IMG/VR virus record: IMGVR_UViG_3300008110_000304
Span: 1 to 33,962 of that record
DNA: 33,962 nt
Source: a virus
Direction: 5' to 3' (one strand)
Shown here: piece by piece, positions 1 to 33,962 of the stretch
How the letters are laid out: each line of letters opens with the position of its first letter
How positions within the stretch are numbered: position 1 is the stretch's first letter
Notes under the pieces: generated by a model
Seen by the model: only the letters and a program-made list of their open reading frames with translations
Told to the model about the DNA's origin: nothing
The model's database searches: none
Made by a program: the position numbers and the translations under genes

Positions 1-321
1 ACGGTGTATTACGCTGGCGGTGGTGGCGGCGGTGGATTCCCATACGGTTATCCGGGCGGCACTAACGCAGGGAGCGGCGGTACGAACTTCACCTCTGGAA
101 CAGCAGGAGTAGCAAATACTGGGTCTGGTGGTGGCGGCGCAGGCACTCAGTTTGGTGTTTATACTGCCACCTTTGGAAGCAACGGTGGGTCGGGTGTCGT
201 TATTCTTAGATACTCAAATGTTTATGCAAATGCCGTAGCAACTACTGGATCTCCAAGTTTCTCTGATACTGGTGGGTACAAGATCTACCGTTTCACTGGT
301 TCTGGCTCTATTCGTTGGTGA
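1..321 (+). CDS. Glycine-rich tail fibre/appendage protein, C-terminal fragment
   Basis: The frame is open to the left edge, so the true start lies outside the window; a GTG at position 4 is internal. About 107 residues remain. The first half is Gly/Ser/Thr-rich with runs of glycine. The end carries a GSGVVILRY block followed by YKIYRFTGSGSIRW, a pattern seen at the C-termini of glycine-rich phage tail and fibre proteins, where it is thought to form a beta-structured tip. It precedes another small structural gene by 3 nt. The receptor-binding role is inferred from family and position only. Confidence 0.7.
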   Translation, partial: TVYYAGGGGGGGFPYGYPGGTNAGSGGTNFTSGTAGVANTGSGGGGAGTQFGVYTATFGSNGGSGVVILRYSNVYANAVATTGSPSFSDTGGYKIYRFTGSGSIRW

Positions 322-324
322 CGT

Positions 325-657
325 ATGGCGCATTTCGCAAAACTTGATGAGAACAACGTCGTAACTGAAGTAATTGTTGTCAACAATGATGTTCTTCATA
401 ATTTACCTTTTCCAGAATCAGAACCTGTTGGCGTAGCGTTTTGCCAGTCACTTTTTGGCGCGGATACGATTTGGAAACAAACTTCGTACAACGGAAATTT
501 TCGTGGGTGTTACGCAAGTAAAAATTATACTTACGATTCGGCTATTGACGAGTTTGTACCGCCACCACCTCCGCCGCTGTCAAACTTTATAATTCAAATA
601 CAAAACAGAGTTGGCGTATTAGCACCTCAAAACTTGAGTGAATCTGAGTTGCCATAA
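325..657 (+). CDS. Small phage structural/tail-associated protein (cyanophage type)
   Basis: 110 residues, ATG start, 3 nt after the preceding stop. The N-terminus MAHFAKLDENNVVTEVIVV and the central CQSLFG...WKQTSYNGNFR...YTYD pattern match small proteins common near tail fibre genes of cyanophages and other aquatic phages. Its exact role is unknown. A VPPPPPPL proline run links the conserved part to a short variable tail. The gene is clearly more AT-rich than most of the window, and this continues into the next gene, suggesting the two were acquired together. Its last base is the A of the next gene's ATG. Confidence 0.72.
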   Translation: MAHFAKLDENNVVTEVIVVNNDVLHNLPFPESEPVGVAFCQSLFGADTIWKQTSYNGNFRGCYASKNYTYDSAIDEFVPPPPPPLSNFIIQIQNRVGVLAPQNLSESELP

Positions 658-1247
658 TGGTATTTCATAAAACAACTAAGAAAGCATTTGTGTTCCCTAC
701 TAAAACAGGGACATTTACTGCTATGCACTTTTTAAAAAATATTGGCTGGAAATTTCTTGGTGGGCCTCATCAGTTTTATGAGTTTTTTGCAGAAAAATAT
801 CCTAATCTTTATCAATATCAAGTTTATTGTTTTTTTAGAAACCCACTTGCTCGATTTGAAAGTGCAATACTTCATGTTAAGCAAATGCCATATTCCGGCA
901 GCGATTTTCAAGGGGTAATTGATAAGAACAAAATTTCAAAAACAGTTGAAACTATCTCATACGACGAAGTAATAGATATTTTTAGTCAAGTTTCAGAAAC
1001 TTTTGAAATGCTGTTCAAACCCCAAGTTGCTTGGCTTGCTCATTCAAATATTCAAGCCCTTGATTTTGATAATTATGAGGCAGAACTACGTCGCGTAACT
1101 GAAAACGCTGACCAACCCATCGTTCGGTACAACACTTCAACTGACTTTGGCCGCAGCGTCATCACTGACAAGGTTCGTGAGTTTGTCCGTGACTATTACG
1201 CTGCCGACTACCAGTTTGCCAAGGACGTTCTTGGTAAGGAGTATTGA
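657..1247 (+). CDS. Sulfotransferase-like protein (PAPS-dependent family)
   Basis: 196 residues. PTKTGTFT (residues 14-21) resembles the 5'-phosphosulfate-binding loop of sulfotransferases. CFFRNPLARFES (58-69) fits the 3'-phosphate-binding motif, with R61 and S69 in the usual R-x7-S spacing. The C-terminal VREFVRDYYAADYQFAK resembles the end of carbohydrate sulfotransferases. Such enzymes move sulfate from PAPS to sugar hydroxyls; the substrate here cannot be read from sequence. It lies between fibre genes and lysis genes. Composition changes inside the gene: the line 781-840 is about 20% GC, while 1141-1200 is about 52% GC. This suggests a recombinant gene. The family call is fairly secure; activity is inferred. 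Confidence 0.72.
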   Translation: MVFHKTTKKAFVFPTKTGTFTAMHFLKNIGWKFLGGPHQFYEFFAEKYPNLYQYQVYCFFRNPLARFESAILHVKQMPYSGSDFQGVIDKNKISKTVETISYDEVIDIFSQVSETFEMLFKPQVAWLAHSNIQALDFDNYEAELRRVTENADQPIVRYNTSTDFGRSVITDKVREFVRDYYAADYQFAKDVLGKEY

Positions 1248-1249
1248 TC

Positions 1250-1735
1250 ATGATGACCCTAGTCTCGACGTTCCTTTCATTCCTCGCAGGTGGCCTGCCC
1301 AAAATCTTGTCGATCTTCCAAGACCGGCAGGATAAGAAGCATGAGTTGGCCCTCGTCGCTGCTCAGAAAGAGCGTGAGTTGGCGTTGGCCGAGCGTGGCT
1401 TTCTGGCTCAAGCGAGGGTCGAAGAAATCAAGTTGGAACAGATTCAAACTCAGACCGCCGCCGAGGAACGTCAGGCTCTCTATCAGCACGACATCGAGAT
1501 TGGCAAAGGTGCGTCTCAATGGATGATCAATCTTCGCGCTTCGGTGCGTCCGGTCGTGACGTATATCTTCGTATTAGAACTCGTGGCGCTGAACATCGCC
1601 GGAGTCTGGTATGCCTATACCACGGGCATCCCGTTTGCGATTGCCATGGAGAATGTCTTCTCGGACGACGAGATGTTGATTCTGAGTTCAATCATCGCGT
1701 TTTGGTTCGGGACGCAGGCGTTCAATAAGAAGTGA
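1250..1735 (+). CDS. Holin (3-TM, GTA-type)
   Basis: About 161 residues. The ATG at 1250 is preferred over an upstream TTG at 1244 because TAAGGAG at 1235-1241 sits 8 nt before it. Layout: a hydrophobic N-terminal segment (about 5-20), a charged Lys/Glu/Gln-rich helix (about 25-85), then two hydrophobic segments (VVTYIFVLELVALNIAGVWY and MLILSSIIAFWFG). This matches the three-transmembrane holin family found in gene transfer agents and phages. It would form inner-membrane lesions that release the endolysin encoded immediately downstream. It overlaps the endolysin start by 4 nt, as expected for a lysis cassette. Confidence 0.8.
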   Translation: MMTLVSTFLSFLAGGLPKILSIFQDRQDKKHELALVAAQKERELALAERGFLAQARVEEIKLEQIQTQTAAEERQALYQHDIEIGKGASQWMINLRASVRPVVTYIFVLELVALNIAGVWYAYTTGIPFAIAMENVFSDDEMLILSSIIAFWFGTQAFNKK

Positions 1736-2220
1736 AAGTCAGCCCGGCCACAATAGAACTCATCAAACACCACGAGGGTGTGCGGACTAAGCCATATCGT
1801 TGTCCGGCGCTTTTGTGGACGGTGGGGTGTGGCCACGTTATTGACCCTACCCATGCGGCAGTAAAGTATGAGGAGCGCAAGAGTCTACCGATACCCGCAG
1901 GCTGGGATCGCGTCCTACCGATGGGAGAGGTGGATACTATTCTTGCTGAAGACCTTCGCAGGTTTGAGCGTGGCGTTCTTCGACTTTGCCCTGCTTCTGC
2001 TGGCAATCAGGGAATCTTCGATGCTCTCGTATCTTTTTCGTTCAATGTCGGACTAGGTAATCTCCAGAGATCTTCTCTGCGGATGAAGACCAATCGGGGC
2101 GACTTCGACGAGGCGGCTGACGAGTTCCTGAAATGGACGAAGGCGGGTGGTAGAGTTCTGCCGGGTTTGGTTAAGAGGCGCAACGACGAACGTGCGTTGT
2201 ACCTGTCAGGAGTACGGTAA
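1732..2220 (+). CDS. Endolysin, GH24 lysozyme (muramidase)
   Basis: 162 residues with a GTG start overlapping the holin stop. Residues 15-35 carry the T4-lysozyme-type pattern E-x8-C-x5-T (E15, C24, T30), followed by VGCGH. E15 would be the catalytic acid cleaving the MurNAc-GlcNAc bond of peptidoglycan; C24 takes the place of the Asp found in T4. The later block DALVSFSFNVGLGNLQRSSL and the ending GLVKRRNDERALYL are also typical of the family. There is no signal peptide or signal-anchor, so export should depend on the upstream holin. Confidence 0.92.
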   Translation: MKVSPATIELIKHHEGVRTKPYRCPALLWTVGCGHVIDPTHAAVKYEERKSLPIPAGWDRVLPMGEVDTILAEDLRRFERGVLRLCPASAGNQGIFDALVSFSFNVGLGNLQRSSLRMKTNRGDFDEAADEFLKWTKAGGRVLPGLVKRRNDERALYLSGVR

Positions 2221-4520
2221 TGCCACTCACGAAACTAGAGTTCCGACCGGGTATCAATAGAGAGTCTACTAGCTATGCCAACGAGGGCGGCTACTACTCT
2301 TGCGACAAGGTGCGGTTCCGTTCTGGCTACGCCGAAAAGTTAGGTGGCTGGGTTAACCAGACAACTAACACATTCAAGGGCATGTGCCACACCCTGTGGA
2401 ACTGGATCACGTTCGCTGGCAGCAACCTGCTGGCTGTTGGTACCAACACCAAGTATTACATTGAAAATACGGGTACGTATTACGACGTTACCCCGCTGGC
2501 TTTCTCAGGCACGATTGCAGCCAATCCGTTTACGACGACGAATGGCAGTCTTCTCGTCACCGTTACTCATTCTGGTCATGCTTCGACCATCGGCACCTAC
2601 GTTACCTTTTCTAACGTAGCCAGTAGCGGTGTCATCAACGGCATCAACTTTGATAGCGAGTTCCAGATCGTTGGCATACCTACGTCCAACTCTTACGAGA
2701 TCGTGGCTCCTAACGTCGCTACCGGATCTGGGTCTGGTGGCGGTTCGCTTGTCATCGCTCAATTACAGATTTCTGCTGGCCTGCCTACGTATTACGGTGG
2801 TGTGGGCTGGGGTATGCCCCCGTGGGGAACAGGCGGTTGGGGTTCTGCTTTGCCGTCAGGTACGGAAGCACGCCTCTGGACGCAGGACAACTTTAACGAC
2901 GACTTGATCTTCAACTACCGTCGTGGCCCGATCTATTACTGGCCGTTGGACTTGGCAAACTACAACCGCGCTGTGTTGCTTTCTGATATTGCCAACCAGA
3001 CGATCCGAGCAACAACCACGGCTGCGTTCTCGTCAACTGTAACTACCATTACGATTGCTGATTCGTTCGGTATTGAGTCTGGCGCAGTCTTGACGGGTAC
3101 TGGGTTGGCGGCGGGGACGTATGTAACTACTGCATACGACGGCGGTTTGTCTGTACCGATTTCGGCTCCGACTACGGCTTCAGCGACTATCTCAACCATC
3201 ACGATTAGCTACGCGGGTCGGCACATTCCTGAGCAAACCAATCAGGTCATGACCTCAAGCGTCAGTAACTTTACGATCTGCTTTGGCTCTAATCCGTACA
3301 GCCCTGACACGTTTACGTCTGACTTTGATCCGATGCTGGTGCGCTGGTCAGATGCTGACAATGCGTATGACTGGGTTCCTGCCGCAACCAACCAGTCGGG
3401 TGAGCAACTTCTCTCGCACGGTTCGTTCATTCAATGTGCGTTGGATACCCGGCAGGAAATCCTGATCTGGACGGATTCGGCCCTCTTCTCAATGCAGTAC
3501 CTTGGCCCTCCGTACATTTGGGGCATCAACTTGTTGATGGACAACATCTCCATCATCTCTCCCAACGCCGGAATCGCCGTTAATAACGTCGTGTACTGGA
3601 TGGGTGTGGACAAGTTCTACATGTACTCCGGTCGCGTTGAGACGCTGCCTTGCACGCTCCGCCAGTATGTCTACACCGACATCAATACGAGCCAGTTCAG
3701 TCAGATCGTCTGCGGCACGAACGAAGGCTACAACGAGATCTGGTGGTTCTACCCGTCTGCCGACAGCATCGTAAACAACCGATACGTCATCTATAACCAC
3801 CTAGAACGTATTTGGTACTACGGCACGATGGATCGCACGGCATGGTTGGACTCGCCGGGTCTTCGCCAGTACCCGCTTGGTTGCTTTAGCGTAGCCAATA
3901 CTTATTTGACGAGCCTGACGCTGAGTTCATCTGCCACGATACTTCCTGTGCTGGATGCAAGTTCGTACCCCAACACCGGCACGGTCACGATCAACTCTGA
4001 ACAAATCACCTACACAAGTAAGGGTGATACCTCGCTCAACGGTTGCGTACGTGGCGTGAACGGGACTACGGCGGCAAGTCATGTTGGTTACAGCCCCATC
4101 ACGTTCAGGGTGCAGAACCAAGTTCTGTTCCACGAGATTGGTAACGATGACGTTTCGCAGTCTCCGTCGCTGCCGATTGAGGCATACATTGAGTCGTCAG
4201 ACTTTGATATCTCTGATGGTGAGACGTTTGGTTACGTCTGGCGTATGTTGCCTGACCTGACGTTTGCTGGGTCTACTACGAGTACGCCGACTGTGACTTT
4301 GACTGTACGGCCTCGGCAGAACTCAGGATCTAATTACACCAACGCTGATAGCCCGACTGTGACCCGCACGGCAACGATCCCGATTCAGCAGTTCACTGGT
4401 CAGGTCTACACCCGTGTCCGGGGTCGTCAGATGGCGTTCCGGTTAGATTCAAACGAGAAAGGCGTGGCTTGGCAGATGGGTGCCATGCGTATTGATGTGA
4501 AGCCGGACGGACGACGCTGA
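2220..4520 (+). CDS. Large structural protein, tail nozzle/stabilisation-like
   Basis: 766 residues, ATG sharing the A of the preceding TAA. The N-terminus (MPLTKLEFRPGINRESTSYA, then DKVRFRSGYAEKLGGW) is a conserved opening in many podovirus structural proteins that resemble P22 gp10/T7 gp12-type tail nozzle proteins. The body is beta-rich, with Trp/Tyr/Gly repeats that could be propeller blades. Two Ser/Thr/Val-rich segments (about 105-180 and 260-330) look like inserted beta-sandwich modules. A module near residues 580-625 contains EQITYTSKG and CVRGVNGTTAASH, a motif repeated in phage structural proteins. The structural assignment is secure; the nozzle role is inferred. Confidence 0.65.
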   Translation: MPLTKLEFRPGINRESTSYANEGGYYSCDKVRFRSGYAEKLGGWVNQTTNTFKGMCHTLWNWITFAGSNLLAVGTNTKYYIENTGTYYDVTPLAFSGTIAANPFTTTNGSLLVTVTHSGHASTIGTYVTFSNVASSGVINGINFDSEFQIVGIPTSNSYEIVAPNVATGSGSGGGSLVIAQLQISAGLPTYYGGVGWGMPPWGTGGWGSALPSGTEARLWTQDNFNDDLIFNYRRGPIYYWPLDLANYNRAVLLSDIANQTIRATTTAAFSSTVTTITIADSFGIESGAVLTGTGLAAGTYVTTAYDGGLSVPISAPTTASATISTITISYAGRHIPEQTNQVMTSSVSNFTICFGSNPYSPDTFTSDFDPMLVRWSDADNAYDWVPAATNQSGEQLLSHGSFIQCALDTRQEILIWTDSALFSMQYLGPPYIWGINLLMDNISIISPNAGIAVNNVVYWMGVDKFYMYSGRVETLPCTLRQYVYTDINTSQFSQIVCGTNEGYNEIWWFYPSADSIVNNRYVIYNHLERIWYYGTMDRTAWLDSPGLRQYPLGCFSVANTYLTSLTLSSSATILPVLDASSYPNTGTVTINSEQITYTSKGDTSLNGCVRGVNGTTAASHVGYSPITFRVQNQVLFHEIGNDDVSQSPSLPIEAYIESSDFDISDGETFGYVWRMLPDLTFAGSTTSTPTVTLTVRPRQNSGSNYTNADSPTVTRTATIPIQQFTGQVYTRVRGRQMAFRLDSNEKGVAWQMGAMRIDVKPDGRR

Positions 4521-5158
4521 TGGCATTCCAAGACGGCCCAATTAGAAACATCGCTAACCCGAGCTTGCCGATTGCTCCGGCTAACTATGAGCAACGGTTT
4601 CAAGAGCAGTACAGCAACGTGCTGCGACTTTTCCAGAATCAGGTCGTCAACGCTATCAATGCCCCGTTCCCGCACGGCTCGTTCTACGACACGACGACGC
4701 AGACAAATCCCGTAGCCAACCAAGTCAATCTGATGAAATTTAACCGGGTGTATGACTCGGGCGGCGGCACGCAATATGCCGTTCAGAAAGACACAACTCG
4801 GGTTTACATCACGCAGACTGGCATATACAACATCCAATTCTCAGCCCAGCTAGACAAGACGGGCGGTGGCGCAAGCGACGTTTTTATTTGGATTCGTATC
4901 AACGGTCAGAACGTGCCGCACTCAGCTACTAAAATTGTTATTGACGGCCCGAACAATGAGATTGTGGCGGCTTGGAATTGGATGCTGACCTTACGAGCAA
5001 AAGACTATGTTGAGTTGGCTTGGCAGTCGCCGGACACCGCCGCGATTCTTCTAGCCGCACCTGCTAGTGGCAACATTCCTGAGATTCCGTCTGTCATCCT
5101 GACCGTTATGTGGGTGTCCAATACGGCCATCGAAAATGCTAACATCACCCAAACTTGA
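4520..5158 (+). CDS. Phage structural protein with C1q/jelly-roll-like region
   Basis: 212 residues, ATG overlapping the previous TGA (TGATG). The N-terminal 60 residues resemble an attachment segment (YEQRFQEQYSNVLRLFQNQV). Residues from about 85 onward alternate hydrophobic beta strands: TRVYITQTGIYNIQFSAQLD, FIWIRINGQNVPHSATK, AAWNWMLTLRAKDYVELAWQ. This pattern, ending in IPSVILTVMWV, is common in small phage virion proteins predicted to form a TNF/C1q-like trimeric jelly roll. It may decorate the tail or head; the exact position in the virion is not known from sequence. Confidence 0.62.
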   Translation: MAFQDGPIRNIANPSLPIAPANYEQRFQEQYSNVLRLFQNQVVNAINAPFPHGSFYDTTTQTNPVANQVNLMKFNRVYDSGGGTQYAVQKDTTRVYITQTGIYNIQFSAQLDKTGGGASDVFIWIRINGQNVPHSATKIVIDGPNNEIVAAWNWMLTLRAKDYVELAWQSPDTAAILLAAPASGNIPEIPSVILTVMWVSNTAIENANITQT

Positions 5159-5173
5159 CCCCGTGGGGGAAGT

Positions 5174-5581
5174 ATGAATTTGAATCATCCGTCTGGTGGC
5201 ATCGCTTCCCTTCTCTCCGCGCAAGGTCGGAACGGGGATTCCATGCTCGTTCACATGACTCCGGGCGAAGTCCAAGGACTTCAGAGCCTAGCGATGGCTG
5301 CTGGCGGTAGTCTTTCCATTAACCCAGAAACTGGTCTCTATGAGGCGTCGTTCCTCAAGAAACTACTGCCAACCTTGCTTGGCGTAGGTTTGTCATTTAT
5401 TCCCGGTGTTGGCCCCCTTGCAGCGGCTGGCCTTGTGGGTGCTGGCGAAACTATACGTCTCTGCAACAGACTTTGGGCGGCGAAGCGGCCAAGAGTACGC
5501 TCCAGACGGCTGCACAAGAAGCGGCAAAACAAGGCGTCAAGACGTACGGTTCTAACCTTCTGGGCGGCGTCTCGGCATTGA
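5174..5581 (+). CDS. N-terminal part of a frameshifted virion protein
   Basis: 135 codons, of which about the first 93 look genuine. RNGDSMLVHMTPGEVQGLQS followed by LAMAAGGSLSINPETGL is a strongly conserved opening of internal/tail-associated proteins in aquatic podoviruses. A hydrophobic Gly/Ala-rich segment follows (LLGVGLSFIPGVGPLAAAGL). From about 5453 the translation turns Arg/Cys/Trp-rich and unlike a virion protein, whereas the -1 frame becomes protein-like at the same place and runs to 6891. The two parts are best read as one protein interrupted by a loss of one base near 5450-5470. A GGGGGA stretch 5 nt upstream of the ATG serves as ribosome binding site. Confidence 0.7.
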   Translation: MNLNHPSGGIASLLSAQGRNGDSMLVHMTPGEVQGLQSLAMAAGGSLSINPETGLYEASFLKKLLPTLLGVGLSFIPGVGPLAAAGLVGAGETIRLCNRLWAAKRPRVRSRRLHKKRQNKASRRTVLTFWAASRH

Positions 5582-6891
5582 AGGATGCTGGCATTAGTGC
5601 GGCTGCGAAGGGTCTTGGCTCGACGTTGGGTGCGACGGGCATTGGCTCGCTTGGTATGACTGCGGCTAACGTCATGACCCCCGAATACAAGCCGCCCAAG
5701 GGTTCGGACGAAGAGAATCTGTACTACATCTCCGAAGGCTACGACCCGGATAAGGGCTTCCTTGGTGGTCGATATGTCAATAAGTACCCCGGTCTTCCGG
5801 GCTATGCCGAGGGTGGCGACGTTGCCCCGCAGCCTCCGCCGCAGCAAGATCCACAGCAAGATCTGAGAAATTATTACCAGAGTCTCTTGTCGGCTCCGCA
5901 GCAGGCACCCCAGCAGAACCCTGCTCTTCAGCAGTACATGTCTGATCTGAACAAGTTTGTGGCCACATCTGGCCCGACTGCGCCTAAGACTTCTCCGACT
6001 TACGTGGCTCCCCCGCCGCCTCCGCCGGATGTCAAAGTGCCGGATCAGCCCAAGCCGCCTGCTCCCCCGCCGCCCCCGCCTAGAACACCGGGTGGTGGTC
6101 AGGACACCTTTGATCCCAACAACTTTGATTGGGATGCTCTCAGCCAGTTTGGTGTAGACAGGGAGACTGTCGAGCAAGCCATGCGTGACTATCGGGCTGG
6201 TCAGAACACTAACCCGATGCAGAATGTGAACGATACCCGGATGCCCGGTGTGGCTAACCCGTTCGTCGAGGGATATACCCCGGACTTTAATAACCTCGAC
6301 TTCACGCAGTTGCCGGGGTCTGGTGGTGGTATGAATCAAGACTTTAATGCCATGAATCAGAACTTCGGTGGCATGAATCAAAACACGGGTGCTGCAACGG
6401 GCAACCTGACCGGGATTGATCAGTTCTCTGATCCGATGTATTCGGGCATGACCGATATGGGCGACAACCTAGCCATGAACGGTATGATGGATATCGGCAG
6501 CATGAACCGTGGTGTGCAGGACTATATGCAGGACTACGGCATGCAGAACTACATGCAAGATTACGGTATGGGCATGGACAATATGTACGCCGCTGGCGGA
6601 CAGTTGGGTAGCTACTCTGATGGTGGCCGTATGCTCCGTGGCCCCGGCGATGGTATGTCTGATGATATTCCTGCCGAAATCCGTGGCCGCAAAGGTCGTC
6701 AGCCTGCCCGGTTAGCCGATGGTGAGTTTGTTGTTCCTGCCGATGTGGTGTCGCATTTGGGCAACGGCTCCTCCGAGGCTGGCTCGCGCAAACTCTATAA
6801 GATGATGGACAACATCCGCAGAGCACGTACGGGCAAGACTCGTCAGGCTCCGCAAGTGAAGGCCGAGAAGTATCTGCCGAGGAAAAAATAA
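5473..6891 (+). CDS. C-terminal part of the frameshifted virion protein
   Basis: This frame is open from 5344. Its first start-like codon in the good region is a TTG at 5473 with no ribosome binding site, so it is probably the continuation of the frame begun at 5174. It contains an Ala/Gly-rich stretch, a Pro-rich linker (about 6007-6100), and Met/Asn/Tyr repeats (MNQDFNAMNQNFGGMNQN; DYMQDYGMQNYMQDYGMG). The conserved end includes RGPGDGMSDDIPA, RLADGEFVVPADVVSHLGNG and RKLYKMMDNIRRARTG. That C-terminal block is widespread in structural proteins of freshwater and marine phages. Likely an internal or tail-associated virion component; function unknown. Confidence 0.72.
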   Translation: MGGEAAKSTLQTAAQEAAKQGVKTYGSNLLGGVSALKDAGISAAAKGLGSTLGATGIGSLGMTAANVMTPEYKPPKGSDEENLYYISEGYDPDKGFLGGRYVNKYPGLPGYAEGGDVAPQPPPQQDPQQDLRNYYQSLLSAPQQAPQQNPALQQYMSDLNKFVATSGPTAPKTSPTYVAPPPPPPDVKVPDQPKPPAPPPPPPRTPGGGQDTFDPNNFDWDALSQFGVDRETVEQAMRDYRAGQNTNPMQNVNDTRMPGVANPFVEGYTPDFNNLDFTQLPGSGGGMNQDFNAMNQNFGGMNQNTGAATGNLTGIDQFSDPMYSGMTDMGDNLAMNGMMDIGSMNRGVQDYMQDYGMQNYMQDYGMGMDNMYAAGGQLGSYSDGGRMLRGPGDGMSDDIPAEIRGRKGRQPARLADGEFVVPADVVSHLGNGSSEAGSRKLYKMMDNIRRARTGKTRQAPQVKAEKYLPRKK

Positions 6892-7925
6892 TGAGCAGTG
6901 GCGGCGGCGCACCAGCACCTACATCCAACTACTCAACCGGCACGACGGGTGGGAGCAGTCAAGTAAGCGTTGACTCTCCTGCCTCATCTGCTCCCGGTGG
7001 TAAGGGTGGATTCCCGTCTGCACAGAACCCGTATGCTCAGCAGCAGCCGCAGGTTTATATGCCTCCGCAGCAGCCGTCGTTCTATCAGCAGGCATTTCCT
7101 CAACAGCAGGCTTATACGCAGAGCAGTTTCTACGCGCCGCAGCAACAGCAGGGCTTTATGAGTCCTTATAGCCAGAACTTTTATGCTCAGCGCCGTCCGT
7201 ACAGATCACAGTCCTCACCGTTCGACGCTCCCAAGCCGCCCGGTGAGATGCAGTATTCAGGTCAGTATGCTCCGCAGGCTCCTGCTGGACTTCAGAACAA
7301 CCCGGACTATGTTCCGCCTAGTGCATTGCGTGAAGTTCGCGCGGGGCCAGATGGTTTGCAGATGATGTCTGACTCGTGGGGAAGACGACCGGGCCGTGAA
7401 TATGCTGTCCCGACAAACCAAACACCTCAGTACGGTGGCCCCGGAGCGGTTCCGGTTGAAGCTACGCGAGGTGTAGCTTCAGACAATATAAATAACCCTG
7501 CGTATCAGCAGCAGTTGGCAGCGTCTAACATGACCGATTATCAGCGGTTGATGCAAAGAAAAAATAGTGCCTCCGCAGGCCCGTATGTCAATCCATTAAC
7601 TGGCGAGGTAGGTGGCGTAAATCCGTTTGCACAAGTCAGTGACTTAGAAATTGCTAATTCGTTGGGGTACAAAGACCCTAGTGCGAACATGATGTCTGAT
7701 GATCGAGCAAGGATGCCTTTCGATGCGAACCTTGGCTTGCAGGGTCTTCGGCAGCAGATGGCTGCGGCAGGTACGCTTGGTCAGTCGAGTCAGAATGAAA
7801 AAGCCAAAGAGTACTTGAACAGTATTGGCTACGGTCAGGCCGGATTTGATGCTTCCAAGTATGAAGTGAAGAGACAGCCGGTTTCTACTGGGACTGGGCT
7901 TGGCGCTTTGTTAGGCGGTTATTGA
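6891..7925 (+). CDS. Gln/Pro-rich low-complexity virion protein
   Basis: 344 residues, ATG overlapping the previous TAA by one base. The N-terminal 110 residues are Ser/Gly then Gln/Pro/Tyr-rich and probably disordered. The start MSSGGGAPAP resembles the start of the gene at 8365 (MSSGGGGGSAAP). Near the C-terminus ANLGLQGLRQQMAAAGTLGQ matches ANLGLQGIQQQLAAAGTLGQ in that same gene, backed by a 69-nt DNA segment identical at 62 positions. The gene therefore appears paralogous to, or partly copied from, its neighbour. No enzyme motif is visible. A virion or scaffold-like role is inferred from position. Confidence 0.6.
   Translation: MSSGGGAPAPTSNYSTGTTGGSSQVSVDSPASSAPGGKGGFPSAQNPYAQQQPQVYMPPQQPSFYQQAFPQQQAYTQSSFYAPQQQQGFMSPYSQNFYAQRRPYRSQSSPFDAPKPPGEMQYSGQYAPQAPAGLQNNPDYVPPSALREVRAGPDGLQMMSDSWGRRPGREYAVPTNQTPQYGGPGAVPVEATRGVASDNINNPAYQQQLAASNMTDYQRLMQRKNSASAGPYVNPLTGEVGGVNPFAQVSDLEIANSLGYKDPSANMMSDDRARMPFDANLGLQGLRQQMAAAGTLGQSSQNEKAKEYLNSIGYGQAGFDASKYEVKRQPVSTGTGLGALLGGY
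7725..7793 (+). repeat. Intergenic-copy repeat, copy 1 (in gene at 6891)
   Basis: A 69-nt segment matching 9427-9495 at 62 of 69 positions, in the same reading frame, encoding ANLGLQG...AAAGTLGQ. Most differences fall in a few codons. Identity at the DNA level suggests a fairly recent duplication or gene conversion between neighbouring virion genes. Confidence 0.8.
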
Positions 7926-8362
7926 TGAACCTTACTATTTCCCTAGTCCCTTACGGTCAGATCAGCTATATGGTCTCTCCGTTAATCAAATATCTTCAGA
8001 AGTCTGAAGATTGGACGAAAGGGCGTTCTAGTGTCGATGACATCGTTCGGTTCGTACTGACCGGGCAGATGCAGTTGTGGGTGGTGTTCGATCCGGAGAC
8101 CCAAGAGATCCACGGCTACGTGATCACCGAGATCAAGCAGTATCCGCAGAGTAAGATGTTCGTGATCCAGTACTGTGCGATGGAGCCTAACCACATGAAG
8201 TATGTGGAAGATGTCATGCACGAGACTGCGGATCACTTTGCAAGGGACGCTGGGTGTGCGGGGATAGAGTTTTTTGGTCGCCCCGGTTGGGAGCCACATG
8301 TCAAAAAACGTGGCTATACGGTTAAGACCGTCGTGTTTGAAAAATTTTTTGACGAGGTTTAA
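7925..8362 (+). CDS. GNAT-fold-like phage protein
   Basis: About 145 residues. The ATG at 7925, overlapping the preceding TGA (TGATG), is preferred over a TTG at 7922. The alternation LWVVFDPETQEIHGYVITEI, MFVIQYCAMEPN, VMHETADHFARDAGCAGIEF, GRPGWEPHVKKRGY resembles the beta4-alpha3-beta5 core of the acyl-CoA N-acyltransferase (GNAT) superfamily, including a GY...VKT ending. A clear acetyl-CoA pyrophosphate loop (Q/RxxGxG/A) is not evident, so catalysis is uncertain. Similar small proteins occur among virion genes of aquatic podoviruses. It sits inside the internal-protein gene run, suggesting an assembly role or modification of a virion protein. Confidence 0.5.
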   Translation: MNLTISLVPYGQISYMVSPLIKYLQKSEDWTKGRSSVDDIVRFVLTGQMQLWVVFDPETQEIHGYVITEIKQYPQSKMFVIQYCAMEPNHMKYVEDVMHETADHFARDAGCAGIEFFGRPGWEPHVKKRGYTVKTVVFEKFFDEV

Positions 8363-8364
8363 CT

Positions 8365-9777
8365 ATGAGCAGCGGTGGCGGTGGCGGTAGTGCAGCACCT
8401 ACCCAACAAACAATTACCCAGACCACGATACCGGACTGGGCAAAACCGTATGCCACCCGTGTACTGGGTGAAGCGGAAAAACTGACTTACGGCCAGCCGT
8501 ACCAAGAGTATGGCGGTCAGCGCACGGCGGGGTTCAACCCGCTACAGAATCAGGCGTTCCAGAATGTCGCCAACATGGGGCCTGCAAGTCAGCTTGGTCA
8601 GGCTACCGGCTTTGCGGGTCTGGCTGGCTTGGAAGCGCAGCGTCTGCGTGACACCTATCAGCCGATGCAGGAGCGTCAGTTCTATCAGCCGATGGACGTT
8701 TCCTACACGGGCGTTCAGGCTCCTGAGTTGCAGCAGTATCAGATGTCTGAACCGCAACAAGTAGGCATTGGTCAACTTCAGCAGTATCAAATGGATCCGG
8801 CTCAGCAGGTTCAGGCTGAAAGGTTTGGCACAGCGCAGTCTCGTGAGTACATGTCTCCCTACATGCAGGATGTAGTGGAGCAACAGAAGCAGTCAGCAAT
8901 TAAAGACTACGCCCGAAACATTCCGGCTCTTCAGGCGGCTGGTGTTCGTGCCGGTGCGCGTGGTGGTACTCGTGAGGCTTTGCTACAGGCCGAGGCTCGC
9001 AAGGGTTTGCAAGAACAACTTGGTGGTATTGAAGCCACGGGTCGTCAGCAGGCGTTCCAACAGGCTCAGCAGCAGTTCGGTGCAGACCGTGCGGCTTTGA
9101 TGCAGGCTCAGCAACTTAATCAGGCTGCGGGTCTTACGACGGGTCAGCAGAACCTTGCTGCTCGCCTTGGTGTGCAGCAGTTGGGCACTCAGTCTGGGCT
9201 TCAAGCGGCTCTTGCTAATCAACAGGCTGGCCTCACGCGGGGTCAGGCGAATCTTCAAGCGGCGCTACAGACTCAAGGTCTTGGCGCTCAACAGGGTTTG
9301 CAGGCGCAGCAACTTAATCAAGCCGCACAACTTCAGGCTCAGCAGCAGGCTCTTGGTCAGCGTGGCCAGATGGCTCAGTTCGGCTTGCAGGGCGCACAGC
9401 TTGCGGATCAGTCGCGTCAGTTCGGCGCGAACCTTGGCTTGCAGGGTATTCAGCAACAGTTGGCTGCGGCGGGTACGCTTGGTCAGTTGGGTCAGACTCA
9501 GTTCGGTCAGCAGCAGGCGGTCAATCAAGCCCAGATGGGACTTGGCGCTCAGTTGCAGGGTATGGAGCAGCAGAGACTCGACCAGCAGTATCAGGACTTC
9601 CTTGCCAAACAGCGTTACCCGTACGCGCAACTTGGCTTCATGTCAGATATCCTGCGTGGTACCCCGGCACAGGGTGCGATATCGTCGCTATATCAGGCTC
9701 CGCCGAGCGCGATGGGTCAGTTTATCGGTGCTGGCACCGGCCTTGCCGGTATCTACGGCGCAATGAAGGGGGGTTAA
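8365..9777 (+). CDS. Gln/Ala-rich coiled-coil internal virion protein
   Basis: 470 residues. After a Gly/Ser start comes a conserved block (IPDWAKPYATRVLGEAEKL) and then YGGQRTAGFNPLQNQAF, typical of podovirus internal or tail proteins. Residues about 115-155 hold two copies of LQQYQM followed by PQQV or AQQV. The block MSPYMQDVVEQQKQSAIKDY leads into a long Gln/Ala/Leu/Gly repeat region (about 200-430), predicted to be a long helix or coiled coil. The C-terminus (SSLYQAPPSAMGQFIGAGTG) is hydrophobic. It shares a duplicated DNA segment with the gene at 6891. Likely an ejected or tail-lumen protein; inferred. Confidence 0.65.
   Translation: MSSGGGGGSAAPTQQTITQTTIPDWAKPYATRVLGEAEKLTYGQPYQEYGGQRTAGFNPLQNQAFQNVANMGPASQLGQATGFAGLAGLEAQRLRDTYQPMQERQFYQPMDVSYTGVQAPELQQYQMSEPQQVGIGQLQQYQMDPAQQVQAERFGTAQSREYMSPYMQDVVEQQKQSAIKDYARNIPALQAAGVRAGARGGTREALLQAEARKGLQEQLGGIEATGRQQAFQQAQQQFGADRAALMQAQQLNQAAGLTTGQQNLAARLGVQQLGTQSGLQAALANQQAGLTRGQANLQAALQTQGLGAQQGLQAQQLNQAAQLQAQQQALGQRGQMAQFGLQGAQLADQSRQFGANLGLQGIQQQLAAAGTLGQLGQTQFGQQQAVNQAQMGLGAQLQGMEQQRLDQQYQDFLAKQRYPYAQLGFMSDILRGTPAQGAISSLYQAPPSAMGQFIGAGTGLAGIYGAMKGG
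9427..9495 (+). repeat. Intergenic-copy repeat, copy 2 (in gene at 8365)
   Basis: Partner of 7725-7793. In this gene it belongs to a longer Gln/Leu/Ala repeat region, so this is more likely the source copy. Confidence 0.8.
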
Positions 9778-9783
9778 GGAATC

Positions 9784-11376
9784 ATGAATATTTCTGGTCT
9801 GAGCACACTTGACCCCCGTGTTGCTGCCACGGAAAAGTTCATTGCCGATAAGAAGATTCCGCCTGATCAAGTCCCTGCGTTTTTGTTGTCGATGGGGGCC
9901 GATCCCCGTCTTGCAGGTCTTGTCCTGAGATATCAAAAACTGAAGAGTGCAGGCGGACAAGGCGCTGGTGCCCAGCCTCCTCAAAGCACCGTGGCTCAAG
10001 ATATTGAGGCACAACAGCAAGGTATTGCCGCTCCGATAGCCCCGCCGCCGAATCGTGATCAGGGTGTTGGCAGTCTCCCTGCCCCCGTCATGGACAGAGC
10101 CAAGTTTGCTGGTGGCGGCATCGTGGCGTTTCAGAATGGCGGTGATACGGAGATGAAAGCCGAGGTTGCTCGCATCCTTAAGAAGTCTCCGATGATGCGT
10201 ACGCCAGAAGAGATTGCTCTTCTTCGTCAGGCTGGCGTTGCCACTGAACAACGTAAACAAGGTGAAGGCGTTACGGCTGCTAACGAGTACGTCAACTCTC
10301 CGTTCATTCGTGAGGCGTTTGGTTCGCCGTATGCTTCGGATGAAGAGATTGCTGCTGGTGGCGGCGCGGCGATGAACGAACGTATTCTCCGCAATCTTGG
10401 TGCCAATCAAGTTGTGCCGGGTGCTACTACTCCGGTCAATCCCGCTGCCGCAGCCGCTGCTACGGGTCAACAGCCGCTACCGAAAGGCCCGTCTGCGCGT
10501 CGTGGCCCGAGAGGGCAGGGCGACTTCTTCACATTGGCGGGTACGGAAGGTGATCCAAATATCCGTCGTCCTTCTGCTGGCGGCGCTTCAGCGGGTACGG
10601 GCGGTGTTAATGAGGGTCTCAAGATCCTGCGCGATCAGGTCGATGCTCTTAAGAACGCGAAGCCTGAAGACCGTGAGGCTCGGTATCGCGCCGCTGGCAT
10701 TGAGGATATGACTCCGAAGCAACTCACCAAAATTGAGGAGCGTATCTCTAAATTGTCCGGCGATAAGAAGCGTGACGCTTACATGGCTCTGGCACAGGCC
10801 GGATTCAAGATGGCTGCTGCGGCTTCCAAGCCCGGTGCTTCACTGCTTGGTGCGTTTGGTGAAGGTGCCTCTGAAGGTGCCAAGATGATGTCTGATGTCA
10901 ACAAGGAATACCGAGGTCTTCAGAACGATCTGGAAGACAAGGTGTTGGCAATACAGCGTTATCAGCAAGAGCGCAAGGAAGGTAAGATTGATAAAGATAT
11001 CGAGCGAGAAGAAAAACTTGCTGACAATCTCCGTCAAGCCCAAACAAACCTTGCTACGTTTACTGAAAACACTAGACAGTTTAATGTTTCCGAGGCTCGT
11101 GCCCGTGAACAGATGGCTATTGCGGAGCGGGCAAACATAGAGAACCGCGACCCGATACGTGACCTCAAGCGTAAATATCTATACGCTAAGACTCCGAAAG
11201 AGCAGCAAAACTACCTTGCTAAGCTTGAAAAACTGATGCAACTTGACGCTTCTGTAATCGTACAGGGCTTAAGGGCCGAGGCTGCTATGGAGAAAGAAAG
11301 ATTGGGTAGCCTAGGCAATCTTGGTCTTGGCGGCGGTATGAGCGATGAAGGCTGGGGCCAAGTAAGAGTTAAGTAA
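9784..11376 (+). CDS. Internal virion/ejection-associated protein with helical C-terminus
   Basis: 530 residues, preceded by AAGGA at 9777-9781. The N-terminal part includes FAGGGIVAFQNGGD, a Gly motif that recurs in internal proteins of environmental podoviruses. A Pro/Ala-rich linker follows (about 215-260). From about 275 to 500 the sequence is strongly helical with heptad-like charge: ALAQAGFKMAAAASKPGASL, FGEGASEGAKMMSDVNKEYR, then Glu/Lys/Gln-rich coils. It abuts the giant ejection protein with zero spacing, which suggests coupled expression and a joint role in the internal core or ejection apparatus. No catalytic motif was recognised. Confidence 0.62.
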   Translation: MNISGLSTLDPRVAATEKFIADKKIPPDQVPAFLLSMGADPRLAGLVLRYQKLKSAGGQGAGAQPPQSTVAQDIEAQQQGIAAPIAPPPNRDQGVGSLPAPVMDRAKFAGGGIVAFQNGGDTEMKAEVARILKKSPMMRTPEEIALLRQAGVATEQRKQGEGVTAANEYVNSPFIREAFGSPYASDEEIAAGGGAAMNERILRNLGANQVVPGATTPVNPAAAAAATGQQPLPKGPSARRGPRGQGDFFTLAGTEGDPNIRRPSAGGASAGTGGVNEGLKILRDQVDALKNAKPEDREARYRAAGIEDMTPKQLTKIEERISKLSGDKKRDAYMALAQAGFKMAAAASKPGASLLGAFGEGASEGAKMMSDVNKEYRGLQNDLEDKVLAIQRYQQERKEGKIDKDIEREEKLADNLRQAQTNLATFTENTRQFNVSEARAREQMAIAERANIENRDPIRDLKRKYLYAKTPKEQQNYLAKLEKLMQLDASVIVQGLRAEAAMEKERLGSLGNLGLGGGMSDEGWGQVRVK

Positions 11377-14300
11377 ATGCCTACCTACGAGATTACTGGG
11401 CCGGACGGTAAAACTTATAGTATCGATGGCCCGGAAGGGGCTACTCGTGAGCAGGTCATTGCGGCTATTCGTAGACGGCTTGGCGCACAACCGACTGGTC
11501 GTAGACAGGCTGGCTTTGCTGAGTCCTTCAAAGAAGCTGCTACTACTCTAAAGGCTGCACCTGCTGCGGCTAAGTTTGCTGCTGCCGATACTCCTGAAGA
11601 AAAGGCCGCTACTCGTAAAGCATTGCTTGAGCAAGCCGGTGGCGATGAGTTCGACACGACGGCCTTTGCCGACATCAAGGATCTACCGGGTGCGCTAGAT
11701 TGGGCTAAGCAAGTACTTGGCTCGTCGGCAGGTGCGTTGGCTGCTCCGGCTGTGGCTGGCGTGGCTACTGGCCCGATTGGTGGCGTGGCTGCACTCGGCA
11801 CTCAGTACACAACGTCAAATCTTATCCGGCAGGCAGAGGAACAAGAGCGAGCCATTGCCGAAGGCCGTCAGGCTGAAGAGACCTCCGTTGGCAAAGCGAT
11901 TGCCGGTGCAGGCGCGTCCACGGCGTTGGACGTTGTTGGCTTCAAGTTCTTCCAGCCCCTGTTTAAATCATTCCCGTTGGTTGGAAAACTCTTTGGCGAG
12001 AGTGGTGAGAAAGGGGCCAAGGAAGCTTCAGACAAATTGGCTGAAGCGATACAAAACAAATCCCTCACGTTCAAGGGCGGTGTTGCTCGTGGCATAGCCA
12101 AGGGTGTGGCGTTCGAAGTCCCACAAGAAATCGCACAGACAGCAGTTGAGCGTTGGCAGGCTGGCCTGTCTCTGACTGACTCTGAAGCCAAGAGTGAGTA
12201 CATCGAAGCCGGTGCTGGCGCGGTTCTCCTTGGCGGTGGCCTTGGTGGTGCGTCTGGCTTTGTCAGTACTCGTAACGAGAAGCGCAGGGCTGAAGAAGCG
12301 TTGCGTGAGAAACAACTTGCTGACGAGAAGGCTAAGAGAGAAGCGGCGGAAGCCGCCCGAGCAGCGGCAGGTGAGCCTGTATCGGCTGAGACAGCCGCAG
12401 AGAAACTTGAGCCTGCGAAGATTGATAATACGCTGCTGGCTAATGCCGAGCGCGTTGTTCGTGAGTTTGGCAGCGAAGTAAAGGTAAGCGACCACGTAAA
12501 CAAGTTGGTTGATGAGCTTGGCCTGTCGGTCAAGGATGCCAAGAAGACTCTTAGGGAACTACAAAAGAACAAGATCGTCTCTTTGAAAGACGGTAAGTTT
12601 ACAGTCAACGCGCCCGAAGTTGATGTGCTGCCCTACGTGGGCAAAGAAGGCGAGACTGATTTAGAAGAAGTTGTAACGGATGAAACCGCAGCACAAGCCC
12701 AAGCCGCACAACAAGCACAACAGGAAGCCGCTCCTACCGGAGCACAGGCTGCTGAAACTGCGACTGCCGCTGGAGAACCTGCTGCCGTTGAAGTTGGCGC
12801 AGCAGCCCCAACAGTTAATGTAGACGAGAATCTGCCGCCCGAGATCAAGCAGGCTGCGGATTTGTTAGCTCGTATTGATTTAGGCGGCGTCCCTTTATCT
12901 CCAGTAGCAATTAATAACATTGCACGGAATATTGGCTTAGAAGTTTCTTCTAAAGATGCTCCTGAAAAAACTATTGCGAGACTACGAGAAGCAGTTGATA
13001 GGGCTAGGTCTAATGTCACTCAAGGAGTACAACCTGATGAGTCCGTTGCAGGAATTGCAGATGTCACTGCTGAACCGACTGACGTTGGAGCAGGTGCAGG
13101 AGGCGTTGGAGTGCCTCCATCGGGATCAGTTGCCGCAGGATCAGACCTTGAAGGAACTGAAACTTCAGGATTGGGGGCTGCTACACCTGCTGCTGAGCGA
13201 CTTGATGTCGGAGCGGAGGCATCTCAGCCTGCATTAACTAAGAAAGCGCAGGCTCAGGCAGAGGTTGTTCAGCGTAAGGAGCAGCGCAAGGTTGCCCTGA
13301 ATGAGTTGACGGTCAACTTAGACAATCTAACTACGCTTCTGCCTGAAGATGCTGAGCAAGATACTGTTAGAGAAGTTGCCGCTCTTGCCAAAAAACTCGG
13401 TGCTGTCTATACGCAATTTGAGCGTCTTCCCAAAAACAAGACCGCTGCATTAGATAAGAAAGAATCTGCTCTTGATGCACAGATTGTATCTATTCGTAAC
13501 AGGATCAACTTCCTGACCGATCTTGTAGTAGAGCAGGGTAAGCCGTTCAAGAGCAAGGCTGAACTCGATGCTGAACTGAAGACGAACGAGGCTGAGGCAC
13601 AGCGCCGTGCTGCCCGTGAAGATGCGGGTGGCTTGTCTGCGACTGAAAAAGCAGAGCCTTTCAACCTTCAACTAGAAGCGCAACTGCGTAATGGCGTTAA
13701 TAACGCTATCGACTTCATATCCCAAGACGTTGATCAGAGCCGAAGCGTTCTTCTGGCTCAGCCGCGCAAACAAGTCATGCAGGATGTCAAGCGGGGCAAA
13801 CCTGCTCTTGCTGAAGACATCACAGATACTATCGTTGAGGCCAAGCCTGCGATTGGTGGACGCCGCGTTGAAGCGGATGAAAAGCGCCAGATAGGTATTA
13901 AAGTATCTGAGGTTCTGTCAGGTCTGACAGAGCTTCTTAGCCGTGTCAGTTTCCAAGACTCTGCGGTGCAGATTGAAGGTGATGCAAACACAGATCCGAA
14001 TGTGTTCACCCGACTGCGGCAGGACAACCGTCTTGCTGAGTATGATCCGAAGACCAACACGTTCTACTTCACACGTGACGGTCTCTCAAGCAAGGTCTTC
14101 CTGCACGAAGCGGTACACGCTGCGACTGTAAAGATATTAAGGGCTTTTGAGACTGCACCAGACAGTCTTACGCCTAGTCAGCGTGACGGCGCTGAACACA
14201 TGATTAAAATCTACACCGAGGCAAAGAAGAAGCTCGGTGGCCGGTTCCGTAATGAGTTTGAGAACGTATACGAGTTTGTCAGTGGCGTGGCTACCGACAA

Positions 14301-17300
14301 GAACTTACAGCGCGAACTAGCAAAGATCTCCCGTCCCAATCTTGCCAAGTACACCAAGCGTGTCACGACTCTGTGGAATCAGTTCACGGAGGCGTTGGCT
14401 AAGATGTTTGGTATTGATAGCCGCAAGGGGACTAAGGGTCGCATTCTCGACGAGAACGTACTTCCTCCAGAAGTCTCCGGCACGAGTCGCTTAGTACCGG
14501 GCGAGGCTGGCTATCAAGGCAACCTGCTGCTTGAGGCATCGCAGGCTCTTCAATACATCATTTCTGCACCTGAGAAGGGCGTGGATGTGGCTCCTCTGCC
14601 TGCCCGTGGTCGGCGTGGTAAGGGTGCGCGTCTCGTTGCTCCTATTCAGAAGATGACGGTAGAAGAGAAAGTTGCTGCCGACAAAGCCAGAAACAAGGCG
14701 AAGTACGACAAGCCAAGCACGGCCAAGAAATTAGCGAACTTCTTCTCTGGTCAGGATGGCTATGAGTGGCTTGCTCGTAAGTTCCAAAACGACCGTCGTC
14801 CGTTGGTCTGGTTGCAAGAGCAGTTGCGTCGTGCAGGATTGCTGAAGTATGGCGGTGAAGACGCTAACAACGTCTATGACCTGATCGCTCTGTCGTCGGG
14901 TAAAACCTTCCACAATATGACGCAGTACATGCAGCGTCATTACGACGACGTTCACAAGGCAATCAAAGACTACGCGAACGCCAAGGGTATCGATGTAGAT
15001 ACGGCGTTGGCTCGCCTGAACTTGTACTTGACCGCCCAACACGAGCCGGAACGCAGGCATGTGAAGTACTTGATGAACGTGCCGCTTAACAATACGACCA
15101 AGGTTCGTAGCAAGGTGCTTGGTGTCGAGGGTACCCCTGCGATGCTGCGTGAGTTCATCCTCCGTGAGTTGCATAAGCCACAAGATTTGGTCAGCAACGG
15201 CAAAGTTAAAGATTATCGGAGAGTTCTTGAGCAACTCGTTCAGAAGTATGCGGATGAAAACGGCGTAAGCACGACCAAGGCTAAGCCCGGTACGATGTCT
15301 ATAAACGAAGACGCGCCTGAATACACGGTGCTCGGCACGTTGGATAAGGAACTCATTGCTGAAGCGATGCGTGACTTCGAAGCTGACCAAAAAGAAGAAG
15401 CAACCGCTGCGTCAATGAAACAGTTGCTCGACGCTATGAAGGCGATCAAAGCCAACTCCGAGTTCCTTGATAAGCAGGCAAACTATTGGACGCAGCCGGT
15501 TGAAAACATCGTAAAGTTTTACGGCTATCAGCATTACGTGCCGTTCAAGGGTAAGCCACCCAAAGAGACTGATGTCAGCGAAGGCGATGAGCGGTTTGAG
15601 ATTGGCGGCAAGCGTCTCGGTGGCGAACTGTCCGAAGCCGCGCAAGCATTCGAAGGCCGTCAGTCAGACTCTGAGAACGTGATCTTGCAGATGCTCTCAG
15701 ATGGTACAAAGTCTGCGATGCGGGCCGGGCGGGGCGGAGTTACCCAAGCCATTAAGAATCTCATTCAGGACGGCTACATCCGGGGTAGCAAGAACCCCAA
15801 GGTCGTCAAGTTCGAAGACCGCTACAAAGGGTTCGATCCGTCTGAGTTGCGTGGCGAGAACAAGATCTTCCACTACACACCGGAAGGCAACATCGAAGTC
15901 TTCACCATCAATGATAACGTGATGCGTGATGCGATCCGTCGTGCGTATCAGACCCCGAGTCCGTTCATTGAGTTTGCCAACAAGATCACGAGCGGCATCG
16001 GTCATTTCCATACCCGATACAACCCGGCGTTCTACCCGTACAACTTCGTCCGTGACGCGCTAACCAACGCCTTCACGATGAGTTCGGAAATGGGGCCGAA
16101 GGCGGCGTTTGATTACATCGGTGCGGTGGCTGCACAGATCGCCAAGGTCGGCATGGTCAAAACGGGTCGTGTCTCCAAGTTGTATGCGGAAGGAAAGATC
16201 GCCGAGATTGAGGCGATGGCTAAGAAAGATCCTGATGTTGCCAACATTCTTGAGTATCTACAGGAAGGCGGTCGAGTTTCGTACGTACAGGGTCTGGCCT
16301 TGGAGAGCCAGAAGGAAGAACTTGCCAAGAGCATCGGCAACCAGAAGTACGCACGTACCTCCGAGCAGATCAACAAGTGGGTTGATATCTGGGCAGACTC
16401 GTTTGAATTTACGAGCCGTGCTGCTGCCTACTCGGTAGCCAAGGCCAACGCTATGGCGCGTGACGCTACAGAAGCCGAAGCCCGTCAGGAAGCCGCTGCC
16501 TACGCTAAGAACCTCGCTAACTTTGAGCAGGTCGGTGAATACGGCAGAACGGCAGGCGCACTCTTTATGTTCTTCCGTCCGGCTGCGACGGGTGCTGTCC
16601 GTGCCTTCGACTCAATGGCTCCGCTGTTTCAGAACCTAGAGGCTGCTGAAGCCCGGTTGCCACCCGGCATTCGTGACAACCCGGAGGCTATGGCCAAGTT
16701 CCGTGAGAACTTTACCAAACAACAGGACATGGCTCGGGCTACGGTGTATGGCCTCCTCGGTGCGGGTGCGACGTTGTATCTCATGGCTTACATGGCCTCG
16801 GATGACGATGAGTTAGGTCGCAACAAAGTCGAGACGGATGACATGGCTCTGTGGACGCGCAACCTGCGTCTGCCGCTTGGCATCATCGGCAAGGAAGGAT
16901 TTCTGCAACTGCCGTGGGGCTTCGGTCTTGGTGCGTTCGGTGCTGCTGGCGCACAGGTAGCGGGTGCCGCCTTTGGCAAAACGTCCATGCAAGACATGGC
17001 TGTGAACATGACGAACGTAGCCTTGGACTCGTTCATGCCGTTGCCGGTGTCGCGTATCGATCCTACGGAGAACTTCCCGGCGTGGATCGTGGACTCCATC
17101 GTGCCTTCAGCAGCGCGTCCCTTTGTTGAGTTTGCGATGAACGTCGATGGCCTCGGTCGTGAGATCTACAACAACCGTGCGACCAAGTACGGTGAGGCTT
17201 ACACGGGTGGCAAGAACGTGCCTGAACTCTATAAGACGATGGCGCAGGGCATGTTTGAGTTCACAAACGGCGATATCAAAGTTCAACCGAACACGTTGTA

Positions 17301-17781
17301 CTTCTGGACTAATAATTACTTAGACGGTATCTCGCGTATCGCGCATAGCGCATACGGCATCGGCCTGACGGCGGCGGGAGATAAGGACTTCGATGCCAAG
17401 TCTGATCTCGTGCTGTTCAGCAGTTTCATCGGTCGTAAGTCGAACTACGATGCCCGTGAGTTTGCACAGGTAGAGAAGAAGATTCAGGACAAGGCTGACA
17501 CGCTCCGCTCTCTTGAGAATACTGCCAAGTTGAACGGAGACATTGAGCCGCTGCGTCGGTACTACGAGCGCAATCCGAATGACAAGGCGATTGTCTACAT
17601 CTACAACAAGCAGATTAACAATCGCATACGGGATCTACGCTCTATCCGCAACGCTGTGCAGAGTAATAAGAACTACACACCGAAGCAGAAGAAAGAGATC
17701 ATCGATCAGATCGACTTGGAGCAGAACTACATCAAGCGCGGCATGATCGAAACCTTCCGACAGTACGGCGTGAATCCTTAA
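11377..17781 (+). CDS. Giant polyvalent DNA-ejection/internal virion protein (LPD38-like C-terminus)
   Basis: 2,134 residues. N-terminal MPTYEITGPDGKTYSIDGPE resembles a short domain that opens many phage internal proteins. A Gly/Ala hydrophobic stretch lies near 112-137 and a Lys/Glu/Ala coil near 300-340. HEAVH at 910-914 is a zinc-protease HExxH motif; E966 in NVYEFVSG could be a third ligand. From about residue 1530 the sequence resembles Large Polyvalent Protein-associated Domain 38: RYNPAFYPYNFVRDALTNAF, then FMFFRPAATGAVRAFDSM and a hydrophobic segment near 1788-1808. Such proteins are packaged with, and injected ahead of, phage DNA to cross the envelope. Domain names are by pattern; the ejection role is inferred from family, size and position. 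Confidence 0.75.
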   Translation: MPTYEITGPDGKTYSIDGPEGATREQVIAAIRRRLGAQPTGRRQAGFAESFKEAATTLKAAPAAAKFAAADTPEEKAATRKALLEQAGGDEFDTTAFADIKDLPGALDWAKQVLGSSAGALAAPAVAGVATGPIGGVAALGTQYTTSNLIRQAEEQERAIAEGRQAEETSVGKAIAGAGASTALDVVGFKFFQPLFKSFPLVGKLFGESGEKGAKEASDKLAEAIQNKSLTFKGGVARGIAKGVAFEVPQEIAQTAVERWQAGLSLTDSEAKSEYIEAGAGAVLLGGGLGGASGFVSTRNEKRRAEEALREKQLADEKAKREAAEAARAAAGEPVSAETAAEKLEPAKIDNTLLANAERVVREFGSEVKVSDHVNKLVDELGLSVKDAKKTLRELQKNKIVSLKDGKFTVNAPEVDVLPYVGKEGETDLEEVVTDETAAQAQAAQQAQQEAAPTGAQAAETATAAGEPAAVEVGAAAPTVNVDENLPPEIKQAADLLARIDLGGVPLSPVAINNIARNIGLEVSSKDAPEKTIARLREAVDRARSNVTQGVQPDESVAGIADVTAEPTDVGAGAGGVGVPPSGSVAAGSDLEGTETSGLGAATPAAERLDVGAEASQPALTKKAQAQAEVVQRKEQRKVALNELTVNLDNLTTLLPEDAEQDTVREVAALAKKLGAVYTQFERLPKNKTAALDKKESALDAQIVSIRNRINFLTDLVVEQGKPFKSKAELDAELKTNEAEAQRRAAREDAGGLSATEKAEPFNLQLEAQLRNGVNNAIDFISQDVDQSRSVLLAQPRKQVMQDVKRGKPALAEDITDTIVEAKPAIGGRRVEADEKRQIGIKVSEVLSGLTELLSRVSFQDSAVQIEGDANTDPNVFTRLRQDNRLAEYDPKTNTFYFTRDGLSSKVFLHEAVHAATVKILRAFETAPDSLTPSQRDGAEHMIKIYTEAKKKLGGRFRNEFENVYEFVSGVATDKNLQRELAKISRPNLAKYTKRVTTLWNQFTEALAKMFGIDSRKGTKGRILDENVLPPEVSGTSRLVPGEAGYQGNLLLEASQALQYIISAPEKGVDVAPLPARGRRGKGARLVAPIQKMTVEEKVAADKARNKAKYDKPSTAKKLANFFSGQDGYEWLARKFQNDRRPLVWLQEQLRRAGLLKYGGEDANNVYDLIALSSGKTFHNMTQYMQRHYDDVHKAIKDYANAKGIDVDTALARLNLYLTAQHEPERRHVKYLMNVPLNNTTKVRSKVLGVEGTPAMLREFILRELHKPQDLVSNGKVKDYRRVLEQLVQKYADENGVSTTKAKPGTMSINEDAPEYTVLGTLDKELIAEAMRDFEADQKEEATAASMKQLLDAMKAIKANSEFLDKQANYWTQPVENIVKFYGYQHYVPFKGKPPKETDVSEGDERFEIGGKRLGGELSEAAQAFEGRQSDSENVILQMLSDGTKSAMRAGRGGVTQAIKNLIQDGYIRGSKNPKVVKFEDRYKGFDPSELRGENKIFHYTPEGNIEVFTINDNVMRDAIRRAYQTPSPFIEFANKITSGIGHFHTRYNPAFYPYNFVRDALTNAFTMSSEMGPKAAFDYIGAVAAQIAKVGMVKTGRVSKLYAEGKIAEIEAMAKKDPDVANILEYLQEGGRVSYVQGLALESQKEELAKSIGNQKYARTSEQINKWVDIWADSFEFTSRAAAYSVAKANAMARDATEAEARQEAAAYAKNLANFEQVGEYGRTAGALFMFFRPAATGAVRAFDSMAPLFQNLEAAEARLPPGIRDNPEAMAKFRENFTKQQDMARATVYGLLGAGATLYLMAYMASDDDELGRNKVETDDMALWTRNLRLPLGIIGKEGFLQLPWGFGLGAFGAAGAQVAGAAFGKTSMQDMAVNMTNVALDSFMPLPVSRIDPTENFPAWIVDSIVPSAARPFVEFAMNVDGLGREIYNNRATKYGEAYTGGKNVPELYKTMAQGMFEFTNGDIKVQPNTLYFWTNNYLDGISRIAHSAYGIGLTAAGDKDFDAKSDLVLFSSFIGRKSNYDAREFAQVEKKIQDKADTLRSLENTAKLNGDIEPLRRYYERNPNDKAIVYIYNKQINNRIRDLRSIRNAVQSNKNYTPKQKKEIIDQIDLEQNYIKRGMIETFRQYGVNP

Positions 17782-17984
17782 GCAAGCCTCCACACACGGA
17801 CACCGATAAGCCCGTCTTTACTGGACGGGTATACCCTGACTTTCACTTTTGCTTTCTTAGCTGAAGTGTCTATCTTGTAGACCATCTCGGCTGGCTTGAG
17901 AGTAGGCACGAAGAAACTGTCCCCAATCTTCATGAAGTCGAAAGGGAACAGCCACTCCGGTTCCTCAATCCTTACGGAGTTCAT
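17778..17984 (-). CDS. Small conserved phage protein of unknown function
   Basis: 68 residues, ATG start inside the last codons of the primase-helicase gene (20-nt overlap), so it is probably translated by coupling. It contains WLFPFDFMKIGDSFFVPTL, a pattern seen in small phage proteins without known function, and a basic middle (DTSAKKAKVKVRVY). Its stop codon shares the TTAA at 17778-17781 with the stop of the giant ejection protein on the other strand. It is the last gene of the leftward module. Confidence 0.6.
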   Translation of the reverse strand: MNSVRIEEPEWLFPFDFMKIGDSFFVPTLKPAEMVYKIDTSAKKAKVKVRVYPSSKDGLIGVRVWRLA

Positions 17985-20781
17985 TCACCAAGTTCTCTAC
18001 GTTCTCGTCCTTGAATGCGTACGCCCAGACCGGATGGAAACTTGAACCACCCTTCCAACCTGCGCCAAGACGCTTCTTCTTGGTGTCAACCAACAACCCC
18101 TGCGAAGTCATCACGTGCTCAAACTTGCGGATGCTGATGCCACGTGAGGCCAAGAACTTATTCAGTTCTGTGCGTGATACGTAGTACATCTTTGTATCCA
18201 TCTCGATACGCCCGATCAACTGCCTCGGGTCGTACTGGTTGACCAGACGCTCGCCATCGAAGATCAAGAACGTGGACTGATTGTTGTTGCAGAACTCACC
18301 AAGCAGAGTCTTGTAGTCGCTCGGATCAATCTTCACCGCTCGGTCACGTATGTCCATGATGTCAGTTAAGACCTTCTGATAAATGTGTTCCAGATCAAGG
18401 CTGATGATCCCGGCTTCGTTGGCAATCTCACCACCTGCAAACGCCGCTGCTACCAGACTCTCATAGAAGCGATGGCTTACGTCGTCGCCGAAGTCCTCAC
18501 GGAAGCGATACTGCCACTTCTCAATCTTGCGCTTAACCTCGTCTACGCCGATCTTATATACGTACTTGATGAACATTGGGCCTGCATGCCCATAGTTGAA
18601 GCGGAATGGATTAAACAACTTCATACCCACTTCGCGGGTCAGGCTGTGCGGCCGCTTCACATCGAACTCAACGATACGAGCCACCTCACCATCCGGGCTT
18701 GCCTTCAGTTGCTGCAACTTATCGTAGAGCGGAGAGTTCGTAGTAAAGATAGCAATCAGCGATGCCGTCATCTCCAAATCACGTTCTGCGTTGACCGAAG
18801 ACTGCATACGCAACTTGGCCTTACCCTGCGAGATCCGGTGAGCCAGACGAGAGATAGCCTCGGGGTCTGCGTTCGATGCCTCATCGATACCGAGCGGCAG
18901 GTTCTTCAGGTTAAGCAAACGTCCAACGAAAGCGTTGTCCGTTGCGTTGCCATCCAACACGCTGAGTTCTCGCGGATCACCCCAGATAGACAAGGCTGAA
19001 TACATGGCACTCGTCTTACCCGTGCCTGACTCGGCACTAGCGAAGGACACGCATACACCCGCAGTCGGGGTCAGGTACATAAGAGGAGAGCCGAATCCAC
19101 AGAGCATACCGAAGGCATGCAACTCATAACCCGGCGCGTTCAGCGCGTTGGCTGATTCCTTCCACAGATCGTACTCACCAACCGGGTTCAGTAGTTTAGA
19201 AATGTTCCGTACCAACGGACTGGCAGACGCCTTCACCGTTTCTCCGGTCGGAATAATTTCATGTGCGCCAATCACGAACGCATCGTGATTCTCTGTCCAT
19301 CCCATTTGCATACGCATAATTTCAGCCTTGTGTTTGCTCATTAAGTATTGGTTCCACTTGATTACATAGTTCTGTAGGTGAACCAAGTGGGTCGGAAGAA
19401 AGGTAACGCTGTTACTACTGAGGATCTTTTTAAAGAAATCAATCGCGTAGACCCAACTCATTGGCAGAATGAACTCTCGCATCGGGTCGTGCTGCATCAG
19501 GTGGCGCATCAACATGCACTCACCGTCCGCTGGGCTATACATTCTCTTAACAGGAAATAGATCATTTACTGACAGACAGATCGGGTCTTCCTGCCGCTTC
19601 ACACCTTCCTCGTCTACCTTGGGAGGAGGCACAAAATACACACCCCCGTTGCGGCCACGAGTGTATGGCTTCAAGAATGGTGGGAATGTAGGAATCTCTT
19701 GGGGATTCTCCGAGAGCCGAACTGTGTCCTCCTCGGACATTTCCTTTGTCGGGGCTTCGACGAGCCGCTTTCCGATAGCAAGTGGGTTTGTGATTCGCCC
19801 CTTGAGGGGGCATCCTTCACAGCCACCGGGGTTGAGTTCGTCAAACTTCTCACACGAGAAGGGCTTACCAAATGCTTGGTTGGCTTTCTTAACGGTGTTT
19901 TCATAGTTATAGCCGGGGTGATCCTCAGACATGAGGTGGATGGCAGATTCCCAATCGGTGCAATGCCGTGCAATCGATAACCCCGCATACCACATTGGCT
20001 CTTCCAACGTGGCGGCATTCATCAGGATATGTTTGATCTGAGCGCAGCCCTCGCCGCTCAGACTACTCTCAGCAATGTCTTGGAACGTGGTCTCGTAGTT
20101 GTCGAGCCGCGCTATCTTCTTCGTATCTTCGTCCAAGCCCTTGGGGAACATGTCCAACAGGGACTTAGTATCGGGTTCGACGACACCCAGAAAGTCCTTG
20201 AAGTCTTCAAAACTGTACTGCCCAAAGTCTTCATCAAGCAGGCGAGTCGGTACAGGTTCGTCCTTCTTGTAATTAAACGTCTCAGGACAGCGCAGGATTC
20301 TCGCTGCATCCGCTGTGACAGCAGGATCAATCTTGATGTGATCCAAACATAACTGTTTGAATTTGAGTGCGTAGGGCTTCCACTCCTCGGTGGGAATGTC
20401 CTGATCAAATAGCCAATACGCATGGACGCCACCGCCCGAATCCACGCGGACTGGAGGCGGAAGACCCACAATAGATATGAAGTCATCAAGCGAGGCTAAT
20501 GCCTCTTCCTTGGTGCGGTACTTCTTCGGATTGTCACCTACGTCCAGATCGATAAAGAACGACCGGCAATAGATGGCATTCTCGGCACGACGGCTATAGC
20601 CGTTGAACGTGTTTAACGCGACGAATACATTTTGGTTTACCTCTTTCAGTCCTTCAACAATTTCAAACAATTCGCCGAGTGTCTCTGCAAACTCGTTGGT
20701 AATCTTACCTTCTCTGTCGATTCCAGCAGCACAGTAAACACCCTGCGACGGCAATGCTTTCTCGTAGAATTCTTTTATCAT
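17965..20781 (-). CDS. Primase-helicase fusion (AEP-like primase plus DUF927-like ATPase)
   Basis: 938 residues. The N-terminal part shows an archaeo-eukaryotic primase-like core: FFIDLDVG (D78, D80) as metal ligands, DSGGGVHAYW with H120, and DAARILRCPETFNYK (158-172). A short Cys cluster (C310, C321, C324) may bind zinc. The C-terminal half carries Walker A ESGTGKTS (584-591), Walker B LPLGIDEAS (D633, E634) and a sensor-like IAIFTTNS, in an arrangement resembling DUF927-type phage and plasmid helicases. It would prime and unwind DNA at the phage fork. It follows a strong terminator hairpin by only about 14 nt and has a weak ribosome binding site, so expression may depend on read-through. 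Confidence 0.82.
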   Translation of the reverse strand: MIKEFYEKALPSQGVYCAAGIDREGKITNEFAETLGELFEIVEGLKEVNQNVFVALNTFNGYSRRAENAIYCRSFFIDLDVGDNPKKYRTKEEALASLDDFISIVGLPPPVRVDSGGGVHAYWLFDQDIPTEEWKPYALKFKQLCLDHIKIDPAVTADAARILRCPETFNYKKDEPVPTRLLDEDFGQYSFEDFKDFLGVVEPDTKSLLDMFPKGLDEDTKKIARLDNYETTFQDIAESSLSGEGCAQIKHILMNAATLEEPMWYAGLSIARHCTDWESAIHLMSEDHPGYNYENTVKKANQAFGKPFSCEKFDELNPGGCEGCPLKGRITNPLAIGKRLVEAPTKEMSEEDTVRLSENPQEIPTFPPFLKPYTRGRNGGVYFVPPPKVDEEGVKRQEDPICLSVNDLFPVKRMYSPADGECMLMRHLMQHDPMREFILPMSWVYAIDFFKKILSSNSVTFLPTHLVHLQNYVIKWNQYLMSKHKAEIMRMQMGWTENHDAFVIGAHEIIPTGETVKASASPLVRNISKLLNPVGEYDLWKESANALNAPGYELHAFGMLCGFGSPLMYLTPTAGVCVSFASAESGTGKTSAMYSALSIWGDPRELSVLDGNATDNAFVGRLLNLKNLPLGIDEASNADPEAISRLAHRISQGKAKLRMQSSVNAERDLEMTASLIAIFTTNSPLYDKLQQLKASPDGEVARIVEFDVKRPHSLTREVGMKLFNPFRFNYGHAGPMFIKYVYKIGVDEVKRKIEKWQYRFREDFGDDVSHRFYESLVAAAFAGGEIANEAGIISLDLEHIYQKVLTDIMDIRDRAVKIDPSDYKTLLGEFCNNNQSTFLIFDGERLVNQYDPRQLIGRIEMDTKMYYVSRTELNKFLASRGISIRKFEHVMTSQGLLVDTKKKRLGAGWKGGSSFHPVWAYAFKDENVENLVNELRKD

Positions 20782-20795
20782 GACCGCTCACAGAT

Positions 20796-20823
20796 AAAAA
20801 AGCGGGGCGACGGCCACCCCGCT
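20796..20823 (-). terminator. Rho-independent terminator upstream of primase-helicase
   Basis: On the - strand AGCGGGG, a 9-nt loop, then CCCCGCT form a perfect 7-bp GC-rich stem followed directly by TTTTT. It lies after the HTH gene (stop at 20849) and about 14 nt before the primase-helicase ATG. No convincing promoter was seen between it and that ATG, so it may act as an attenuator. Confidence 0.85.
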
Positions 20824-20848
20824 AACACCTATAGACTAACGACTCAGA

Positions 20849-21160
20849 TCAAACCTGACCTCCAACCATGTCTTCGATGTAGAGTTTCGCATCGATCATA
20901 TTGGAAGCCGGAAGCCTACCAAACTCCATGTCTTTCTCTACCAGAGTCATGAAGGCTTCGACCATCTTGCGCTTCTCCTCACGGATACCTTGGCCACGAA
21001 ACCACGCATACACAGTCATGCGTGAGATCTTCAATGCTTTAGCCACGTACGTCGCAGGGAGATTGGCCTCGACACACAGCCTACCGAGTTTGACACCCAG
21101 ACGAGTAGGGTCTGCGTCCTTCAGGCCGAGCAGAAATTCGTAACTGTATGAACGAGGCAT
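20849..21160 (-). CDS. HTH DNA-binding protein, putative regulator
   Basis: 103 residues. Residues about 22-58 (LGVKLGRLCVEANLPATYVA then KALKISRMTVYAWFRG) form a helix-turn-helix of the Cro/C1 or DNA-binding excisionase kind, with the recognition helix at SRMTVYAWF. A charged helix follows (REEKRKMVEAFMTLVEKDME). The small size and the absence of other domains suggest a Cro-like repressor or a replication-linked DNA-binding protein. It lies 9 nt downstream of the Zn-ribbon gene, and a strong terminator follows it. Its operator cannot be identified from the sequence alone. Confidence 0.7.
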   Translation of the reverse strand: MPRSYSYEFLLGLKDADPTRLGVKLGRLCVEANLPATYVAKALKISRMTVYAWFRGQGIREEKRKMVEAFMTLVEKDMEFGRLPASNMIDAKLYIEDMVGGQV

Positions 21161-21169
21161 GGCTGCTCC

Positions 21170-22012
21170 TTACTTCTTCGCCCACTTCTTGACTACCTCT
21201 GCTGCATCAGCAGAAGCGGCTTCAGGCTTCTTGGGCGCGGCCTCACGCAACTTCGGTTCCTCGACTTGAGCAACTTCTGCCGGGGCATCAGTCTCGTCGG
21301 CCTGATACACAGTCAGTTTGATCGCTGACTCAGCCGCTGCCGAATCACGCTGCTTGGTGATGGCCTCGTAGTCATCCTGCGGAACCGGAGCCACAGGCGA
21401 GAACAACAACTTCGGCACAGGCGACTTCGTGTCGAACTGCATCTTGGTGATCACACGACCTGCCGAGATATTGTTGTTAGCCAACATCTGAATGTACGGA
21501 CGGAACGGGAACTTGCCGCTCTCTTCCTTACCAAAGCACGACGTAGCCGGAAGCACCAACTGCATGACATCCCCTGCCGGATCATGCGGCAACACAACAG
21601 CCGTACGCCATGACAGACGGCAAGCAGCACCGCTGCCGCCCTGACCAGAACCCTTCACAGAGAACTGACACTTGTCACAGGCCGAGGCTTGCGGAGTCTT
21701 AACTTCGGCATCGGGAGTCTTACCGTCAGATGACCAACAGGTAGGAGCCGACTTCTCGCCTTCTTTGTACGTGCCTGAGTAGTAAGTACGCGCAGCGTTA
21801 TGCGCCATCTTCACAAAGATCACGTTCATGTGGCGATCTTCAATCGCACCGACTTCCTTGCCACCGGCCATCTTGCGGAATACACCGCCCTTGATGGAGA
21901 TGCGCTTAGATCCTGCACCGCCACCACCTGCAACGGCACGGGTGTCCTCATCCAACCCTCCCTGAATCTGAGAGAGTTGGCTCTTCAAACTAGCAATAAT
22001 ATCGTTAGACAT
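21170..22012 (-). CDS. Zn-ribbon protein, candidate ssDNA-binding protein
   Basis: 280 residues. Four cysteines (C92, C112, C115, C131) are spaced like a zinc ribbon and sit in a conserved stretch, CDKCQFSVKG then CRLSWRTAVVLP. A beta-rich core (about 60-215) is followed by an acidic/Ala/Pro/Lys-rich C-terminal tail (about 235-280). Proteins of this type recur in replication modules of environmental phages. The core-plus-flexible-tail layout and the position between helicase and primase-helicase make a single-stranded DNA-binding role plausible, but it is not shown: the tail is basic at its tip (KKWAKK), unlike a canonical acidic SSB tip. The ATG is 14 nt after the upstream stop. Confidence 0.5.
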   Translation of the reverse strand: MSNDIIASLKSQLSQIQGGLDEDTRAVAGGGGAGSKRISIKGGVFRKMAGGKEVGAIEDRHMNVIFVKMAHNAARTYYSGTYKEGEKSAPTCWSSDGKTPDAEVKTPQASACDKCQFSVKGSGQGGSGAACRLSWRTAVVLPHDPAGDVMQLVLPATSCFGKEESGKFPFRPYIQMLANNNISAGRVITKMQFDTKSPVPKLLFSPVAPVPQDDYEAITKQRDSAAAESAIKLTVYQADETDAPAEVAQVEEPKLREAAPKKPEAASADAAEVVKKWAKK

Positions 22013-22026
22013 ATAGACCTCTTGAT

Positions 22027-22422
22027 TTAACTTGCTTTACGTACTGACACGCCATACTCACGCATGACGTTTACACCGGGAGGGAGGCCGTCTCCCTCGT
22101 TATCATCCAAGAACTGCTTGAAGTTACCCTGATGGATACGCTTCTCAAGAAGTTGGACTGCATCGTGATCTAGAACAAACTTGTAGAAGTTGTCCCAGTC
22201 GGTGCAGAAATACTTCTCCTTCAACCTACGCATGACTGTGCCATGTGAAGTCTTGATGCTATCGGCATTCACCGAATTGCAGACATCCAACATAGCAGCC
22301 TCTAACTTCACCATCTCGTTCTCCAGTTCTTTGTCAGCCGCTTCGTATTCACGGAGAATTGCTTCGCGCTGATTACGGATCTGAAGATACGCATTCACCA
22401 AATCTTCGGTATTGATACTCAT
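22027..22422 (-). CDS. Coiled-coil replication-module protein (Gam/Gp157-like pattern)
   Basis: 131 residues. An N-terminal coiled coil (AYLQIRNQREAILREYEAAD, then KELENEMVKLEAAML) is followed by SIKTSHGTVMRRLKEKY, WDNFYKFVLDHDAVQLLEKR and a C-terminal PPGVNVMREYGVSVRK. The order of coil, T..G hairpin and basic beta strand resembles Gam- and Gp157-type phage proteins, which bind DNA ends or counter host nucleases. The match is by pattern only. It is encoded 1 nt after the SNF2 helicase gene and before the Zn-ribbon protein, so a role in DNA handling is likely. Confidence 0.5.
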   Translation of the reverse strand: MSINTEDLVNAYLQIRNQREAILREYEAADKELENEMVKLEAAMLDVCNSVNADSIKTSHGTVMRRLKEKYFCTDWDNFYKFVLDHDAVQLLEKRIHQGNFKQFLDDNEGDGLPPGVNVMREYGVSVRKAS

Positions 22423-22423
22423 C

Positions 22424-24010
22424 TCACACCTCGTCTAGTTCCTGTTTATACAAGTCCACAATCTTCTGGTGGCTATCCACCTTTCCTTGCAACATCGAAT
22501 ACATCTTTCTCTCAACGTCAGAACCTTGCAGATGCACCACAGTCATCTTGTTCTGTTGTCCCACTCGGTCGATTCGCCCAATACATTGCAGGTAGGTCTC
22601 GACTGACATCACCGGAGACCAGAACACAATCGTGTCTGCGGCAGTCAGCGTGATACCGTGCGATGCAGATTGAGGCTGAATCACTAGCACTCGCGGATCA
22701 GGAGCCGTCTGGAATTTATTGACGATCTCCGATCTACCTTGTGCGCTAACAGAGCCTTGAATAACTGCGGTTGATATCCCTTGCTTTCTCAAGTACGCCA
22801 CGACTACATCAATAGTGTGGATGTACGGAACGAATATTACTACTTTGTTGGACGTTTCGTCTAGTACTTCTTGTAAAGCATTTAGGCGAGGGGAGACATC
22901 GAACTCCACAACGTCATGCTTGTCGGTGTAGACCGCACCGCCTGAAATCTGTAGCAACTTGTTGAGACTGGCTGCGGCATTGACCGCGCTGATTTGTTCA
23001 CCCGCTGCTTCGATAAGAAGTTGTTGCCTCAACGCCTTGTAGTACTGAGCTACTTGTGTCGTGAGTGGAACATCGCGTGTCTGATAAGTAAGTTCTGGAA
23101 GATCCAGACAGTCTTTCTTGCAATGCCGCACGGCGGGTTGCAGCGCATTGAAGACCTCGACCTGTGCCGTAGGCTTCGGCAACCACTTAAACCGAGTGAC
23201 CGGATACATCACCCTGTCACGCCACGCCGTCGTGAACTTCGGAACCCGGTACGGCGAAACAAGTTTAGCAATGCCAAACGCATCGACCGGAGACTGCGAG
23301 GCCGGTGTGCCGGTCATCATCCACAGCCACGTGTGGGGTTGAATCAGTTTGGCCAGAGTCTTCCAACGCCGAGTCGATGTGGCCTTGTATGCGTTCGCTT
23401 CGTCTACGATGATCAGGTCGTAGTTAGCCTCAAGCAGTTCTTTGAAGACGATATGTGTGCCGTCAAAGTTGATGATCGTGAAGTCGGCGTTGTCATCGAT
23501 TAGATTCTTGCGCTTGGTAGCCGAGCCGTGAGCGATGGCGCAGCGACGGTGCATCGCTGTCTTGAAGATGTCTGCTTGCCACGCCGAGTACATGATCGAC
23601 AACGGGCAGATCACAAGTACCTTCTTGATAATGCCTTGGTTCATCAGGTAGTCAGCCGCCCAGATCGCCGCTGATGTCTTACCTGTACCTGCCTCGTTGA
23701 AACAGAACGCACGTGGTCGGAGCGACAGGAACGATGCCGTATCCCGCTGATGTTCAAACGGTGTGTGGAATCCCGGCCATGCGTAATCTCGCATAATGGG
23801 CGAGGGGATCTTTGGCAGCGACGGGTTGGGTTGTTCTAGATCAAAGATCGTTGCCAACTTCATCGCTTCTTGGTGTCCCCAGTACACCAACAATTCTTTG
23901 TAATCCTCGTCCGACTTCAGGATCTCGCACTTCTCAATGCGTGAGTAGGCTTCATCCGCTATCTGCGGATTCACCTGAAACTGAAGTGCTGTGTTCTCAA
24001 TTACTTGCAT
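22424..24010 (-). CDS. SNF2-type superfamily 2 DNA helicase/ATPase
   Basis: 528 residues. All main SF2 motifs are present: a Q-like region FHTPFEHQRD (81-90), Walker A NEAGTGKT (105-112), Walker B VDEAN (202-206), motif III MTGTPASQ (232-239), motif V SASHGITLTAAD (448-459) and motif VI QCIGRIDRVGQ (475-485). IGRIDRVGQ is characteristic of SNF2/RapA-like enzymes; the DEAN box replaces the common DEAH. The protein would translocate on duplex DNA, helping replication or recombination; phage homologues are often next to family A polymerases. The ATG at 24010 follows a hairpin-rich leader with a terminator 33 nt upstream and has only a weak AGG ribosome binding site. Confidence 0.9.
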   Translation of the reverse strand: MQVIENTALQFQVNPQIADEAYSRIEKCEILKSDEDYKELLVYWGHQEAMKLATIFDLEQPNPSLPKIPSPIMRDYAWPGFHTPFEHQRDTASFLSLRPRAFCFNEAGTGKTSAAIWAADYLMNQGIIKKVLVICPLSIMYSAWQADIFKTAMHRRCAIAHGSATKRKNLIDDNADFTIINFDGTHIVFKELLEANYDLIIVDEANAYKATSTRRWKTLAKLIQPHTWLWMMTGTPASQSPVDAFGIAKLVSPYRVPKFTTAWRDRVMYPVTRFKWLPKPTAQVEVFNALQPAVRHCKKDCLDLPELTYQTRDVPLTTQVAQYYKALRQQLLIEAAGEQISAVNAAASLNKLLQISGGAVYTDKHDVVEFDVSPRLNALQEVLDETSNKVVIFVPYIHTIDVVVAYLRKQGISTAVIQGSVSAQGRSEIVNKFQTAPDPRVLVIQPQSASHGITLTAADTIVFWSPVMSVETYLQCIGRIDRVGQQNKMTVVHLQGSDVERKMYSMLQGKVDSHQKIVDLYKQELDEV

Positions 24011-24043
24011 TATATAAACCTAACTATACACCTACGCTGAATT

Positions 24044-24063
24044 AAAAAGCCCGTAACGTGGGC
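24044..24063 (-). terminator. Rho-independent terminator before the SNF2 helicase gene
   Basis: On the - strand GCCC, a 7-nt loop and GGGC form a short GC stem, extendable by one G-U pair, followed directly by TTTTT. It ends the hairpin-rich segment and lies 33 nt upstream of the helicase ATG. The short stem suggests partial rather than complete termination. Confidence 0.65.
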
Positions 24064-24199
24064 CAGTCGTCTGAAGCATGGGAGAAAGTGTAAGACCATC
24101 TTCAGATGACGCAGTTAATTTGTTGGGTGGACTAAACCCTGTGGGTGAGGTGTGAATGACCCACGCCGCTATGGTCACTTGCGCCTTAGCCAAGCGGCA
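24044..24199 (-). ncRNA. Candidate structured small RNA, or attenuated helicase leader
   Basis: About 156 nt lying between a near-consensus promoter and a rho-independent terminator. In transcription order: hairpin A (GCCGCT+TGG with CCA+AGCGGC, 9 bp with one bulged U, 24198-24165) begins at the predicted transcript start. Hairpin B (GTGGGT/ACCCAC, 6 bp, 24164-24141) abuts it. Hairpin C (GGGT/ACCC, 7-nt loop) is at 24139-24125. After an AT-rich linker comes hairpin D (24110-24066), a stem of about 14 bp with one A-C mismatch and one bulged base, then the terminator. No open frame longer than a few codons fits it. It is not a recognisable tRNA, riboswitch or 6S RNA. Transcription is inferred. 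Confidence 0.55.
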
Positions 24200-24204
24200 T
24201 AGAA

Positions 24205-24233
24205 TTTATAAGGACTCCTTACCCATTAGTCAA
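24205..24233 (-). promoter_or_regulatory. Near-consensus sigma70-type promoter
   Basis: On the - strand TTGACT (24233-24228) and TATAAA (24210-24205) are separated by exactly 17 nt; each hexamer matches the sigma70 consensus at five of six positions. The predicted start (about 24200-24198) falls at the first base of hairpin A. The -35 box begins 4 nt after the stop codon of the upstream HNH-like gene. The spacer contains TAAGGAGTCCTTA, a near-perfect inverted repeat that could be an operator. Confidence 0.72.
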
Positions 24234-24237
24234 CCCT

Positions 24238-24492
24238 TTACTTCATGGAGCCGTCAGACTTTCTTCGGAAGGAGCGGTTCTTGCCGGGTGACTCAAGACG
24301 AGTTCCCTGCTTGTTGCTGCCGCCCTTCGATAGTGCTTTGACATGGGCAACGTCCTTACCGTTTCGGCTAATACCTTTCTTATCGTAGGAACGACGCGCT
24401 CGCTGACGCTCCATGCGGTTCTCGTGTTCGCCTCTTTCGACCTGCTGCTTGTACTCTTTTTTGTACGGGCGGCTCTTGTTCACGTACGGCAT
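24238..24492 (-). CDS. Small HNH-endonuclease-like protein
   Basis: 84 residues, very basic. The ATG has GGAGG 7 nt upstream and starts directly after the stop of the Cas4-like gene. The C-terminal half (GKDVAHVKALSKGGSN, then RLESPGKNRSFRR) matches a family of small phage proteins annotated as HNH endonucleases, in which DVxH, GGxN and NRSF are conserved. No zinc-binding cysteines are visible, and only one histidine lies in the expected catalytic segment, so activity is doubtful. It could nick DNA for replication or packaging, or only bind it. Confidence 0.55.
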   Translation of the reverse strand: MPYVNKSRPYKKEYKQQVERGEHENRMERQRARRSYDKKGISRNGKDVAHVKALSKGGSNKQGTRLESPGKNRSFRRKSDGSMK

Positions 24493-25152
24493 CTATCTTC
24501 CTCCAAAATACTTGCATGACTCGACCGGGCAATGCTTGCGGCACAAGCCTGTCGGATTCGGTGGCCAGATCGCATTGTCGAACGCGATGTGTAGCCTTTC
24601 AAGATCTGTTTCAAACACCTTCCAAAGTGCCTCGGCAGACTCCCGTTGGTACTCCTCCGTCACGAAAGCATTGTGTAGAAGAAACATCAACGCTGACTTG
24701 ATCTGAGCTACCTCGGGAAAGTGTGCAAACACCATCAGTCCCATCAACTTCAACTGATTCGGGTCGGCATACGTCGGCTTGCCTGTCTTGTAGTCCACGA
24801 TGAACGCCGTGTCCCCGTCGATCACAAGCAAGTCGGCGATGCCCCTTACCCAATAAGTCTCGCCATGAAAGTCGCAGGGCTTCCGATCAATGTCGAGAGC
24901 CATCTCATGTTCGCAATACCTCGTGCCCGGTATCTCTAGCAGCGGGTCAACCATCTTCCGAAAGTCATCGTAGAACCTCGGCAGTGGTGTCCCGTCTCTT
25001 ACGTAATGCTCTAGTGCCGTGTGAACTTCCTTACCGTACCGGGCATCGTCGCCCTCTCTGGATATAAAGTTCTTAGCGACACGGATCTCATAGTACTGAC
25101 GCGGACAAGTCTTGTACTGCTTGAGACTACTGTAACTCCATCTAATCATCAA
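24493..25152 (-). CDS. Cas4/RecB-like PD-(D/E)XK exonuclease with Fe-S cysteines
   Basis: 219 residues. WSYSSLKQYKTCPRQYY (5-21) is the N-terminal motif of RecB/Cas4-type nucleases and carries C16. H44, D107 (GIADLLV), D120 and K122 (IVDYKTGKP) and Q133 form the PD-(D/E)XK active site. C204, C208 and C213 near the C-terminus, with C16, give the four-cysteine set that holds a 4Fe-4S cluster in Cas4, AddB and Dna2-type enzymes. It would degrade or process DNA ends during phage replication or recombination. There is no CRISPR array or other cas gene in the window. It overlaps the preceding gene by 11 nt. Confidence 0.85.
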   Translation of the reverse strand: MMIRWSYSSLKQYKTCPRQYYEIRVAKNFISREGDDARYGKEVHTALEHYVRDGTPLPRFYDDFRKMVDPLLEIPGTRYCEHEMALDIDRKPCDFHGETYWVRGIADLLVIDGDTAFIVDYKTGKPTYADPNQLKLMGLMVFAHFPEVAQIKSALMFLLHNAFVTEEYQRESAEALWKVFETDLERLHIAFDNAIWPPNPTGLCRKHCPVESCKYFGGR

Positions 25153-25615
25153 AACTGCCCCACATTACTTCGTTGTAGTCAAATGTGTTTTCAAAGCAGT
25201 CCTCAATAAACACAAGATTGTTGCTAAACCCTTCAACGGTATTGTTGTAGGTATAAACCTTGTGGGGAATGTTGATCTCCCTACGATAGAACTGCCAACC
25301 TTTCTGGGTCGGTTTCCACAAACCGCTGTACTTGGTTTTGTTCACATCGTTCTTGTGGCATCGTTCGACCAAACCCCACCATGCTAATGTAGGTAGTTGG
25401 TTGGTTCGTACGATGGATCGCGGCGCGGTATTGGGTACATCAACCCATGCGTCCGGGTCTTGCAACGCTTCTCGGCACAACCAGATCAATGAACGTGCCA
25501 TCGTCATATTTAGGGAGCGTCCGTAGACTTTGCCCCAACGATCACAAACGGGGCACACACCGCCCTCATCGTGAATAGTATGTTCCCAGTCTTCTCTCAA
25601 CTTTCTCAATTCCAT
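25142..25615 (-). CDS. Conserved phage protein with CxxC zinc-binding motif
   Basis: 157 residues. EGGVCPVCDRWGKVYGRSLN (18-37) places a CPVC knuckle at C21/C24, followed by a helical segment (ARSLIWLCREAL) and a region rich in Trp and basic residues (TLAWWGLVERCHK, LWKPTQKGWQFYRRE) that may form a winged helix. Cysteines at about C47 and C86 could complete a zinc site. The family is known from phages beside DNA polymerase and Cas4-like genes, but no function is established. It lies 2 nt downstream of the polymerase gene. Confidence 0.55.
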   Translation of the reverse strand: MELRKLREDWEHTIHDEGGVCPVCDRWGKVYGRSLNMTMARSLIWLCREALQDPDAWVDVPNTAPRSIVRTNQLPTLAWWGLVERCHKNDVNKTKYSGLWKPTQKGWQFYRREINIPHKVYTYNNTVEGFSNNLVFIEDCFENTFDYNEVMWGSFDD

Positions 25616-25617
25616 AA

Positions 25618-27474
25618 TTAACAGTCTCCGTAGGATTCACCACACTTTGCTTCACAGGCTACGGGTAATCCGATAGCCCAATCTGGTGGAGTAGACATTA
25701 CTTTAGTTATGAACGCAAGTGCTTCATCTTGCTCACTTTTTGGAGCGACGATTACTGCTGCGTCATGCACGGTCAGTACTGGACGGTAGTGGTCTCTAAT
25801 AGACAACATCTGTTCGCCAACAATAATTCTGGCTAGTGCCTGCACCACGTTCTCAACGACAGCCCCGCCCCAGATCGTGACCTTACCCTTGCGGGAGTCG
25901 TAGGTAGCCTTGCCATCCTCCTGCCTCAAGTTCGGGTAATGAATGTACAAACCGTTCGGTAATTTGATACCTGCTGGGCCAACCTCAAGAACTTTGTGCT
26001 TACCCAAGTAATACGGACGGCGATCCCTAGACCAACCCATCATGTCGTCCAACGCACGATCCGAATCCCGCCAGAGTTCTGTGATCTTGTCGTTCTCTTT
26101 CCGATACAGATCGACGATGCGCTTGCATTCTTCCTCGGCCAAATCCGCACCCGGTGGCTGAGTCTTCAACGTGTGCTGAAGTTTCTTTGCACCTGTGCCA
26201 TACCCCAGACCTAGTATGCAGGTCTTTCCGACAAAGCGTTCAACGGGGTTTGCTTTGCTGATGGGCTGCTTATAGATCTTGCTGGCAAAGACGCTATAAA
26301 CGTCGTCTCCTTTAGCAAACTGTTCAACCACATCTGTCTGTCCTGCCAACCACGCAAGCACACGGGCTTCGATCTGCGATGAGTCACAGTTGATAACCAC
26401 GTGATCCTTCGGAGCCATGACTGAGTTCTTCAAGGCTTTCTTTTTCTTGTCGCGGCTCGGCAGGTTCTGGAAGTTTACCGAATCGGCTCCTGCCCAACGC
26501 CCGGTGTGCGCCCCGTAATACTTCAACGGAATTGGAAGTAATCCTTTGTTCCTAGCGCCGATGCCGATGAATCTCTCCACGCGAGACTCTTCGATGGTGG
26601 ACTTTGTACCCAACCGGACAGCACACAACTGCTGAATGAACGGATCTTCGTGTTCCGATAACGCGATAAACCCCTCGTCGTTCTTGGCAAGAGCGTATGT
26701 CTCCTTGCCTGTCGTGGGAGATATCTTCAGAGGAACCGTAATCCCGCTGTCTTCCAAAACGGCAGCAAACTGTTTGTTGCTTGCGAGTTTCTTCCGCACT
26801 TCCTCTTCGCTGCCTACTTCAAGAGTGTCCATGAGGCCACGCAGCAACGTGGACTTCTCCTGCCGGATCTCATCCAAGCGTTCAACCAACAACGCATCAT
26901 CCACCCGCAGTACCGGAATCGTGTACATGCGGATCGTCATGTCGATCAGGTCGAGTTCGCTTTGAGGGAATCTCTCAATAAGCCTATTAAAAAGATTATA
27001 GGTAAGATTAACATCGTTGCGGCAATAACCAGCATACCGATCAAGATCTCCACTATTAAAATCCAACCTCTTCTTACCCAACGCATTGACTACCTCCGTC
27101 CCTTTCTCTCCAAGTTCGTATCTTTTGACAAGCGCAGATAATGATCCACCTGCATCCACACCATGTAATGCTCTCGCTATACACAACGTATCAAAGTAGT
27201 AAGCTGGCACGATCCCGAAAATGAATGACAGGATGCCGCCATCAAACTGCGTGTTGTGGCACAGGAGCGCAGACGTATTCCAGTCCACCTGATTCAGCCA
27301 CGCCTTGATCTCCTCGTGCGTACCGCTGAACCATTGTGTCTCGTCCTCGTCAATCTTCATCGCAACGCCGATCACCTCAAATCTCGGGTCGCGGATGTAT
27401 TCTTCAGTTGTTAGCCTCTTCAGACTGAACTGCTGATCGTAATAAGTCTCAAAGTCCAACGTCACGAAACTCAT
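25618..27474 (-). CDS. Family A DNA polymerase with 3'-5' exonuclease
   Basis: 618 residues, a short phage-type Pol I without a 5' nuclease domain. Exonuclease motifs: LDFETY (D7, E9), HNTQFDGG (D78) and YCRND (Y150, D154), all catalytic residues present. Polymerase motifs: A, INCDSSQIEARV (D364); B, RFVGKTCILGLGYG (R413, K417, L421, Y425); C, LTVHDAAV (H570, D571). L421 aligns with E. coli Phe762 and T7 Tyr526. Leu at this site is a known variant among environmental phage polymerases. It is the replicative polymerase of this phage. Its start overlaps the upstream zinc-finger gene stop by 4 nt. Confidence 0.95.
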   Translation of the reverse strand: MSFVTLDFETYYDQQFSLKRLTTEEYIRDPRFEVIGVAMKIDEDETQWFSGTHEEIKAWLNQVDWNTSALLCHNTQFDGGILSFIFGIVPAYYFDTLCIARALHGVDAGGSLSALVKRYELGEKGTEVVNALGKKRLDFNSGDLDRYAGYCRNDVNLTYNLFNRLIERFPQSELDLIDMTIRMYTIPVLRVDDALLVERLDEIRQEKSTLLRGLMDTLEVGSEEEVRKKLASNKQFAAVLEDSGITVPLKISPTTGKETYALAKNDEGFIALSEHEDPFIQQLCAVRLGTKSTIEESRVERFIGIGARNKGLLPIPLKYYGAHTGRWAGADSVNFQNLPSRDKKKKALKNSVMAPKDHVVINCDSSQIEARVLAWLAGQTDVVEQFAKGDDVYSVFASKIYKQPISKANPVERFVGKTCILGLGYGTGAKKLQHTLKTQPPGADLAEEECKRIVDLYRKENDKITELWRDSDRALDDMMGWSRDRRPYYLGKHKVLEVGPAGIKLPNGLYIHYPNLRQEDGKATYDSRKGKVTIWGGAVVENVVQALARIIVGEQMLSIRDHYRPVLTVHDAAVIVAPKSEQDEALAFITKVMSTPPDWAIGLPVACEAKCGESYGDC

Positions 27475-27656
27475 TTCTTATTTAATTCCCTTACGTAGAC
27501 CCAACCCCTGCCTGTCTCGATAAACCCTGCTGCTGCAAGGGCTTCAACTGATCGGCAAGAGCCAAACTTGTATCGATGTGATCGGAACGATTCCGGTGTA
27601 GCGAATTGACGCTTACACTCCGTACACTTTCTTTCCTTTTTTACTACGACTGTCAC
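27471..27656 (-). CDS. Small zinc-finger protein
   Basis: 61 residues with a GTG start; GAGG lies about 9 nt upstream. RKCTECKRQFATPESFRSHR followed by YKFGSC gives C11 and C14 plus a downstream His and Cys, a single C2HC/C2H2-like finger. The C-terminal half (AAAGFIETGRGWVYVREL) looks like a small beta unit. It overlaps the following polymerase gene by 4 nt and the preceding gene by 44 nt. It probably binds DNA or a replication protein; no specific role is known. Confidence 0.6.
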   Translation of the reverse strand: MTVVVKKERKCTECKRQFATPESFRSHRYKFGSCRSVEALAAAGFIETGRGWVYVRELNKK

Positions 27657-27819
27657 TTTCTAACCTCGCTACTTCCTTTCTCAACCAAATGATTTCGTGG
27701 TGGCACTGCCACAACACGCTTCCCACCGTCAAGAACTTCATCTCTGTTGTCGTTGACGCATCGTTGACCTCGTTTGGTAAGGCACGAATCAAGTCCAAGA
27801 TATCGTCTTCAATTTCCAT
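27613..27819 (-). CDS. Small hypothetical phage protein
   Basis: 68 residues, ATG start overlapping the end of the methyltransferase gene by 11 nt. It is acidic at the N-terminus (EIEDDILDLIRALPNEVNDA), has a central WQCHHEIIWLRKEVARLE helix with coiled-coil character, and ends in a basic tail (SRSKKGKKVYGV). The tail lies in the 44-nt overlap with the zinc-finger gene, which has another frame. No family was recognised. Confidence 0.5.
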   Translation of the reverse strand: MEIEDDILDLIRALPNEVNDASTTTEMKFLTVGSVLWQCHHEIIWLRKEVARLESDSRSKKGKKVYGV

Positions 27820-28516
27820 ACGCCCTCTTAATTACTAACATCTGCGGGTAGTACCGTATTTCATCGATCAGATTCTTACCGTCCACTTCCTGCATCAGGT
27901 AGTCCATAAACTTCACGATCTCGGCTCGGCTGTTCACCGCTGCCGGATTGAAGTACTTACGGAACTGTTCGGTGTATGCAGGGTTATACGTGCAGCCCAA
28001 GTCTTCAATGACGTAGTACCCGCCATGCGCTACGTCCTGAAAACAATTACTAAACATCGCCACCATGTCCTCAGCAATGTGCGAGGCGTCATCCACGAAC
28101 AGGTCAACCGTTTGCGGCAGCATCTCGTTGGACTTGCACAGATCAGCGATACGGATCTCGACGTTCTCCATGTCCTTACAGAGTTCTTTACACTCTGGTC
28201 GAATGTCATACCCGATGATCTCGGATGCAGGGAGATAGTTACCCCACATGCGGAGTGATGCGCCACACGCAACACCTGCCTCAACCACAAGCAACTCTGC
28301 CTTCTTACGATCCCGCCCTGCCAACAACTCACTAACGATCTTCTCGTAGTGCTTGGTGTAATTGTGTTTGATCGTACCCTTGTCGCTGCCGTACAGATCG
28401 GCAAGACCTTGCAGCGAGAGTTCGGTCAGATCAACCTCACCCACGTTCGGCACGTACTCTTCTGGGTTAACGGTATCTAAGTACCGCCTCACCCCACCTC
28501 TAGCGTTTCGATCCAC
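27809..28516 (-). CDS. SAM-dependent methyltransferase (CmcI/TylF-like)
   Basis: 235 residues. ADLYGSDKGTIKHNYTKHYE (39-58) is a signature of methyltransferases linked to glycan and antibiotic modification. VVEAGVACGASL (77-88) is the SAM-binding loop, IGYDI (101-105) ends strand 2, and FVDDASH (140-146) carries the metal-binding acidic pair. YYVIEDL (167-173) follows. These resemble cephalosporin-hydroxylase/macrocin O-methyltransferase-like proteins that act on sugar hydroxyls. The acceptor is unknown; nearby glycosyltransferases suggest a glycan. It overlaps the upstream 71-residue gene by 17 nt. Confidence 0.75.
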   Translation of the reverse strand: MDRNARGGVRRYLDTVNPEEYVPNVGEVDLTELSLQGLADLYGSDKGTIKHNYTKHYEKIVSELLAGRDRKKAELLVVEAGVACGASLRMWGNYLPASEIIGYDIRPECKELCKDMENVEIRIADLCKSNEMLPQTVDLFVDDASHIAEDMVAMFSNCFQDVAHGGYYVIEDLGCTYNPAYTEQFRKYFNPAAVNSRAEIVKFMDYLMQEVDGKNLIDEIRYYPQMLVIKRAYGN

Positions 28517-28715
28517 GTAACAACTCCACTTCAGTCTTCAAAGTATTCAATTCTAATGTAATCACTGTAGCCTCCTCGGATAACCCGGCTCTGCGTATAT
28601 TCTCCAAGGCTCGGTTTATCTGCTGTTGTTGTGTTTGACCATAGCCCCACGGTGCTGCACTCATTTCGTTTTTCCATGAACCGGGCGGCGATTTGTCGTC
28701 GTATGTTACTGACAC
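28500..28715 (-). CDS. Small hypothetical protein with strong ribosome binding site
   Basis: 71 residues. The GTG start at 28715 is supported by AAAGGAGG placed 6 nt upstream. The sequence begins MSVTYDDKSPPGSW and ends in a helix, ENIRRAGLSEEATVITLELN then TLKTEVELLRGSKR, that looks like a short coiled coil. Nearly all of the gene lies inside the 3' part of the neighbouring longer frame (stop at 28531) in another reading frame. No known family was recognised. Confidence 0.6.
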   Translation of the reverse strand: MSVTYDDKSPPGSWKNEMSAAPWGYGQTQQQQINRALENIRRAGLSEEATVITLELNTLKTEVELLRGSKR

Positions 28716-28941
28716 GCTCTTCCTCCTTTATCCGGTCGTCATATTGTTTGATCCCACGGTACACGGCACTAGCCATGTGATGCTGCTTGATGCCCCAATT
28801 CTCTACCAAGTCTTTGTACTTCACCCGCTCGTCATACTCTCTGGCGTACGCCTTTCGTTTCAGCAGAATCTTGTACTGCTCAAGCGAGAGAACCAAGTTA
28901 AACCTCGACGGCTTGGTGTATACACTCAGCCTCTTACGCAC
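28531..28941 (-). CDS. Putative DNA-binding hypothetical protein
   Basis: About 136 residues from a GTG at 28941 with GAGG upstream; a TTG at 28974 is possible but has no ribosome binding site. The first 90 residues are basic and look genuine: a positively charged start, FNLVLSLEQYKILLKRKAYA, and YKDLVENWGIKQHHMASAVY, which resembles a helix-turn-helix with recognition helix HHMASAVYRGI. The last about 60 residues (RFMEKRNECSTVGLWSNTTT) overlap the 71-residue gene for 185 nt and look less convincing. The C-terminus may be shadow sequence left after a frame change. Confidence 0.5.
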   Translation of the reverse strand: MRKRLSVYTKPSRFNLVLSLEQYKILLKRKAYAREYDERVKYKDLVENWGIKQHHMASAVYRGIKQYDDRIKEEERVSNIRRQIAARFMEKRNECSTVGLWSNTTTADKPSLGEYTQSRVIRGGYSDYIRIEYFED

Positions 28942-29200
28942 GTTCCTGCCTCGTCTTATCTCGTACCAGTACAAGCAACTTACACATCACGTGCGACTGA
29001 GTGCGGTTCTTGTTGTCGATGTCGTACTGCTTGGCATACATCTCAATGATGTCCCAACGGATAACTTCTAGATCACCGTTGTCACCAATCTTCGCCCAGA
29101 CGGTATCAGCGGGGACTGCCTTAGAGTTACCTTTGCTGATAATCAACTCGGCGTACTCTGCACCATCAGTGGGTGCAACTGCTGCGGGAACCTTTGCCAT
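28934..29200 (-). CDS. Small hypothetical phage protein
   Basis: 88 residues. The ATG at 29200 has AAGGAG 7 nt upstream and sits 1 nt after the glycosyltransferase stop. The sequence has short beta-like stretches (EYAELIISKG, DTVWAKIGDNGDLEVIRWDI) and a basic helical end (SHVMCKLLVLVRDKTRQER). No domain was recognised. It overlaps the following frame by a few bases. Confidence 0.55.
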   Translation of the reverse strand: MAKVPAAVAPTDGAEYAELIISKGNSKAVPADTVWAKIGDNGDLEVIRWDIIEMYAKQYDIDNKNRTQSHVMCKLLVLVRDKTRQERA

Positions 29201-29201
29201 C

Positions 29202-29876
29202 TCACATCTCCTTCGCTATTGCCAACCACTCGTCGGCGTACTCAACATTCTGCCAATCCTTAAACCAAGGGCCACCTCGGGTCATGTGTACAGCTACCGG
29301 GTTAGGGCAGTCCTGCTTGGTGTGCCATCCTTCCAGATAGTTATAGGCAATCGGCAACCCACCGATGTGTTCGTCGCCTGTCCATCTGAACCTGTGCAGA
29401 TACATACCCGTAGCGATGTTCACCGTCTTCGGCGTCAGGATCTCCCGTACATCTTCATGACCACAGTTAAACAGCATCAGACTCGACCAATTCTTTCTTG
29501 GGTATTGGTGCTGCACAGCCCCGTCCATCTTCGTCTCTTCCTTCGGCTTGTACCGATGCTGCACACACATCACGCTGTACTTCGGATCGGCATAGTCCAT
29601 CAGCCCTGCAACATCTCCTCGCCAGAGAAAGTCACAGTCCATGAACAACGCCCAACCCTCGTAGCCTGCGAGATACGGCGTGAGGAAACGAGTGAAGGAA
29701 AACTCTGTAGATGACAGCGGGTCATGTTCGCGCCAGTACAGATTCTTCTCACGCAGATCGCTCTGCTTGATCGGCTTGATGTTCAGTTCGATGGAGGAGT
29801 TACGCGCAAGCGACTCCCGACAAACCTGATACGCAATGTCTTCTCGACTGTCCCAACCAATAAATACTTTCATCAC
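29202..29876 (-). CDS. GT-A fold glycosyltransferase (GT8-like)
   Basis: 224 residues. MKVFIGWDSREDIAYQVCRE opens the fold; TEFSFTRFLTPYL and WALFMDCDFLW place a DxD-type metal site at D80-C-D82. NWSSLMLFNCGH (129-140) and AVHMTRGGPWF, with H197, match the C-terminal nucleotide-sugar and metal-binding motif of GT8-like enzymes. It should transfer a sugar from a nucleotide donor; donor and acceptor are not readable. No signal peptide or membrane segment, so cytoplasmic. Its ATG overlaps the stop of the trimodular glycosyltransferase by 4 nt, so the two are probably co-translated and may build one glycan. Confidence 0.78.
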   Translation of the reverse strand: MMKVFIGWDSREDIAYQVCRESLARNSSIELNIKPIKQSDLREKNLYWREHDPLSSTEFSFTRFLTPYLAGYEGWALFMDCDFLWRGDVAGLMDYADPKYSVMCVQHRYKPKEETKMDGAVQHQYPRKNWSSLMLFNCGHEDVREILTPKTVNIATGMYLHRFRWTGDEHIGGLPIAYNYLEGWHTKQDCPNPVAVHMTRGGPWFKDWQNVEYADEWLAIAKEM

Positions 29877-31735
29877 ATAGCCTCAAACAGTTGTTTCCGA
29901 CTCGGCCCTTTGTAGTGAATGATCTTCGCACCGTCGTGCTTGTGTTCTGGTAAGCACCCAATCACCGACTCAGGCATCTGCGGAGGAGCCCATCGCTTGC
30001 CGTACTCGCGCAGCACTTCCTGATCTCCGTACCACTTCTTAAACTTCGGGTCGAGTTTGTCGTAGATCTTCAACATCTCATGCCACGTATAGCCGCTCTC
30101 TGTGGCTACGGCGCAGCCCACGTAGGGATACAACTCATCCAAAGTCTTGCCTTCGTACTCATCGAACCGGATACCACGCTGTTCGACATTGAATATAGCG
30201 TCCTTACCAAACTCACGGCGGCACAGGGACGCACGTTTATTCTGCAACAACTTCTCCACCTCTACGCGATCCACAAAGATCATATCGGTGTCGATGTAGA
30301 GTGCGGGTCTGGAGAAATCTAATTCAGCAAACGCTTTCATGCGTGAGTACATCAAGTTCTCACGATCAACTTTGAACTCCACACGACGGCACACACCCAT
30401 GACATCAGGCGTATCTTCATCTGTACACATGATGACGTTAGCGTTCGGGTTGTAGCGCAGCAGAGACTTGACCATCTTCTGTGGATACGAAATGTCATCA
30501 CCCACGTGGAAGAAGACAAAGTTATCTCGCACACGTGTGGCATCGTAGTCGAGTATGAAGTCCAACTCGTCCTTGACCTGTTGCAACTGCAAGTCCCACG
30601 GCGCGTTCATGTTCTCGCGCTGAAAGATCTTGACCCCGCTGTACCACAGACTCTCCTTTCCTTCGCGGTTGTTCCAGTACCAGAGTTTGTTGGCATCAAG
30701 GAGTAGAATGTCTTTACCCATCGCACCCGCAATATGTACGGTCGCACACGATGGCGAGATGATCAGATCACACAATTCAATCAACGCAGCCGTGTTCTCC
30801 AGATCCAAGAACGTATCAATGTGCGTCGTGATCAGGTTCGGGTGATAGTCCCGCCCTTCTTCTTGGGCTTTGCCGTACTGAAGATTGATGAACTTTACGT
30901 TCGGTGTATCCAGTATGGGTTTGAATGCCGCCAAGGGCACGGACTTGTGTTCCCCGATAACTGGAGCGGTACTTGTCCATGCCAGACCAATCGTGAACGT
31001 CTCGCCCAGATCCAACTCCTTACGCAACGCTTCAACGCGATACATATCAGAACTCATGTATTCGGTAGAGACGTAATGCGGGATGTCATGCACCCGTTTA
31101 ATAAAGTATTTACCCATGCTTGCAATGGGGATGTGCGAGTCATGATCGGACATCTTGATCTTGGCATTGTGCGGCAGGAACGTGACGTTGTTGGCCTTAC
31201 ACCCACGCTGCAACAAGTTAGCCAGACGCATATCAATCAGGACAGTTATGTGTTCAACCTCACCCGCTAACGCTTCGATCAGGGATGCGTAAAGAATCTG
31301 ATCACCGATGCCCTGCTCCGTCCACACAATCGGACGCTTCAAGCCAAGGCCACGCTCCCATTGAGGATGTATGGTGGACAGGCGCGGGGACTGAAACGAT
31401 TGACTACCCCATCGTCGCTCATAGCCTTCCCATCCTGCCTTGAAGTCGCCCATCTGTAGCGCGAGCAAACCCAACGTCCACCCGGCATCGTCGTTCACCG
31501 GATCGAGACGGTTAGCAATCTCAAAGTACTTTCTAGCAGGTTCCCACCTGTGCATCTCCCAATGACAACGCCCAGTCTGTAAGGCAGCCGCAACAAAGAT
31601 CGGCAAGATTGAGTTCACGTTCTCAAGCAACCCAATGGCTTCGTCGTACTTACCTTCACCCGCCGCTGCCAGACCTTTCTCAAAAATGTCTTTAGAGAAG
31701 TCGTACAGGGTCTTGCCTTTCTTTGCTTCGGTCAT
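29873..31735 (-). CDS. Trimodular TPR / GT-B / GT-A glycosyltransferase
   Basis: 620 residues with three parts. Residues about 10-110 are TPR-like helical repeats (GEGKYDEAIGLLENVNSILP, ARKYFEIANRLDP). Residues about 130-395 resemble a GT-B enzyme of the GT9/GT41 kind: EQGIGDQILYAS (140-151), IGLAWTS, and SPSCATVHIAGAMG (327-340). Residues about 400-620 form a separate GT-A domain with DTD at 482-484 and H607 in HYKGPSRKQL, as in GT8-like proteins. The protein could add two different sugars in sequence, with the TPR part holding a protein acceptor. The domain reading is by motif; targets are unknown. It starts 9 nt after the coiled-coil gene. Confidence 0.78.
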   Translation of the reverse strand: MTEAKKGKTLYDFSKDIFEKGLAAAGEGKYDEAIGLLENVNSILPIFVAAALQTGRCHWEMHRWEPARKYFEIANRLDPVNDDAGWTLGLLALQMGDFKAGWEGYERRWGSQSFQSPRLSTIHPQWERGLGLKRPIVWTEQGIGDQILYASLIEALAGEVEHITVLIDMRLANLLQRGCKANNVTFLPHNAKIKMSDHDSHIPIASMGKYFIKRVHDIPHYVSTEYMSSDMYRVEALRKELDLGETFTIGLAWTSTAPVIGEHKSVPLAAFKPILDTPNVKFINLQYGKAQEEGRDYHPNLITTHIDTFLDLENTAALIELCDLIISPSCATVHIAGAMGKDILLLDANKLWYWNNREGKESLWYSGVKIFQRENMNAPWDLQLQQVKDELDFILDYDATRVRDNFVFFHVGDDISYPQKMVKSLLRYNPNANVIMCTDEDTPDVMGVCRRVEFKVDRENLMYSRMKAFAELDFSRPALYIDTDMIFVDRVEVEKLLQNKRASLCRREFGKDAIFNVEQRGIRFDEYEGKTLDELYPYVGCAVATESGYTWHEMLKIYDKLDPKFKKWYGDQEVLREYGKRWAPPQMPESVIGCLPEHKHDGAKIIHYKGPSRKQLFEAM

Positions 31736-31744
31736 AATTTTTCC

Positions 31745-31966
31745 TCAAGCGTCCTTGATATGAATATCAAACATATCTCTCGCCACGCAGCCACGCTCAT
31801 AACAACCGGGGTCAAGAAACTTAACATCCTCTCTCAATCTGTCGAGTTCCTTTTCTTGTTCAACCCAACGTATTTCACTCTGAGCCAAACGCTCCTCAAG
31901 AAATTCAATCCGCGCTCTGAGTTTCTGCTTGGACTCAAAAAAAGATTTTAAGAATTTAATAATCAT
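31745..31966 (-). CDS. Small coiled-coil protein
   Basis: 73 residues from the ATG at 31966, chosen because GGAG lies upstream and the 27 codons before it in frame overlap another small gene. The sequence is a continuous helix with heptad spacing (KLRARIEFLEERLAQSEIRW, then VEQEKELDRLREDVKFLD) and a Cys-containing end (PGCYERGCVARDMFDI). It may oligomerise or act as an adaptor. No family was recognised. Confidence 0.55.
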   Translation of the reverse strand: MIIKFLKSFFESKQKLRARIEFLEERLAQSEIRWVEQEKELDRLREDVKFLDPGCYERGCVARDMFDIHIKDA

Positions 31967-31986
31967 GGTCTTCGTATCTCCTATGT

Positions 31987-32103
31987 TCACCAGTATTCCC
32001 TCCCACCTCTTGATGCACCCCAACTCGGTGGCGGCACGTGTGCCCACTCTCGACGGCGATACTCTTCGCGTCTCTTAAAGAAATCTAACAGCCAACGGAT
32101 CAT
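31987..32103 (-). CDS. 38-residue basic micro-protein
   Basis: A short frame fills the gap between the alpha-CTD gene and the coiled-coil gene. Its ATG overlaps the preceding stop (ATGA), and AGGAGG lies 7 nt upstream. The predicted peptide begins MIRWLLDFFKRREEYRRREW and ends with a Pro/Gly/Ser/Arg tail and EYW. The amphipathic start followed by many arginines suggests membrane or nucleic-acid contact. The strong ribosome binding site and ATGA coupling are the main support; function unknown. Confidence 0.55.
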   Translation of the reverse strand: MIRWLLDFFKRREEYRRREWAHVPPPSWGASRGGREYW

Positions 32104-32552
32104 GCTTCGCCCTCCTTGAGCAAACGATGTAGTTGCTCAATAAGTTTTGCATACTCAAGTGACTTCACCGGATCATCGACGTTGCAGTTAATCACAAGAC
32201 GATGCGCGGCAATCCGCATAGCTTTGATCAGTTTCTCTCTCGTGACCGGCACGATATGCTCATCAGGACTAGCAACATTGAGATCGCTTGGAGGCCAATT
32301 CTCCAACTTCATATTAAATTTCAAACCGACCTGCACCAAAGATTTTTCCAACTCTTCGATTGACTTCCTACCCAAGTTGGGTATGCAGAGAAGTTCCCAT
32401 CTTTGTTTTTGAACGAGTTCGCCAATCGTGTTTATCCCACCGGCTTTCAAACAATGACTCAAACGAACTGTTAGCCAAAGTTCATCAACAGGTGCGGTAA
32501 ATATGTTTGGATACCTTGACAGGATATCTTTCTTTAAGTCGTACTCGCTCAT
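32100..32552 (-). CDS. Stand-alone RNA polymerase alpha C-terminal domain (alpha-CTD) protein
   Basis: 150 residues. Residues 21-88 align without gaps to E. coli RpoA 256-323. Residues equivalent to DNA-binding R265, C269, K271, G296, K298, S299 and E302 are present (R30, C34, K36, G61, K63, S64, E67); N268 is His (H33). The end, MKLENWPP (81-88), matches RpoA. The sigma-contact E261 is Trp (W26), and the 287 patch T-E-V-E reads Q-R-W-E. There is no RNA polymerase N-terminal domain; a helical tail of about 60 residues follows instead. It may bind UP elements or host factors and redirect host transcription. ATGA overlap with the methyltransferase; AGGAG 5 nt upstream of the ATG. Confidence 0.88.
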   Translation of the reverse strand: MSEYDLKKDILSRYPNIFTAPVDELWLTVRLSHCLKAGGINTIGELVQKQRWELLCIPNLGRKSIEELEKSLVQVGLKFNMKLENWPPSDLNVASPDEHIVPVTREKLIKAMRIAAHRLVINCNVDDPVKSLEYAKLIEQLHRLLKEGEA

Positions 32553-33208
32553 GTCATCTCCTGTCGGACGAATTCGATCCTGCTGTACGGAATCAATGCA
32601 GCGGTCTTATGTCCTTCTCTTGGATAGATCAACGCATAGTTCGGACGATCTAACATCAGGGCGTTCATCACGCCCTTTTCTGTTCCCTCAAAGTCATCGA
32701 ACACAAAGATCGTGCCGTCGTAGACAATCTTAGACAGCGGCTCCATGTCTTCTTGGCTCAATCGACCATCCAGATACACCATGTCCATCGACTGATCCGG
32801 CCCCAACTTCGCCAACTCCTCAAACATCTTGTGTGATGGAGTCTTGTAGAAGTGCTTGATGTTCTGATCACCGGGGCTGACACAGATCTTGTTCGACACA
32901 TCGCATGTGTAGATAGTGCAGCCGGAGAACGCATTACGCATCGTCACCGTAGATGTACCGATGAACGTACCGACCTCGGCAATGTTGTACGGCTTGAAGT
33001 ACCGGGTTATCAGATACAGGTCTTCAGCGTCACCGTAACTAATTGATCCGGTGTTGTATGACGCTTTCTCTCTGTATTTTTCCTGATCGTTGACGATATC
33101 GCTGATACTGTCTTCTACCCATTCCATGCTGTCGCGGTCAGAGATGATCTCCCAGAACATCTTGCTGAAACGTCGCCGTCCTACCTGCAAGTTCTTGAAG
33201 CGGCTCAT
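32549..33208 (-). CDS. SAM-dependent methyltransferase (class I, Methyltransf_24-like)
   Basis: 219 residues. IAEVGTFIGTSTVTM (76-90) is the SAM-binding glycine loop; IYTCDVSN (99-106) ends strand 2 with the acidic residue. MDMVYLDGRLSQEDM (141-155) and IFVFDDFEGTEKG (167-179) match the metal/active-site strands of O-methyltransferase-like enzymes with a YLDG motif. It differs clearly from the second methyltransferase at 27809. Substrate unknown; sugar or small-molecule O-methylation is the best guess from the family. Co-translated with the alpha-CTD gene through ATGA, and it overlaps the DUF3310 gene by 4 nt. Confidence 0.75.
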   Translation of the reverse strand: MSRFKNLQVGRRRFSKMFWEIISDRDSMEWVEDSISDIVNDQEKYREKASYNTGSISYGDAEDLYLITRYFKPYNIAEVGTFIGTSTVTMRNAFSGCTIYTCDVSNKICVSPGDQNIKHFYKTPSHKMFEELAKLGPDQSMDMVYLDGRLSQEDMEPLSKIVYDGTIFVFDDFEGTEKGVMNALMLDRPNYALIYPREGHKTAALIPYSRIEFVRQEMT

Positions 33209-33642
33209 GCGTTCTTCCTCGCAGTAATCTCACGCTGCAAGTACCACGCAGCCTTCTCAAGATCCTGCACCGGATCGGAAGACTTCTTCCCTGCGCGACT
33301 CACATACTTCACGACGTTACCCAGTCGGTAGTTAAGATCTTTGGCTTCGATGAAATCGATAGTCTCAAAGCCACCGGCCTTGTAGTGCGGGGGATGATTC
33401 ACGGGATCGATTTCGGTTGCTTGTAGTCTGTGTTTTGGCCTTCTCATCTCAATCACATCCAACACTTGCTTCATTTCGGTCACAGCCTTCACGATCTTCG
33501 ACTTCTTGGTTTTGTTTTTGTAGTTACGTAGTACGACAGCGATGAGTGCATGGCTGCACTTCAACTTCGCTTTAATCTCTTTGACGGTCTTACCTTCGTC
33601 GTACAACTTACGAATTTGCTCAGATTTATTTACCTTTGACAT
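33205..33642 (-). CDS. HTH domain fused to DUF3310 (T7 gp1.7-like)
   Basis: 145 residues. The N-terminal 45 residues (SEQIRKLYDEGKTVKEIKAK, LKCSHALIAVVLRNY) form a helix-turn-helix of the homeodomain/resolvase type. Residues about 78-143 are a DUF3310 domain: DPVNHPPHYKAGGFETIDFI, then YRLGNVVKYVSRAGKK and LEKAAWYLQREI. T7 gp1.7, in this family, is a nucleotide kinase acting on dTMP/dGMP. It may supply dNTPs during replication; the HTH could tie it to DNA or regulation. The start overlaps the VRR-NUC gene by 17 nt, with AAAGGAGA upstream. Confidence 0.8.
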   Translation of the reverse strand: MSKVNKSEQIRKLYDEGKTVKEIKAKLKCSHALIAVVLRNYKNKTKKSKIVKAVTEMKQVLDVIEMRRPKHRLQATEIDPVNHPPHYKAGGFETIDFIEAKDLNYRLGNVVKYVSRAGKKSSDPVQDLEKAAWYLQREITARKNA

Positions 33643-33925
33643 GACTCAAAATCTCCTTTCTCAAGTTTTCAACATTAGTTTCATCGACGACCAACGCCAC
33701 GCCACCCGCAGTCCGGATAGCCTTCATGTGGGCGTGTTGTAGTGCAGTCGGGCGTCCACCATTTGCCTTACACTCAATAGCATAAAACAACCCTTCTTTA
33801 CAAATCAAGAAGTCTGGAACCCCTGAGTTCCCGTAACCTCCTGTAACTGGCATCGCATAGTAAGCGCCCATGTCCTCCAAGATTTTCTTTACCTTGGATT
33901 TAACTTTGCTCTCGGGGGTACTCAT
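33626..33925 (-). CDS. VRR-NUC domain nuclease
   Basis: 99 residues, a minimal VRR-NUC (PD-(D/E)XK) protein. GNSGVPDFLICKEGLFYAIE (32-51) and CKANGGRPTALQ (52-63) provide D38, E51, K53 and Q63, the expected catalytic set. Stand-alone phage VRR-NUC proteins act as structure-specific or Holliday-junction nucleases. Here it could resolve replication or recombination intermediates before packaging. AAGGAGG lies 4 nt before the ATG, which overlaps the stop of the previous partial gene (ATGA). Confidence 0.87.
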   Translation of the reverse strand: MSTPESKVKSKVKKILEDMGAYYAMPVTGGYGNSGVPDFLICKEGLFYAIECKANGGRPTALQHAHMKAIRTAGGVALVVDETNVENLRKEILSHVKGK

Positions 33926-33962
33926 ACGTCCTCCTTCGGTTTACGTAGCCATTCACTCTTGA
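33922..33962 (-). CDS. C-terminal end of an upstream gene (partial)
   Basis: Twelve codons (KSEWLRKPKEDV) and a stop that overlaps the VRR-NUC ATG as ATGA. The rest lies beyond the right edge. Support comes from the overlap style shared by most genes of this strand. Identity unknown. Confidence 0.45.
   Translation of the reverse strand, partial: KSEWLRKPKEDV

Follow-up and report, generated by a model that had tools for sequence, protein, structure and literature searches.

A structured RNA family with a predicted pseudoknot core, apparently new, in environmental phages and a few bacterial chromosomes

The gap between a small HNH-like gene and an SNF2-family helicase gene of an environmental phage carries a structured RNA, and that this RNA belongs to a real family is, on comparative evidence, near certain. 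Its core is a predicted H-type pseudoknot, which the initial annotation of the locus overlooked. Well over a hundred environmental phage contigs carry a member of the family, as do a few bacterial chromosomes, and the family is apparently new, since it has no match in the RNA family library. The window, i.e. the whole stretch of DNA analysed, is the 33,962 nt virus record IMGVR_UViG_3300008110_000304; the gap lies at 24011-24237, between two ORFs both on the minus strand. The features of the locus, listed along the minus strand, are as follows.

24238-24492, minus strand: small HNH-like gene, upstream context and neighbour of the RNA at most loci; without Pfam match
24228-24233, minus strand: -35 element TTGACT, from the sequence and from same-distance counterparts in relatives
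24205-24210, minus strand: -10 element TATAAA, from the sequence; predicted start at about 24198-24200
24044-24199, minus strand: structured RNA comprising hairpins A to E plus the U run, placed by covariance model R1 with hairpin E next to the match
24165-24198, minus strand: hairpin A, stem 1 of the predicted H-type pseudoknot, from the fold and from both-side changes in 7 of 7 family pairs
24180-24185, minus strand: 5' strand of the pseudoknot, GGCGCA, in loop A; pairs with UGCGUC
24141-24164, minus strand: hairpin B, from the fold, within the long pseudoknot loop; the family hairpin is 82% paired
24125-24139, minus strand: hairpin C, from the fold; relatives vary here
24108-24113, minus strand: 3' strand of the pseudoknot, UGCGUC, just 5' of stem D; pseudoknot pairing of 99.7% over 101 sequences
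24070-24106, minus strand: stem D, UCUGAAG / CUUCAGA, with its apical region; 96.7% paired, both-side changes in 7 of 7 pairs
24080-24087, minus strand: UUUCUCCC, largely unpaired anti-Shine-Dalgarno-like stretch in stem D, from 5-mer enrichment in the family
24048-24064, minus strand: hairpin E (GGCCC-ACGUUAC-GGGCU), a family hairpin
24044-24048, minus strand: U run past hairpin E, from the sequence, a possible intrinsic terminator or attenuator
22424-24010, minus strand: SNF2-family helicase gene (Pfam PF00176, PF00271), downstream context outside the RNA

The promoter first proposed here, TTGACT-N17-TATAAA, is present on the minus strand with ten of twelve consensus matches by eye, and the start expected from it (about 24198-24200) falls, as had been claimed, on the first bases of hairpin A. 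The promoter scanner, which requires a final T in the -10 element, omits it. Counterparts of the -35 element are found at equal distance in L036, L039, L041, L045, L046, L052 and L126, and the -10 element of diverged relatives likewise ends about 6-7 nt before stem A. A sigma70-like promoter with at least 9 of 12 matches lies no more than 90 nt upstream of the RNA in 25 of 100 copies; in about a dozen copies the promoter ends 10-18 nt before the pseudoknot strand, which would place the start on or near the first bases of stem A. In most other copies stem A starts at or just past the stop codon of the preceding ORF, so that the RNA must be co-transcribed with it. A plain sigma70-like promoter and a short leader are also seen at the HNH-helicase junction of L031, L035, L048 and L049, which have no RNA.

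Hairpins A, B, C, D and E of the window fold as initially described. The fold of this single sequence is weak (z -2.36 against shuffles, 4 of 200) and the opposite strand folds better (z -3.76), so that the initial evidence alone would not prove an RNA. Some of the elements stand only in part. The stem D of about 14 bp is real, but the GUC at 24110-24108 which the minimum-energy fold adds to it belongs to the family pseudoknot. Hairpin C folds in the window but is no general feature of the family. The presumed terminator GCCC-loop-GGGC-TTTTT has both its hairpin and its U run, but the hairpin is the conserved hairpin E of the family, and a U-rich tail follows it in only 12 of 100 copies. An attenuator in which hairpins B and E would pair (CGUGGGUC and GGCCCACG, noted by eye in the window) was rejected, no such pairing being found in the relatives inspected.

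Within the family only a few short anchors are identical in sequence: loop A contains (U)AAGG-N3-G-AGUG, and (W)AAC precedes a strand of six bases which is complementary to the six in front of AGUG. The order of elements is stem A, a loop of 2-4 nt, one strand of the second stem, AGU(G), stem A once more, a long loop containing hairpin B, AAC, the partner strand of the second stem, stem D and, directly after it, hairpin E. The window fits this order in the covarying pseudoknot (AGGYRYG-AGUG in loop A and AAC-CRYRYC, here GGCGCA/UGCGUC), with the near-invariant AGUG (24179-24176) directly after the GGCGCA strand and the near-invariant AAC (24116-24114) directly before UGCGUC, as well as in stem D, one base past the pseudoknot and followed by hairpin E. 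Other members pair GGCAUG/CAUGCC, GGUGUG/CGCAUC, GACGUG/CGCGUC, AACAUG/CAUGUU or GAUAUG/CAUAUC at the same place. Of 100 members, 61 close hairpin E with the loop CGUAA, which sits on 25 different stems; 12 have GAAAGA, on 6 stems, and 9 have ACGNNAC, the type of the window.

The RNA is established by its relatives, through strong covariation, independent model matches and promoters starting at stem A. In the alignment of homologous gaps and in covariance-model searches, both proposed as checks, the stems proved conserved and covarying. Compensatory changes in stems A and D, named beforehand as the supporting evidence, were found in 7 of 7 pairs each among 101 model-aligned members, and the pseudoknot covaries too (5 of 6 pairs; 12 of 13 together with stem D). 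Pairing in these members amounts to 99.7% in the pseudoknot and 96.7% in stem D; a MAFFT alignment of 25 representatives gives 98.7% and 98.3%. As a control in the latter alignment the partners were slid by 1-3 columns: pairing, 83% without the shift, then came to 36-46%, and the covariation score did not exceed 0.19 as compared with 0.575. In a tree of 62 loci built on the helicase, the six pseudoknot pairs changed 3, 10, 5, 6, 12 and 6 times, with mostly similar numbers of changes on the left and right sides. Alignment rows were partly selected by a pseudoknot or stem match, and the 101-member alignment was guided by stems A, B and D and took no account of the pseudoknot. Model R1 likewise holds stems A, B and D without pseudoknot pairs. 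It confirmed the loci found by pseudoknot pattern, nearly all with E values of 1e-7 to 1e-23, and in bacterial copies found through R1 alone the pseudoknot pairs are intact, among them GGCGUG/CACGCC of L318, which is compensated (one mismatch in L319); both results reduce the selection bias. R1 matches the window at 24070-24200 (46.9 bits, E 2.5e-11), its seed having included the RNA of L002, which is identical to that of the window; matches were also obtained in sequences outside the set from which the model was built.

A protein search with the helicase gave 80 IMG/VR loci, about 60 of which carry a diverged RNA just upstream of the helicase gene. One sequence pattern was found in 109 viral stretches and another in at least 120. 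The presence of the RNA varies among close phages: it is missing from some close relatives whose records span 30-62 kb, and a rescan with a second model, R2, still found none, while R2 did confirm the copy of L249 (E 4e-7). A pattern search of 84,980 bacterial and archaeal genomes returned only five contigs, of which two (L190, L191) are convincing; the matches in L192-L194 look like chance, as do the bacterial matches L310, L316 and L317. Whole-genome scans gave matches in 5 of 187 genomes of the family of Methylophilales strain HTCC2181, one of them doubtful, in 3 of 399 of its wider order and, in a broad draw of the phylum, only in HTCC2181. It is thus mainly a phage RNA whose hosts are probably betaproteobacterial, the host of the window phage being undetermined. 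An apparent case of two copies in one phage (G018, L212/L290) was discarded as apparently redundant contig ends.

The usual gene order is polymerase, PD-(D/E)XK, HNH-like, RNA and helicase, and most copies lie between an HNH-like or PD-(D/E)XK gene and the SNF2 helicase gene (HNH is missing in L176, L165 and L082). In most phages the RNA starts 0-10 nt past an ORF and ends about 40-50 nt ahead of the helicase gene, without promoter or terminator of its own. Elsewhere it is found downstream of the helicase gene and before the next gene (L243, L251, L294), before a polymerase gene (L098, L239) or 1.5-3 kb before it where the HNH-helicase junction lacks the RNA (L249, L232), ahead of Sf6-like terminase genes (L136, L083, L189, L226, L204, L248) and before an unknown ORF (L244). 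The large terminase gene of L226 (1-2076, minus strand) carries an intein/Hint insertion. Bacterial copies precede a helicase IV gene, with a terminator (L308), or a YqaJ recombinase gene (L313, L315), lie with a terminator beside a Sel1-repeat gene (L314), are followed by a terminator and then a convergent gene (L190/L309) or have terminators (L318, L319). The same two uncharacterised genes seem, by eye, to lie upstream in both L309 and L319, and an Xre/MbcA/ParS-like ORF lies downstream of the RNA in L319. The window also encodes, at 32100-32552 on the minus strand, a 150-aa protein of the phage in which Pfam recognises the alpha-CTD domain of RNA polymerase (PF03118, 2.6e-17) and which may redirect host transcription; an alpha-CTD-like ORF is also seen by eye near the RNA in L248.

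No Rfam 15 family (4227 models) matched the window or 13 relatives at the gathering score. Permissive scans found nothing over the RNA in L190/L191 and ten short loci and, in the window, only a chance snoRNA match on the plus strand beside the RNA; ARAGORN found no tRNA or tmRNA in the window. The initial statement that neither a tRNA, 6S RNA nor a known riboswitch is recognisable is borne out by these searches, and its proposal of an unrecognised phage structured RNA is strongly supported by the lack of an Rfam match together with the covariation of stems A and D and the pseudoknot. Among annotated phages, nucleotide searches with the gap of the window and of two relatives gave only short chance matches, and the helicase search nothing above about 41% identity. 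The open-access literature yielded no description of the RNA; as subscription papers were mostly beyond reach, a prior description is not fully excluded. Moreover not every published motif is in Rfam, e.g. Burkholderiales-1 (PMC2864571). Like the manA and wcaG motifs of phage and marine sequences (PMC2864571), this is an orphan structured RNA of environmental phages and a few bacteria, but those are cis-regulatory candidates for metabolic genes and the present RNA matches no Rfam model. The word new refers to the RNA class, unmatched by the library families tested, and the way in which it acts may prove familiar. The RNA does not keep the constant position before one class of genes expected of a riboswitch, contexts varying around the usual one upstream of the helicase gene, nor does it show the tandem pseudoknot repeats and toxin gene of a type III toxin-antitoxin RNA, no locus having more than a single copy.

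Of the functional readings still open, the best, which we favour tentatively and with somewhat less than even confidence, is a regulatory RNA acting in trans through a stretch that pairs with Shine-Dalgarno sequences; neither a transcript, nor its processing, nor a target has been observed, and the mechanism is inferred only. In an unbiased count of 5-mers over the apical part of stem D, GACAG, an internal-loop motif, and UCUCC, CUCCU, UCCUU and UUCUC came out as the most enriched, the last four in 28, 28, 28 and 23 of 74 against 6-8 expected (TCTCC, 28 of 74 against 6.1). These four combine to UUCUCCUU, which is 73% unpaired in predicted folds; the motif is present in 61 of 74 members and absent from the rest. 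The D loops bind the canonical Shine-Dalgarno sequence AAGGAGGU at -8.59 kcal/mol against -7.18 for dinucleotide-shuffled loops (0 of 100 shuffles), but their binding to the reversed motif, UGGAGGAA, is nearly as strong, so that the seed reading is unspecific. An unpaired complementary seed, as in small RNAs which pair with Shine-Dalgarno sites, is thus at hand with weak specificity. The own downstream Shine-Dalgarno site is bound no better than swapped sites (-8.06 against -8.35), which favours pairing in trans.

According to the trans-acting reading, an RNA of about 150 nt would be transcribed either from a promoter that belongs to it, the case in the window, or within the operon mRNA, from which it is possibly released. 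The pseudoknot and hairpin E would provide stability or a platform for protein binding, while the exposed UUCUCCUU would base-pair in trans with the Shine-Dalgarno sequence of host or phage messages and lower their translation. In favour are the lack of a tie to one downstream gene, the promoter found in part of the family and the terminators of bacterial copies; free-standing copies, found in betaproteobacterial chromosomes, and mobility indicate that the RNA can work alone, and for this reason the regulatory small RNA is, among the options initially offered, the one which fits best. Against it, the RNA lies mostly inside an operon without own promoter or terminator, which is unusual for a trans-acting RNA. 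RNAs of the S. aureus RNAIII type (PMC2837412) similarly expose in a hairpin an unpaired pyrimidine stretch complementary to the Shine-Dalgarno sequence, and share with this family stand-alone copies with terminators, but the conserved pseudoknot core and the phage operon setting are particular to the new RNA and there is no sequence relation.

A leader or intergenic element that acts in cis in the helicase or replication operon, and whose pseudoknot would be bound by a protein (e.g. a phage single-strand-binding protein or the helicase) or a small molecule in order to tune the downstream genes, remains a serious possibility, albeit one we doubt. Nearly all phage copies stand directly upstream of the SNF2 helicase gene on the same strand and with fixed spacing, many relatives have a promoter at this junction, and some displaced copies precede polymerase, exonuclease or HelD genes. 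As the RNA usually heads a helicase unit which ends at a conserved terminator about 3.2 kb further on, this explanation stays alive. It does not account for copies downstream of the helicase gene, before terminase genes or, in bacteria, before a convergent gene, and relatives without the RNA retain helicase and operon; for the same reason the attenuator leader of the helicase gene suggested initially fits the usual location but fails for copies elsewhere. Moreover the Shine-Dalgarno site lies outside the structure, and stem D does not co-evolve with the site of the downstream gene. A U run which could build a terminator into the fold is present in the window, though in only 12 of 100 copies of the family. 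Much the same tuning is exerted by the gene 32 leader of T4, a pseudoknot with which the message of a phage replication gene begins. The new RNA resembles it in kind and position, but is much larger, stands ahead of a helicase gene where T4 has the gene of a single-strand-binding protein, and is found elsewhere and in bacteria.

We consider improbable a decoy or anti-defence RNA, in which the pseudoknot and the GNRA-like loop of hairpin E would titrate or inhibit a host RNA-binding protein or defence factor. The near-invariant unpaired AGUG and AAC and the CGUAA and GAAAGA loops on varying stems do resemble a recognition surface, and presence varies among close phages, but no candidate partner is at hand and the bacterial neighbours show no clear defence system, with matches only to a WYL regulator and a UvrD-like helicase.

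A strong intrinsic terminator, AGCGGGGTGG(CCG)TCGCCCCGCT-TTTTTT, lies in the window between two replication-module genes at 20823-20801 on the minus strand. EAR-type elements are intergenic within operons. A structured RNA in an operon with such an internal terminator could be a processive antiterminator similar to HK022 put, found in early phage transcripts, or to Bacillus EAR, found in an operon, making RNA polymerase read through. This is very unlikely: the terminator is kept in place in many relatives with and without the RNA (L024, L025 and L029 among the latter), so that the target is unlinked to the presence of the RNA, bacterial copies end in their own terminators, and putRNA has about 70 nt and two stem-loops (PMC9378689) whereas the present RNA has about 150 nt and a pseudoknot.

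No evidence was found that the element is part of a replication origin, another early suggestion (skew was not computed). In the pistol ribozyme (RF02679) a hairpin loop and a strand just 5' of a second hairpin form a six-pair pseudoknot. Scarcely more than a formal possibility is a self-cleaving ribozyme or RNase-processing element cutting the polycistronic mRNA between HNH and helicase genes, since the frequent position between two ORFs without a promoter and the pistol-like topology, a hairpin-loop pseudoknot beside an internal-loop stem, are outweighed by the absence of any Rfam ribozyme match, pistol included, even in permissive scans, by other conserved bases and the additional hairpins B and E, by copies starting at their own promoter, which need no cut, and by the lack of an invariant cleavage-site-like position outside the pseudoknot.

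In its widest form the trans-acting reading would make this a widespread phage RNA class presenting an anti-Shine-Dalgarno stretch on a pseudoknotted scaffold, which occupies ribosome-binding sites and shifts translation in infected cells, and which is also found in a few betaproteobacteria. This is speculative and rather unlikely; if true, it would be a takeover device made of RNA only, captured also by a few betaproteobacteria. The covariance model, the predictions for 5' end, pseudoknot and seed, and the pairs of close phages with and without the RNA make its role directly testable. That a family which covaries strongly in aquatic phages has no place in Rfam points to an RNA function in infection which has been overlooked.

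Follow-up and report, generated by a model that had tools for sequence, protein, structure and literature searches.

A phage gene for a stand-alone RNA polymerase alpha C-terminal domain, possibly a modulator of transcription at UP elements

The phage DNA analysed here, a 33,962-base IMG/VR virus record (IMGVR_UViG_3300008110_000304, hereafter the window), encodes a stand-alone C-terminal domain of the RNA polymerase alpha subunit (alpha-CTD). Its features are listed in Table 1; proteins were called from mechanical open reading frames, and start codons are presumed. As the sequence-only reading had held, the domain comes without the rest of RpoA. The model PF03118 (RNA_pol_A_CTD) matches the 150-residue protein with 62.7 bits against a cut-off of 23.8 (E = 2.6e-17) and is the sole Pfam match at E 0.001; an ADP-ribosyltransferase or acetyltransferase domain is absent. 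The best PDB chain is E. coli alpha-CTD (E = 8.5e-20), and the best ungapped score against alpha-CTD is 194, while the maximum across 1000 shuffles is 46. The ungapped match to E. coli that had been noticed at residues 21-88 is borne out over residues 20-91, where 38 of 72 positions (53%) are identical. The alpha-NTD/insert domain of RpoA (PF01000) has no match in the protein, the virus record or its relatives, with positive controls detected, and the full-length RpoA model TIGR02027 gives 57 bits, below its cut-off of 227.8. Having no alpha-NTD, the protein therefore has no place in the polymerase core. The alpha-CTD protein has no match in PHROGs.

What structure does the protein adopt? An AlphaFold2 model built on a 42-row alignment has a pLDDT of about 93 over most of the alpha-CTD and low confidence in the linker near residues 92-104. 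The best PDB match found by Foldseek is 3k4g_B, at 0.8 A over 73 columns. The domain is thus predicted to have the helix-hairpin-helix fold of alpha-CTD, the outcome for which prediction and superposition had been proposed as a check. The helical tail that had been suspected appears in the model as two helices (105-125 and 128-147). No homologue of this tail was found outside the window lineage, and no known polymerase-binding motif was found in it.

Table 1. Features of the alpha-CTD gene, its neighbours and the promoter of relatives
Feature	Position	Strand	Basis
Whole gene, 150-aa stand-alone alpha-CTD protein	32100..32552	(-)	Open reading frame, ATG start; sole Pfam match PF03118
AGGAGAT, likely ribosome-binding site (AGGAG = 32558-32562)	32556..32562	(-)	Read from sequence
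N-terminal lead, residues 1-19, with a single short helix (6-13)	32496..32552	(-)	Model
Alpha-CTD, residues 20-91 = E. coli 255-326	32280..32495	(-)	Ungapped alignment, Pfam, predicted fold
Arg30, equivalent of R265	32463..32465	(-)	Alignment; R in 61/61 phage domains having the column
Residues 59-67, NLGRKSIEE, equivalents of N294, G296, K298, S299, E302	32352..32378	(-)	Alignment and family conservation
Flexible linker, residues 92-104	32241..32279	(-)	pLDDT <50 at 93-101
Lineage-specific helical-hairpin tail, residues 105-147	32112..32240	(-)	Model; no homologue outside lineage
Weakly methyltransferase-like gene directly upstream; its stop overlaps the alpha-CTD gene start	32549..33208	(-)	Open reading frame and weak match
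DUF3310 gene with helix-turn-helix-like start; in L002 and L008 the alpha-CTD gene follows it directly	33205..33642	(-)	Open reading frame and Pfam
Perfect sigma-70 promoter with UP-like block	L180 9553-9598; L215 near 2340; L217 near 1450	(-); (-); (+)	

The full-length gene is conserved in five sister contigs. Over the full 150 residues, identity is 97-100% in L001, L002 and L003 and 73% in L008 and L009. Compared with L008, the Nei-Gojobori omega is 0.22 overall, 0.15 in the CTD (where dS is high) and 0.23 in the tail; judged by these ratios, the gene is under purifying selection. The window also encodes DNA polymerase A and a primase-helicase. Its methyltransferase-like gene sits between the DUF3310 and alpha-CTD genes; in L002 a related gene (6450-7106) comes after the alpha-CTD gene, and none adjoins that of L008. 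A 53-kb relative, G001 (L002 and L179-L181), matches the window over most of the window's right half and carries genes for terminase, portal and capsid proteins. The terminase shares about 50-53% identity with its counterparts in phage DSL-LC04 and in Pelagibacter phages HTVC023P and HTVC027P, whose genomes are about 58-62 kb. Elsewhere in L002 (1004-3483), an AAA ATPase adjoins a DUF2201 metallopeptidase/VWA protein, whose family PHROGs labels 'HNH endonuclease' and in which Pfam sees DUF2201. Neither a T7-type RNA polymerase, for which a T7 control was detected, nor sigma region 4 was found in the window or its relatives, these records being fragments. Because no phage RNA polymerase was found, though in fragmentary records, the phage probably relies on the host enzyme.

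Does the domain retain the means to bind DNA? Eight of the nine residues of the 265 determinant are kept (R265, C269, K271, N294, G296, K298, S299 and E302, in E. coli numbering), and the ninth, N268, is histidine. The seven contacts that had been named as kept all stand, and N294 joins them; passed over were N268H and a further change, K291C, both of which may weaken DNA binding. For the window alone, the DNA surface (8/9 kept) does not differ significantly from the other host-invariant columns (28/44; Fisher p 0.24). Strong retention of the surface is a pattern of the whole family described below and not of the single sequence. The change of the sigma-contacting E261 to tryptophan had also been pointed out; it is real in the window and its 97-100% relatives, but L008 and L009 have glutamate. 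Since L008, the nearest diverged sister, keeps E261, the sigma-contact argument is lineage-specific, and loss of the contact was rejected as a defining trait. L008 retains N268 as well, but has K271R. An acidic residue (E or D) stands at position 261 in 45 of 62 phage domains. The alteration of the 287 patch was read correctly: residues 285-287 are TEV in E. coli, QRW in the window and QKY in L008. The patch is thus basic/aromatic in both sister lineages, and this common character may point to a new interface, which we infer; position 287 is highly variable across the 62 phage domains.

Is the window protein a single oddity? Scanning IMG/VR with a profile turned up 122 viral relatives. Of these, 80 loci were kept; together with earlier matches and two phage-collection records they make 62 distinct proteins of 112-334 residues. 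Phage-collection matches from Salmonella, Listeria, Staphylococcus, Enterococcus and Acinetobacter, some annotated rpoA, were left out as probable host sequence. No RpoA N-terminal domain was found in the 57 viral records searched (50 tested and 7 nearer), and 13 of the 50 tested have a Terminase_6N match. The DNA surface holds across the family: the most conserved columns are G296 (62/62), R265 (61/61), E302 (58/62), N294 (58/62), L281 (55/62) and S299 (54/62), and the remaining top columns are mostly leucine core. Note that E302 and S299 lie outside both search patterns, and G296 and N294 inside one. R265 is kept in 42/42 sequences found solely by the pattern that excludes it, so its invariance is not an artefact of the search. 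Architectures vary: some proteins begin with the alpha-CTD and continue into diverse tails, and others end with it after diverse N-terminal parts. Sigma-70 region 4 precedes the alpha-CTD in six loci (L112 3377-4201, L113 3449-4189, L147 3308-4201, L151 3569-4201, L170 3605-4270 and L132 3395-4180); a weaker match lies before the alpha-CTD in L121 and after it in L160. Such fusions unite in one polypeptide both holoenzyme domains that read upstream promoter DNA, and that of L147 also carries a Cro/C1-type HTH.

In a tree of 72 columns, the window clade (100/99) falls in a starred group with beta-/gammaproteobacterial RpoA (95/82). The phylogeny that had been proposed for finding the donor is, on these few columns, consistent with beta/gammaproteobacterial RpoA but does not pin the donor any further. 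A single phage clade was rejected (p-AU 9e-5), in a short alignment with several long branches and unsettled bootstrap. The simplest reading would be repeated capture of alpha-CTD from hosts. The proteobacterial genomes sampled mostly have one PF03118 match, in an RpoA-sized frame. Four of them (G103, G115, G119 and G159) have three to five matches, possibly extra bacterial alpha-CTD proteins, and in G087 a match falls within a 1659-aa open frame.

UP elements normally serve the alpha-CTD of the host. In G001, beyond the region that the window covers, a perfect TTGACA-17-TATAAT promoter lies on the operon strand, upstream of the operon leading to the alpha-CTD gene and preceded by AGATATCTTTTTTATCCAAAGTC; the promoter is also present in G003 and G005, and its UP-like block is identical in all three relatives. 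G001 and G005 agree at 23/23 bases between about -58 and the -35 hexamer and at 20/50 just above, a sharp break in identity. The T-tract of this UP-like block coincides roughly with the sites that the two alpha-CTDs occupy at rrnB P1; in that complex R265 and N294 reach into the UP minor groove, and K298 makes a phosphate contact (PMC7822876). Identity is also high in the leader below the promoter (75/78), and the edge at about -58 may therefore be a recombination joint rather than a functional edge. A second promoter-like site downstream in G001, noticed after the first, shares CTTTTTTAYCCAAA, which has only two exact sites in 53 kb where 0.0006 are expected; in G003 and G005 the sequence upstream of this second site differs and is A-rich. 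In the stretches analysed of two cultured terminase relatives, too few to argue from, the promoter was not found when at least 11/12 matches were required in DSL-LC04 and 12/12 in HTVC023P. Close upstream of its perfect promoter, the 53-kb relative has two strong hairpins, nearly identical and terminator-like, each built on a CCGGTAGCCGCAAGGTT core (L180 10184-10211 and 10428-10455, minus strand).

There is a further question, what such a protein does in the infected cell. The domain, linker and helical module, together with the conserved DNA surface, suggest a protein binding UP-type DNA away from polymerase, and we put the chance that it is an UP-element-binding transcription modulator at about even. 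Using the retained R265, N294, G296, K298, S299 and E302, the free alpha-CTD would bind A/T-rich UP-element DNA in its minor groove, upstream of sigma-70 promoters. It would have been captured from a proteobacterial rpoA and rebuilt as a DNA-binding domain, a flexible linker and a new helical-hairpin module replacing the alpha-NTD, and this hairpin would most likely oligomerise the protein or dock it on a partner. As a tentative first choice, itself rather doubtful, the accumulating protein would compete with the alpha-CTDs of host polymerase at UP-bearing promoters, namely those of host rRNA, other strong host promoters and the phage's own first promoter. Such competition would shift host polymerase to later phage promoters, a timing that we infer. 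Because a lone alpha-CTD binds UP DNA weakly, it would need oligomers or high levels of the protein. Fold, family-wide conservation of the surface, purifying selection, the lack of a detected T7-type polymerase or sigma region 4, the fusions elsewhere and the promoter with its 23/23 block argue for the modulator; the changed N268 and K291, the p value for the window alone, and the fact that UP elements of phage promoters can simply serve host alpha-CTD argue against it. The earlier observation of a free alpha-CTD is confirmed, and its interpretation partly supported: the protein may occupy UP elements, compete with the alpha-CTD of the host or recruit polymerase, each of which is plausible.

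The main rival, which we consider unlikely, is activation: the alpha-CTD would hold A/T-rich DNA at phage promoters, the tail or the altered residues 285-287 would dock on host polymerase, sigma or a protein of the phage, and the additional alpha-CTD so supplied would activate phage transcription. A separate conserved tail, the basic/aromatic patch of both sister lineages, the acidic position 261 of L008 and most phage domains, and the sigma-4 fusions of other phages would suit such an activator, yet the tail has no known polymerase-binding motif and the window lineage has lost E261. Might the protein instead be a general helix-hairpin-helix module of replication, recombination or packaging? 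It does sit among DNA-metabolism genes (DUF3310, a nuclease-like gene, DNA polymerase), but what is kept is the specific minor-groove surface of alpha-CTD, and several relatives carry a fused sigma region 4, which makes this improbable. Very unlikely is a decoy absorbing host or rival-phage factors directed at alpha-CTD, for instance activators or enzymes that modify R265. We know of no attacker of alpha-CTD in these hosts, and the activator-contact patch 285-287 is not kept. In favour of the decoy, R265 is a known phage target, that of T4 Alt and ModA (PMC2988021). Host contamination or a dead rpoA fragment was rejected with practically no probability left: some phage-labelled records of the phage collection do carry whole host rpoA, but the same gene with similar neighbours in five sister contigs, its place inside a phage operon, its omega and the 57 records free of RpoA-NTD all speak against it.

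The added interest lies in the breadth of the family, in the repeated capture, in an R265 that never varies and in the sigma-4 fusions. That phages modify or cleave host alpha is known, and a free copy of its DNA-binding domain would be a different, simpler way to act at the same promoters. Repeated independent capture suggests that a domain long seen as a polymerase appendage also works alone. Since R265 is invariant and the domain small, one substitution (R30A) would separate DNA binding from the rest, and the idea is directly testable. At slightly less than an even chance, tailed phages have repeatedly captured host alpha-CTD and use it, alone or joined to sigma-region-4-like and other modules, to read UP elements independently of polymerase; such proteins would form a widespread, unstudied class of transcription regulators.

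How does the protein compare with known systems? The literature covered, which leaves out most subscription journals, gave labels for phage alpha-CTD proteins and no functional study. Some phage proteins are already labelled as alpha-CTD proteins in databases; the kind is therefore known, and the window protein with its lineage-specific tail is a new member of it. It fits the kind by having an alpha-CTD in a phage genome without RpoA; across the phage proteins neither a common origin nor a common accessory domain was found, a single clade being rejected and the tail unique to its lineage. Proteins of Mycobacterium phage Mithril and Rhodococcus phage Finch are alpha-CTD-like by annotation or structure match, and so is ORF40 of Erythrobacter phage vB_EliS-L02 (PMC9127768); no tail shared with these three was found, and structure matches are weak beyond the domain. 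The cultured Bacillus phage Goe8 encodes an alpha-CTD protein that lacks the RpoA NTD and is annotated 'RNA polymerase subunit alpha' (QDP42789), but this domain is of Firmicute type and C-terminal, behind about 150 unrelated residues. Its gene lies near both ends of the 161,583-base record (L091 1959-2591; L166) and offers a convenient test case. With bacterial RpoA CTD (PF03118; E. coli 3k4g, 1lb2, 3n97) the window protein shares the fold, the ungapped domain and most of the 265 determinant, and differs in the missing alpha-NTD, E261W, the altered 285-287, N268H, K291C and the new linker and tail. T4 Alt and ModA are reported ADP-ribosyltransferases acting on host alpha (PMC2988021), and phiKMV Rac is a reported acetyltransferase-family protein acting on the same subunit. 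The presumed common aim is to redirect host polymerase through alpha; unlike these proteins, however, the window protein has no enzyme domain and is a copy of the target domain itself.
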